Shown: one piece after another, positions 1 to 48,773 of the stretch | Layout of the letters: the number at the start of each line of letters is the position of its first letter | Numbering within the stretch: position 1 is the first letter of the stretch | Assembly: GCA_002632265.1 (NCBI GenBank) | Contig: NQOV01000017.1 | Location: forward strand, 1-48,773 | Length of the DNA stretch: 48,773 bases | Direction of reading: 5' to 3' | DNA from: Rhodospirillaceae bacterium MC! | GTDB taxonomy: Bacteria > Pseudomonadota > Alphaproteobacteria > MC1 | Notes under the pieces: generated by a model | The model's database searches: none | What the model was told of the DNA's origin: nothing | The model's input: only the letters and a program-made list of their open reading frames with translations | Made by a program: the position numbers and the translations under genes

Positions 1-1616
1 AACATGATTACCACACCTAAGGTCATAACTAATCTACCAAGTAGTGAACGTTGTTTCGCATCGGAATCAGTGTGTGCAAGATCTTCCACTTTAGAATCCT
101 TACCGCCAATGGTATGGAAGAAGTCTTCAACTTGTTGATGAAATGCAGGATCTGATTCTTTTTTGTAAAATAATTTAGTAAGTAAAAAGAATCCTGAAGT
201 TAAAATCAAGTGAGCGAATACCCCTGCGATTTGTACGATATCCGAAACTTCACGCCCTGATAATACAGGTAATATAGTTTTATAAGGGATCTCTACAATA
301 ACCGCCGATACAATTAAGCCGAATACCACAGTCGCCCAAGCTGACCATTTAGGAGTGTTCTTAACAACGAATCCTAAAATCAGAGGAACAAGTAAAGGGG
401 TAGCGATCAACGATGAAGTATATTGCATGGCTTTAAATAAGCTCATACCCTTTAAGTTGGTAATGAATATGGCAATTAAAATAATCAAGATACCAAAAAC
501 CGCAGTGGAAATCTTAGCTACTGTCATAAGTTCTTTATCGTGAGCATTAGGACGTAAAACCGCAAGGTAGAAGTTTCTTGTGAAAGTACCAGAGTTCTGA
601 TTAAGACCAGTATCCATAGATGACATAGTAGCCGCAAAAATAGAGGCCATTAATAGCCCTGTCATACCGGCAGGCATTGAATGTTGTACGAATGCTAAAT
701 ATGCAGTCTCGTTAGCTTTACCCTCTGCTAATGCAGGATATAGAGAATGCAAATCAGGATACATACTAGCCGATAACCAAGGTGGAATGAACCAAATCAC
801 AGGACCAACAAGCATTAAGGCAGTAGCAAGATACGCACCCTTACGAGCGTTTTTAATATCTTTCGCACCTAAAAAGCGGTAAGAATCGATCATGTTATTG
901 GTACTAGCGAACTGTTTAATTAACATCGCTATCACCCATAAAAAGAAGATAGATAAGAATGTTATACTATCACCATGAATGAAGTTATGTGGGAATTTAT
1001 GAACAATAGTAGTAACACCGCCCCCCATAATTAATGCGTAAATGGTAGTAACAACAGCTACAGCCATCACAACTAACATTTGCATGAAATCAGAGGCAAC
1101 AATCGCCCAAGATCCACCCACTAGCGATACAGTCATCACAATACAACCAGTTATTATGATAGTACCATTTAAGCTAAAGCCTAAAATAGCTGACATAAAT
1201 AATCCTAAACCTGATAACCAAATACCCGCTTGAATTAATTTAATGGGAAATGAAACCCATGTGAAGAATTGTTGGCTTACATTACCATATCTTAGCTTTA
1301 CCGCCTCGATCGGGGTAATAACGTTTAGACGTCTGAATTTTTTAGCACTCCAATGGGCATTGATGAAATAACCTAAAGCATTACCGAAGAAGATAGCCAC
1401 TACTGTGATACCGTCAGTATACGCCTTAGAGGCTGCCCCTGTGAATGTCCATGCGGAAAACTGATTCATGAATGCAGTAGCCCCGATCATCCACCATAAC
1501 ATACTACCACCACCACGGAAGTAATCGGAAGTGGATTTACTAAAACTATGGAAAACGAATCCTACGATTGCCATAAAAATAAAATACCCAAAGAGTATAT
1601 ATATATCTAAGCTCAT
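1..1616 (-). CDS. Sodium:solute symporter (SSS family), C-terminal end cut by window edge
   Basis: The reading frame starts at the ATG read from 1616 and stays open to base 1, so about 538 residues are visible and the C-terminus is missing. The protein begins MSLDIYILFGYFIFMAIVGF, then a conserved stretch with SDYFRGGGSMLWWMIG and QFSAWTFTGAASKAYTDG, typical of the N-terminal helices of sodium/solute symporters. Many further hydrophobic helices follow. A hydrophilic stretch near the visible end (QQVEDFFHTIGG) resembles the cytoplasmic linker before the last helices of long SSS members. SSS proteins import sugars, sugar acids or oligosaccharides with Na+, and some marine bacteria use them for oligoalginate or DEH uptake. 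The gene is divergent from the DEH reductase and close to an alginate lyase, so uptake of alginate oligomers or monomer is the likely role (inference from context). Family assignment is confident; substrate is not. Confidence 0.85.
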   Translation of the reverse strand, partial: MSLDIYILFGYFIFMAIVGFVFHSFSKSTSDYFRGGGSMLWWMIGATAFMNQFSAWTFTGAASKAYTDGITVVAIFFGNALGYFINAHWSAKKFRRLNVITPIEAVKLRYGNVSQQFFTWVSFPIKLIQAGIWLSGLGLFMSAILGFSLNGTIIITGCIVMTVSLVGGSWAIVASDFMQMLVVMAVAVVTTIYALIMGGGVTTIVHKFPHNFIHGDSITFLSIFFLWVIAMLIKQFASTNNMIDSYRFLGAKDIKNARKGAYLATALMLVGPVIWFIPPWLSASMYPDLHSLYPALAEGKANETAYLAFVQHSMPAGMTGLLMASIFAATMSSMDTGLNQNSGTFTRNFYLAVLRPNAHDKELMTVAKISTAVFGILIILIAIFITNLKGMSLFKAMQYTSSLIATPLLVPLILGFVVKNTPKWSAWATVVFGLIVSAVIVEIPYKTILPVLSGREVSDIVQIAGVFAHLILTSGFFLLTKLFYKKESDPAFHQQVEDFFHTIGGKDSKVEDLAHTDSDAKQRSLLGRLVMTLGVVIM

Positions 1617-1791
1617 AACTTGATATAACCTTTCTTATAAGTCTGTGTGCTAAATGATTAACACTATGAAAAAAATGATAAAATCACTAAATTAGCAAGT
1701 TGAAAACACTGGGAATAATCAATAATTATGATCCAGTAAAGTAAATTGACTAATTAGTAAAAATAATAATACGCTAAATACTATAGCAATT

Positions 1792-1801
1792 GTCATATGA
1801 T
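1792..1801. promoter_or_regulatory. Candidate operator palindrome GTCATATGAT
   Basis: GTCATATGAT is a near-perfect palindrome. Related sequences lie at 1950-1959 (ATCATATGAT), 6726-6735 (ATCATATGTT, overlapping the promoter of the iron alcohol dehydrogenase) and 6787-6796 (AACATATGAG). Recurrence in control regions of the same pathway suggests a shared regulator site, but short AT-rich palindromes are frequent by chance here. Confidence 0.35.
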
Positions 1802-1949
1802 TTGTCAATCATTAAATTCAGAAAAATAATAAAGATGTTTTCCTAACTATTCTTAAGCCCTCTTTAGGGTCTTTGTAGAATATATTTACGAGATAATATA
1901 AGAATTTAATTCTTTAAAAACAACATGATATTTTAAAACTGATCCAATC

Positions 1950-1959
1950 ATCATATGAT
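1950..1959. promoter_or_regulatory. Candidate operator palindrome ATCATATGAT
   Basis: Perfect 10-bp palindrome in the divergent control region of the alginate cluster, and the best copy of the motif also seen at 1792, 6726 and 6787. No regulator gene is in the window. Confidence 0.4.
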
Positions 1960-2146
1960 TATAAAATTAAAATAGCTATTGGAGTATGATTTTATCAATA
2001 GTCAAACTAATAAAAGCTTTTTTATCTAGTATATTTAATATTTTACTTTACGATTTATTTATAGATTTAATTGTGCTAAAACAATACTATAATATATAAT
2101 ACATAAGAAAATGTATAGCTAAAGAGTAGTAAATAAAAGAAAAATC

Positions 2147-2175
2147 TTGACTTTATTCATCGGATGTATCATAAT
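2147..2175 (+). promoter_or_regulatory. Probable sigma-70 promoter of the DEH reductase
   Basis: TTGACT at 2147-2152 and CATAAT at 2170-2175 are separated by exactly 17 bases. The start codon lies 75 bases downstream, preceded by GGAG. The -35 box is strong and the -10 box acceptable. Confidence 0.55.
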
Positions 2176-2250
2176 GCAAGATGTTAACTTTAATGTTACA
2201 ATTTTTAGGTTTTTAAATAAACAACAATCTATATTTGGAGTCTACAATTA

Positions 2251-3015
2251 ATGTATTCAGATTTAAAAAATAAACAAATGCTAATCACTGGTTCATCTAG
2301 TGGTATAGGTTTGGAAACTGCCAAATTAGCTGCTAAATTCGGGGCTAATATTGGTATTCACGGTTTAGAAGACGAGCCTGCTGGTCTTTTAAAAGAACTT
2401 ACAGATTTAGGTGCTGGCAAAGTACAATACTACAAAGCGAATCTTAAAAATGTTAGTGAATGTAAAACTTTAGTGGAATCATTTGCAAGCGATTTCGGTG
2501 GTGTTGATGTTCTAATCAATAACGCTGGTGGTTTAGGCGGTCGTGCTCCTATCGGCGAAATGACAGAAGAATTTTACGCTCATGTTACAGATCTTAACTG
2601 TAAATCTATGATTTTCGTAACTAACTTTGCGATTCCTTTCCTTAAGAAATCAACATACGGCGGTTCTGTAGTAAGTACAGGTTCTAACGCTGGCCGTTCA
2701 GGCGGTGGTCCAGGTGCTTCTTTATACGGTGCAACAAAAGCTTTCGTAGCTGATGCTCAACGTACTTTCGTTAAAGAATTAACAGCTGACGGTATCCGTT
2801 TTAACATCGTTGCTCCTGGTTTCATTGATACAAGTTTCCATGCTGATAAGTCAGCAGAACTAATCAATAAAATTGCAAGTAATATCCCAATGAAACGTCC
2901 TGCTAAGCCTAGCGAAGTAGCTCCTTCATTCCTATTCTTTGCATCGAATGCAGCAAGTGGCTACCTAACTGGTGCTTTACTTGATGTAAACGGCGGTATG
3001 GAATTTACTCCTTAG
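2251..3015 (+). CDS. SDR-family DEH reductase, A1-R type (alginate catabolism)
   Basis: A 254-residue short-chain dehydrogenase/reductase. The Rossmann glycine motif TGSSSGIG is at about residues 14-21, NNAGG near 90, the catalytic YGATK near 160 and PGFIDTSFHADK near 190. The whole protein closely resembles the remembered sequence of Sphingomonas A1-R: same N-terminus (SDLK), GGGPGA-LYGA, FHADK and FLFFAS-ASGY. A1-R reduces 4-deoxy-L-erythro-5-hexoseulose uronate (DEH) to 2-keto-3-deoxygluconate with NAD(P)H in the cytoplasm. The oligoalginate lyase two genes downstream releases DEH, which supports the call. SD is GGAG ten bases before the ATG. Residues of the cofactor loop cannot settle NADH versus NADPH. 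The fallback reading is a FabG-like oxidoreductase of unknown substrate. Confidence 0.78.
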   Translation: MYSDLKNKQMLITGSSSGIGLETAKLAAKFGANIGIHGLEDEPAGLLKELTDLGAGKVQYYKANLKNVSECKTLVESFASDFGGVDVLINNAGGLGGRAPIGEMTEEFYAHVTDLNCKSMIFVTNFAIPFLKKSTYGGSVVSTGSNAGRSGGGPGASLYGATKAFVADAQRTFVKELTADGIRFNIVAPGFIDTSFHADKSAELINKIASNIPMKRPAKPSEVAPSFLFFASNAASGYLTGALLDVNGGMEFTP

Positions 3016-3031
3016 TATTTTCTTACCAACT

Positions 3032-3080
3032 AAAATGTAAGAGATAATTATTTATTTAATTGTTTCTTACATTTTTTTTA
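3032..3080 (+). terminator. Intrinsic terminator after DEH reductase
   Basis: AAAATGTAAGA pairs with TCTTACATTTT across an AT-rich loop, followed by a run of T. It lies 17 bases after the stop codon. Confidence 0.75.
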
Positions 3081-3174
3081 TTTATATTTTTTATAAGTTA
3101 CTTTACTTATACAATAAATTATAAAATAACCTATACAGAATTTAAGAATCTTTAAAATTACGGATCTAATATTA

Positions 3175-4191
3175 ATGATAAAATCTATAAAATTTGGCAC
3201 GATAGATAATGAAGATATATCTCTTTATACTTTATCGAACACCCATGGCGATATTTTAAATCTTACGAATTACGGTGCGAGAATCCAAAGCATGGTAATT
3301 GATAACACCGATGTAATGCTAGGCTTTGATACTTTAGCAGAATACATCGAAGATAAAAGACATCATGGAGCGATAGTCGGTCGTTTTGCTGGACGCATGA
3401 AAGACGCAGAATATACTTTAAATGGTAAAACAGTCAGCGTTGATAAAAACGCCGAAAATTACCAATTAAATGGCGGTTCTGAACCTTTCGACAAAAAAGT
3501 ATGGAGCGTACATCAAATAAACGAAAGCGAAAATTTTATAGAATTTAAATATATTAGCCCTAAAGGCGATGGCGGTTATCCTTGCGAATTAATTGCATAT
3601 GTGAAATATCAGTTGACAGAGCAAAGAGAAGTAAAAATCTCAACCAAAGGCACAACCGCAGATATAAGCCCTTGTAACATGACATTCCACGGTTATTTTA
3701 ATCTAAATGGTCATGGGGATATTAGCAATAATATTTTACAAATAGATTCGCAATCATATGTGGAAATTAACGATAAAAAATTACCAACTGGTAAAATGTT
3801 ACCAACTTTAAACGCTCATACGGACGCTACTAAACCAATCAAATTATCTGAATTTTATGATAAGTTTGTAGATCAAGATGTTGACGTAGTTTATTCTTTA
3901 ATTGATACTAATAGCAATAATAGTATGAAAGAATGTGCAAGCTTAATCAGTCATGAGAGTAATTTAAAACTAACAGTAAAAAGTAACGCCAAAGCTTTCG
4001 TGCTTTATAATGCTGCTCGCATGCCCGAAATTATAGGGAAAAACAAGCAAGCATTTAACGCTCGAGAGGCCATTTGTTTCGAACCCCAATATTTTCCCGA
4101 TTCTCTAAGTATTGAGAATTTCGAATCAGCCCTAGCCACTAAAGATAAACCATGGGAAATGGATATCATTTACCATTTCGAAAAAATTTAA
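3175..4191 (+). CDS. Aldose 1-epimerase (GalM-like mutarotase)
   Basis: A 338-residue protein of the galactose mutarotase fold. It shows NYGARIQS near the N-terminus, VGRFAGR near residue 78, the catalytic histidine H172 in MTFHGYFNLNGHG and the catalytic glutamate E303 in CFEPQYFPD, which fits GalM enzymes in order and spacing. Such enzymes interconvert alpha and beta anomers of aldoses and so speed ring opening. Lying between the DEH reductase and the PL15 lyase, it may act on an alginate-derived or other sugar ring (inference). The ribosome binding site is weak. No signal peptide is seen, so it is probably cytoplasmic, unlike secreted mutarotases. Confidence 0.85.
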   Translation: MIKSIKFGTIDNEDISLYTLSNTHGDILNLTNYGARIQSMVIDNTDVMLGFDTLAEYIEDKRHHGAIVGRFAGRMKDAEYTLNGKTVSVDKNAENYQLNGGSEPFDKKVWSVHQINESENFIEFKYISPKGDGGYPCELIAYVKYQLTEQREVKISTKGTTADISPCNMTFHGYFNLNGHGDISNNILQIDSQSYVEINDKKLPTGKMLPTLNAHTDATKPIKLSEFYDKFVDQDVDVVYSLIDTNSNNSMKECASLISHESNLKLTVKSNAKAFVLYNAARMPEIIGKNKQAFNAREAICFEPQYFPDSLSIENFESALATKDKPWEMDIIYHFEKI

Positions 4192-4195
4192 TTAA

Positions 4196-4245
4196 AAGGA
4201 TGTGAAAAAGCACTCATTGTCGAGTTTTTAAGCGCTTTTCCACCC
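4196..4245. repeat. Partial palindromic repeat / hairpin after galM-like gene
   Basis: GAAAAAGCAC pairs imperfectly with GCGCTTTTCC. The sequence resembles the hairpin at 23829-23875 and the partial copy at 21352, so it belongs to the dispersed hairpin set of this genome. It may also end transcription of the upstream gene. Confidence 0.45.
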
Positions 4246-4339
4246 TTTAAGTTCTCGCCCTTTGAAGTTAAGTATTAACTAATTAACTAACTAATTTAAT
4301 CACTAACCAACCAAACCATAAATATAAGGAAATAACATA

Positions 4340-6424
4340 ATGAACTCTAAAGACAATAAAGCATGGGATGCTATGATAGCAATGAAAAAAGCTAACGATA
4401 CCTCGGCAGGTAACGTAGTTAACGATACCCCAGTAGATATCGAGCAAATGTCAATTGATTATTCAATTCTAGATAACTTAAGCGTAGAACGTCCAAGATT
4501 ACTGATCAATAAAAAGGGTGTAGAAACCTTTAGAAAAGAACTTAAAAGCAATCCAGAATTTTCTGGTTGGAAAGGTTTTCAAGATTCTGTAACCAACAAA
4601 TGGCTTGATTTTAAAATTCACGAAGAGCCAAAAGCATACCCACCAGAAACAGTAGGTAAAGCTTCTTTATGGCGTCCTTACTGGCGTACTATGTATATTG
4701 AATGTCAAGAGGCATTAAATGCCATTCGTGCGAATTCAATTGCAGGTATCATTCTTGAAAACGACGCAATGATCAAAAAAGCCAAAGGTTGGTTAACATC
4801 ATTAGTTGCTTACGATCCACAGGGGCCTTCTGCTCGTGCTTATAATGATGAAGCGTCATTCCGTGTAATTGCTGGTATCGCTTGGGGTTATGACTGGTTG
4901 TATGATCATTTAACAGACGAAGAAAAAGCAAAAACTAAAGAGATCTTAATTGTAAGATTAGAAGAAATCATGTCTCATCTTAAAGATACAATTGATCTTT
5001 TCGCCAATCCTTTAAATAGTCATGGTGTACGTTCGATCAGTTCGGCGATTGTACCAACTTGTATCGCTTTATATGGCGATTATGAACCTGCACGTGATTA
5101 TCTTGAATATTCATTACAGTATTATTCTGAATTCTATCCTCCATGGGGTGGCGATGACGGTGCATGGTCTGAAGGTCCAGATTATTGGAATACAGCCATG
5201 GCTTTCCTAGGCGAATCATTTGATTTAATTAAATCTTACACTGGCATTGATATGTTCCAAAAGGAATTCTACAAAAACACAGGCGATTTCATTTTACATT
5301 GTATGCCTCCACGCATTAGAAGAGCAAGTTTTTGCGATCAATCAAGTATGGGCGATCTACCAGGTTTAAAACTTGGCTATAATATCAGACAGTTTGCAGG
5401 TTTAACTCAAAACGGTCAATATATGTGGTATCTAAGAAAAGTTTCTAAACACAGTGAAGGAGCTACAGATAAATTTTACAATTATGGTTGGTGGGATTTC
5501 GATTATGATACTCTAAGATTCCAACATCTATGGAACGAACCAAAAGAAGTAGCTCCAAGCGATGAACCATTATTAAAAGTATTCCCTAATACAGGTTGGG
5601 CCGCTTTCCATAGTAAAATGACAGATGAAGAAAACCATACTTGTATGATCTTCAAATCTAGCCCATTCGGTTCAATCAGTCATTCCCATGGCGACCAAAC
5701 AGCCTTTACAATTCATGCAAATGATGAAACATTAGCTTGTATTACAGGTTATTACGGCGGTTACGGTGTAACCATGCACACAAAATGGCGTAGACAAACA
5801 TTCTCTAAAAACGCTATTTTAATCGGTGGTAAAGGTCAATACGGAGAAAGCAAAGTTACAGGCTTTAAGGATCATGTGGATTCTAACAACTTAAAGTATT
5901 CTGGTATTATCAGTGCCTACAATGAAGATCCAACAAAAGGCGACTTATTCGTAGAGGGCGACGCTACCACAGGATATTCTTTCTTTACTCCTGAAATTAA
6001 ATCTTACAAACGTAGAGTTACATTTGTAGGCGGTAAATATTTCGTAATTAAAGATTCTGTATCTTTAGATGTGGAAAAAGATATCACATGGCTAATGCAC
6101 ACAACCTTTAAAACCGAAACAAGCTCAAACAAGTTCCGTATTGTCGGCGAAAAAGGTAAATTAGATGTCTACTTCGTTGATCAAGACGAAAACATAACCA
6201 GCATTAAACCAGTAGAAGGTTTTGGCGATGTTGACCCTATCGAACTAGAAGGCCTTGAAATTCATCGCCATGTGGAAGCAACATTCAAAGCAAAAAAAGA
6301 ACACACTATCATTACAGTAGCTGTCCCATCTAAAATAAATGACAAGGCAGAAGTTTCTTATAAAATCAACGGCAACAAACTTTCCCTAACTGTAGACGGC
6401 GAAAGCTTTGAAGTTAGCATTTAG
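4340..6424 (+). CDS. PL15 exo-type oligoalginate lyase
   Basis: A 694-residue protein matching the remembered sequence of Agrobacterium Atu3025 (PL15) over most of its length. Shared blocks include RAYNDEA, AWGYDWLYDHL, SSMGDLPGLKLGYNIRQFAG, FYNYGWWDFDYD, SSPFGSISHSHGDQ and WRRQTFSKNAILIGGKGQY. Atu3025 uses His311 and Tyr365; here H228 (in NSHGVRS) and Y282 (in EGPDYW) keep the same 54-residue spacing. The fold is an alpha-toroid followed by a heparinase II/III-like beta domain. Atu3025 is about 776 residues, so this protein lacks roughly the first 80-100, the small N-terminal beta domain. There is no signal peptide, so it should act in the cytoplasm, cutting imported oligoalginate to DEH. 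SD is AAGGAAA. The only visible change beside the catalytic Tyr is Asp for the His of EGPHYW. Confidence 0.88.
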   Translation: MNSKDNKAWDAMIAMKKANDTSAGNVVNDTPVDIEQMSIDYSILDNLSVERPRLLINKKGVETFRKELKSNPEFSGWKGFQDSVTNKWLDFKIHEEPKAYPPETVGKASLWRPYWRTMYIECQEALNAIRANSIAGIILENDAMIKKAKGWLTSLVAYDPQGPSARAYNDEASFRVIAGIAWGYDWLYDHLTDEEKAKTKEILIVRLEEIMSHLKDTIDLFANPLNSHGVRSISSAIVPTCIALYGDYEPARDYLEYSLQYYSEFYPPWGGDDGAWSEGPDYWNTAMAFLGESFDLIKSYTGIDMFQKEFYKNTGDFILHCMPPRIRRASFCDQSSMGDLPGLKLGYNIRQFAGLTQNGQYMWYLRKVSKHSEGATDKFYNYGWWDFDYDTLRFQHLWNEPKEVAPSDEPLLKVFPNTGWAAFHSKMTDEENHTCMIFKSSPFGSISHSHGDQTAFTIHANDETLACITGYYGGYGVTMHTKWRRQTFSKNAILIGGKGQYGESKVTGFKDHVDSNNLKYSGIISAYNEDPTKGDLFVEGDATTGYSFFTPEIKSYKRRVTFVGGKYFVIKDSVSLDVEKDITWLMHTTFKTETSSNKFRIVGEKGKLDVYFVDQDENITSIKPVEGFGDVDPIELEGLEIHRHVEATFKAKKEHTIITVAVPSKINDKAEVSYKINGNKLSLTVDGESFEVSI

Positions 6425-6531
6425 AAAGCGGTAAAATAACCAATCTGCACTTGGAAACTTAGGCTAAAGTAAACATTCGTACATGTCGCCTAAGTTTCCA
6501 AGCACATCTTGGCTATTTTTCCACTTGCTAG
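6424..6531. repeat. Dispersed palindromic repeat, family A
   Basis: A long imperfect palindrome begins at the stop codon of the lyase. ACTTGGAAACTTAGG pairs with CCTAAGTTTCCAAG, and the outer arms (AAGCGGTAAAATAACC and its partner near 6515-6530) also match. The centre carries the family core CATGTCGCC. The same layout occurs at 11240, 13421, 39652, 39766 and 45682 and in the tandem array at 9825. Confidence 0.75.
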
Positions 6532-6711
6532 CGAGTTAGTTATTAGATCTACAAATCTCACAAATAAATTTTATTATTCGTCGGATAATAATCTATTATA
6601 TTTAACCATAATTTTTTACATAAGACATTGTTATTATTATCTTTAATAAAAGAACCCCATATACTAAAGCTTTTTAAGAGTGAATAGTGTGATTAAATAT
6701 ATATTTATTTG

Positions 6712-6740
6712 TTGTAAATACGAGAATCATATGTTATCAT
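6712..6740 (+). promoter_or_regulatory. Promoter of iron alcohol dehydrogenase with overlapping palindrome
   Basis: TTGTAA (6712-6717) and TATCAT (6735-6740) are 17 bases apart, with an extended -10 TG at 6732-6733. The palindrome ATCATATGTT at 6726-6735 lies in the spacer and touches the -10, where a repressor would block RNA polymerase. A related AACATATGAG is at 6787-6796. Confidence 0.55.
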
Positions 6741-6835
6741 GACCCCAATGATAATTGATTTTAGTTGTCAGATATATGTGAATATGAACATATGAGCTAT
6801 ATAAACTATTATAATATAACAAAGGAATAACAAAC

Positions 6836-8026
6836 ATGGATAATTTCAATTGGAGCTTTCCAACAGAAATCGCTTATGGCGAAGGTAGAGTAAACGAAAT
6901 TGGCGAAATCGCTAAAAAATTCGGTAAAAAAGCAATGGTTGCTACTTATGCAAGAGGCGGTTTCTTAGATCCGATCATTGATAAAGTAGAATCTTCATTA
7001 AAAAAAGCAGGCGTTGAATTCGTAACTTTCACAGGTATCGAACCAAACCCAAGAGCTCAAACTATCGACAAAGCTATCGAACAGTTTAAAGCAGAAAAAT
7101 GCGATCTTGTAATCGCTTTAGGTGGCGGTAGTGTTATCGATGGTTCTAAATACATCGCAGCTACAGGATTCTCTGGCGGTAACGCTTGGGATTACGTAGT
7201 ACTAGGCGAACGTGTTCCTAGACAATACACAGGTGCTTTCCCAATTATCTCGATCCCAACCGTATCAGCGTCAGGATCAGAATGTAACGCAGGTGGCGTA
7301 TTAACTAACGCTGAAACTAACGAAAAAAGTTTCTCTAGATCAGAATACAGATACCCTAAAGTAGCTATATTAGATCCTGAATTATTAACATCTGTACCTT
7401 TAGATATCACTAAAGATAGTTGTGTTGATATTTTCTCACACTTAATAGAGCATTATCTTTCAAGCCACGGCCAATCAGAATTCGCAGACAGAGCTACCGA
7501 AGGCATGATCCTAACTCTTAAGGAAAACTTCGACAAAATCCTTAAAAACCTTAAAGATCCTGAAGTACGTGGTCAACTTGCTTTATGTTCAATTTTCGGT
7601 TGGTCAGGCTTACAAGCTTTAGGGCGTACTGGTTGTATTCCAATGCACTCAATCCAAATGCCTTTAAGTGGTATTTATGATCTATCTCATGGTAGAGGAA
7701 TGGCGATTGTTATACCGCCATACTTGGAAGTACTATCTGATGTTCTACCAGCTAGATGGGCTAAATTAGCAAGAAGATGTTTCGGCGTTACTGAAACAGA
7801 CGACAATAAAGCATCTAAAATGCTAGCTCCTAAAGTAGTTGAATGGCTAAAATCTACCGATTCTTACTTCACTCTATCAGATGTTAACATCCCTAGCGAT
7901 AAGTTCGAACAAATGGCTGACGACGTAATCAGAATGTTCCCTCACCCTAAAGGCCCAGGTGCAACCAACGGCCCACGCCCTATCACCAAAGAAGACATAG
8001 TTAAAATCTTCGAAATGTGTAAATAA
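6836..8026 (+). CDS. Iron-containing alcohol dehydrogenase (YqhD/BdhA-like)
   Basis: A 396-residue group III metal-dependent alcohol dehydrogenase. The N-terminal NAD(P) domain has ALGGGSVIDGSK near residues 94-105. The metal ligands are all present: D198 and H202 in VDIFSH, H271 in PMHSIQ and H285 in LSHGRGMA, with the same 4- and 14-residue spacings as in E. coli YqhD (D194, H198, H267, H281). These enzymes reduce aldehydes to alcohols, mostly with NADPH. The gene has its own promoter and strong terminator. It follows the alginate genes and shares their ATCATATG motif, so it may reduce a pathway aldehyde such as DEH or dispose of fermentation electrons (inference). Confidence 0.85.
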   Translation: MDNFNWSFPTEIAYGEGRVNEIGEIAKKFGKKAMVATYARGGFLDPIIDKVESSLKKAGVEFVTFTGIEPNPRAQTIDKAIEQFKAEKCDLVIALGGGSVIDGSKYIAATGFSGGNAWDYVVLGERVPRQYTGAFPIISIPTVSASGSECNAGGVLTNAETNEKSFSRSEYRYPKVAILDPELLTSVPLDITKDSCVDIFSHLIEHYLSSHGQSEFADRATEGMILTLKENFDKILKNLKDPEVRGQLALCSIFGWSGLQALGRTGCIPMHSIQMPLSGIYDLSHGRGMAIVIPPYLEVLSDVLPARWAKLARRCFGVTETDDNKASKMLAPKVVEWLKSTDSYFTLSDVNIPSDKFEQMADDVIRMFPHPKGPGATNGPRPITKEDIVKIFEMCK

Positions 8027-8110
8027 TATTTCCCTATACTCTTAGCCCACACTACAAATAATCCCCATCCGACCATTATTATCTAAGAACCATACAAATA
8101 TCATCCACAC

Positions 8111-8144
8111 AAAAGATCCATATTACACAATATGGATCTTTTTT
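8111..8144 (+). terminator. Intrinsic terminator after iron alcohol dehydrogenase
   Basis: AAAGATCCATATT pairs with AATATGGATCTTT over a small loop, followed by TTTT. It is a strong hairpin 85 bases downstream of the stop codon. Confidence 0.85.
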
Positions 8145-8288
8145 CATCTCTCCCACTCTCTTAATAAACCCCTTAATAACAGACAACAGACAAACAGCCA
8201 GCACATGGCGACCTTATTGTACAAAACTTGTTTTATAGTATGTTTAAGCTAGGATTTAGGTTGTTTATTTGGGATCTACTATATAATA

Positions 8289-8324
8289 AAAAAGATCGTA
8301 TTATAATTAAATAATACGATCTTT
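8289..8324 (-). terminator. Intrinsic terminator for lpxC
   Basis: AAAGATCGTATTAT and ATAATACGATCTTT form a long perfect stem. On the minus strand it ends in a T run (bases 8284-8293). It lies about 150 bases beyond the lpxC stop. The rest of 8145-8471 shows no gene. Confidence 0.75.
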
Positions 8325-8471
8325 ATAAATAGGTTAGGCCTTAGATTATGAACTTAAATAGTTACACGTAAAAGTAGTGTGTGTAGTGTGTAAAATGGTT
8401 GGTTTAGTTGGGTATTTTTGTGTGGGGAAAATACTTGGTAAGTTAGCCATTTTTTTGATTAGGTGTAGTAT

Positions 8472-9380
8472 TTAAGCTTGTTGTAAGTCGGTTTTTGCTT
8501 GGGAGATTGAGAGCATGTCGGTCCATTGATAGGCGGTGGGGTCAGAAAATAATTTTCTTAGTAGTTTGTTGTTTAAAGCGTGGCCGGATTTAACGGCGGT
8601 TACTTCTCCAACAATACGACCACCTACAAGGAACGTATCGCCTACAGCGTCGAGGATTTTATGGCGAACGAATTCGTTTTGATATCTTAAACCCTCTTCG
8701 TTGATTACTTTATCGGCTTGGACAACGATGGCGTTATCAAGAGATCCGCCACGAGCTAAGCCCATTTTCTGTAATTGATCAATTTCCGATAGCATACCGA
8801 AAGTTCTAGCTTGAGAGATCATGCTTTTATAAATGGCGGTGTCTATATCTAAGGATAATTTCTGATTACCGATGATTTTATTATCAAAATCGATTTCAAA
8901 ATTAATCTTAAAGCCATTATATGGATGAATCTTAGCTAGCTTGCCGTCTTCTTCAACTGAAATTTCCTTAAGGATGTGTAATACTTTTCTCGGTACACCT
9001 TGATCAAGAGTGCCAGCACTATCGATTAGGGTAACAAAGTTTTTCGCAGAACCATCCATGACAGGAACTTCGGAGCCATTAATTTCAACAAGACAATTAT
9101 CAATCCCCATGCCCATAAAGGCAGACATTAGATGTTCAATTGTACTTACTGTAACTCCATTTTTGGAAAGACCTGTATTTAAGATAGTGCTTGTAACATT
9201 ATCAAAAATCGCAGGAATTACCATATTTAAGCCCTTAGGGTCGGTTCTTTTAAATATAATACCAGTATTAACATCAGCAGGAATAAGCTTCATTTCCACT
9301 TTTTCACCACTGTGTAAAGCGATACCTTTTGCCAGAATAGACTGCTTTAAGGTATGCTGGTTGTAACTATTTAAATCCAT
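8472..9380 (-). CDS. lpxC: UDP-3-O-acyl-N-acetylglucosamine deacetylase LpxC
   Basis: A 302-residue zinc deacetylase, the committed step of lipid A synthesis in the cytoplasm. It begins with the usual QHTLKQSI region. Zinc ligands are H83 in STIEHLMSA, H240 and D244 in VRHKILDAVGD, and the catalytic histidine H267 is in SGHALNN. These correspond to E. coli H79, H238, D242 and H265. Length matches the family. The SD AAGG precedes the ATG. The gene stands alone, with no fts or mur neighbours as in E. coli. Its presence shows a lipid A-containing outer membrane. Confidence 0.97.
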   Translation of the reverse strand: MDLNSYNQHTLKQSILAKGIALHSGEKVEMKLIPADVNTGIIFKRTDPKGLNMVIPAIFDNVTSTILNTGLSKNGVTVSTIEHLMSAFMGMGIDNCLVEINGSEVPVMDGSAKNFVTLIDSAGTLDQGVPRKVLHILKEISVEEDGKLAKIHPYNGFKINFEIDFDNKIIGNQKLSLDIDTAIYKSMISQARTFGMLSEIDQLQKMGLARGGSLDNAIVVQADKVINEEGLRYQNEFVRHKILDAVGDTFLVGGRIVGEVTAVKSGHALNNKLLRKLFSDPTAYQWTDMLSISQAKTDLQQA

Positions 9381-9824
9381 AATCTAAGACCTTATTTATT
9401 TATATGTAGTTGAATACATTGTTGTGTTACTGTAAAGCATAATATTAGTGTAGTGTGTATATATTTTTGCTTTACATTATAATAGTAATATAATTTGTAT
9501 GAAATATCAATATAAATAATGTTTCCAAATGTTACATATAATTTACATCTCTAAAACAATACCTTAGGGAAAATAATACCTTACCGTTAGGAAAAAATAA
9601 CTCAATTATTAATAAATTATCAAGGCATTTGTATACTAAAAGGTAACGAATCTTTACAAGGATTCGCTCTCCATTGAGAGCTTAGGTAATCATTGCTAAT
9701 CCATTTAAATATTACTATTTACTATGTACTTTATATATATGCACCCGATTTCCTAATATCAACCCTTAATCTTAAGAAAAAACCATTTTAGATAAATATT
9801 CTTTATTCTATCAATATATAACCC
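9381..9824. other. Intergenic region with two adjacent hairpins
   Basis: No gene is visible in these 444 bases. It holds the lpxC promoter region on the minus strand. Around 9647-9685, GAATCTTTACAAGGATTC and GCTCTCCATTGAGAGC form two neighbouring hairpins. Nothing in them matches a known RNA that I recognise. Confidence 0.4.
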
Positions 9825-10462
9825 CAACCCTTAGGATTGTGGAAAATGGCTCAAGATATATTTATAAGCTAGGCGACGTGTACTCACGTCTACATGAGCC
9901 TATCCTAGCAAGTGCATATCCAGATAAAACGCCAACCCTTAGGATCGTGGAAAATGGCTCAAGATATGGTTATAATCTAGGCGACATGTACTTACGTCTA
10001 CATAAGTCTAGCCCTAACAAGTTCATATCCAGATAAAACGCCAACCCTTCAGATCATGGAAAATGGTTCAAGTTGTATTTATAAGCTAGGCGACGTGTAC
10101 TTACGTCTATATAAGCCTAGCCTAGCAAGTGCATATCCAGAAAGAACGCCAACCCTTAGGATTGTGGAAAATGGCTCAAGATATATTTATAAGCTAGGCG
10201 ACGTGTACTTACGTCTACATAAGCCTAGCTTATAAGTGCATATCCAGATAAAACGCCCACCCTTAAGGATCGTGGAAAATGGCTCAAGATATATTTATAA
10301 GCTAGGCGACGTGTACTCACGTCTACATAAGCCTATCCTAGCAAGTTCATATCCAGATAAAACGCCAACCCTTAGGATCGTGGAAAATGGCTCAAGATGT
10401 ATTTATAAGCTAGGCGACGTGTACTCACGTCTACATAAGCCTAGCTTATAAGTGCATATTGA
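9825..10462. repeat. Tandem array of six ~108-bp units, related to dispersed family A
   Basis: Units start at 9825, 9933, 10042, 10150, 10258 and 10366, spaced 108, 109, 108, 108 and 108 bases. Each unit runs CAACCCTTAGGATCGTGG, AAAATGGCTCAAGATA, a TATAAGCTAGGC arm, the core GACGTGTACTCACGTC, then AAGCCTAGC and CATATCCAGATAAAACGC. The core and flanks are the reverse complement of the dispersed family A elements. The last unit closes with TGAGCCATTTAACACGATCC, the inverted copy of the unit start, so it is one complete palindrome of about 107 bases. Units keep one open frame of 36 codons, but I do not call a gene. Confidence 0.9.
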
Positions 10463-10485
10463 GCCATTTAACACGATCCTAGATT

Positions 10486-11127
10486 CTAGATGTTGAATTT
10501 TAGGCGGAGTTCGAGTTGATGACGGAAAACTCTGTTTGATGAAAGGGCGGTAGTTTCATAGGCTTTGCCGAGATAGCTAAATTTATAGCCTGCTGATACT
10601 TCGATCTCGTCGATGATTTTGTAGGCTAAGCCTGCACCGATTACGCCACTGGCGTTTAGGTGGCTGGTTGTATCTTCGCCATTTAAGGCACTTCGCCAGT
10701 AGGTTGCACCGATACCTAGTAAGCCGTAGGCGTTAAGTTTTTGATCGTATGTTAGGGGATAGTTTCCTATGAATTGAACCATACCTGTATAACCATCGGA
10801 TTCCAACACATTACCAGCACCAATAAGTGCGTTTTTGGGATTGGAATTGGTGAATTTATTATCGCTGAAATTAAGTTCCATTCCTGATGTTAAATCAAGA
10901 TTATATCCTAAAAATACTTCTGGAATAATAAAGTGTTTACGGCTCTTTTGGAAGTGTAATGTAGGATCTTCAAAGATGTCAGAGTTATTTATATCGAAAC
11001 TCACGCCTGTACCCAAATAAAAAGCGTATGCAGGTCTGTAATCTCCTGTGGTGGCTTGTGCCGAAGTTATAGACAGTGCCATACATGTACTAAGAGAAAT
11101 TAATGAAGTGATAATTACTTTTTTCAT
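10486..11127 (-). CDS. Outer-membrane beta-barrel protein (Opa/OmpA-like porin fold)
   Basis: A 213-residue protein with a clear Sec signal peptide (MKKVIITSLISLSTCMALS, cleavage after AQA near residue 25). The rest alternates polar and hydrophobic residues in short strands such as YAFYLGTGVSFDI, YGLLGIGATYWRS and EVSAGYKFSYLGKAY. It ends LELRLKFNI, an outer-membrane barrel C-terminal strand ending in hydrophobic residues rather than the classic Phe. This resembles the small 8-strand surface antigen barrels common in alphaproteobacteria. The exact role (adhesin, porin or structural) cannot be told. A family A repeat lies just upstream and the 108-bp array just downstream. Confidence 0.75.
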   Translation of the reverse strand: MKKVIITSLISLSTCMALSITSAQATTGDYRPAYAFYLGTGVSFDINNSDIFEDPTLHFQKSRKHFIIPEVFLGYNLDLTSGMELNFSDNKFTNSNPKNALIGAGNVLESDGYTGMVQFIGNYPLTYDQKLNAYGLLGIGATYWRSALNGEDTTSHLNASGVIGAGLAYKIIDEIEVSAGYKFSYLGKAYETTALSSNRVFRHQLELRLKFNI

Positions 11128-11239
11128 AATGTTTAATCCTTATTATTACTTTTACTTATTTATTGTTTTGCTTAATGATGATCTTCTTAATAATTATGTT
11201 ATAACTATTCTCATACAAAATATCAAGCTTAAAGAGTGG

Positions 11240-11352
11240 AAAGAGTGGGAAGAAGAATGAGCTAATATGCACCCTAAATCAAGGGCTAAGATAAACAATG
11301 AGTATATGTCGCCCTAATTTAAGGCATATCTTAACTCATTTTTTCCACTCTT
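11240..11352. repeat. Dispersed palindromic repeat, family A
   Basis: It runs GAATGAGCTAATATGCACC through the core GAGTATATGTCGCCC to CATATCTTAACTCATTTTTTC. Arms near both ends (GAGTGG/CCACTC and ATGAG/CTCAT) pair. It sits in the 419-base gap between the barrel protein and typA, which otherwise shows only the typA terminator. Confidence 0.75.
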
Positions 11353-11477
11353 CTCATTCTTTTAATCTCATTCTTTTCATTATGAGTTTACACATAAAAC
11401 CTTAAAAAAGAGTGTAAGACATTTTCTCACTAAATATCATGATAACATATTAAGGGGGAAATGTTAACAAAAAAATT

Positions 11478-11540
11478 TCAAAAAGTTCAAAATGAGCTAT
11501 TTTCTAAATTAGTGAATTTAAAAATCAGCTCATTTTGTAT
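11478..11540 (-). terminator. Terminator of typA
   Basis: CAAAATGAGCT (11488-11498) and AGCTCATTTTG (11527-11537) form an 11-bp stem. On the minus strand it is followed by AACTTTTTTG and further T. It starts 7 bases beyond the typA stop. Confidence 0.7.
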
Positions 11541-11546
11541 GCTCTT

Positions 11547-13373
11547 TTATTTACTTTTTTTACGGTCGGCTTTTTTACGGTCGCCGTCCAGTAGAAGTTT
11601 CTTACGGATACGGATAGAAAGCGGAGTAACTTCCACTAGTTCATCATCATCAATAAACTCTAAAGCTTGTTCTAGGGTATATTTAAGTGGAGTAACCAGT
11701 GTTAGAGCTTCATCAGTACCAGAGGCACGAACGTTGGTTAATTGCTTACCTTTTAACACGTTTACGGTTAGATCGTTATCACGTGTGTGAATGCCGACGA
11801 TTTGACCTTCGTATACGTCTTCAGCGTGAGATATCATCATTTTACCACGATCTTGTAAGTTAAAGATCGAATAAGCCGAGGCTTTACCTGTACCATTGGA
11901 GATAAGTACGCCGTTTTTACGCTGTCCGATATTTTCCTTAACTAGAGGACCGTATTCATCGAAGTTATGATAAATTAAGCCTGTTCCTGATGTGGTTGTT
12001 AGGAATTCACTTTGGAAACCAATTAAACCACGTGATGGGATGTTAAAATCGATACGTACACGTCCTTTACCGTCGGATTCCATGTTTTTCATGATACCTT
12101 TACGTAAGCCAAGTTTTTCCATTACTGCCCCTTGGTGTTCTTCTTCCACATCGACGGTTAGAAGTTCGTATGGTTCTGATTTTTTGCCGTCTATTTCACG
12201 GAAGATAACTTCAGGGCGAGAAATACCAAGCTCGAAACCCTCACGAATCATGGTCTCAATCAGTACAGACAAATGAAGTTCCCCACGTCCTGATACTTGG
12301 AATTTATCGGCGTCTTCGGTTTGTTCCACACGTAAGGCTACGTTGTGAATTAGTTCTTGTTCTAAACGAGCAAGAATCTGACGTGATGTGATGAATTTCC
12401 CCTCTTTACCTGCAAAGGGCGAGTTATTCACTTGGAATGTCATGTTGATTGTAGGCTCATCGACGGTTAAAGGCGGTAATGCTTCCACATTATCGTTATC
12501 GCAAATGGTATCGGAAATTTTAGGCTCTAAAATACCAGTAATCGCTACGATGTCCCCTGCTTGAGCACTTTCAACTTCTTCACGATCTAAACCAAGATAG
12601 CCTAAAACCTTACCAACTTTAGCGGTACGAGTAACACCATTGGCACTTATAACCGTAACTTGTTGGTTGGCTTTCACACTCCCACGGGTGATTCTACCTA
12701 CCGAGATAGCTCCTAGGAAATTTGAATAATCCAGCGATGTGATTTGCATTTGTAAGCTACCATTAGGATCTACTTCAGGGGCTTTCACATTATCAACAAT
12801 CGATTGAAATAACGGAGTCATATCGCCATCTGTAACCGTATGTTCCAAGCCTGCGAAACCGTTCAGAGCTGACGCATATACGATAGGGAAATCTAGTTGC
12901 TCATCGGTAGCACCTAAATTATCGAAAAGATCAAAGACTTGATCAACAACCCAATCAGGGCGAGAGCCTGGACGATCGATCTTGTTAATTACTACGATAG
13001 GTTTCAAGCCAGCAGCGAAAGCCTTTTGCGTTACAAAGCGAGTTTGTGGCATTGGGCCGTCCACAGCGTCCACAAGTAGAAGTACAGAATCCACCATTGA
13101 CATAATACGCTCAACTTCGCCACCAAAATCGGCGTGTCCTGGAGTATCTACGATATTAATGTGATATTCATTCCAATTAATTGCGGTATTTTTTGATAAA
13201 ATAGTAATACCACGTTCTTTTTCTAGATCGTTGGAATCCATCATGCGTTCCACTGCTTCAGTGCGTTGCTCGCCTAATGTTCCTGATTGATGTAAGAGTT
13301 TATCAACCAGTGTTGTTTTACCGTGATCGACGTGGGCAATAATTGCAATATTTCTTAATTTAGAGATATCCAT
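11547..13373 (-). CDS. typA: Ribosome-associated GTPase TypA/BipA
   Basis: A 608-residue translational GTPase, full length for the family. The G domain shows [14 protein letters not shown] near residue 16, ERGITI near 55, [14 protein letters not shown] near 75 and NKIDRPG near 130. Domains II and III and the TypA-specific C-terminal part ([26 protein letters not shown]) follow. The protein binds 70S ribosomes and aids assembly and stress adaptation. It is monocistronic, flanked by a family A repeat on each side. Confidence 0.97.
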
Positions 13374-13420
13374 GAAAAATGTACTCGCTTTATAATATAT
13401 GTTAAAGTTTGATTAATAAA

Positions 13421-13527
13421 AGGGTGTGAAAAATGAGCTAATATGCACCTTAAATTAGGACTAAAGTAAACATGAGTACATGTCGCCCTAACTTAAGGCA
13501 CATCTTAGCTCATTTTTCCCACCCCTT
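13421..13527. repeat. Dispersed palindromic repeat, family A
   Basis: AGGGTGTGAAAAATGAGCTA at the left pairs with TAGCTCATTTTTCCCACCCCT at the right over about 20 positions. The core hairpin is ACATG-AGTA-CATGT, where other copies have ACGTG-AGTA-CACGT. This paired change supports a structured element. Confidence 0.8.
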
Positions 13528-13654
13528 AGCTTATTTTCAAAACTCTTTAATAGTGTATTTAAAATAACAGATTAAAATATAAAAATCCAGTATTTTATTT
13601 TATTTTTTTATAATGTGTGAAGATTTCCATGGGAATGTTTTTCATACTAATATG

Positions 13655-14587
13655 TTAGATAATTCCTTTTAAGCCCATTTTGATTAGGCTAAGCAGATGT
13701 TTACGATTGTGGTTAATGGCGTAAGTATTGAAGTTTAAGACTTCTATTTCCTTAAGATATGCTTGGATGAAAATTAGAATGCTAGTTGCCTTTTTTAGTT
13801 TGCCTTTGATCTGCTTGTTGTGGGATTTAGTAATACTTTTAAGTTTTGATTCATATGTAGGCGTTTGCTCTGTAGAGTGAGATTCATATGTAGATACTTG
13901 CTGATTAATCATCTTAAGATACTCATGGACTTCATTTACTAAAGCTTGTATGAGCATTTTATTTTGTTCTTTATAGTTATCATGATGAATTAAGAATGGG
14001 TTATCTATTTGAAATTCTTTTAATTGTTCATAAGAAAACAGGGATCTATTCTGTTCTTTAAAAAAGGCCATACCACGTAGAATGGATGTAATTCCCCAAG
14101 CTCGTGCCATAAGGCGGATGATTTCGCTTGCGTGCGGATTTATGGGAATCTCCAGAGCTTGAAAGACATGATAAAAATATGGCGATGAAATTTTCTCTAT
14201 ATGGTCATAAAATTCCTTAGAGCTTTGGAAGTTATCCACATTAAATTCCAAACGGCGAGCGGATATCATGGCTAATAGTTGATCTTTATTTAGCTTATTT
14301 TTGTGAATTTCTTCAGATATCATATCTTGTAAACCATATGGAATTTTTTCTCCACGCCATGGAGAATTAGTTGCTAGAATCACATCTTGCCACCATTCTA
14401 AGCGGATCATACCTGCTTGGACGTTACTTGCTTTAGCAAAGATAGATGCCAATTCTAAATTAAAAGAACGCAATAAGATCAAACTTTTACGATGTTCTTC
14501 AGGTAATAAAAGGATGTGGTAATAGAATTCCTTATCGTATGTTACGAGAATTTTTTCCAATTCTTTAGTAGTGTTTTCATTTTTCAT
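13655..14587 (-). CDS. Squalene/phytoene synthase family protein, NDUFAF6-like
   Basis: A 310-residue member of the trans-isoprenyl diphosphate synthase fold. The segment FNLELASIFAKASNVQAGMIRLEWWQDVI near residues 43-70 is the signature of the NDUFAF6 group found in alphaproteobacteria and mitochondria. RAWGITSILRGMAFF near residue 165 takes the place of the second aspartate-rich motif. The DXXXD motifs needed for prenyl chemistry are not evident, as in NDUFAF6, which in mitochondria helps complex I assembly. It sits divergent to the real squalene genes hpnCD-hpnE. Residues 230-260 are a low-complexity insert (STYESHSTEQTPTYESK). A role in complex I assembly is inferred from the family. Confidence 0.75.
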   Translation of the reverse strand: MKNENTTKELEKILVTYDKEFYYHILLLPEEHRKSLILLRSFNLELASIFAKASNVQAGMIRLEWWQDVILATNSPWRGEKIPYGLQDMISEEIHKNKLNKDQLLAMISARRLEFNVDNFQSSKEFYDHIEKISSPYFYHVFQALEIPINPHASEIIRLMARAWGITSILRGMAFFKEQNRSLFSYEQLKEFQIDNPFLIHHDNYKEQNKMLIQALVNEVHEYLKMINQQVSTYESHSTEQTPTYESKLKSITKSHNKQIKGKLKKATSILIFIQAYLKEIEVLNFNTYAINHNRKHLLSLIKMGLKGII

Positions 14588-14773
14588 TAGACAAACCTCT
14601 ATTTTTTATATATACTCAAAAAGAAGAGTGAAGAGTGAAAAGTCAAAAGTGAAAAGTGTAGATTAGCTCATTAGCTTACTCTTTCACTACTGTACTTATT
14701 TCACTATGCACTTATTTCACTATGCACATTCCTTAATTAAGTTTATTATACTCTAATTTGATAAAAACACAAG

Positions 14774-16414
14774 ATGAATCAACAGAACGACCACGACAAG
14801 CCTCACACTAAAAATAATAATAAAACTCATACTAAAAATCATAAGGATGAGGATTTCATTGTGCTATCGCCTTTCTTTAAAAAAGCTGATAGGAAAAAGG
14901 TTAAAGAATTTTACAACATCGCCCGCAAAGCCGACGATGTGGCGGATTCGCCAATTCTTTCTTGTGATGAAAAATTAAGCATTCTCACAGAAATGAAAAA
15001 AGATATTGAGAATCCCCACCTTTTGCAACTCTTTCAAGCTTTTGAATTGGACGCTAAGGAAGAAGTGGACATTCAAAACTATGAAGATCTACTTAATTAT
15101 TCTAAGCTTTCCGCTTGTCCTGTAGCTGATTTTTTGCTTGATCTTTTCCATGAAGATAAGGATAAAATATCCCCCTTTACTCATGATCTTGCCATAAGTT
15201 TCCAGATTCTCAATCACATTAAGGATTATCAAAAGGATTTAAGAGAAAACAATCGCACATATTTACCTAAAGAATGGCTTGAATCCTACGATGTTAATAC
15301 GGTTATTGAGCATTTAATTGTACGAGTGTCGCAAATGCTGGTTAATGCGTCAAAATCCAGTTATCATATTAAAAGTAAGAGACTTAAATTCATGGTGGAA
15401 TTGTGTTTGGCATATGGATTCCGTCATCTTAAGAAGTTACGCAAGAGTATCAACAAAGTAAGTACAAAGGATGTTCGTTTAAGTAAGCTTAATAAAATTC
15501 AAGCAATTGGCAAAGGTCTTTATAATTATGTGAGTTCCATTAATAAGTATTCACGAGATCAAAGAGTGGTTACAAGAGTTTGTAAAACCGCTTCTTCATC
15601 CTTTTATGTGGGAATGAAAAAAGCTCCTAAATACAATCGCATGGGCATATATGCCCTTTATGCTTTATTTCGCACACTTGACGATATCGCCGACGATCTA
15701 TTCACATCCAAGGAATATAAAATAGCAGAATTACACAAATGGCAAGATAAAATATACTCTATCTATGACGGTACATATAATGGGCAGATCTTAAGTGATG
15801 ATGAGGTTAAACCCTGCGAAATTCTTAAGGTTCTAGCTCCGTATATTAGGGAGTTTAACTTGCCGAAATCAGAATTTAAATATATGTTTGACGGTATGTT
15901 TTTTGATGTTAATTTATCTCATAATCAATTGCTTTCAACCTATCAGGTCGATAAATATTGCCGTCATGTGGCTTGTAGTGCGGGAGTTTTGGTTATGTAT
16001 ATTTTAGGAGTGCAAACGCCACTGGCTAAAAAGTTTGCTATCCGTTTGGGATACGCCTTACAGCTCATAAATATTCTGCGTGATATTGATGTGGATGTCC
16101 ATTTAAAACGCATTTATATATCCCAAGAAAAGCTTGATAAATATAGCATAACCTATACGAACATCCCAGATTCCGACAACTTTTATTCCCTACGCCGTGA
16201 TCTGATTTTACAGATAGAAGAACAACTTAGATCCGTAAAAATATTACTTTCAGAATTCAAGAAAAGCGGTCATTTTAAGCAAATTCGTTCTACTATTATC
16301 ATGATGAATACCTACGAAGAGCTTTTCAAAAACATTCAAGATCAACACAAAATAGATAAAAGATTATCTTTATTGCAGAAAATAAAAATCGTCATTCGCA
16401 TGTTTACATTGTAG
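14774..16414 (+). CDS. HpnC-HpnD fusion (squalene synthesis, two prenyl-synthase domains)
   Basis: A 546-residue protein with two squalene-synthase-like domains. Domain 1 (about residues 28-255) is HpnC-like: FYNIARKADDVADSP with D54-D58, LLNYSKLSACPVADFLL, and DYQKD (D151-D155) followed by NRTYLP. Domain 2 (about 260-546) is HpnD-like: SSFYVGMKKAP, YALYALFRTLDDIADD with D303-D307, and LINILRDIDVDV with D437-D441. In most bacteria HpnD makes presqualene diphosphate from two farnesyl diphosphates, HpnC turns it to hydroxysqualene, and HpnE reduces this to squalene. Here the first two are joined in the order C-D. Both aspartate pairs are kept in both domains, so both may be active. The first 25 residues are a polar Asn/Lys/His tail. 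hpnE starts 18 bases after the stop. Confidence 0.85.
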   Translation: MNQQNDHDKPHTKNNNKTHTKNHKDEDFIVLSPFFKKADRKKVKEFYNIARKADDVADSPILSCDEKLSILTEMKKDIENPHLLQLFQAFELDAKEEVDIQNYEDLLNYSKLSACPVADFLLDLFHEDKDKISPFTHDLAISFQILNHIKDYQKDLRENNRTYLPKEWLESYDVNTVIEHLIVRVSQMLVNASKSSYHIKSKRLKFMVELCLAYGFRHLKKLRKSINKVSTKDVRLSKLNKIQAIGKGLYNYVSSINKYSRDQRVVTRVCKTASSSFYVGMKKAPKYNRMGIYALYALFRTLDDIADDLFTSKEYKIAELHKWQDKIYSIYDGTYNGQILSDDEVKPCEILKVLAPYIREFNLPKSEFKYMFDGMFFDVNLSHNQLLSTYQVDKYCRHVACSAGVLVMYILGVQTPLAKKFAIRLGYALQLINILRDIDVDVHLKRIYISQEKLDKYSITYTNIPDSDNFYSLRRDLILQIEEQLRSVKILLSEFKKSGHFKQIRSTIIMMNTYEELFKNIQDQHKIDKRLSLLQKIKIVIRMFTL

Positions 16415-16432
16415 TTTTTTTTGGATACTCTT

Positions 16433-17713
16433 ATGAAAATAACCATTATCGGTGGAGGAATGGCGGGCCTTTCTTCTGCTTATTTGCTCACAAAGTTAGC
16501 TAGAAATTTAACTAAGGATCGAGATAAAGATCTTGAAATCCAAGTTCTAGAATCGGCGAAAGAAGTAGGCGGACGTTGTAAAGCTTTTGTACTTAAGGAT
16601 TCTTTTAAGGATTCTTTTAAAGATTCTTTTAAGGGGGAAAGCAATCGGAAAACCGATAACTGCCCGCATATTATTTTTAAGGCTCAAGTTTATGGCATGA
16701 TCGAAGAGCTTGGAATTACGGATAATTTTTATCATTTGGAAAATGGTTTTGAGTTTCTCGATCAGGATGAATATTTCACTTACAATCCATCGCAAAATAA
16801 ACTCTGGGCAATGACGCATAAAAAATTCGCTTGGGGCTTACAAGATTACAAAGCACTCTTTAAGCTCGCATGTAATCTTAAGATATTTAGAAAAAATAAA
16901 ACAGTAGCACAAATATTTGCAAAAAGTAAGATATATAAAAAATTTTGGTATCCCCTATGCTTGGCGATTATGAATGATAAACCTGAAAATTCATCAGCAG
17001 ATATTTTTTATAATACCTTTAAGTATCTGATAAAGCGTGGATTTTCTTCATTTAATATTTATAAACCTTGCAATAATTGGAGCGATGACTTTTTCCATCC
17101 GCTAACGAAATATCTTGAAAATCAGAATGTTAAGATCAAAACTAACACTAAAATTACCGATATCACAACTATAAAGAGTGATTACATCATTCTAGCTACC
17201 CCCCTATCCCAAACCCTAAAACTTTTGGCTAACAATCTGGCAGATGATCAGGTATCGCACAACCCCATAACATCCATACATTATCAACTAGATAGCAAGT
17301 TAGAGGATACCTTAAATCAATATAAAGGCTTAACTCACATATATAATAGGGATAACAATCTAGATCATGATCTATGGTTTAGCATAAATAACAACATAAT
17401 AAGTACTGTCCATAGCTCTTTTGCGGATGTGGATGTGGATTACTTTAAAAGAATACTTGCCCATAATTTAAAGATCAAGCCATCGCTAATCTTAGATAGT
17501 AAAAAAATAATCAACAAACACGCTACCCTAAATCATAGCCAAGAAAATTTAAACAAAGTACAAAAGATCTTGAAATCCACGAAAGCAGATAACATATTAA
17601 TATGTGGGGATTGGTCAAGTAGCGATACTTTTCCCACTACTATAGAATCATCTTTTATTAGTGCCTTACGAATCCAAGCTAAAATAAAAAACTTGATTTA
17701 TGAAAAAAAATAA
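16433..17713 (+). CDS. hpnE: Hydroxysqualene dehydroxylase HpnE (FAD-dependent)
   Basis: A 427-residue flavoprotein of the squalene-associated desaturase type. It has the dinucleotide-binding start MKITIIGGGMAGLSSAYLL, then VLESAKEVGGRCKAF, and an end motif ICGDWSSSDTFPTTIESSFISA that closes the FAD site. I start it at the ATG at 16433 rather than the upstream TTG, because GGA lies 8 bases before and the beta strand starts right there. It reduces hydroxysqualene to squalene. It is cotranscribed with hpnC-hpnD. Residues about 56-68 are a KDSF repeat three times over, from a 12-bp tandem DNA repeat at about 16597-16633, a replication-slippage insert. No hopene cyclase is in the window. Confidence 0.85.
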   Translation: MKITIIGGGMAGLSSAYLLTKLARNLTKDRDKDLEIQVLESAKEVGGRCKAFVLKDSFKDSFKDSFKGESNRKTDNCPHIIFKAQVYGMIEELGITDNFYHLENGFEFLDQDEYFTYNPSQNKLWAMTHKKFAWGLQDYKALFKLACNLKIFRKNKTVAQIFAKSKIYKKFWYPLCLAIMNDKPENSSADIFYNTFKYLIKRGFSSFNIYKPCNNWSDDFFHPLTKYLENQNVKIKTNTKITDITTIKSDYIILATPLSQTLKLLANNLADDQVSHNPITSIHYQLDSKLEDTLNQYKGLTHIYNRDNNLDHDLWFSINNNIISTVHSSFADVDVDYFKRILAHNLKIKPSLILDSKKIINKHATLNHSQENLNKVQKILKSTKADNILICGDWSSSDTFPTTIESSFISALRIQAKIKNLIYEKK

Positions 17714-17933
17714 GCTATAATAAAATTATTGATCTCAATCAACATTCTAACATATTTTTTAAGATATCTTTAAGGAGAAATCTAAGAGAAATCTAAGAGA
17801 AATCTAAGAAAATTATAAGGAAAATGTCATATAAATGTCATGCAAATGCCATATAAATGAGAAGAGATCAAACATCCGTTTCATTACCAACTTAAAAACA
17901 TTCTAAACAATTTAAAATATAAGGAAATACATC
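17714..17933. repeat. Short tandem repeats before sodB
   Basis: GAGAAATCTAA occurs three times in a row from about 17774, followed by three ATGTCATATAA-like units up to about 17858. These are microsatellite-like and no gene is visible. They lie in the leader or promoter region of sodB, so copy number could affect expression (inference). Confidence 0.6.
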
Positions 17934-18533
17934 ATGTCTTTTACTCAAGAACCTCTACCATTTGCAGATAACGCTTTAGAACCGCATATGAGTGCAAACA
18001 CTTTTAGTTATCATTATGGTAAACATCATGTTGCATATATTACTAATCTTAACAAATTAGCCGAAGAAAAAGGCTTAGCTAGCGAATCTTTAGAAAATAT
18101 TATTCTAAAAGCAAGCAAAGATGATTCGCTATCAGGATTATTTAATAATGCCGCACAACATTATAATCACGCTTTTTTCTGGAAATGCTTAAAACCTAAC
18201 GGCGGTGGCGAACCTAAAGGAGCTTTAGCAGAACAAATCATTAAGGATTTCGGCTCATTTGAGGCTTTTAAAGACGAATTCAAAACTGCAGGAGTTACTC
18301 AATTCGGTAGTGGTTGGGCTTGGCTTGTAGCCGATTCTAACAACAAATTAAGCGTTGTTAAAACTGCAAACGCAGGCACTCCTCTTACAGACGGCTTAAA
18401 ACCATTACTTGTGGTTGATGTGTGGGAACACGCCTATTACCTTGATTTCCAAAACGCTCGCCCTGCTTTTTTAAGCTCATTTTTGGATAATTTAGCGAAC
18501 TGGGATTTTGCAGAATCTAATTTTACAAAATAA
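17934..18533 (+). CDS. sodB: Superoxide dismutase, Fe type (SodB)
   Basis: A 199-residue Fe/Mn superoxide dismutase. Metal ligands are H27 in SYHYGKHH, the His in QHYNHAFFW, and Asp and His in VDVWEHAYYLDFQNARPAF. GSGWAWL and AQHYNHAFFWKCL favour the iron form. It turns superoxide to peroxide and oxygen in the cytoplasm. SD AAGGAAA lies before the ATG. Length is typical. Confidence 0.96.
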   Translation: MSFTQEPLPFADNALEPHMSANTFSYHYGKHHVAYITNLNKLAEEKGLASESLENIILKASKDDSLSGLFNNAAQHYNHAFFWKCLKPNGGGEPKGALAEQIIKDFGSFEAFKDEFKTAGVTQFGSGWAWLVADSNNKLSVVKTANAGTPLTDGLKPLLVVDVWEHAYYLDFQNARPAFLSSFLDNLANWDFAESNFTK

Positions 18534-18612
18534 TCCTTGCAACCGAGAGAAATTTATGTTATCTTTTAATTAAATTCATATATTTATAATTATAATTTAA
18601 CAGGAGGCTGTC

Positions 18613-18819
18613 ATAGTACAGATCACAGTTCGAGACAATAACGTCGATCAAGCTTTAAAAATACTTAAAAAGAAAATGCAACGTGAGGGCATTTTCCGTG
18701 AAATGAAATTACGCCGTGAGTATGAAAAACCATCTCGCCGTAAGGCTCGTGAGCTTGTGGAAGCTATCCGCAGAACACGTAAACTTGAAAGAAAAAGATT
18801 AGAACGTGAAGGTTTCTAA
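18613..18819 (+). CDS. rpsU: 30S ribosomal protein S21, apparent ATA start
   Basis: The frame reads (ATA)[17 protein letters not shown], then [36 protein letters not shown] and an Arg/Lys-rich end, 68 residues, clearly alphaproteobacterial S21. Homologues begin M-VQV-VRDNNVD, which places the start at ATA (18613-18615). The next codon is GTA. A perfect AGGAGG at 18602-18607 ends 5 bases before ATA. There is no ATG or GTG in frame until residue 21, so either ATA (or GTA) is the true start or one base is wrong in this sequence. A long hairpin terminator follows, so the gene is its own unit. Confidence 0.93.
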
Positions 18820-18920
18820 CTCTTAAACTTAAAGTTTACTCACGCTAAGAGAATAGCCATTCCCATTTGTATATAAGAATATTTACCCACAAGACTACTC
18901 TAAACTCTTAGCATAAAATC

Positions 18921-18984
18921 AAAATTGCACCAATTGGATAATATATACCTTTAATATATTACCCCAATTCGTGCAATTTTTTTT
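18921..18984 (+). terminator. Intrinsic terminator after rpsU
   Basis: AAATTGCAC-AATTGG pairs with CCAATT-GTGCAATTT, and an inner TAATATAT/ATATATTA stem continues the helix. The hairpin ends in eight T. It lies 100 bases after the stop. Confidence 0.85.
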
Positions 18985-19065
18985 ATATCTGTTGCTCCAT
19001 TCGTTTCGCTATATATCTATCTTGCTATATCTACCTATATTTATCTATCTGTATATATGTATCTT

Positions 19066-19098
19066 TCATTACAGGCCTAAATAGTTGGCCTGTAATGA
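19066..19098. repeat. Dispersed hairpin, family B (GGCCTGTA palindrome)
   Basis: TCATTACAGGCC and GGCCTGTAATGA pair perfectly around a 9-base loop. Relatives lie at 43745 and 45791. It is in the gap of 507 bases between rpsU and uvrB, which otherwise shows the rpsU terminator and no gene. Confidence 0.65.
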
Positions 19099-19326
19099 TA
19101 AACAACAGTAAACAAAAACAATATCTTACTATAAAATAGAGACTACTTCCATTTAAGAGATACTATCAAACAAAGCTATTATGGAAAAAAGATTGCTATC
19201 AAAAAGATATATTATCAAAAAAAGCAACTATTTATCATTTTATCAGTTGCTTTTTTGTTCTCTATGTATTATATTATAGAGAAGAGTAAATCTCATTAAA
19301 ATCTCATATGTTGGAAAGTAAATACA

Positions 19327-21348
19327 ATGATCGACGAATTATGGTTTGAGCGTAAGAAGACTCCAGAAAAATTAACGGAATTCAAGGTGAATAGTAAGTA
19401 TTCGCCTGCGGGAGATCAGGTCCAAGCCATAGAAAAGTTATCTCAAGGAATTGACGAGGGTAAGGCCAATCAGGTTTTGTTAGGGGTTACAGGATCGGGT
19501 AAAACTTACACTATGGCGAAAGTGATAGAAAAAATCCAGCGTCCAGCCATAATCATGGCACATAATAAAACCCTAGCGGCCCAGCTATATGAAGAGATGA
19601 GAAATTTCTTTCCCAATAATCATGTGGAATATTTTGTCTCTTTTTATGATTATTATCAGCCTGAAGCTTACGTGCCGAGAACGGATCAATTTATTGAAAA
19701 GGATTCCAGTAAAAACGAGCAAATTGAACGCATGCGACATTCTGCCACAAGATCCATTCTCGAATATGGCGATACTATTATTGTAGCGTCCGTTTCCGCC
19801 ATTTACGGTATTGGCGATGTGGAAACCTATATGGAAATGACCCAACGTCTGGAAGTGGGCGAAGAGTACGAACAACGCTCATTAATTGCTCGCATGGTGG
19901 AATTACAATACGATCGCAACAGTATGGATCTTTATCGTGGATCTTTCCGTGTGCGTGGCGATGTTATTGACGTTTTTCCCTCTCATTTGGAAGATCGTGC
20001 TTGGCGTTTAGATTTCTTTGGCGACGAGTTAGAATCCATTCAAGAATTCGATCCCTTAACAGGTAAAACCCTACAAGAGCTTGAAAAAGCAGTAATTTTC
20101 CCCAATAGCCATTACGTAACGCCCAAACCTACCGTACTTCAAGCCATGGACGGCATTAAGTTCGAAATGGAAAAAAGAGTCTATGAATTCGAACAACAAA
20201 ATAAACTCATCGAGGCCCAACGAATCCGAGAACGCACCCATTTCGATCTTGAGATGATGGATAGTATCGGCTATTGTAGCGGTATTGAAAACTATTCTCG
20301 CTATTTAACAGGGCGAGAGCCTGGCAATCCGCCCCCAACTCTATTTGAGTATCTGCCTGAAGATACTATATTGTTCATGGATGAAAGCCACGTCTCCGTA
20401 CCACAAATTGGCGGAATGTACAAAGGCGATAGAAGTCGCAAGCTCACCCTAGCAGAATACGGCTTTCGCTTGCCCTCTTGTGTTGATAACCGTCCTTTAC
20501 AGTTTGAAGAATGGGATATTATCCGCCCGCAAACCATATTCGTATCAGCCACACCTGCCCCATGGGAAATCGAACAAGCCGATAATGAAGTGGTCGAGCA
20601 AGTGATTCGCCCCACTGGTTTAATTGATCCCATTTGTGAAGTGCGTCCAGTTACCACTCAAGTGGATGATTTACTTGATGAAATACACAAGCAAATCGCA
20701 AAAAAAGAGCGTACTCTTGTAACGACTCTCACAAAAAAAATGGCGGAACAATTAACAGAATACTACCGAGAACAAGGAATCAAAGTTCGCTATATGCACT
20801 CGGATATCGATACCATAGAACGCATTGAAATCATTCGAGATCTTCGCCTAGGTGCTTACGATGTTTTAGTGGGAATCAACCTACTACGTGAAGGCTTGGA
20901 TATCCCAGAATGCTCCCTTGTGGCCATACTCGACGCCGATAAGGAAGGATTCTTACGCTCAAAAACATCCCTAGTTCAAACTATCGGACGTGCGGCCCGT
21001 AATGTAAATGGACGTGTCTTGCTATATGCCGATAAAATGACCAAATCTCTAGATTACGCCATAGATGAAACTAACCGACGCCGTGAAATTCAACATCAAT
21101 ATAATCTTACTCATAACATCACCCCCACCCAAACAAAACGAGCTATTACCGATATTACTGGCGAATTCGGCGAAAATGTAACCATTACCGATATCGAAGA
21201 AGCTAAAGAAATCATCGGTAAAAATCTTAACGAGCAAATAAAATCTCTCGAAACCCAAATGAAAGACGCCGCCTCCAATCTGGATTTCGAACTCGCAACG
21301 AAATTACGAGATAAAATGCACGCTTTAGAAAAGAAACAACTATATTAA
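19327..21348 (+). CDS. uvrB: Excinuclease ABC subunit B
   Basis: A 673-residue UvrB, full length. The Walker A motif [12 protein letters not shown] is near residue 53, the beta-hairpin region [14 protein letters not shown] near residue 109, and helicase motifs [14 protein letters not shown] and QTIGRAARN follow. The C-terminal UVR domain ([29 protein letters not shown]) that contacts UvrC is present. UvrB verifies DNA damage after UvrA loading in nucleotide excision repair. It stands alone behind the rpsU terminator. Its stop is followed by a partial family A repeat. Confidence 0.98.
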
Positions 21349-21351
21349 AAG

Positions 21352-21423
21352 GTTTAGAGCCTGAAAAAGCATTCATGCACTCATCCCTTTTCAAGCACAG
21401 ATAAGCTCATTTTTCCCACTCTG
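21352..21423. repeat. Partial family A repeat after uvrB
   Basis: It contains GCACAGATAAGCTCATTTTTC, the right arm of the family A element, preceded by CTGAAAAAGCATTCATGCAC, similar to the copy at 4196. The central core is missing, so this is a decayed or truncated copy. Confidence 0.5.
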
Positions 21424-21466
21424 TTATTGGAAAAAGTATAATTCTTAAAAAAATATAAATTCTTTA

Positions 21467-21495
21467 TTGCTTGATTAGAAATTAAATGTTATACT
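21467..21495 (+). promoter_or_regulatory. Promoter of the yfgM-bamB-der group
   Basis: TTGCTT (21467-21472) and TATACT (21490-21495) are 17 bases apart, with an extended -10 TG two bases before. The start codon lies 82 bases downstream. Confidence 0.7.
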
Positions 21496-21577
21496 AGCTC
21501 AATTAACGAGAATAATGATAGTTTTCCATGAGTATTATCTCTTGGAAATTCTAAAGTAAACAAGATGATAGGATAAT

Positions 21578-22360
21578 ATGCCAGTGTCTAAAAACAAGAA
21601 AAAAGTACAAATTGACGAGCAAGAAGCGTTAGCCAACCAATTTATTATGGAAGTTGATGAAGATCTTAAGCAAGAAAGTATCAGCAAGCTTTGGAAAAAA
21701 CTAAGTTGGGTGATTGCTTGTGTTTGTATTGCGATTATTGCGGTAGTTTCATATGTACAGTATCAAAAGAATCAAAATAAAAAACTCGCTGATAGGGATT
21801 CACATCTTTATCAACAAGCGATAAAATTCCAAGAAAGTGCCGATACCACTCAAGCATTAACAAAACTTAATGAAATTATTAAGAATAATGGTAAATATAA
21901 AGTTATTGCTTCCATGACTAAAGCCCAAATCTTAAGCGAAAGCGATACGCAAAAGGCCTTTGATACTTATTTATCAGTCTTTAAAGATTCAAAAACTCCT
22001 GATATCTATAAAAACATGGCTTTGACTCATGCTGGTTATATTTCTGTTACCGATCCTAAATTATTCACAAAAGTAAAAAATGATATTACTAGCCTTTCTA
22101 AAACCACAAACAAATTTAAATATTTAGCTCTTGAGATTTTAGCATGGGAAAGCATTACCATTAAAGATTACTCAAGTGCTAAAAGATATTTAAACATCTT
22201 ACAAGCCGACATCAAAGCCCCAAGCGGGATGAAAACACGCTCTAAGATCATCTTAGAAAGCCTTAACTCTGACATTGCTCCCGTTAAAAATAAAGCTAAA
22301 ACACAAACCAATACTAAAACTAAAACCAAACCTAAGAGCGTAAAAAAAACAAGCAAATAG
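21578..22360 (+). CDS. YfgM-like membrane-anchored TPR protein
   Basis: A 260-residue protein with a 45-residue cytoplasmic start, one membrane segment (WVIACVCIAIIAVVSYVQY, about residues 48-66) and a periplasmic helical domain of TPR-like repeats. It ends in a Lys/Thr-rich tail with TNTKTKTKPK. Position directly before bamB and der is the classic yfgM-bamB-der order. In E. coli, YfgM works beside SecYEG with the chaperone PpiD. Sequence similarity is only general, so the call rests mainly on topology and gene order. Confidence 0.7.
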   Translation: MPVSKNKKKVQIDEQEALANQFIMEVDEDLKQESISKLWKKLSWVIACVCIAIIAVVSYVQYQKNQNKKLADRDSHLYQQAIKFQESADTTQALTKLNEIIKNNGKYKVIASMTKAQILSESDTQKAFDTYLSVFKDSKTPDIYKNMALTHAGYISVTDPKLFTKVKNDITSLSKTTNKFKYLALEILAWESITIKDYSSAKRYLNILQADIKAPSGMKTRSKIILESLNSDIAPVKNKAKTQTNTKTKTKPKSVKKTSK

Positions 22361-22462
22361 AATAGGATAAAAACTTAATTGTGTTCATCTGTGTTCACAT
22401 ACTTAATCATTCATGGATAGATCTTAATAATTTCATGGAAAATCTTGGAGAAGAATTTTACA

Positions 22463-23800
22463 ATGCTTAAAAATATATGCAAATTATCATTCCTAGCTAC
22501 CGCATTATTTTTGCTTGCCAGCTGTGAGAAAGAGCAACATTTACCAGGTTTGCGTATTGATGTCTTGGCAAATACCCAAAATCTTATTTACAAACCTGAT
22601 ACAGCTCTTGCCAATACCCCCATTAATCCAAGGGAGATCCCTACAAGGAATTACACCAGTTGGCTCACACGCTACGGTAATGGCAATCATGCGGATATCC
22701 ATTTTGAAAGTTCCAACTCGTGGGATCTCTTAAATCCGCAAAAGATAAACATTGGAGCGAGTAGCGTTCTATCAGTGCCACAAACATCAGCACCGATAAT
22801 AAAAAATAATATCATCTACACCATAGATGTAAAAGATAACGTTCAAGCCTATGATCTTCTTAAGCATATGAAAATATGGAATAAACACATTGCCCACGAT
22901 CTACAAGTACATAGCGATAGAGTGGCCCATGGCGGTATGACCATCGATAATAATGACATCCTCTATATCGCCACAGGCTACGGCTATATCGTAGCTATGG
23001 ACGCCCATAAGGGAACAATCAAATGGAAATCTGCAGATTATTCGCCCCTACGTTCTACGCCGATTCTTGTTAATGGTAAAGTTATAGTAGGCTCTATCAC
23101 AAATAATATCATAGCCGTTAACCAACAAGACGGTACAGAAATCTGGACGCACAAAGGTACACCTGCCTTATCTTCCATTTTAAGAACATCTACTCCAGTG
23201 ATTCAAGGTAATAATCTGCTTGCTACCACATCCAACGGCAACGTATTATCCTTAAATCTTACCAATGGATCATTACAATGGCAACAATCCTTAGGAGTAG
23301 GGCAAGCATTCATTAACTCTAGAGACGGCTTAACTACAGCCATTGCCTCGCCTATCTTAAGTGGCAATCAAGTATTTGTTGCCAATGGTAAATATGTTAC
23401 AAAATCCATAAATTCTAGTACAGGATTAAAGCAATGGAGTAAACCATTCGGCACATTAAAAACCCCAACACTTTTAGGTAATTGGCTTTTCATCATAGAT
23501 AAATATCAAAAATTAATGGCTATCCATAAAAAAGACGGCTTAATCAAATGGAGTACATCCCTACCAAATAAAGATAAAGATGAGAATATTTTATGGACCT
23601 CGCCAATTATCTCATCAGGATCATTAATAACTCTAAGCACCAATGGGGCATTCATGACCATAGATATGACTAACGGCTCGATCCTACAATTAATGAATCT
23701 TAATCATAAAATTAGTGCCATGGTACAACCATTTATTATAAATCATAAATTATACATCACAGGAACAGACGGCAATATCTATGAGTATCATGAGAAATGA
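22463..23800 (+). CDS. bamB: Outer-membrane assembly lipoprotein BamB-like (PQQ beta-propeller)
   Basis: I start at the ATG at 22463 (445 residues), since TTGGAGAAG forms its SD and the signal peptide then begins MLKNICKLSFLATALFLLASC. The lipobox LLAS-C is at about residues 17-21. The rest is a beta-propeller with repeated PQQ-like blades: YIATGYGYIVAMDAHKGTIKW, IIAVNQQDGTEIW, NVLSLNLTNGSLQW and MAIHKKDGLIKW. BamB is part of the BAM complex that inserts barrel proteins, and two barrel proteins are encoded in this window. der follows 88 bases on, with a hairpin between them. Confidence 0.88.
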   Translation: MLKNICKLSFLATALFLLASCEKEQHLPGLRIDVLANTQNLIYKPDTALANTPINPREIPTRNYTSWLTRYGNGNHADIHFESSNSWDLLNPQKINIGASSVLSVPQTSAPIIKNNIIYTIDVKDNVQAYDLLKHMKIWNKHIAHDLQVHSDRVAHGGMTIDNNDILYIATGYGYIVAMDAHKGTIKWKSADYSPLRSTPILVNGKVIVGSITNNIIAVNQQDGTEIWTHKGTPALSSILRTSTPVIQGNNLLATTSNGNVLSLNLTNGSLQWQQSLGVGQAFINSRDGLTTAIASPILSGNQVFVANGKYVTKSINSSTGLKQWSKPFGTLKTPTLLGNWLFIIDKYQKLMAIHKKDGLIKWSTSLPNKDKDENILWTSPIISSGSLITLSTNGAFMTIDMTNGSILQLMNLNHKISAMVQPFIINHKLYITGTDGNIYEYHEK

Positions 23801-23828
23801 TCTAAATAAGTACTTTTTTCCCAAAGCC

Positions 23829-23875
23829 AAGGGGTGGGAAAAGTGCTTAAGCTTTAGTGCTTTTTCACGCCCCTT
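23829..23875. repeat. Hairpin between bamB and der (dispersed set)
   Basis: AAGGGGTGGGAAAAGTGCT pairs with AGTGCTTTTTCACGCCCCTT with few mismatches and G-U pairs. It is related to the hairpin at 4196 and the outer arms of family A. It may weaken read-through from bamB into der. Confidence 0.6.
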
Positions 23876-23888
23876 ATAAGGTATAAAC

Positions 23889-25340
23889 ATGAATATTAAT
23901 ACAGAACATAACGACAAACTTTTTTCCCTAGCTATCGTAGGTAGACCTAATGTGGGTAAATCTACATTATTCAATCGTTTAGCAGGGAAAAAGTTGGCGA
24001 TTATCGATGATTTACCAGGGGTAACACGTGATAGAAAAGAAACACGTGGGCAATTGGTGGATCTTGTCTTTAAGCTAATCGATACCGCAGGGTTAGAAGA
24101 AGCTTTCGATGAAACCCTAGAGGCCCGCATGCGAGAGCAAACCGATAAAGCCTTAGCAGACGCCGACTGTATTTTATTCATGATCGATTCCCAAGCTGGA
24201 ATCATGCCCATGGATGAACATTTCGCCCATATTATGAGATCTATGGATAAGCCTGTTATTCTCATCGCCAACAAATCCGAAAGCAAAGCGTCCGAACATG
24301 GAGTGTATGAATCATACGCTTTAGGCTTGGGCGATCCTGTGTGCATTTCTGCCGAACACGGCGAAGGCATGGCCAATCTATTCGAGGCCTTACAACCACA
24401 TACAGATAAATTCTATGAAGAAAATCCCCTACCAAGCGAAGATGATGAAGATGAAAAGGATAACTTCAATTACGATGTGGAAGAAATCCAAGAGGAAACC
24501 ATCGAAAGTCTATTGCGTGGCAAGCCCTTACAACTGGCCATAGTTGGGCGTCCGAATGCGGGAAAATCCACCTTAATCAATGCTTTAGTTAAGGAAGAAC
24601 GCTTGCTCACAGGCCCCGAGGCTGGAATTACTCGTGATTCTATCGCCATAGATTGGAATAGTAACGGAATCCCCATTAAATTAGTCGATACCGCAGGATT
24701 ACGCCGTCGCTCAAAAATCGACGGCCGCATAGAAAAATTTAGTGCTATGGACACCCATAGAGCCATTAAATATGCCCAAATTGTTATACTAATGCTAGAC
24801 GCTAATCTTTTAATGGAAAAGCAAGACCTTACAATCGCTCAAGAAGTGGTAAAAGAAGGGCGTGGCCTAGTTATTGCTATCAATAAATGGGATATGGTTG
24901 AAGATCCTGCCAAAACCTTAAAAGCCTTTGAAGATCGCTTGGAAATTTCCTTGCCACAAGTTAAAGGCGTACCTGTCATCACCATTTCCGCAAAAACTAA
25001 ACGCAATCTAAGTAAGATCATCCCAAAGGCCATAGAAGTATTTAAATTATGGAATAAACGAATTCCCACAGGGAAATTAAACAGATGGCTTGAATTCATG
25101 CAAGAAGCCCATCCAGCTCCCCTAACAAACGGACGCCGAATCCGTATGCGTTACGCCACCCAAATTAAAACCCGTCCGCCCACATTCATGCTATTTACCA
25201 ATAAACCTGCCGATCTAGCAGATAGTTATTTGCGTTATCTGGCAAATGGCATGCGTAAGGATTTCGATTTACCATCAACTCCCATTCGTATGCTAACAAA
25301 AAAAGGCGATAACCCCTATGCACCTAAAGGGAAAAAGTAA
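23889..25340 (+). CDS. der: Ribosome biogenesis GTPase Der (EngA)
   Basis: A 483-residue protein with the two tandem GTPase domains that define Der. The first P-loop GRPNVGKST is near residue 18, with DLPGVTRDR and DTAGLEE; the second P-loop GRPNAGKST is near residue 222, with ITRDS, DTAGLRRR and NKWDMVE. The KH-like C-terminal domain follows (RWLEFMQEAHPAP to PIRMLTKKGDNPY). An acidic linker (SEDDEDEKDN) joins the G domains. It acts in 50S subunit maturation. The next gene starts 7 bases after the stop. Confidence 0.97.
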   Translation: MNINTEHNDKLFSLAIVGRPNVGKSTLFNRLAGKKLAIIDDLPGVTRDRKETRGQLVDLVFKLIDTAGLEEAFDETLEARMREQTDKALADADCILFMIDSQAGIMPMDEHFAHIMRSMDKPVILIANKSESKASEHGVYESYALGLGDPVCISAEHGEGMANLFEALQPHTDKFYEENPLPSEDDEDEKDNFNYDVEEIQEETIESLLRGKPLQLAIVGRPNAGKSTLINALVKEERLLTGPEAGITRDSIAIDWNSNGIPIKLVDTAGLRRRSKIDGRIEKFSAMDTHRAIKYAQIVILMLDANLLMEKQDLTIAQEVVKEGRGLVIAINKWDMVEDPAKTLKAFEDRLEISLPQVKGVPVITISAKTKRNLSKIIPKAIEVFKLWNKRIPTGKLNRWLEFMQEAHPAPLTNGRRIRMRYATQIKTRPPTFMLFTNKPADLADSYLRYLANGMRKDFDLPSTPIRMLTKKGDNPYAPKGKK

Positions 25341-25347
25341 CAATATC

Positions 25348-25779
25348 ATGCCAAATTTTAGCGAAAGTAAAATTCTAGAATATAGTCAAAAACAACTATT
25401 TGATCTAGTTATGGATATCGATAAATATCCCACCTATTTACCATGGTGCAAATCCGTCCACATCATCGAAAAAACCTCCGATCACATCATCAGCGATATG
25501 CGTGTGGGAATCGCCATAATAAGCGACACCCTACGCTCTAAAGTAACATGGCAATCCCCCACCCAAGTGGATATTCAATACGTATCCGGCCCCTTTAAAA
25601 ACCTAAATAGCTCTTGGACATTCCAAAAAATCACCCAAACCCAAACCAACATAACATTCCACATCAACTTCGAAGGCAAAGGCCTCCTAATAAAAAAAGC
25701 CATCGACATGGCCTTCTCCCAAGCCAGCAAACTCGTAATCTCCTCCTTCGAAAAACAAGCCCAACAACGCTACGACTAA
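25348..25779 (+). CDS. RatA/COQ10-like START-domain protein
   Basis: I start at the ATG at 25348 (143 residues; MPNFSESKILEYSQKQLFDLV), which fits family members; an upstream start inside der is less likely. DIDKYPTYLPWC and SGPFKNLNSSWTF are the signature of the COQ10/RatA group. In mitochondria and alphaproteobacteria this group binds ubiquinone intermediates; RatA of E. coli was described as blocking 70S assembly. Gene order after der suggests a housekeeping role here. The last 170 bases are strongly C-rich and G-poor (62 C, 17 G in 25621-25790), a possible Rho loading site, as no hairpin terminator follows. Confidence 0.85.
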   Translation: MPNFSESKILEYSQKQLFDLVMDIDKYPTYLPWCKSVHIIEKTSDHIISDMRVGIAIISDTLRSKVTWQSPTQVDIQYVSGPFKNLNSSWTFQKITQTQTNITFHINFEGKGLLIKKAIDMAFSQASKLVISSFEKQAQQRYD

Positions 25780-25975
25780 CCCCCACCAGCAATAGAAATA
25801 CTAATTACATATAATATAAATATACATAATACTATTTTAGATATATAATAAACCAATGGCATATCTATAAACAGTTATTTACTAAACATTACTTAAAATA
25901 CTTTAATATACACTTATATTAGGCCAGCAATTATAATAACCAATACAGTATAAAACAGCAATTTTTATTTGTGGT
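25780..25975 (+). repeat. Intergenic repeat C, copy 1 (MITE-like)
   Basis: A stretch with a diverged second copy in inverted orientation at 43475-43668. Shared blocks in order: CCCCCAC with AATAGAAATACT, TATAATA-TAAAC, ATAAACAGT-ATTTACTAAA, ACTTAAAATA and TATTAGGCCAG. The ends here (CCCCCACCAGCAATAGAAAT and TTTTTATTTGTGGTG) are roughly inverted repeats. No gene is seen. Confidence 0.55.
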
Positions 25976-26083
25976 GTTTTGTTATAATATGGAATGGTAG
26001 AATGGTGGAAGGGCAATAGGTTTGAGTTTGTTTTTGGATTTAGTGAGAGGGTGTTAGATTATATAGTAATAGAAAAAAGAGAT

Positions 26084-26504
26084 GTAAGAGAGAGAATAAG
26101 CCGAGTTCTGTTGTTTCAAAGAGTCATTCATCTGGGCGGTATGTTGCCATACTGCTCGTTGCAACCTACCTTTTTCTACGGGTGCAAATACATACCCTTG
26201 TCATGTGTTATGGCGTGTAGAGTTCTTGGTTTTGCTTTCAATGGGGTTTACCATGCCTTTTTTGTTACCAAAAAAGCGGTACGCTCTTACCGTACCTTTT
26301 CACCCTTACTTTTTTGTATATGATATATGAAGACATCTTATATAAAAATAGCGGTTTGTTTTCTGTGGCACTTTCCTTAGGGTTGCCCCCAGCAGACGTT
26401 ATCTGCCATTGTGTATCTGTAAAGCTCGGACTTTCCTCCGTATTATTTTTATGTATAATCAAGATCATACAGAAATAGCTACGGCGACTCTTTACCTCTC
26501 TTAC
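26084..26504 (-). ncRNA. rnpB: RNase P RNA (rnpB, bacterial type A)
   Basis: On the minus strand the RNA starts with GTAAGAGAG (P1), then AGTCGCCG, and holds the universal GGAGGAAAGTCCGAGC near 26420-26440. CAACCCTAAGGAAAGTGCCAC follows, and the 3' part has AAGGTAGGTTGCAACGAG and ACAGAACTCGGCTTAT before CTCTCTTAC, which closes P1. A T run (26073-26080) follows. The RNA is the catalytic part of RNase P, which trims tRNA 5' ends. Protein-like frames across it are spurious. Length of about 420 is normal. The ends are set by P1 pairing. Confidence 0.96.
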
Positions 26505-26559
26505 TTTTGTAGTTTACTATGTTTTTCTTTTAAACACAATATTTATTTAGGGTGAGCAT

Positions 26560-26598
26560 AAAAAAGCTTGAAGAAAATTATTTTCTTCAAGCTTTTTT
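26560..26598 (-). terminator. Terminator of mreB (bidirectional)
   Basis: AAAAAGCTTGAAGAAAAT and ATTTTCTTCAAGCTTTTT form an 18-bp stem, with T on both ends. It lies between mreB and rnpB, 36 bases beyond the mreB stop. Confidence 0.9.
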
Positions 26599-26633
26599 GC
26601 GATTGTCTTATTCTTTAGGTAGGGAATAAAAAT

Positions 26634-28046
<1,413 letters not shown>

Positions 28047-29351
28047 TTATAATTGTTTGATCCCTGCGAGCAGTACATCCCAGCCTTTATTTAGTTGATC
28101 GTTGGTGGTGCAGTAGGGGGGTAACATGTAGACGACGTTGCCTAAGGGTCGTAAATGGATGTTGTGTTTCCAATAGTATGTTTTTAATTTTGTTCCAATG
28201 GGAGAAGTGTAACCGCTTTGTTCAGTGCTGATAACATCTAAAGCACCGACAGTCCCACATAGGCGGACTTTTTCAACGTTCTTTAATGTGCTAGCTTCTT
28301 CCAGGCGATCCCTGTGAAGTTTCTCAATGCGTTTAAGGTTGGCTTGGGTTTCATCTGATAGGGTGATATCAAGAGAGGCAAGAGCTACCGCACAGCCTAA
28401 AGGATTAGCAGTGAAACTATGGCCATGGGCGAATGCTCGATTGAAATCTTCATCTAAAAAGGCTTCATATATTTCTTCTGTGGCCACGGTGATCGCCATG
28501 GGTAGGAATCCGCCTGTAAGACCTTTGGATAAACAGATGAGATCAGGTTCTACTTTTGCCTTATTACAGGCGAATATATCTCCTGTTCTGCCAAAGCCTA
28601 CCATGACTTCATCAAATATGACTAAAATACCATAGCTTTTTGCGATTTTTACCATTTTTTGTAAATAGTTAGTTGTCATCATATTCATACCGCCCGCTCC
28701 TTGGATTAGGGGTTCTAGGATGATAGCTGAAGTATCTTGTGCGGTTTTATCTAGAAGATTTGTGAATTCTTTTAGGCATTCTTCTTCTGTTTGTTCAAGA
28801 TTGGGATCATTCATATATGTACTAGGATAATTTATGAAATCCACATGGAATAATTTATCTTCAAAGGGTTCGTAAAATCCTGATTCTTTGGCTACGGACA
28901 TTGCTCCGAATGTGTCGCCATGATAGGAGTTATTAAAGGCAATTATGCGTTTGCGATTGCTTTGGCCCTTATTAAACCAATATTGTAAGGATAACTTTAA
29001 AGCGATCTCAACGGCGGTTGAACCGTTATCGGAAAAAAATACTCGCTCAAGCTTATCAGGTAATATCTTGGTTAGGCGTTGGCTTAGTTCTATGGCTGGC
29101 TTGTGAGTGAATCCTGCAAAGATCACATGCTCCATGGTTTGTGCTTGTTTGTGTAGTGCTTGGACTATTTTCTCGTTGGCGTGGCCGTGGATGTTAACCC
29201 ACCACGAAGAAACTAAATCCAAAACTTCTTCGCCGTTTTCTTTGTATAAAATCGAGCCTTTAGCACCTTTTATAAGTATGGGATCAGGAGCGGTTAATTC
29301 TTGGGTAAAAGGATGCCATACATGTTTTTTATCTATCGCCACATAATTCAT
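28047..29351 (-). CDS. bioA: Adenosylmethionine-8-amino-7-oxononanoate aminotransferase BioA
   Basis: A 434-residue class III aminotransferase. BioA hallmarks are WHPFTQ at residue 12, SSWWVNIHGH near 48, IFDEVMVGFGRTG near 245 and the PLP lysine K276 in CLSKGLTGG. It makes 7,8-diaminopelargonic acid from KAPA using SAM as amino donor. It is the last gene of the minus-strand pepF-bioF-bioHC-bioD-bioA run, 79 bases after bioD. Confidence 0.96.
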   Translation of the reverse strand: MNYVAIDKKHVWHPFTQELTAPDPILIKGAKGSILYKENGEEVLDLVSSWWVNIHGHANEKIVQALHKQAQTMEHVIFAGFTHKPAIELSQRLTKILPDKLERVFFSDNGSTAVEIALKLSLQYWFNKGQSNRKRIIAFNNSYHGDTFGAMSVAKESGFYEPFEDKLFHVDFINYPSTYMNDPNLEQTEEECLKEFTNLLDKTAQDTSAIILEPLIQGAGGMNMMTTNYLQKMVKIAKSYGILVIFDEVMVGFGRTGDIFACNKAKVEPDLICLSKGLTGGFLPMAITVATEEIYEAFLDEDFNRAFAHGHSFTANPLGCAVALASLDITLSDETQANLKRIEKLHRDRLEEASTLKNVEKVRLCGTVGALDVISTEQSGYTSPIGTKLKTYYWKHNIHLRPLGNVVYMLPPYCTTNDQLNKGWDVLLAGIKQL

Positions 29352-29430
29352 AATTGTCTTCTTTCTGTCTTACTAGTGATTATAGTATAGTCGATATTTT
29401 ATAAGATTACAACCTTAATTATTTATGGTG

Positions 29431-30042
29431 TCATATATTTAATGGGATTTTGTCGAATTCAGTGGTGGTTATCTCTTCTAGGTGGGGGATTTGGGCTAGT
29501 ATTTTGATGTTGCCGTAAGTTTCGATATCTTTTTTATTTTCTGGGTTATAGTCGCCCTTTAGGATTACGCCTTTTATTTTGATGTTGTAGGATCTTAAGG
29601 CCGCTAGGGTTAATAGTGTATGGTTGATTGTGCCTAAGCCTGATCGGGCTACGATGATTGTTTCAAGATCCAGTTGTTTTATTAGATCGATTATCATGGT
29701 GTTATCATTTAAAGGGACGAAGATACCGCCTGCTCCTTCGATGATAATATCTTGGTTGGCGTATTCTTTAGGGATGTGGATTGATTTTGTATCGATGGTT
29801 ACATTTTCTAATCTAGCGGCCAGATGTGGGCTAAGGGGTTCTTTTAGTAGATAGGATTGTTTTAGGTATCTGTTAGGTGCTAGATTGCATATTTTTTTTA
29901 CTTCTTTAGTGTCGTCATCGTATAGTATCCCTGATTGAATGGGTTTCCAATATAAAGAGTTGAGTTTATGGACTAAAAAAGCACTTACTACGGTTTTACC
30001 GATGTCTGTATCTGTGCCTGTTACAAAATATCTATGGGTCAT
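29431..30042 (-). CDS. bioD: Dethiobiotin synthetase BioD
   Basis: A 203-residue ATP-dependent carboxylase. It starts with FVTGTDTDIGKTVVSAFLV, the BioD P-loop, then KPIQSG near residue 34 and EGAGGIFVPL near 100. It forms the ureido ring of dethiobiotin from DAPA and CO2. SD GGAGAACC lies before the ATG. It follows the bioH-bioC fusion by 30 bases. bioB for the final sulphur insertion is not in the window. Confidence 0.95.
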   Translation of the reverse strand: MTHRYFVTGTDTDIGKTVVSAFLVHKLNSLYWKPIQSGILYDDDTKEVKKICNLAPNRYLKQSYLLKEPLSPHLAARLENVTIDTKSIHIPKEYANQDIIIEGAGGIFVPLNDNTMIIDLIKQLDLETIIVARSGLGTINHTLLTLAALRSYNIKIKGVILKGDYNPENKKDIETYGNIKILAQIPHLEEITTTEFDKIPLNI

Positions 30043-30072
30043 GAGTTAGGTTCTCCGATTGGGTTGTCTTTG

Positions 30073-31605
30073 TTAATTTTCTAATCTGCCGATGATAAAG
30101 ATTGAATTCCACTTTATGGTTATTGGCTGGTTAAATTCTTTGAGTAGGGTTTTTAGTTCGCTGTTGCTTTTGCTATCGTTTTTGTTGTGGTTTGCTCCTG
30201 TGTTGATCATGGTTTTTAAGAGGGATTTTAAGTTGGCGTACTCGAAATAGCAATTGTCTTCATAAATATCTATGCCGTGGTTTTGGAAATAGCTTAAAGG
30301 GGGGTATGGGTTGAAGATCTTAGTAAAATTATGCTCCTTAATATAGCTATTTATATTCTCAAAGGATTGATCGCCAAGTAGGGATATGGCGAAAATTCCT
30401 TGGGGTTTTAATTTGGCTTGCCAGAGCTTTAAAACTTGAATGGGATCTTCAAACCATTGGAATAACATGGATGAACAAATGAGATCTAAGGAATTGTTGG
30501 CGAATTTATCCATGTCTGTTAGGGCGTTGATTTGGTCGAATCTTACGTGGGTTTCTTTGTTGTTATTTACTAATCTTGTTTGATTGTGTTTTAACATGTT
30601 AAAGGATAGATCTGTGGAAAGTACATGAGCATGGGGAAAGTTTTCCACTAGCTGATCGGTAAACAAACCTGTACCACATCCTAGTTCTAGAATTTGGATT
30701 GGTGTGCTTTCTTCTTCTGTATTTTCTTTTGTATTTTTTTCTGTGTAAGAATTGAGATAGTGGATTAGTTTATTGCTAATTAGTTTTTGGATTTGGGCGT
30801 TGTTGTTATATGATATTGCTTTATTATTGAAATTTTCCACTATGCCATTGGAAATACTGTGAATAATTTTAGTAACATCATGGGCAAGATCCAAACTTAA
30901 GGTATGGGGGATGAAGTGTTCGCCTGTGGGATAGTTTATGTTGTGAATGTTGGGGTTATTGTTTGTATCTGCCTGCATGTGGGAATTAATTAAGGGATCT
31001 GATCCGCCAGTTATGTTATAGATATTCTTTTTGTTGAGCATGTGTCGGCAATCGAGATTTTGCAGATCTTCCAAGCCTGTTAAGAGTTCCTTAGGATCAA
31101 GAGTGTTCATATAATCCCTATTGCTGATATGTTCTAATATATGATTGCTAGCGAGAAAATCATGTAAGACGCTTTGTGGATCTTGGGAAAACTTTTTTAT
31201 CATGCGTGAGAGAATTTTTCCGTTAATGCCGTGGGGAAAATCTGCGGATTTTGTGAATTTTGCAAAGCTATTGACCATAATAATCACATCAGCCATGGCA
31301 ATGATATTTGTTGATAAGGTTTTTAATCCGCCTAAACTATGGCCGATGATAATTAGTTTGTCTTTAGGTTTTTTGCTGTGTTTTGTAGTATGTTTTGTAG
31401 TGTGTTTGTTATAGTTTTCTTTGAATGTGTTTATGCTATCCTTTGCGTTATCGTAGGGCGATGCGTAATGGATTTGTAGATTGAGATTGTTATCATTATC
31501 ATTATCATTCTGGCTTTGAGCGTTGATAGTTTGTAGCTCATGGGCGAATGGTTGCCACATTTCATGGGATAAACCCCAACCGTGAATTAGTAATAAGTGG
31601 ATCAT
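30073..31605 (-). CDS. BioH-BioC fusion: pimeloyl-ACP methyl ester esterase plus malonyl-ACP methyltransferase
   Basis: A 510-residue two-domain protein. Residues 1-255 are an alpha/beta hydrolase like BioH: LLLIHGWGLSHEMW, nucleophile S90 in GHSLGG, D203 in GGSDPLI and H230 in GEHFIP, a full triad. Residues about 262-510 are a SAM methyltransferase like BioC: ILELGCGTGLFTDQL near 305, STDLSFNML, and SSMLFQWFEDP. BioC masks malonyl-ACP as a methyl ester so fatty acid synthesis can extend it; BioH removes the methyl at pimeloyl length. One chain holds both start and stop of pimelate synthesis. Low-complexity inserts (NDNDNDNN, HTTKHTTKHSKK) lie in the hydrolase part. The gene starts 2 bases after bioF ends. 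Confidence 0.85.
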   Translation of the reverse strand: MIHLLLIHGWGLSHEMWQPFAHELQTINAQSQNDNDNDNNLNLQIHYASPYDNAKDSINTFKENYNKHTTKHTTKHSKKPKDKLIIIGHSLGGLKTLSTNIIAMADVIIMVNSFAKFTKSADFPHGINGKILSRMIKKFSQDPQSVLHDFLASNHILEHISNRDYMNTLDPKELLTGLEDLQNLDCRHMLNKKNIYNITGGSDPLINSHMQADTNNNPNIHNINYPTGEHFIPHTLSLDLAHDVTKIIHSISNGIVENFNNKAISYNNNAQIQKLISNKLIHYLNSYTEKNTKENTEEESTPIQILELGCGTGLFTDQLVENFPHAHVLSTDLSFNMLKHNQTRLVNNNKETHVRFDQINALTDMDKFANNSLDLICSSMLFQWFEDPIQVLKLWQAKLKPQGIFAISLLGDQSFENINSYIKEHNFTKIFNPYPPLSYFQNHGIDIYEDNCYFEYANLKSLLKTMINTGANHNKNDSKSNSELKTLLKEFNQPITIKWNSIFIIGRLEN

Positions 31606-31607
31606 GG

Positions 31608-32846
31608 TTATAAAATACCTTTTTTGTTTGTATTTGTTATGCTTGCATTTATAATGCTCGTATTTGTCATGCCTGCTTTTATCAAGTGGATTAGCTCTTC
31701 AAGATCTTGATCCTTAAGAGCAGAATTTAAGGCGAAACGAATACGAGATCCCCCTTGTGGTACGGTTGGCGGGCGGATTGCGGTGGCTATGAAATTGTTA
31801 TTCTTAAAGTATTCTTGCCATTTAAGAGTATCTTCAGCCGTGCCGATGATCATGGGAACTATTTGGCTTTGGGAATTACTGGTGTTTATCTCAAGATCTT
31901 GTAAACTCGTGCGTAATATGTGTGCTTTGGCTTGCAGATTTTCACGTCTTTTTTGAATCTCGGCTGTTGGTAGTAAATCAAGAATTTTGTTGATAGCTCC
32001 CAACATGGCAGGGGATAGGGCGGTGGAATATATGAACCCCGTATTGGCATTAGTTAAATAATCGATCAAAGCTTGCGAACCAACAATATACGCTCCCATG
32101 GAACTAAAGGCTTTTGAAAGTGTTCCCATGATGATATCCACATCCTTATTATGGCATAATCCTGCCCCATTTTCACCAAGTACTCCCGTGCTATGGGCTT
32201 CATCAATGTATAGTAAGGCCTTATGGGTATTCTTTAACTTGATAAGTTCGTCCAAAGGTGCGAGATCGCCGTCCATACTAAAGACGCTTTCACTAATGAT
32301 TATTATGGTAGTAAAATCCTGTGCGTACTTTTCTAATATGCGTGCAAGATGTGTCATATCGTTATGATTGTAACGCTTATGGCTAACATGCTTGCCACTG
32401 GCTTGGATACCGTGCAGTATGCTTGCATGGATGAGCTTATCACTAATAATCAAGACTGATTTACTGGCGATCTTCGGATTACATAGGGCAGGAATTACCG
32501 TGCTATTACATTGGAATCCTGTGGAAAACAATAAACAAGCTTGGCGATTTTTAAGGCGTGCGAGTTTGGATTCTACTATCTTATGTAAATCAAAACTCCC
32601 AGATACTAACCTTGAGGCACACGCTCCTACGCCATATTTACCTATGGCGTGCATGCTAGCTTGTATAACTTCTTCATGAAAACTAAATCCCAAATAGTCA
32701 TTGGAAGATATGTTTATCATTTTGTTATGCTCAACCTTTACATGGGAATTTTCTAGCGGTATGTATTCCTTAATGGTTCTTAAGAGGTTATTTTTCTTCT
32801 TATCAGCTAAAAAATTACTGATATTAGTAATAAGTTCATGAGTCAT
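31608..32846 (-). CDS. bioF: 8-amino-7-oxononanoate synthase BioF
   Basis: A 412-residue PLP enzyme of the alpha-oxoamine synthase family. It has NDYLGFS near residue 49, SGSFDLHKIVE near 82, DEAHSTGVLGENGAGL near 215 and PLP lysine K245 in GTLSKAFSSMG. It condenses pimeloyl-ACP with alanine to KAPA. It is coupled to its neighbours: 3 bases from pepF and 2 from the bioHC fusion. The C-terminus has a short MTNTSIINASITNTNKK repeat-like tail, probably dispensable. Confidence 0.94.
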   Translation of the reverse strand: MTHELITNISNFLADKKKNNLLRTIKEYIPLENSHVKVEHNKMINISSNDYLGFSFHEEVIQASMHAIGKYGVGACASRLVSGSFDLHKIVESKLARLKNRQACLLFSTGFQCNSTVIPALCNPKIASKSVLIISDKLIHASILHGIQASGKHVSHKRYNHNDMTHLARILEKYAQDFTTIIIISESVFSMDGDLAPLDELIKLKNTHKALLYIDEAHSTGVLGENGAGLCHNKDVDIIMGTLSKAFSSMGAYIVGSQALIDYLTNANTGFIYSTALSPAMLGAINKILDLLPTAEIQKRRENLQAKAHILRTSLQDLEINTSNSQSQIVPMIIGTAEDTLKWQEYFKNNNFIATAIRPPTVPQGGSRIRFALNSALKDQDLEELIHLIKAGMTNTSIINASITNTNKKGIL

Positions 32847-32849
32847 ATT

Positions 32850-34625
32850 TTATTTTGTAAGTTTTTCAAGATCATCGATCAATGTAGTAATCAACTTCAT
32901 ACCGTTGGTCCAGAATTCTGGATCGTGGGCGTTCAGATTGAAAGGGGCTAGAAGTTCCTTATGACGGTAACGTCCACCGCTTGATAACATGGTATGATAT
33001 TTGGCTTGAAAGTCATCAACTTTGTTATCCTTAAACACTTGATATAAGCTATTTACTAAGCAATCGCCGAAAGCATAGGCATATACATAAAAAGGAGTGT
33101 GAATAAAGTGGGGAATGTATGACCACATGTAATTGTAATCTTCATCCATTTTCATACCGTCGCCAAAGGATGTAGATTGGGTTTCTATCCATAATTCACT
33201 AATGCGTTTTGCTGATAATTCGCCATTCTTACGTTCATCGTGTATGCGTGTTTCGAAATCACAAAAGGCGATTTGACGAACGCAAGTATTTAATGTGTCT
33301 TCAATTTTTGATGTTAACATGATCTTGCGTTGGCTATCGTTCTCACAACGCTTCAATAATGATTGAAAGGTTAACATTTCCCCAAATACACTGGCGGTTT
33401 CTGCGAGAGTTAAAGGAGTATCAGCCACTAAATCCCCTTGCTTTTGTGCGAGTACTTGATGGACACCATGACCAATTTCATGGGCAAGAGTCATTACATC
33501 ACGAGTTTTACCTTGATAGTTAACTAAAATATAAGGATGTTCTGTTGTTACTGTGGGATGTGCGAATGCTCCGCTACTTTTACCGTTATAAACTGGAGCG
33601 TCAATATAGCCATTACTAAAGAATTCTTCGGCGATATTACCAATTTCAGGATCGAAATCCTTATAGGCTTTTAGTACGATATCTTTAGCTTCTTGCCAAC
33701 TGATTTCTTGATCGTTATCTTCAGGTAGTGGGGCGTTTCTATCCCACCAATTAAGTTTATCCATACCAAGCATTTTAGCTTTTAGTTTGTAATATCTATG
33801 GGAAGTGTTTTTGTATTGGGCTTTTACCGAACTAATTAAAGCTGATACTACTTCATCTTCCACTAGATTCTCTAAATTTCTCGAAGAAATAGGCTTGTCA
33901 AAACCTCGCCATTCATCTTCAATAGATTTATCTTTGGCTAAATTGTTGGTAATGAAAGCAAATAGGTTTTCGTTTTCCTTTAAGACTCTAACAAATTCTA
34001 GAGCAGATTCTTGACGTTTTTTGCCGTCCTTATTGGTCAGCTCGTTAAGTAACATGGTGCTATTAACTTTTTTACCTTCCCAATTAAAGCGTAAACTTGC
34101 CGATGTTTCATCAAATAGGCGAACAAGTGCAGATGTACTGGTTAAACGTTTATCATGCAATAATTTTTCTAGATTCTCATCCAGCTGATACTTTTTGAAT
34201 TCACGGGCATTCATTATCCACGGTTTATAGAATTCTAGATCCTTATTTTCTTGGAAAAATTGAGCTAATTTCCCATCTTCAATGTTATTTAGTTCTAGAG
34301 ATAAAAAGATAATATCCGAAGTAATTACATTAAGTTTTTCCTTAATGTTCTGATAGAATTGTATGGTTTGTGTATCTTCTGATTTTTGCGAAAAACGTAA
34401 GCCCGCATAGGAACTTATTTTCCCCATAATGTTCGATAGCTTTTCGTATTTTTTTATTACCGCCAATAACTCATTACTATCATAGGATGTAATTTTACCT
34501 TTAGCTAGCAAGATATCTTGTATGATATCCTTTGCCGATTGAAAATCATCTTGAAGTTCTTTACAATCATCGCTGGGATAAAGATTAGTTAATTGCCATG
34601 TGGGCATGTCATTAATATTTAGCAT
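32850..34625 (-). CDS. pepF: Oligoendopeptidase F (M3 family)
   Basis: A 591-residue metallopeptidase of the thimet/PepF family. The zinc motif H382-E-I-G-H386 lies in MTLAHEIGHGVHQ, with the downstream glutamate in TLAETASVFGEM. Length is normal. It degrades short peptides in the cytoplasm. It heads the minus-strand run with biotin genes, with only 3 bases between it and bioF, so they must share a transcript. The link to biotin is probably only one of shared expression. Its promoter lies in the divergent gap before the GT25 gene. Confidence 0.95.
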   Translation of the reverse strand: MLNINDMPTWQLTNLYPSDDCKELQDDFQSAKDIIQDILLAKGKITSYDSNELLAVIKKYEKLSNIMGKISSYAGLRFSQKSEDTQTIQFYQNIKEKLNVITSDIIFLSLELNNIEDGKLAQFFQENKDLEFYKPWIMNAREFKKYQLDENLEKLLHDKRLTSTSALVRLFDETSASLRFNWEGKKVNSTMLLNELTNKDGKKRQESALEFVRVLKENENLFAFITNNLAKDKSIEDEWRGFDKPISSRNLENLVEDEVVSALISSVKAQYKNTSHRYYKLKAKMLGMDKLNWWDRNAPLPEDNDQEISWQEAKDIVLKAYKDFDPEIGNIAEEFFSNGYIDAPVYNGKSSGAFAHPTVTTEHPYILVNYQGKTRDVMTLAHEIGHGVHQVLAQKQGDLVADTPLTLAETASVFGEMLTFQSLLKRCENDSQRKIMLTSKIEDTLNTCVRQIAFCDFETRIHDERKNGELSAKRISELWIETQSTSFGDGMKMDEDYNYMWSYIPHFIHTPFYVYAYAFGDCLVNSLYQVFKDNKVDDFQAKYHTMLSSGGRYRHKELLAPFNLNAHDPEFWTNGMKLITTLIDDLEKLTK

Positions 34626-34750
34626 GTGCTTTTAATTCCTTGTATCTTAAATTAATTAATAATTATTTGACCATTTAAGCCATATGTTATCATAATGTTA
34701 TCATATTTTAAAGGAAAAATATAGAATTATTTATATTTTGTTTTATTTAT

Positions 34751-34779
34751 TTGACTTTACGTGAATTTTACCATATAAT
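34751..34779 (+). promoter_or_regulatory. Consensus promoter of first GT25 gene
   Basis: TTGACT (34751-34756) and TATAAT (34774-34779), exactly 17 bases apart. The same boxes and spacing recur before the second copy at 35619. Confidence 0.85.
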
Positions 34780-34835
34780 TCTATCCTAATACTTGCCCCT
34801 ATCTTTATAATTATACCTTTAAGGATAATCCTAGA

Positions 34836-35594
34836 ATGAAAAAAAATGTAGCTATCTATTATATAAATCTTGATAGATCTGAAGAACGACACAGCCATAT
34901 GCAAAATGTCTTAAAGGATTTTGCCTATGATGTGCATAGGATTTCCGCTGTTGACGGGAAAAAACTCTCTTATGAAGAAGTTCCTGAATATATGTATGAA
35001 TATCGAGAAAAATATTATGATCATTTAACTCTTACAGAAATCGCCTGCACTCTAAGTCATAAAAAAGCCATGGAAGAATTTTTGCAATCTGATTATGATT
35101 ACGCCATGATTTTAGAAGATGATATTCTCCCAACTCCAGAATTACATACATTTCTTGCTCATATGGAAGATCTTAAAGGCTGGGACGTGATTAAGCTGGA
35201 AAATAGAAAATATAGAAAAAAAGATTTAAATTATCTAGTAAAAGAAATTGAAGGGATATCTGTATATGTGCCGAAAACTGTAACCTTAGGAGCTTTGGCT
35301 ATCATGTACACCAAAGACGGAGCTAAAAAGGTTCTTAATATGAATGAAAAGATCTATTATGAGTTTGATACTCAATTTAATATGTCTAAAAAATATGATG
35401 TTAAATATTTATCTGTAAGTCCTGATTTAGTTACCTTATCTCAATTCAAATCGGATATCGGCTACGATAATAGAGAACAGCACCACGATAAAACTCTCTT
35501 GCATAAATACAGACGTCGCAATATTAGATTGTTTCAATCCATAGAAAAAGTTTTATATCAAAAGCAACTCTATGCTTACTTTAAGAATTTATAG
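34836..35594 (+). CDS. Glycosyltransferase family 25 protein, copy 1
   Basis: A 252-residue GT25 enzyme (LPS glycosyltransferase type, such as Lic2A/LgtB relatives). It begins with AIYYINLDRSEERHSHM, then HRISAVDGK near residue 38, EIACTLSHKKAMEEFL near 70 and YAMILEDDILPTPEL near 88, the acidic site that binds metal and sugar nucleotide. The basic C-terminus HKYRRRNIRLFQSIEK may sit at the membrane. It likely adds a sugar, often galactose, to a surface glycan; donor and acceptor cannot be read. A near-copy follows 105 bases downstream with its own promoter. Confidence 0.88.
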   Translation: MKKNVAIYYINLDRSEERHSHMQNVLKDFAYDVHRISAVDGKKLSYEEVPEYMYEYREKYYDHLTLTEIACTLSHKKAMEEFLQSDYDYAMILEDDILPTPELHTFLAHMEDLKGWDVIKLENRKYRKKDLNYLVKEIEGISVYVPKTVTLGALAIMYTKDGAKKVLNMNEKIYYEFDTQFNMSKKYDVKYLSVSPDLVTLSQFKSDIGYDNREQHHDKTLLHKYRRRNIRLFQSIEKVLYQKQLYAYFKNL

Positions 35595-35618
35595 TTATTA
35601 AGAGATAGATAAAAAGCA

Positions 35619-35647
35619 TTGACTTTATACGGATTTTAACGTATAAT
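35619..35647 (+). promoter_or_regulatory. Consensus promoter of second GT25 gene
   Basis: TTGACT (35619-35624) and TATAAT (35642-35647), 17 bases apart. The copy duplicated the promoter with the gene. Confidence 0.85.
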
Positions 35648-35699
35648 CATATTAGTGTTAGATTATATATCATGATTATAATTTTAAAAGGCAATCAGA

Positions 35700-36458
35700 A
35701 TGAAAAAAAATGTAGCTATCTATTATATAAATCTTGATAGATCTGAAGAGAGAAACTCTCAACTTTTACATACGCTTAAGGATTTTAATTATGATATTCA
35801 TAGAATTTCCGCTGTCGACGGTAAAAATCTAACTTATGAAGACGTTCCTGAATATATGTATGAATATCGAGAAAAATATCATACTCATTTAACATTTGGA
35901 GAAATCGCTTGTACTTTAAGCCATAAAAAGGCCCTTAAGGAGTTCTTACAATCAGATTATGATTATGCTATCATCCTAGAAGATGATGCGATTATTACGC
36001 CACAATTAAATACTCTACTTGAACATATCGAAAGCGTTAGGGGATGGGATATTATCAAGCTAGAAAATCGTAAAATTAAGGCTAAGGATCAAAATTATAA
36101 AGTAAAAGAAATTGAAGATCTTTCTTTATACATACCTAAGTACGTTCATTGGTGTTCTTTGGCTATCATGTACACTAAAATAGGAGCGGAAAAGGTCTTG
36201 GCTATGAATGAAGAAATATATTATGCCTTTGACACTCAATTTAGGCTGGCAAAAAAATACGATATCAAATATTTAGCGGTTACTCCTAACTTGTTCGTAT
36301 CTGCTGATCTAGAATCAGAAATAGGACACGAGAATAAAAAAGTGTTAGATAAAAATATCTTACATAAATACAGACGGAGAAATATAAGACTTTATCAATC
36401 AATCGAAAAATCCTTATATCAAAAACAACTCTATGCTTACTTTAAGGAGTTTGAATAA
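35700..36458 (+). CDS. Glycosyltransferase family 25 protein, copy 2
   Basis: A 252-residue paralogue of the preceding gene. The first 17 codons are identical at DNA level, and the ends HKYRRRNIRL and YQKQLYAYFK are shared. The acidic site reads YAIILEDDAIITPQL. Differences cluster in residues about 115-220 (for example VPKTVTLGAL against IPKYVHWCSL), the part likely to shape acceptor or donor choice. The pair is a tandem duplication that has begun to diverge. Confidence 0.88.
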   Translation: MKKNVAIYYINLDRSEERNSQLLHTLKDFNYDIHRISAVDGKNLTYEDVPEYMYEYREKYHTHLTFGEIACTLSHKKALKEFLQSDYDYAIILEDDAIITPQLNTLLEHIESVRGWDIIKLENRKIKAKDQNYKVKEIEDLSLYIPKYVHWCSLAIMYTKIGAEKVLAMNEEIYYAFDTQFRLAKKYDIKYLAVTPNLFVSADLESEIGHENKKVLDKNILHKYRRRNIRLYQSIEKSLYQKQLYAYFKEFE

Positions 36459-36549
36459 ATCTCTTAGAGTAAATACATTAGAGTAGATATAGAGTAGATA
36501 TATGATCTAAAAATTGAAAGTAAAGATTGAAAGAAAGGACGAGAGTAAA

Positions 36550-37167
36550 ATGAAAACATCTAAAATATTAAGTATATTCTTGGCTATTTTTATGATATCA
36601 GTGGTAATCACTCCTACATATGCTTATGCACTTAGTGATTACATTCCTAGCACGCATGAGATCTCTTCAAATTCAAATTTAATTTCAACTTCCTATTCCA
36701 ATAGCGAAAGTATGAAAGGTGCTTATCATGTGAGCTTTTTTAGTTTAGTACGTTGTAGTATGGTGGTGATAGTCATAATTTTAGGCTTGCCATTCTTATA
36801 TAGTAAGCTAGAAAAAGCATATTTCGCCTGGGATAAAAGAAAACGTACAAAAGCATGTACAACTTGCAAGTTAACAGATATCAAAAAGGAAAAATGTCAA
36901 AAGTGTGAAGTGGGTTTAAGCTATGTCCCTTGTACGGTGTGCGAAGAGTTCAATAATTTTAAAATGTGTAAGTTCTGTAATATGTTACACATTCGCATAG
37001 CTTTAAAATATAAGGACAATGATCCCACTTACATTCCTTGTGAAGAATGTCAGAATTTTTATCCGCTTGGTAAGTACAAAGATCTCGAGAAAAAAGCAAT
37101 CTGTGATACTTGTCCCCTTAATATGAGATTAATCGAAATGTGGGCAAAACCCCAAAAATTAGTGTAA
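36550..37167 (+). CDS. Membrane protein with three zinc-ribbon-like cysteine clusters, unknown function
   Basis: I start at the ATG at 36550 (205 residues), not the TTG at 36514, because AAGGACGAG precedes it and a signal peptide follows at once (MKTSKILSIFLAIFMISVVI, then TPTYAYA). A short Ser/Asn-rich outer part is followed by one membrane helix (residues about 69-84, CSMVVIVIILGLPFLY) and a basic stretch (KRKRTK), which puts the C-terminal half in the cytoplasm. That half has twelve cysteines as six CxxC pairs: C103/106 with C116/119, C128/131 with C140/143, and C164/167 with C185/188. This is three likely zinc ribbons. I do not recognise a family. It sits between the GT25 pair and the toxin-antitoxin-like array. 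Confidence 0.7.
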   Translation: MKTSKILSIFLAIFMISVVITPTYAYALSDYIPSTHEISSNSNLISTSYSNSESMKGAYHVSFFSLVRCSMVVIVIILGLPFLYSKLEKAYFAWDKRKRTKACTTCKLTDIKKEKCQKCEVGLSYVPCTVCEEFNNFKMCKFCNMLHIRIALKYKDNDPTYIPCEECQNFYPLGKYKDLEKKAICDTCPLNMRLIEMWAKPQKLV

Positions 37168-37272
37168 ATTAGCAGTTCCCACATCCCTTTATTAACAAAG
37201 CTCTTTTATTTTATCTGATTGTATGTTATAAAGATACTGCCTTTTTTAAGGCTGTAAGGAGGTGGCTGAACT

Positions 37273-37341
37273 GTGAAGTACATCTTTTACGTGTTATTAA
37301 TATGTTTTTTAATGTTATTTTTTATAAATAACGCATATTAA
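37273..37341 (+). CDS. Small hydrophobic peptide, putative type I toxin, copy 1
   Basis: A 22-residue frame with GTG start: MKYIFYVLLI, a central CFLMLFF and the end INNAY. One basic residue at the start, about 16 hydrophobic residues and a polar end fit a single membrane span, as in Fst, Ldr and Ibs toxins. AAGGAGG (37256-37262) ends 10 bases before GTG, and a stop lies in frame just upstream, so no longer start is possible. The mRNA probably starts near 37238 after TATAAA (37227-37232) and would begin with the hairpin GCCTT (37239-37243)/AAGGC (37248-37252). The promoter has an extended -10 but a weak -35. Toxicity is an inference from design. Confidence 0.8.
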   Translation: MKYIFYVLLICFLMLFFINNAY

Positions 37342-37345
37342 TAAT

Positions 37346-37432
37346 CAAAAACCCGTTGACTTTTGTAGCACTTAGTCAGCGGGTTTTTTATAATTAGGTT
37401 ACTTGAATTGTGAAGTCTTATGTAATCTTTTC
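37346..37432 (-). ncRNA. Antisense RNA, putative antitoxin, copy 1
   Basis: Predicted RNA of about 87 bases from the minus-strand promoter at 37440-37468, ending at the shared terminator. Its 5' part contains the complement of GAATTGTGAAGT (37405-37416) and TCTTTT. The same motifs occur as GAACTGTGAAGT (37268-37279) and TCTTTT around the peptide start codon, so the RNA can pair with the peptide start region as well as with the terminator loop. This is the direct-repeat arrangement of par/Fst loci. Ends are estimates. Confidence 0.75.
37347..37389. terminator. Bidirectional terminator, copy 1
   Basis: AAAACCCGTTGACT pairs with AGTCAGCGGGTTTT (one G-U), with T6 on the plus side and T5 on the minus side. 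It ends both the peptide mRNA and the facing antisense RNA. The loop sequence differs from those of the other copies. Confidence 0.9.
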
Positions 37433-37439
37433 AATTATT

Positions 37440-37468
37440 ATTATAAGATATTCCTAGCTAAAAGTCAA
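37440..37468 (-). promoter_or_regulatory. Antisense promoter, copy 1
   Basis: On the minus strand TTGACT (37468-37463) and TATAAT (37445-37440) are exactly 17 bases apart. It is stronger than the peptide promoter, as expected for an antitoxin RNA in excess. Confidence 0.88.
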
Positions 37469-37585
37469 GCAAAAAATATATAAATTTTATAATGGTACTC
37501 TATCTTAATAAAACTCTTTTATTTTATCTGATTGTGTGCTATAAAGATACTGCCTTTTTTAAGGCTGTAAGGAGGTGTCTGAACT

Positions 37586-37654
37586 GTGAAGTACATCTTT
37601 TACGTGTTATTAATATGTTTTTTAATGTTATTTTTTATAAATAACGCATATTAA
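37586..37654 (+). CDS. Small hydrophobic peptide, putative type I toxin, copy 2
   Basis: Same 22-residue sequence as copy 1, with identical DNA in the frame. The -10 is TATAAA at 37540-37545 with extended TG, and the GCCTT/AAGGC 5' hairpin and AAGGAGG are kept. The base change between SD and start (GTGTCT for GTGGCT) is outside the frame. Confidence 0.8.
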   Translation: MKYIFYVLLICFLMLFFINNAY

Positions 37655-37658
37655 TAAT

Positions 37659-37744
37659 CAAAAACCCGTTGACTACATTCCACAAAGGTCAACGGGTTTT
37701 TATAATTAGGTTACTTAAATTGTGAAGTCTTATGTAATCTTTTC
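37659..37744 (-). ncRNA. Antisense RNA, putative antitoxin, copy 2
   Basis: Predicted from the promoter at 37752-37780 to the shared terminator. The repeat motif on the plus strand is AAATTGTGAAGT here. Ends are estimates. Confidence 0.75.
37660..37701. terminator. Bidirectional terminator, copy 2
   Basis: AAAACCCGTTGAC pairs with GTCAACGGGTTTT. The G-U pair of copy 1 is here T-A. The loop is unrelated in sequence to copies 1, 3 and 4. Confidence 0.9.
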
Positions 37745-37751
37745 AATTATT

Positions 37752-37780
37752 ATTATAAGATATTATTATCCAAAAGTCAA
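37752..37780 (-). promoter_or_regulatory. Antisense promoter, copy 2
   Basis: TTGACT (37780-37775) and TATAAT (37757-37752) on the minus strand, 17-base spacer. The spacer has several base changes against the other copies while both boxes are unchanged. Confidence 0.88.
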
Positions 37781-37897
37781 GCAAAAAATATATAAATTTT
37801 ATAATGACACTCTATCCTAATAAAACTCTTTTATTTTATCTGATTGTGTGCTATAAAGATACTGCCTTTTTTAAGGCTGTAAGGAGGTGGCTGAACT

Positions 37898-37966
37898 GTG
37901 AAGTACATCTTTTACGTGTTATTAATATGTTTTTTAATGTTATTTTTTATAAATAACGCATATTAA
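37898..37966 (+). CDS. Small hydrophobic peptide, putative type I toxin, copy 3
   Basis: Identical 22-residue peptide. TATAAA is at 37852-37857; the 5' hairpin, AAGGAGG and GTG start are kept as in copy 1. Confidence 0.8.
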   Translation: MKYIFYVLLICFLMLFFINNAY

Positions 37967-37970
37967 TAAT

Positions 37971-38057
37971 CAAAAACCCATTGACTGATCTCAACAAAAG
38001 TCAATGGGTTTTTTATAATTAGGTTACTTGAATTGTGAAGTCTTATGTAATCTTTTC
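37971..38057 (-). ncRNA. Antisense RNA, putative antitoxin, copy 3
   Basis: Predicted from the promoter at 38065-38093 to the shared terminator; carries the complement of GAATTGTGAAGT and TCTTTT. Ends are estimates. Confidence 0.75.
37972..38014. terminator. Bidirectional terminator, copy 3
   Basis: AAAACCCATTGACT pairs with AGTCAATGGGTTTT. Against copies 1 and 2 a G-C pair has become A-T on both sides, a compensatory change. The loop is again different. Confidence 0.9.
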
Positions 38058-38064
38058 AATTATT

Positions 38065-38093
38065 ATTATAAGATATTCCTAGCTAAAAGTCAA
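38065..38093 (-). promoter_or_regulatory. Antisense promoter, copy 3
   Basis: TTGACT (38093-38088) and TATAAT (38070-38065) on the minus strand, 17-base spacer. Confidence 0.88.
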
Positions 38094-38210
38094 GCAAAAA
38101 ATATATAAATTTTATAATGACGCTCTATCCTAATAAAACTCTTTTATTTTATCTGATTGTATGCTATAAAGATACTGCCTTTTTTAAGGCTGTAAGGAGG
38201 TGTCTGAACT

Positions 38211-38279
38211 GTGAAGTACATCTTTTATGTGTTATTAATATGTTTTTTAATGTTATTTTTTATAAATAACGCATATTAA
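38211..38279 (+). CDS. Small hydrophobic peptide, putative type I toxin, copy 4
   Basis: Same 22-residue peptide. The only base change in the frame among all four copies is here: TAC to TAT at Tyr6, which is silent. This suggests selection on the peptide. TATAAA is at 38165-38170; 5' hairpin and AAGGAGG kept. Confidence 0.8.
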   Translation: MKYIFYVLLICFLMLFFINNAY

Positions 38280-38283
38280 TAAT

Positions 38284-38368
38284 CAAAACCCATTGACTCA
38301 AATCCAATAAAGTCAATGGGTTTTTATAATTAGGTTACTTAAATTGTGAAGTCTTATGTAATCTTTTC
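38284..38368 (-). ncRNA. Antisense RNA, putative antitoxin, copy 4
   Basis: Predicted from the promoter at 38376-38404 to the shared terminator; the plus-strand repeat motif is AAATTGTGAAGT. Ends are estimates. Confidence 0.75.
38285..38325. terminator. Bidirectional terminator, copy 4
   Basis: AAAACCCATTGACT and AGTCAATGGGTTTT, the same A-T version of the stem as copy 3 with yet another loop. Confidence 0.9.
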
Positions 38369-38375
38369 AATTATT

Positions 38376-38404
38376 ATTATAAGATATTCCTAGCTAAAAG
38401 TCAA
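38376..38404 (-). promoter_or_regulatory. Antisense promoter, copy 4
   Basis: TTGACT (38404-38399) and TATAAT (38381-38376) on the minus strand, 17-base spacer. The array similarity ends about 15 bases further right. Confidence 0.88.
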
Positions 38405-38552
38405 GCAAAAAATATCTAAATTTCACACATTTTTATTTTTACTATTTAAGGGGTAGTGATTGGTGTTAGATAATATCCTAGTTTATAATCATTTTTTGCT
38501 TGAGAATTTATTAGATAGGGAAAAGTGGGATAAGTCAAAAAATACTTATCTA

Positions 38553-38581
38553 TTGACAAGGGAGAAAATTTTTGCTATTAT
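38553..38581 (+). promoter_or_regulatory. Promoter of dapA leader
   Basis: TTGACA (38553-38558) and TATTAT (38576-38581), 17-base spacer. It implies a 190-base leader before dapA, long enough for an attenuator. Confidence 0.85.
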
Positions 38582-38626
38582 GTAAAATGTATTAATTAGT
38601 TTAATTAGTTAATTAGGGAATTTATA

Positions 38627-38677
38627 ATGTATTATAATAAGTTAAACATAAAGTATAAGCAAGCGATTAAAAAATAA
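38627..38677 (+). CDS. Lysine-rich leader peptide of dapA (candidate)
   Basis: A 16-residue frame, MYYNKLNIKYKQAIKK, with AGGGA seven bases before its ATG. Five residues are lysine, including two Lys codons right before the stop. It lies between the dapA promoter and a terminator-like hairpin. This is the layout of ribosome-controlled attenuators (his, trp, leu leaders), with the codons of the end product lysine. AT-rich genomes use many Lys codons, so chance is not excluded. Confidence 0.6.
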   Translation: MYYNKLNIKYKQAIKK

Positions 38678-38686
38678 TTGTTTTAT

Positions 38687-38749
38687 ATTTTGGTGTTTTA
38701 AGTAATTTACAAGTTGAATGCAAATCCAAAATGAGGGTTTGCCTTTTTT
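38687..38749 (+). promoter_or_regulatory. Candidate transcription attenuator before dapA
   Basis: GCAAATCC (38720-38727) and GGGTTTGC (38735-38742) form a terminator stem followed by CTTTTTT. An alternative pairing exists: ATTTTGG (38687-38693) matches CCAAAAT (38726-38732), which would break the terminator. AAAATA at the leader stop (38671-38676) can pair with TATTTT (38686-38691) and so block that alternative. A ribosome stalled at the two last Lys codons would cover AAAATA and favour read-through. Confidence 0.6.
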
Positions 38750-38778
38750 GTAATTAAAAAACTTTAAGGAGATTAAAA

Positions 38779-39651
38779 ATGTTTGAAGGTGTATATGTTG
38801 CAGCAGCAACCCCCTTTACTCATAATGAGTTAGATGAAAAAGCTTTTAGAGAACTTATTCGTTTTCTAATAAACGGTGGTGTTTCTGGTATTGTGCCATG
38901 TGGAACAACAGGAGAAAGCCCCACCTTAAGCCATAAGGAACACAATAGAGTTATCGAAATTGCCGTGGATGAATGTAAAGGTAAAGTTAAAGTTTTAGCA
39001 GGTACAGGCTCAAACAGTACCGCTGAAGCCGTAAGCCTTTCCCAACATGCAGAGCAAACAGGAGTAGACGGAGTTTTACTAACAACGCCTTACTACAATA
39101 AGCCCACACAAGAGGGTTTATATGAACACTATAAGACCATTGCCGAATCAATTAAAATCCCAGTGATGTTATATAATGTACCATCTCGTGCAAGTGTAGG
39201 GATTTCTGTTGAAACGATAGTCCGCTTATTTGATGTGAAAAACATAGTTGCAATAAAAGAAGCCACCGCCGATTTAAACCGCACATCGCAGATCCTACAA
39301 GGTACTAAGCATAAAATGGAAGTTCTATCAGGAGATGACGCTACCAACTTACCCCTAATGGCTCTTGGTGGAGTCGGCATGGTTTCGGTTATCGCCAACA
39401 TTGCCCCTAAGTTGTGTTCTGATATGGTAAAAGCCATGAACAATAACGATCTCAAACAGGCCCAAGAGATTCATTATAAGTTACTTGATCTAAGTAATTC
39501 CCTATTTACTGAAACAAATCCGATTCCTGTCAAATACGCCCTAACGAAAATGGGCATATTTCAAAACGAACTTCGCCTACCCCTAGTTCCCCTAAGCAAG
39601 CAAGCTCAACCCATACTTGATCATGACCTAAAATCCCTAGGATTAATATAA
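38779..39651 (+). CDS. dapA: 4-hydroxy-tetrahydrodipicolinate synthase DapA
   Basis: A 290-residue class I aldolase-type enzyme. CGTTGESPTL is near residue 41, the Tyr region LLTTPYYNKPT near 100, LYNVPSR near 131, and the Schiff-base lysine K160 is in VAIKEAT. It condenses pyruvate with aspartate semialdehyde, the first step of the DAP/lysine branch. SD AAGGAG lies before the ATG. It is followed by family A repeats, then dapB and dapL on the same strand. A leader with lysine codons and a hairpin precedes it. Confidence 0.97.
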   Translation: MFEGVYVAAATPFTHNELDEKAFRELIRFLINGGVSGIVPCGTTGESPTLSHKEHNRVIEIAVDECKGKVKVLAGTGSNSTAEAVSLSQHAEQTGVDGVLLTTPYYNKPTQEGLYEHYKTIAESIKIPVMLYNVPSRASVGISVETIVRLFDVKNIVAIKEATADLNRTSQILQGTKHKMEVLSGDDATNLPLMALGGVGMVSVIANIAPKLCSDMVKAMNNNDLKQAQEIHYKLLDLSNSLFTETNPIPVKYALTKMGIFQNELRLPLVPLSKQAQPILDHDLKSLGLI

Positions 39652-39752
39652 GATTGTGATAAATGAGCTAATCTGCACCTTATCTTAGGGCTTATGTAGA
39701 CGTGAGTACACGTCGCCCTAATTTAAGGCACATCTTAGCTCATTTCTCCCAA
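39652..39752. repeat. Dispersed palindromic repeat, family A
   Basis: AAATGAGCTAATCTGCACC pairs with the ACATCTTAGCTCATTT side, around the core GACGTG-AGTA-CACGTC. The core is the exact reverse complement of that in the 9825 tandem array. Confidence 0.85.
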
Positions 39753-39765
39753 TCTTAAGGGGGTG

Positions 39766-39918
39766 CGGATCGTGATAAGTGGGTTAATCTGCACCTTATC
39801 TTAGGGCTTATGTAGACGTGAGTACACGTCGCACATCTTAGCTCATTTCTCCCAATCCTGCGGATCGTGATAAGTGGGCTAATCTTAAGGGGTTGCTTAA
39901 GGCTTGCGGATTGTGATA
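39766..39918. repeat. Second family A copy plus a truncated third, before dapB
   Basis: GGATCGTGATAAGTGGGTTA starts a second copy with the same core but a deleted inner right arm (CGTCGCACATCTTAG). A third start, GGATCGTGATAAGTGGGCTA, follows at 39861 and breaks off. Together with the copy at 39652 this looks like an early tandem expansion. The gap dapA-dapB (318 bases) holds nothing else. Confidence 0.8.
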
Positions 39919-39969
39919 AATGATACTAATTTCTATAACTTTATAATTTACGAAAGGTAAAACAAGATT

Positions 39970-40755
39970 ATGACTATTAAGATTGGCGTAGTAGGTGCGA
40001 AAGGTCGTATGGGGGCGAATATCATTGATCTTATTTTAGAAGATGATAAATTAGAGCTATCTGCGGCCATAGAATATGAAGGCTCGCCACATATGGGCGA
40101 AATTATCCATGATACTAATATAACCATTAGCAATTCCATTGCTGATGTAGCTAAGAATACCGATGTATTCATTGATTTTACCGTATATGACGCCCTAAAG
40201 AATAACATCAGTATTTACAAAACAGCTAATACTCCTGTGGTTATCGGCACTACGGGATTGGAAGAATCGTTCATTGCTAAAATGAAAGACCAGCTTAAAC
40301 ATATACCAGTATTATTATCAACGAATACTAGCATAGGAGTAAATGTTACTATCAATCTTTTAGTGCAAGCTACTAAAATGTTAAATGAAAGCTATGATAT
40401 TGAAATCATAGAATATCATCACAACAAAAAGCTAGACGCTCCAAGCGGTACAGCCATAACCATGGCCAAAGAAATATGCCAAGCGTCCGAGCGTCATAAT
40501 TTTACCGAAGATTGCGTATATGAAAGATCATCCAACAACAATCAACGGAGAAAAAACGAAATTGGCTTGCAATCTGTGCGTGGTGGGAATATAATAGGAG
40601 ATCATAAGATCATGTTTATCGGCAAAAATGACACTATTACCATAAGCCACCATGCCCAAAGTAGAGAACTATTCGCCCAAGGAGCTATCCACATCGCCCA
40701 ATGGCTAGCAGATAAACAAGCAGGATATTACACCATGAAAGACATCTTTTCATAA
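39970..40755 (+). CDS. dapB: 4-hydroxy-tetrahydrodipicolinate reductase DapB
   Basis: A 261-residue reductase. The nucleotide motif VVGAKGRMGANI is at residues 8-19, IDFTVYDA is near 68, TNTSIGVN near 117, and the signature EIIEYHHNKKLDAPSGTA near 142-159. It reduces the DapA product to tetrahydrodipicolinate with NAD(P)H. It follows dapA after the repeat block. dapL follows 89 bases later, so the three steps from semialdehyde to LL-DAP are grouped. Confidence 0.96.
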   Translation: MTIKIGVVGAKGRMGANIIDLILEDDKLELSAAIEYEGSPHMGEIIHDTNITISNSIADVAKNTDVFIDFTVYDALKNNISIYKTANTPVVIGTTGLEESFIAKMKDQLKHIPVLLSTNTSIGVNVTINLLVQATKMLNESYDIEIIEYHHNKKLDAPSGTAITMAKEICQASERHNFTEDCVYERSSNNNQRRKNEIGLQSVRGGNIIGDHKIMFIGKNDTITISHHAQSRELFAQGAIHIAQWLADKQAGYYTMKDIFS

Positions 40756-40844
40756 GAAGCATGTAAAATATCGTAACATATAACATAACAACTTAATTTA
40801 CACATCACACATTAACAACACATTCACATATAAGGAAAATTCAC

Positions 40845-42062
40845 ATGATACAAGAACTTTTTTCAGATCGCATAGGCGGTAATAAATTCGGAACAGATAC
40901 TAACATTTATAAATTCGAAAAGATCAAAATTGCTAAACGAGAAGCGATTAGCAAAAATCCCAACACACCATTAATCGATCTTGGAGTAGGCGAACCTGAT
41001 AGCCGTGCCGATGATCAATTAATCGACGTACTAAACGCCCAAGCGAGAAAATCGGAAAATAGATACTATTCAGATAACGGTATCGACGATCTTAAAGGCA
41101 CAATCAAAGACTACATGGCGAGAAAATTCGATGTTAGCCTTTCAACCGATCAAATAAATCACGTTATCGGTTCTAAAACAGCCTTGGCGATGTTGCCCCT
41201 TGCCTTTATTAATCTTGGTGATGTGGCTATTCTAACCATTCCAGGCTATCCTGTATTGGGTACGCATACTAAATATTTAGGCGGTAGTGTTTACAACATC
41301 GAACTAAAGGAAGAAAATAATTTCTTACCTGATTTATCTTCGATCCCTGCTGATATTTGTAAAAAAGCTAAATTTTTATATTTAAACTATCCGAACAATC
41401 CCACAGGTGCATTAGCTCCAGTTGAATTCTTCAAAGAGGCCATCGCTTTTGCTAAAAAGCATAGTATTATCATCGTCCACGACGCCGCATATATTGAACT
41501 TACTTACGATAAAAAACAACCGTCTATCTTAAGCATTGATGGAGCTATGGATGTTGCTATAGAAATTCATTCCTTTTCAAAATCATTTAATATGACAGGG
41601 TGGAGACTAGGTTGGATCTGCGGTAATACCAAAGTGGTTAATGCTTTCAAAGTGGTAAAAGATAATTCCGACAGCGGAGCATTTATTCCCATTCAGCTCG
41701 CAGGTAGTTACGGCTTGAAAAATTCCGAAGAGCTAATTAAACCAACACGAGAAAAATACAAACGCAGATTAACAAGAATCACCGCCATTTTAAATGATCT
41801 CGGCTTTAATGTGAAACAACCAGAAGGCACTTTTTATCTATATTTCAAATCGCCAAAAGGTACTCAATCGGGCATGAAATTCAACACTGCCGAAGATTTC
41901 AGCCAATATCTAATTAAAGAAAAACTAATCTCATCAGTGCCATGGGACGACGTTGGCAACTATCTTCGCTTTACTTGTTGTTTCGAGGCCACTCTAGAAC
42001 AAGAAGAAGAAATTTTGTCTCAACTGGAAAACCGCCTAAAATCAGAAACATACGTTTTTTAA
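40845..42062 (+). CDS. dapL: LL-diaminopimelate aminotransferase (DapL type)
   Basis: A 405-residue class I/II aminotransferase. The start FSDRIGGNKFGTDTNIYKFEKIKIAKR and LGVGEPDSRAD are typical of LL-DAP aminotransferases. LNYPNNPTGALA is near residue 180, HDAAY near 212 and the PLP lysine K246 is in HSFSKSFNMTGWRLGW. DapL turns tetrahydrodipicolinate to LL-DAP in one step with glutamate, bypassing DapD/C/E. Location after dapA-dapB supports this over a general aspartate aminotransferase. A strong terminator follows. Confidence 0.88.
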   Translation: MIQELFSDRIGGNKFGTDTNIYKFEKIKIAKREAISKNPNTPLIDLGVGEPDSRADDQLIDVLNAQARKSENRYYSDNGIDDLKGTIKDYMARKFDVSLSTDQINHVIGSKTALAMLPLAFINLGDVAILTIPGYPVLGTHTKYLGGSVYNIELKEENNFLPDLSSIPADICKKAKFLYLNYPNNPTGALAPVEFFKEAIAFAKKHSIIIVHDAAYIELTYDKKQPSILSIDGAMDVAIEIHSFSKSFNMTGWRLGWICGNTKVVNAFKVVKDNSDSGAFIPIQLAGSYGLKNSEELIKPTREKYKRRLTRITAILNDLGFNVKQPEGTFYLYFKSPKGTQSGMKFNTAEDFSQYLIKEKLISSVPWDDVGNYLRFTCCFEATLEQEEEILSQLENRLKSETYVF

Positions 42063-42092
42063 CTCATAACACTTTTGAGATAATAGAAAATG

Positions 42093-42130
42093 TAGATCAT
42101 GCTCATTTTTTAGCATGATCTATATTTTTA
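42093..42130 (+). terminator. Terminator after dapL
   Basis: TAGATCATGCT and AGCATGATCTA form an 11-bp stem, followed by TATTTTTATT. It lies 30 bases after the stop. Confidence 0.85.
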
Positions 42131-42183
42131 TTATCTCATATTAATAGGCCAGCCATTATATAATTATTAACGGACAAGCAATA

Positions 42184-43278
42184 ATGAAAGAAACATACTC
42201 TTTAACAATTATCTTTATTATAAGCTTAATACTTTGTGTATTTTCTATGAATCAGTTCGCTTTTTTATATGTGATAGTTGCTTTGTTTTGCTTTTTTAAG
42301 CTCCTAAATATCTATGTTGAACCACAAGCTTTTACTACATACGCCATAAAAATCGGCTTAAAATCCCATGATAATTATTATATTGTCGGTTCTAGTAGAG
42401 CCTTCTATTTCTACATCCCCAACATAATAGAAAAACAGCTAAAAGGAAAAACTATCCGTGTGGTAGCGGGGCATTCTACTCCCGTATATCATTCTTATAT
42501 TATCATGAAAAAACTGCTAAAAAAGAAAAAAACTGAAGCTGTTTTCTATGATATTACTATGCTAACCCTAAAATCTTGGGACTTTGATAAAACAAAATAC
42601 TGGCAAAATGCAAGCGAAGATCTTCAAAATCGCTTATTAGCCAATTTAAATTACTTTGAACGCATTGTATATTGTATTCACTATCATTATCCCATAAATA
42701 TTAAGCGATTAATTTCCTTATTTAACCTATATCGCTACAAATGCAATTTAAAATTCTCAAAAAAACGTTTGAAAAGTATGTTTATTGCAAATTATAATCG
42801 TAATGGCGAAAAAATCAGCCGAGAATATATGCCGTCCAAAGGCTATAAAGATAACTCCATCTATGATAGCCCCCTAGAAGCACAAAAAAAAATGGCAGAA
42901 TATGAATTCTCTAACATAAACATAAGCCAGATCAAACAAGACCAAATCCCTACCGAATACGTAAGAATGTTAGTCAACCTCCTAGACCTAGCCAAGAAAA
43001 AAGACAAAAAACTCCACTTTATCATCTCCCCATTATACAACATCCCCACAGAAATGCCCAGCTTTTACTGTGGCTACGATCATATGTTACGCATTATCAA
43101 AGATTACGATAGCCAACTCATCGATTTAAACAAAAACATTACAGATACCGACTTCGACATAACTTGCTTTTACGATTACTACCACATTAACCACAAAGGT
43201 GCTATCCTATCCTCCAACCAACTCGCATCCTTCATCCAAAACCCACAGCAAAAAACTAATGCAAATAAAAACCCCTGA
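42184..43278 (+). CDS. Membrane-anchored SGNH-like protein (DltD/AlgJ-like), unknown substrate
   Basis: A 364-residue protein with one or two N-terminal membrane segments (about residues 7-40), then a domain that reads as an SGNH fold. The nucleophile block is YIVGSSRAFYFY (Ser70 or Ser71), and the late D331-Y-Y-H334-I-N block with following KG gives the Asp and His. DltD, AlgJ and related proteins of this design move acyl groups onto cell-surface polymers. No MBOAT partner is in the window, so substrate is open. SD AAGGAA is lacking; a weak GGACAAG precedes the ATG. The 3' end is C-rich (39 C, 10 G in 43141-43260). Confidence 0.6.
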   Translation: MKETYSLTIIFIISLILCVFSMNQFAFLYVIVALFCFFKLLNIYVEPQAFTTYAIKIGLKSHDNYYIVGSSRAFYFYIPNIIEKQLKGKTIRVVAGHSTPVYHSYIIMKKLLKKKKTEAVFYDITMLTLKSWDFDKTKYWQNASEDLQNRLLANLNYFERIVYCIHYHYPINIKRLISLFNLYRYKCNLKFSKKRLKSMFIANYNRNGEKISREYMPSKGYKDNSIYDSPLEAQKKMAEYEFSNINISQIKQDQIPTEYVRMLVNLLDLAKKKDKKLHFIISPLYNIPTEMPSFYCGYDHMLRIIKDYDSQLIDLNKNITDTDFDITCFYDYYHINHKGAILSSNQLASFIQNPQQKTNANKNP

Positions 43279-43327
43279 CCTTTAATTTAGTCGCCCTGCC
43301 AACCATCCACACCCTTTAGATAAAAGC

Positions 43328-43405
43328 CTTACCTATCTCCACCCCGAGCATAGTAATATTACACAAAACTTGTTCAATCGCACGCTAGGGGTGGAGATAG
43401 GTAAG
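43328..43405. repeat. Perfect 18-bp inverted repeat with 42-base loop
   Basis: CTTACCTATCTCCACCCC (43328-43345) and its exact complement (43388-43405). Such arms are long for a terminator and there is no T run. Confidence 0.8.
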
Positions 43406-43474
43406 TGTTTATAATATAGCTATGTGTAATATGTTGATGTGTGTAATGTTGATGTTGTGATATGATATGTATGT

Positions 43475-43668
43475 GTTTTATATTATCTTGTTATTATTAT
43501 TACTGGCCTAATATAGGTATATAATAAGTATATATTACACTATTTTAAGTAGTATTTAGTAAATGACTGTTTATGGATATGTCAAGAGTTTATTATTATA
43601 TCTAATTTAAGCTCGCAAATATAAGCAATAGAAATGATATATAGTGAGTATTTCTATTTGTGGGGGAA
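43475..43668 (-). repeat. Intergenic repeat C, copy 2 (inverted against copy 1)
   Basis: The reverse complement matches 25780-25975 in blocks: CCCCCACAAATAGAAATACT, ATAAACAGTCATTTACTAAA, ACTTAAAATA, TATTAGGCCAG. The right end is less conserved. A short fragment (TAGGCCAGCCATTATA) also occurs near 42144. Confidence 0.55.
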
Positions 43669-43744
43669 GATATAATATGGAATGACAATACTTATGTGTT
43701 TTGTATTCTTTTTTGTTTGTGTTTATTGTGCTAGTCATCTTGAA

Positions 43745-43785
43745 TTCATCATTACAGGCCTAATATTTAGGCCTGTAATGATGAA
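43745..43785. repeat. Dispersed hairpin, family B
   Basis: TTCATCATTACAGGCCTAA and its perfect complement around a 3-base loop, 19-bp stem. Same core as 19066 and 45791. Confidence 0.85.
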
Positions 43786-43793
43786 TGTATAAC

Positions 43794-43837
43794 AGTACGA
43801 CACATCAGCATAAATATTTATACTGATATGTCGTACT
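43794..43837. repeat. 44-base palindrome downstream of rpoH
   Basis: AGTACGACACATCAGCATAA pairs with its near-complement TTATACTGATATGTCGTACT with two mismatches. It could end rpoH transcription on the minus strand, although no T run follows. Confidence 0.7.
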
Positions 43838-43838
43838 G

Positions 43839-43889
43839 GTCATACGGTTGTATGCGTCATACGGTTGCATGTGCCATACTGTTGTATGT
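43839..43889. repeat. Three tandem 17-bp hairpin units at the rpoH stop
   Basis: GTCATACGGTTGTATGC, GTCATACGGTTGCATGT and GCCATACTGTTGTATGT. Units 1 and 3 are themselves small palindromes (CATAC-loop-GTATG). Confidence 0.75.
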
Positions 43890-44782
43890 TAGTCTAGGAT
43901 GAAATTTTCTTTGAAGTTGAATGAAGTGGATAGTATGCTTTTTAATTTCTTTAGGGATTTCTTTTCTATTTGGCGGACACGTTCACGGCTGATTCCGTAT
44001 TTTTCGCCGATGAATTCTAGGGTTTCTTTTTTCTCGCTTAGCCAACGCATGGCAAGGATTTCTTGCTCTCTGGTGGGAAGTTCGGACATGGTAGAAAGGA
44101 GAATTGCTTTGCGTTTGGCGTTTAGTTCTTCTCCGCCGACGATGTCTTCAGGGGATTTCTGTTCCGTATCGATGATGTCTTGAAGTTCTGTAGTACCGTC
44201 TTCGCCGACTGTGATATTTAAGGAAAGATCCTTTTGCCCTGATGTGCGGTTGAAGTTTACTACATTTTTCTTAGAGACGCCTAATTCCTTTGATAAAGTG
44301 CTAACTTCATCGTCTGTAAGCTCGCCAGTTTCTTGGATTCCCAGTTGTTTTTTTATCGGTTTTAGCTTAAAGAATAATTTCTTTTGAATTGATAAGCTGG
44401 AAGTTTTAACCATCGACCAATTATTTAGAATATAATCGATAATAAAAGCTTTTATCCACCACATGGCATAGGTGGAAAATCTGTAACCCTTTGATGCGTC
44501 AAAGTTATCTAGGGCTTTTATAAGACCCAAATTGCCTTCTGCGATGATATCTTCCAGTGGCAGGCCGTAACGTTTATGATTGTTGGCAACCTTAACAACT
44601 AGGCGTAAATGCGTAGTTATGATCTTGTTTTTAGCCGAAACATTACCCTTATCGTACCATAAAGATACCAATTTTGCCTCTTCTTCGGCGGTTAAGATAT
44701 CATGTTCCCAAATGTCTTTGAAATACATTTGTAAGCTACTGAAATCCGACGGATTTCCATGTGAATTTTTAAAGTTTGACAT
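43889..44782 (-). CDS. rpoH: RNA polymerase sigma-32 factor RpoH
   Basis: I use the ATG at 44782 (297 residues), because GAGG lies 8 bases before it; a GTG five codons upstream is the alternative. Region 2 shows HLRLVVKVANNHKRYGLPLEDIIAEGNLGLIKALDNFD and RFSTYAMWWIKAFI, followed by the RpoH-box-like WSMVKTSSLSIQKKLFFKLK. Region 4.2 is EFIGEKYGISRERVRQIEKKSLKKLK. The factor directs heat-shock transcription. The 5' leader (minus strand) carries a CTTCGT/ACGAAG hairpin that does not cover the SD. Confidence 0.93.
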   Translation of the reverse strand: MSNFKNSHGNPSDFSSLQMYFKDIWEHDILTAEEEAKLVSLWYDKGNVSAKNKIITTHLRLVVKVANNHKRYGLPLEDIIAEGNLGLIKALDNFDASKGYRFSTYAMWWIKAFIIDYILNNWSMVKTSSLSIQKKLFFKLKPIKKQLGIQETGELTDDEVSTLSKELGVSKKNVVNFNRTSGQKDLSLNITVGEDGTTELQDIIDTEQKSPEDIVGGEELNAKRKAILLSTMSELPTREQEILAMRWLSEKKETLEFIGEKYGISRERVRQIEKKSLKKLKSILSTSFNFKENFILD

Positions 44783-45344
44783 TGTCTGTTTCCTCACGCT
44801 CTTCGTTTAAAGGACGAAGTGTAAAAATGAATAGTATATGAGATCTAATCAGGATTTATATTCTTAACTCTTAAATAACCTTTTAATCCATATCTTGAAA
44901 TTATACAAGAAAATGAAATTTATATAAGTTAATCTATATCATGTAATTTGATGTTATCTCATTATAATATCTTACATAAACTTTCCTTGTATGATTAGTA
45001 TTACATGACAGACTAAAAAAGTCAAGTAAAAAAGAGATTAATTTTATCTGTTATATGATATATAAGGGGAATATTTATTTAAATCAAGGTTTTATTTTCA
45101 TAAAGAAAATTCAAAAAACATAAGTATATACATATTATAACTTTTAAGCTTATGGAATCGTCATGATCTGTCTTAATTTATCTTCCATAAAGAGAGAAAA
45201 ATACCAAGCAAAACGATCGCAAAAAAAATTTAAAAAAATAATACTTGTATTTTTATGAGATTTATACTAAGTTTAACCATATTAAGGCTTGCGTTATGGT
45301 CTTAAGGATTTATTATTAAACACAACAAAGTAAAGGTATCTCAC
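44783..45344. other. Divergent gap rpoH - grxD
   Basis: 562 AT-rich bases with no gene. A CTTCGT-ACGAAG hairpin lies at 44801-44819 in the rpoH leader. No clear consensus promoter pair for grxD is visible. Nothing else stands out. Confidence 0.5.
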
Positions 45345-45653
45345 ATGGACGCTCAATTAAAGGATCGCTTGGCAGGATTAATTAAAACCGATAACATCAT
45401 GTTATTCATGAAAGGCGATAGAGATTTCCCCCAATGCGGTTTTTCTGGTATGGTTACTGGAATACTTGATTCAACAGGTTTCGAATATTCAACATATAAT
45501 ATCCTAGAAGATCCTGAAGTGCGTGAGGGCCTAAAGGAATATTCCGACTGGCCAACCTATCCACAATTATACGTTAAAGGCGAACTAATCGGCGGTGCTG
45601 ATATCATCCGAGAGATGTATGAATCCAACGAACTCCTAGACGCCCTAAAATAA
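45345..45653 (+). CDS. grxD: Monothiol glutaredoxin GrxD (CGFS type)
   Basis: A 102-residue glutaredoxin with the single-thiol motif CGFS (C31) after MLFMKGDRDFPQ, then DWPTYPQLYVKGELIGGADIIREM, the glutathione-binding part. CGFS proteins carry [2Fe-2S] clusters for iron-sulphur transfer, often with BolA, which is not in the window. It stands alone. A family A repeat starts 29 bases after the stop. Confidence 0.96.
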   Translation: MDAQLKDRLAGLIKTDNIMLFMKGDRDFPQCGFSGMVTGILDSTGFEYSTYNILEDPEVREGLKEYSDWPTYPQLYVKGELIGGADIIREMYESNELLDALK

Positions 45654-45681
45654 AGGACGTATTACCCCCTGGGTTAGTCAG

Positions 45682-45766
45682 GCAGTGAGCTAATCGCACC
45701 TTACCTTAGGGCTAATGTAAACATGAGTACACATCGCACAATCTCTCCCCCCACTCTAAGGGGTGG
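45682..45766. repeat. Dispersed palindromic repeat, family A (partly decayed)
   Basis: GTGAGCTAATCGCACC, TTAGGGCTAATGTAAACATG, AGTACACATCGCAC. The right arm is cut short and core pairing is imperfect. Confidence 0.65.
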
Positions 45767-45790
45767 ATTTTGTGTGTTTTGTATATTTTG

Positions 45791-45827
45791 TATCCATACA
45801 GGCCTATTATTTAGGCCTGTATGGATA
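45791..45827. repeat. Dispersed hairpin, family B
   Basis: TATCCATACAGGCCTA pairs with TAGGCCTGTATGGATA, loop of five. The outer stem differs from 43745 (CCATACAGG against CATTACAGG) on both sides, so pairing is kept. The remaining part of the 434-base gap before ftsW shows no gene. Confidence 0.8.
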
Positions 45828-46087
45828 TATGAATAGAGTGTCTTATCTGGTAAGATATCTGCTTGAGTGGGGGAGAGAAAAAGGTATATATAAAGCTATT
45901 TTTTACAAAAAAATCTAGGATCTAGATGTTAGATATGGAATACATTTTTTTGTAAAGGATATTTTAAACATTGGTTGTTAAAATAGGTAATTATGCACAT
46001 GTTGGGATTCGTGTATAGGGATTCATGAGCGAGATTTATGCGAGAGATTCATAAATGATTTTTGTTCGTGATACTTAATTAAGGTAT

Positions 46088-47206
46088 ATGTTAACTATGA
46101 AAAATTCTAGATTAGAACAATCATTAATAAATGACTGGTGGTATAGTGTTGATAGGTGGCTTTTAGGAGTATTTATTTTACTTCTATTTATAGGCGTCAT
46201 ATTGATATTTTCAGCGGGGCCAGTGGTTTCGGCACGTATGGGATTATCGCCGTATCATTTTGTTATACGTCAATTATTATTTCTACCTGTGGGTTTAATG
46301 TTAATGCTTGGGGTTTCCATGTTGAATGCTCGAGAAGTGAGAAAGACATGTTTGATCTTACTGGCCTTGTTTATATTTTTAACTTTTGTTACTATCTTCT
46401 TAGGGCATGGAGTTAAAGGGGCCAAACGTTGGATCCGTGTGGTGGGATTTACCTTACAACCCAGTGAATTCCTTAAGCCGACATTTATTATAGTATCAGC
46501 ATGGTTATTTAGTCAATGGCGTATGGATAGATTATTCCCCGGTCATTGGATTGTTTTTACTTTATATGCGATTATTGTAGTCTTGCTTTTGTTACAACCT
46601 GATTTCGGTATGACATTTGTGGTATCTATGGTATGGTGCTTGCAATTTTTCTTGGCAGGATTGCCCTTGATGTTCGCCTTTATCGTCGGCGGATTTTTCC
46701 TTGTGGGTGGATTTCTAGCCTTTAAGTTCATGCCCCATGTACATGTACGTGTAATGGGATTCCTAAATGGTCAAGGATATCAAGTGGTAAAAGCTAAACT
46801 CGCCTTTGCTAACGGCAGATTAACAGGAACAGGACCCGGCGAAGGTGTCTTCAAACATCAGATCCCAGATACTCATACGGATTTTATTTTCGCCGTTTGG
46901 GCAGAAGAATTTGGCTTGTTAATGGTCTTGTTTCTAATGGGTTTATTCTGTTTTATCATGATCCGAGTATATACTATTGCTTTGAAAGAAAAAGATTTCT
47001 TTAATTTTCTTGCTCTATCAGGATTATGTACAGAATTTGGCTTGCAAGCAGGGATCAATATGGCCTCGGCCATGAACCTGATCCCCCCTAAAGGTATGAC
47101 ATTACCCCTTATTTCCTACGGCGGATCATCAACACTATCAACCGCACTAACCGCAGGCCTCATTCTGGCCTTAAGTAAGAAGATCATCGGCGGTAAATAC
47201 TTGTAA
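46088..47206 (+). CDS. ftsW: Septal peptidoglycan polymerase FtsW (SEDS)
   Basis: A 372-residue membrane protein with about ten helices. SEDS hallmarks are GVKGAKRWI near residue 110, LLQPDFGMTFV near 172 and PPKGMTLPLISYGGSSTL near 334. It polymerises lipid II glycan strands at the division site. murG follows 92 bases on, as in the division and cell-wall cluster, but the other cluster genes are not here. An ATG four codons in is an alternative start. Confidence 0.95.
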   Translation: MLTMKNSRLEQSLINDWWYSVDRWLLGVFILLLFIGVILIFSAGPVVSARMGLSPYHFVIRQLLFLPVGLMLMLGVSMLNAREVRKTCLILLALFIFLTFVTIFLGHGVKGAKRWIRVVGFTLQPSEFLKPTFIIVSAWLFSQWRMDRLFPGHWIVFTLYAIIVVLLLLQPDFGMTFVVSMVWCLQFFLAGLPLMFAFIVGGFFLVGGFLAFKFMPHVHVRVMGFLNGQGYQVVKAKLAFANGRLTGTGPGEGVFKHQIPDTHTDFIFAVWAEEFGLLMVLFLMGLFCFIMIRVYTIALKEKDFFNFLALSGLCTEFGLQAGINMASAMNLIPPKGMTLPLISYGGSSTLSTALTAGLILALSKKIIGGKYL

Positions 47207-47298
47207 TTTGCAAGTGGGAACAAGCGAGAATAAGTAGTAATAAGTGCTTTAAAGTAGTACCAACTTAAGAAAATTGGATAATTGAAAGATAAAATATT

Positions 47299-48426
47299 AT
47301 GGAAGAGATTAATTTCGATTTAACGGATCAAGTTATCGCAGTAACAACTGGCGGTACAGGGGGGCATATGTATCCTGCGATAGTTACCGCTAAAGAGCTT
47401 ATTAAGTTAGGTGCTAAAGTTACCATGATTACCGATCAACGTGGTGCGGATAAATTGGAAAAAGCTAACGAGCAAGATATTAATGTGAAAATCATAACTT
47501 CATCGCCACTATCAGGAGCGAGCGTCTTAGGGAAGTGTAAATCAGGCTTAAAGGTATGTTTAGGAATTATCCAAGCATGGAAATATTTAGGCAAGTTAAA
47601 ACCAAAAGCCGTAATAGGCTTTGGTGGATATGCGTCCTTCCCTGCTGTCCAAGGAGCGGTTATGCGAAATATAAACGTTATCCAACACGAACAAAACGCC
47701 TATTTAGGTAAAGTAAACCGTATGCTAGCTCATAAAACTAAGGCTTTAGGTACTTCCTTTCACGATGTTCAAGCGATTCCGCCACATATGCACGGAGATG
47801 TTGAATTCGTTGGTATGCCTGTGCGTCCGAGCGTCTTGGATGCACGCGAAAAACGCTCACAAAATGCCCATATCAGAGAGAAAAAACACATCCTAATTAC
47901 TGGCGGAAGTCAAGGAGCAAAAATATTTAGCGACGTAATCCCTACCGCTTTGGCAAGCCTACCGCAAACCATAATCGAAAATCTTAAGATCACATTCCAA
48001 TCTCGTGAAGAACAAGTGGAAGAAACCACATCCGCACTCGCAAAAATTAAAGGCTTAGAATTTGACGTGAATCATTTCTATCTCGATTTACCCGATATCA
48101 TGGCAGATTCCGACTTGATCATCGCCAGATCAGGAAGCTCTACCGTGGCAGAAATTTGTAATATTGGGGTCGGCTCAATTCTAATACCGTATCTGTATGC
48201 TGCTGATAATCATCAGTATTTCAATGCCATGGCTTTGCAAAATATCGGTGCTAGTATCTGTATGGAACAAGATAAACTTAGCAGTTACGATCTAGCCAAT
48301 CACATTATAGAACTCCTTTCCAATCAAGATAAACTCGATAAACTATCAGACCACGCCTACACCCTAGCCCGCCCCAACGCAGGCAAAAATATGGCAACTC
48401 TCATCGCTAAGACTATTTCTCGCTAA
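47299..48426 (+). CDS. murG: Lipid II synthase MurG
   Basis: A 375-residue GT28 glycosyltransferase. VTTGGTGGHMYPAIV near residue 17, GFGGYASFPAV near 115, HEQNAYLGKVNRML near 133, ITGGSQGAKIF near 205 and ARSGSSTVAEI near 275. It adds GlcNAc to lipid I at the inner membrane face. The usual next gene murC is absent: a convergent surface-protein gene ends 9 bases away. Confidence 0.96.
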   Translation: MEEINFDLTDQVIAVTTGGTGGHMYPAIVTAKELIKLGAKVTMITDQRGADKLEKANEQDINVKIITSSPLSGASVLGKCKSGLKVCLGIIQAWKYLGKLKPKAVIGFGGYASFPAVQGAVMRNINVIQHEQNAYLGKVNRMLAHKTKALGTSFHDVQAIPPHMHGDVEFVGMPVRPSVLDAREKRSQNAHIREKKHILITGGSQGAKIFSDVIPTALASLPQTIIENLKITFQSREEQVEETTSALAKIKGLEFDVNHFYLDLPDIMADSDLIIARSGSSTVAEICNIGVGSILIPYLYAADNHQYFNAMALQNIGASICMEQDKLSSYDLANHIIELLSNQDKLDKLSDHAYTLARPNAGKNMATLIAKTISR

Positions 48427-48435
48427 AGTTATATG

Positions 48436-48773
48436 TTAAGTACTAAATCCAAGATATACTTTAAAGCTTTTTGTGAGTTGGGATTTTGTTGCACCTAAGC
48501 CGAAGTTTATATTGAACAGGTTGTATATGTTCATTCTTAGTGCGGTTGTGATTTCTCCTTGTATATCAAAGTAATGGCTGTTAAGGTTTGTTGTATAATT
48601 GTAGTTATAGTCATGGTTGGTAAGGGTATATGTATGATGATATGTGCCATGATTATAATTATACAACACATGAGATGAAAGTATAATTTTAGGTATAATA
48701 GTAATATGATGTATTTTATAGTTTTGTTTCAAGCTTATATATCCGATTAGTTCGCTCATGTTGTTGAGAGTAC
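48436..48773 (-). CDS. C-terminal part of an outer-membrane/autotransporter-like barrel protein, cut by window edge
   Basis: The frame is open from the right window edge to the stop at 48436-48438, so 112 residues are seen and the start lies outside. Strands alternate in the barrel manner (IHHITIIPKIILSSHVLY, FDIQGEITTALRMNIY, NINFGLGATKS), and the chain ends SFKVYLGFST. This resembles the last strands of an autotransporter or similar barrel domain. An internal ATG at 48759 is unlikely to be the true start. The exact type is uncertain. Confidence 0.55.
   Translation of the reverse strand, partial: TLNNMSELIGYISLKQNYKIHHITIIPKIILSSHVLYNYNHGTYHHTYTLTNHDYNYNYTTNLNSHYFDIQGEITTALRMNIYNLFNINFGLGATKSQLTKSFKVYLGFST

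Follow-up and report, generated by a model that had tools for sequence, protein, structure and literature searches.

Which signal governs dapA, the first gene of a co-directional dapA, dapB and dapL set, in an alphaproteobacterium of the Rhodospirillaceae without a detectable L-box? The window, that is, the whole stretch of DNA analysed here (contig C12, 48,773 nt), belongs to a genome of 2.05 Mb with 35.5% GC and 95.5% completeness, and genome-wide scans covered 96% of it, as stretches. All three genes, named through curated models, lie 3' of a candidate attenuator (Table 1). Our analysis suggests that a ribosome-mediated attenuator tuned to lysyl-tRNA probably controls dapA, and with it probably dapB and dapL. 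The dapA-dapB intergenic region (39652-39969) consists of a dispersed, partly tandem-duplicated repeat that gave ~240 blastn hits across this genome and may influence the coupling of dapB to dapA.

Promoter, leader frame and competing helices upstream of dapA

The initial annotation had described a consensus promoter, a 16-codon frame with a Shine-Dalgarno sequence and five Lys codons, two of them just before the stop, and a terminator with a T run ahead of dapA. All of these elements were recovered, the Shine-Dalgarno sequence being weak. The sigma-70-type promoter carries a TG before its -10 box, and transcription probably starts near 38588. The five Lys codons of the frame comprise three AAG and two AAA, and AAA AAA immediately precedes TAA; the frame also contains three Tyr codons and is without a long run of Lys codons. 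The terminator stem, GCAAATCC/GGGTTTGC at 38720-38742, is followed by CTTTTTTG and reaches -9.8 kcal/mol, with eight of eight pairs perfect, four of them G-C, in DNA of 24% GC, and six T residues after it. The gap of 36 nt between terminator and gene has no room for a second promoter and holds little besides the dapA Shine-Dalgarno sequence. Since the only evident promoter lies 5' of the terminator and there is no space for another, dapA expression must pass the terminator, and dapA thus needs regulated read-through.

Folding of the leader further yielded a protector (1:2) hairpin that was absent from the initial annotation. In this hairpin, leader codons 6-13 are paired with the strand bearing ATTTTGG, so that it overlaps control codons, and it is stronger than in shuffled sequences (p = 0.013). 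In the ribosome-free leader, the A/T part of ATTTTGG is 0.86-1.0 paired in 1:2 and its last two G are 0.44-0.55 paired. The two exclusive pairings proposed at the outset, ATTTTGG/CCAAAAT and the terminator, both exist, and the candidate antiterminator (-6.9 to -7.5 kcal/mol) is mutually exclusive with the terminator, but its pairing is statistically marginal (p = 0.08-0.09 against chance; rank 46 of 102 among the genome's terminators).

Table 1 Features of the dapA locus and of three further leaders in the same genome.
Feature	Position	Strand	Basis or remark
Sigma-70-type promoter, TTGACA-N17-TATTAT, TG before -10	38553..38581	+	11/12 consensus matches
Shine-Dalgarno AGGGA of leader frame, weak	38615..38619	+	Sequence; 7 nt upstream of frame
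Leader peptide frame MYYNKLNIKYKQAIKK*, 16 codons	38627..38677	+	Open reading frame
Protector (1:2) hairpin	38644..38698	+	Folding, -12.6 kcal/mol; best 66-nt window p = 0.013
ATTTTGG, 5' strand of candidate antiterminator (2:3)	38687..38693	+	p = 0.08-0.09
CCAAAAT, 3' strand of candidate antiterminator	38726..38732	+	Overlaps terminator 5' arm and loop
Intrinsic terminator (3:4), 8-bp stem and CTTTTTTG tail	38720..38750	+	Ends 36 nt before dapA
Shine-Dalgarno AAGGAG of dapA	38766..38771	+	Sequence
dapA, 4-hydroxy-tetrahydrodipicolinate synthase	38779..39651	+	TIGR00674, 374 bits, above cut-off
dapB	39970..40755	+	TIGR00036, 247 bits, above cut-off
dapL-type LL-diaminopimelate aminotransferase	40845..42062	+	NF004937, 618 bits, above cut-off
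ilvB leader MLKVFLKIALINLVVLLLINGKLDFCM, L/V/I	C11:316987; L178:16812-16988		Leader-peptide attenuator
leuA leader MFNKNIIIINILLLLLYHKVASTYSHVN, I/L	C11:311271; L178:11077-11272		Leader-peptide attenuator
thrB leader MNKNVFTTTILTTTTTSTALGEMMVWFRHL, nine Thr	C15:45250; L189:5031-5251		Leader-peptide attenuator

The promoter, the frame and the three exclusive helices are read from the sequence; from them we infer translation of the frame, ribosome stalling and a response to lysine. Transcription from the promoter at 38553 would produce a leader RNA of ~160 nt. When Lys-tRNA is abundant, the ribosome would pass the five Lys codons and the 1:2 hairpin would form and hide ATTTTGG, whereupon the 3:4 terminator would end transcription ahead of dapA. 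If Lys-tRNA ran short, stalling of the ribosome would be expected, most tellingly at codons 15-16. The front edge of a ribosome is usually placed at about +15 relative to the P-site codon, so that it would be expected at ~38681 when Lys codon 15 occupies the A site and at ~38684 when codon 16 does. A ribosome stalled there would break the 1:2 hairpin and leave ATTTTGG, which begins at 38687, free to pair with CCAAAAT; the terminator would be pre-empted and dapA transcribed. In this model, the stalling position relative to ATTTTGG is that of classical attenuation. The 96% of the genome examined contains a single tRNA-Lys (UUU).

Leader-peptide attenuators of ilvB, leuA and thrB in the same genome

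A function-blind scan for terminators preceding genes returned ilvB, leuA and thrB, each with a leader peptide frame. Their antiterminators were significant (p <= 0.013 within 85 nt) and took ranks 3, 4 and 7 of 102. Folding from the stop codon onward gave no antiterminator for any of the three, because the antiterminator strand lies inside their frames, and a duplex search recovered them. On the strength of these leaders and their strong antiterminators, leader-peptide attenuation is very probably in use in this organism. The dapA leader shares with them the order of promoter, frame, terminator and gene, at similar spacing, and the distance from its Lys codons to the antiterminator strand is 12 nt, compared with 3-20 nt in ilvB, leuA and thrB. 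Its control codons are fewer, its frame is shorter and its antiterminator is weaker than theirs: the three siblings have frames of 27-30 codons, unmistakable codon runs and strong antiterminators. The antiterminator strand also stands 10 nt after the stop codon in the dapA leader rather than within the frame. Attenuation before dapA is well supported by the only evident promoter lying upstream of a good terminator together with the sibling attenuators, and conditional termination at this site is very likely.

No leaders were seen directly upstream of lysC, lysA, hom, trpE, hisD, pheA or dapL. A trp leader candidate, MGWWWENIS, was dropped because the gene it precedes, at a long distance, encodes an ammonium transporter. 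Immediately before pheA (prephenate dehydratase; C7, about 105920-106000) there is a run of CATAA-type 5-mer repeats. Terminator-like hairpins also sit right where transcription of glnA (L146, 5843-7240:-) and guaB (L194, 597-2075:+) is predicted to start, which leaves no room for a leader frame, and these possibly represent another kind of 5' control.

The probable signal read by the dapA leader

The Lys content of the leader frame (5/15) departs from chance when taken alone (p = 0.008). The share of Lys is 9% in intergenic frames, and of 42 AT-rich dapA upstream regions from other bacteria, about 10 have a Lys-rich frame by chance. The reservation made in the initial annotation, that Lys codons are common at this base composition, was therefore fair, and lysine richness by itself is weak evidence at 24% GC. 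The combination of features is more telling. The scan took in 668 upstream regions of 200 nt or longer from the same genome. Lys-rich ATG frames were present at the matching position in 5 to 10 of them, and dapA was the only gene at which such a frame was followed by a terminator near the gene. This uniqueness stands at p <= 0.01 and p <= 0.02 and in two position windows, with one further gene at p <= 0.05, all under thresholds set after dapA was known. Lysyl-tRNA is the most probable signal, given the sole Lys-rich frame with a terminator, a gene of the lysine pathway, a fitting geometry and the lack of an L-box. Points against it are the weak Shine-Dalgarno sequence, the three Tyr codons, the missing long Lys run, the marginal antiterminator and the absence of a comparable leader directly before lysC and lysA. 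The earlier proposal that charged tRNA-Lys controls read-through into dapA thus keeps its well-supported part, attenuation, and its most probable signal, while the antiterminator on which it drew is marginal.

The alternative that survives best, though unlikely, is that the terminator belongs to a real regulated attenuator that answers to another signal, such as an RNA-binding protein, a small molecule bound by an unrecognised aptamer, or general coupling of translation or transcription, the Lys-rich frame being fortuitous. It would agree with an antiterminator pairing no better than chance, with the abundance of Lys in AT-rich frames noted above, and with terminator-like hairpins before guaB, fbaA and trmFO, which are not amino-acid genes. 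An aptamer, however, would have to be built from a short leader of ~24% GC, which is poor material, and Rfam matches at E <= 5 consisted of one meaningless family only. A fortuitous frame also fits poorly with the restriction of a Lys-rich frame plus terminator to dapA alone, and with the ILV, Leu and Thr siblings, all of which rely on leader peptides.

Less probable again, and in our view improbable, is a leaky constitutive terminator or a chance hairpin in a long AT-rich 5' UTR that cuts dapA expression by a fixed factor, with frame and pairings arising by chance. About 26 genes of this genome, many unconnected with amino acids, have their start within 80 nt of a terminator-like hairpin, and 3.1 terminator-like patterns per 5.5 kb are expected by chance. 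Yet such a hairpin would not readily have a stem of 8 perfect pairs, 4 of them G-C, with six T in DNA of this composition, nor would it be expected inside the sole interval between promoter and dapA, a gene needed for both the cell wall and lysine. Several features also agree with each other, though they are non-independent.

Control by a lysine (L-box) riboswitch is highly improbable: Firmicutes and gamma-proteobacteria usually rely on this element for RNA-level control of lysine genes (PMC3766115), and it would control the same pathway via a terminator, but cmscan with RF00168 gave no match in the window, the leader or the whole genome, while E. coli and B. subtilis positive controls scored, so that it is refuted at Rfam sensitivity. 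The dapA leader differs from an L-box in lacking both a covariance-model match and an aptamer and in possessing a frame; an L-box in the leader, which the initial annotation had named as contrary to its reading, was looked for by covariance model and none was seen. The T-box model was likewise unmatched in the window and leader.

Attenuation by lysyl-tRNA was also considered against other genomes. The genomes searched, 384 others of the class among them, included no second member of the order, and the dapA homologues they gave had <= 52% identity. A terminator and a Lys-rich frame occurred together in none of 144 other dapA upstream regions. As even the closest dapA proteins are ~52% identical, these regions have diverged too far to inform on conservation; their lack of the arrangement points to a lineage-specific device, without confirming or refuting the reading.

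Relation to known systems and further features of the window

Attenuator leader peptides have been reviewed for His, Leu, Thr, Trp, Ile/Val and Phe, with lysine assigned to the L-box (PMC3766115, PMC1262725). The dapA leader resembles the Thr, Leu, ilv, His, Trp and Phe attenuators of proteobacteria in its promoter, its short frame with codons for the product amino acid, its 1:2 and 3:4 helices and its candidate 2:3 helix, as well as in a terminator just 5' of the first biosynthetic gene and in the size of the leader RNA (~140-160 nt in these systems). It departs from the classical attenuators in its amino acid, lysine, and its gene, dapA, in control codons that are scattered apart from a final pair, and in its weak antiterminator. 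It was unmatched by the Rfam models Thr_leader, Leu_leader, His_leader, Trp_leader and Phe_leader.

The nearest published hint of a lysine leader peptide comes from Sinorhizobium meliloti, where a small frame, SEP5, is translated from the 5' UTR of an aspartate dehydrogenase gene and contains six Thr and three Lys codons; a leader peptide was suggested, and a lysine-specific attenuator was not proposed (PMC10117765). SEP5 and the dapA leader both precede genes of the aspartate family, but the SEP5 gene is not dapA. We found no description of a lysine leader peptide or lysine attenuator in the papers searched, the main survey for proteobacteria, that of Vitreschak et al. (2004), being covered through citations of it. 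On this basis, a Lys/dapA attenuator would be a known mechanism applied to a new amino acid.

Overall, we hold with moderate confidence that a lysine-specific leader-peptide attenuator governs dapA via lysyl-tRNA charging in a deep lineage without an L-box. If so, classical attenuation would extend to lysine, for which the sources consulted give only the riboswitch as RNA regulator, and leader peptides would be seen to assume control of a pathway in the absence of its riboswitch. Short leader frames arise easily and repeatedly (PMC2965389), and a lysine version fits that view. Attenuation of ilvB, leuA, thrB and perhaps dapA suggests a general solution of this lineage for aspartate-family and branched-chain amino acids.

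Two other features of the window were observed apart from the leader. Positions 37193-38423 hold 3.9 tandem copies of a 313-bp unit that occurs nowhere else in the examined genome. Each of four copies carries, on the + strand, a strong Shine-Dalgarno sequence (AAGGAGGTG) and the frame of an identical 22-aa hydrophobic peptide, VKYIFYVLLICFLMLFFINNAY, and, on the - strand, a TTGACT-17-TATAAT promoter; the whole resembles type I toxin/antisense-RNA pairs in the style of Ldr/Ibs, repeated in tandem. Within a biotin gene cluster, positions 30073-31605 (-) form a single 510-aa frame that, judged by eye, reads like an alpha/beta hydrolase (BioH-like) fused to a methyltransferase (BioC-like).
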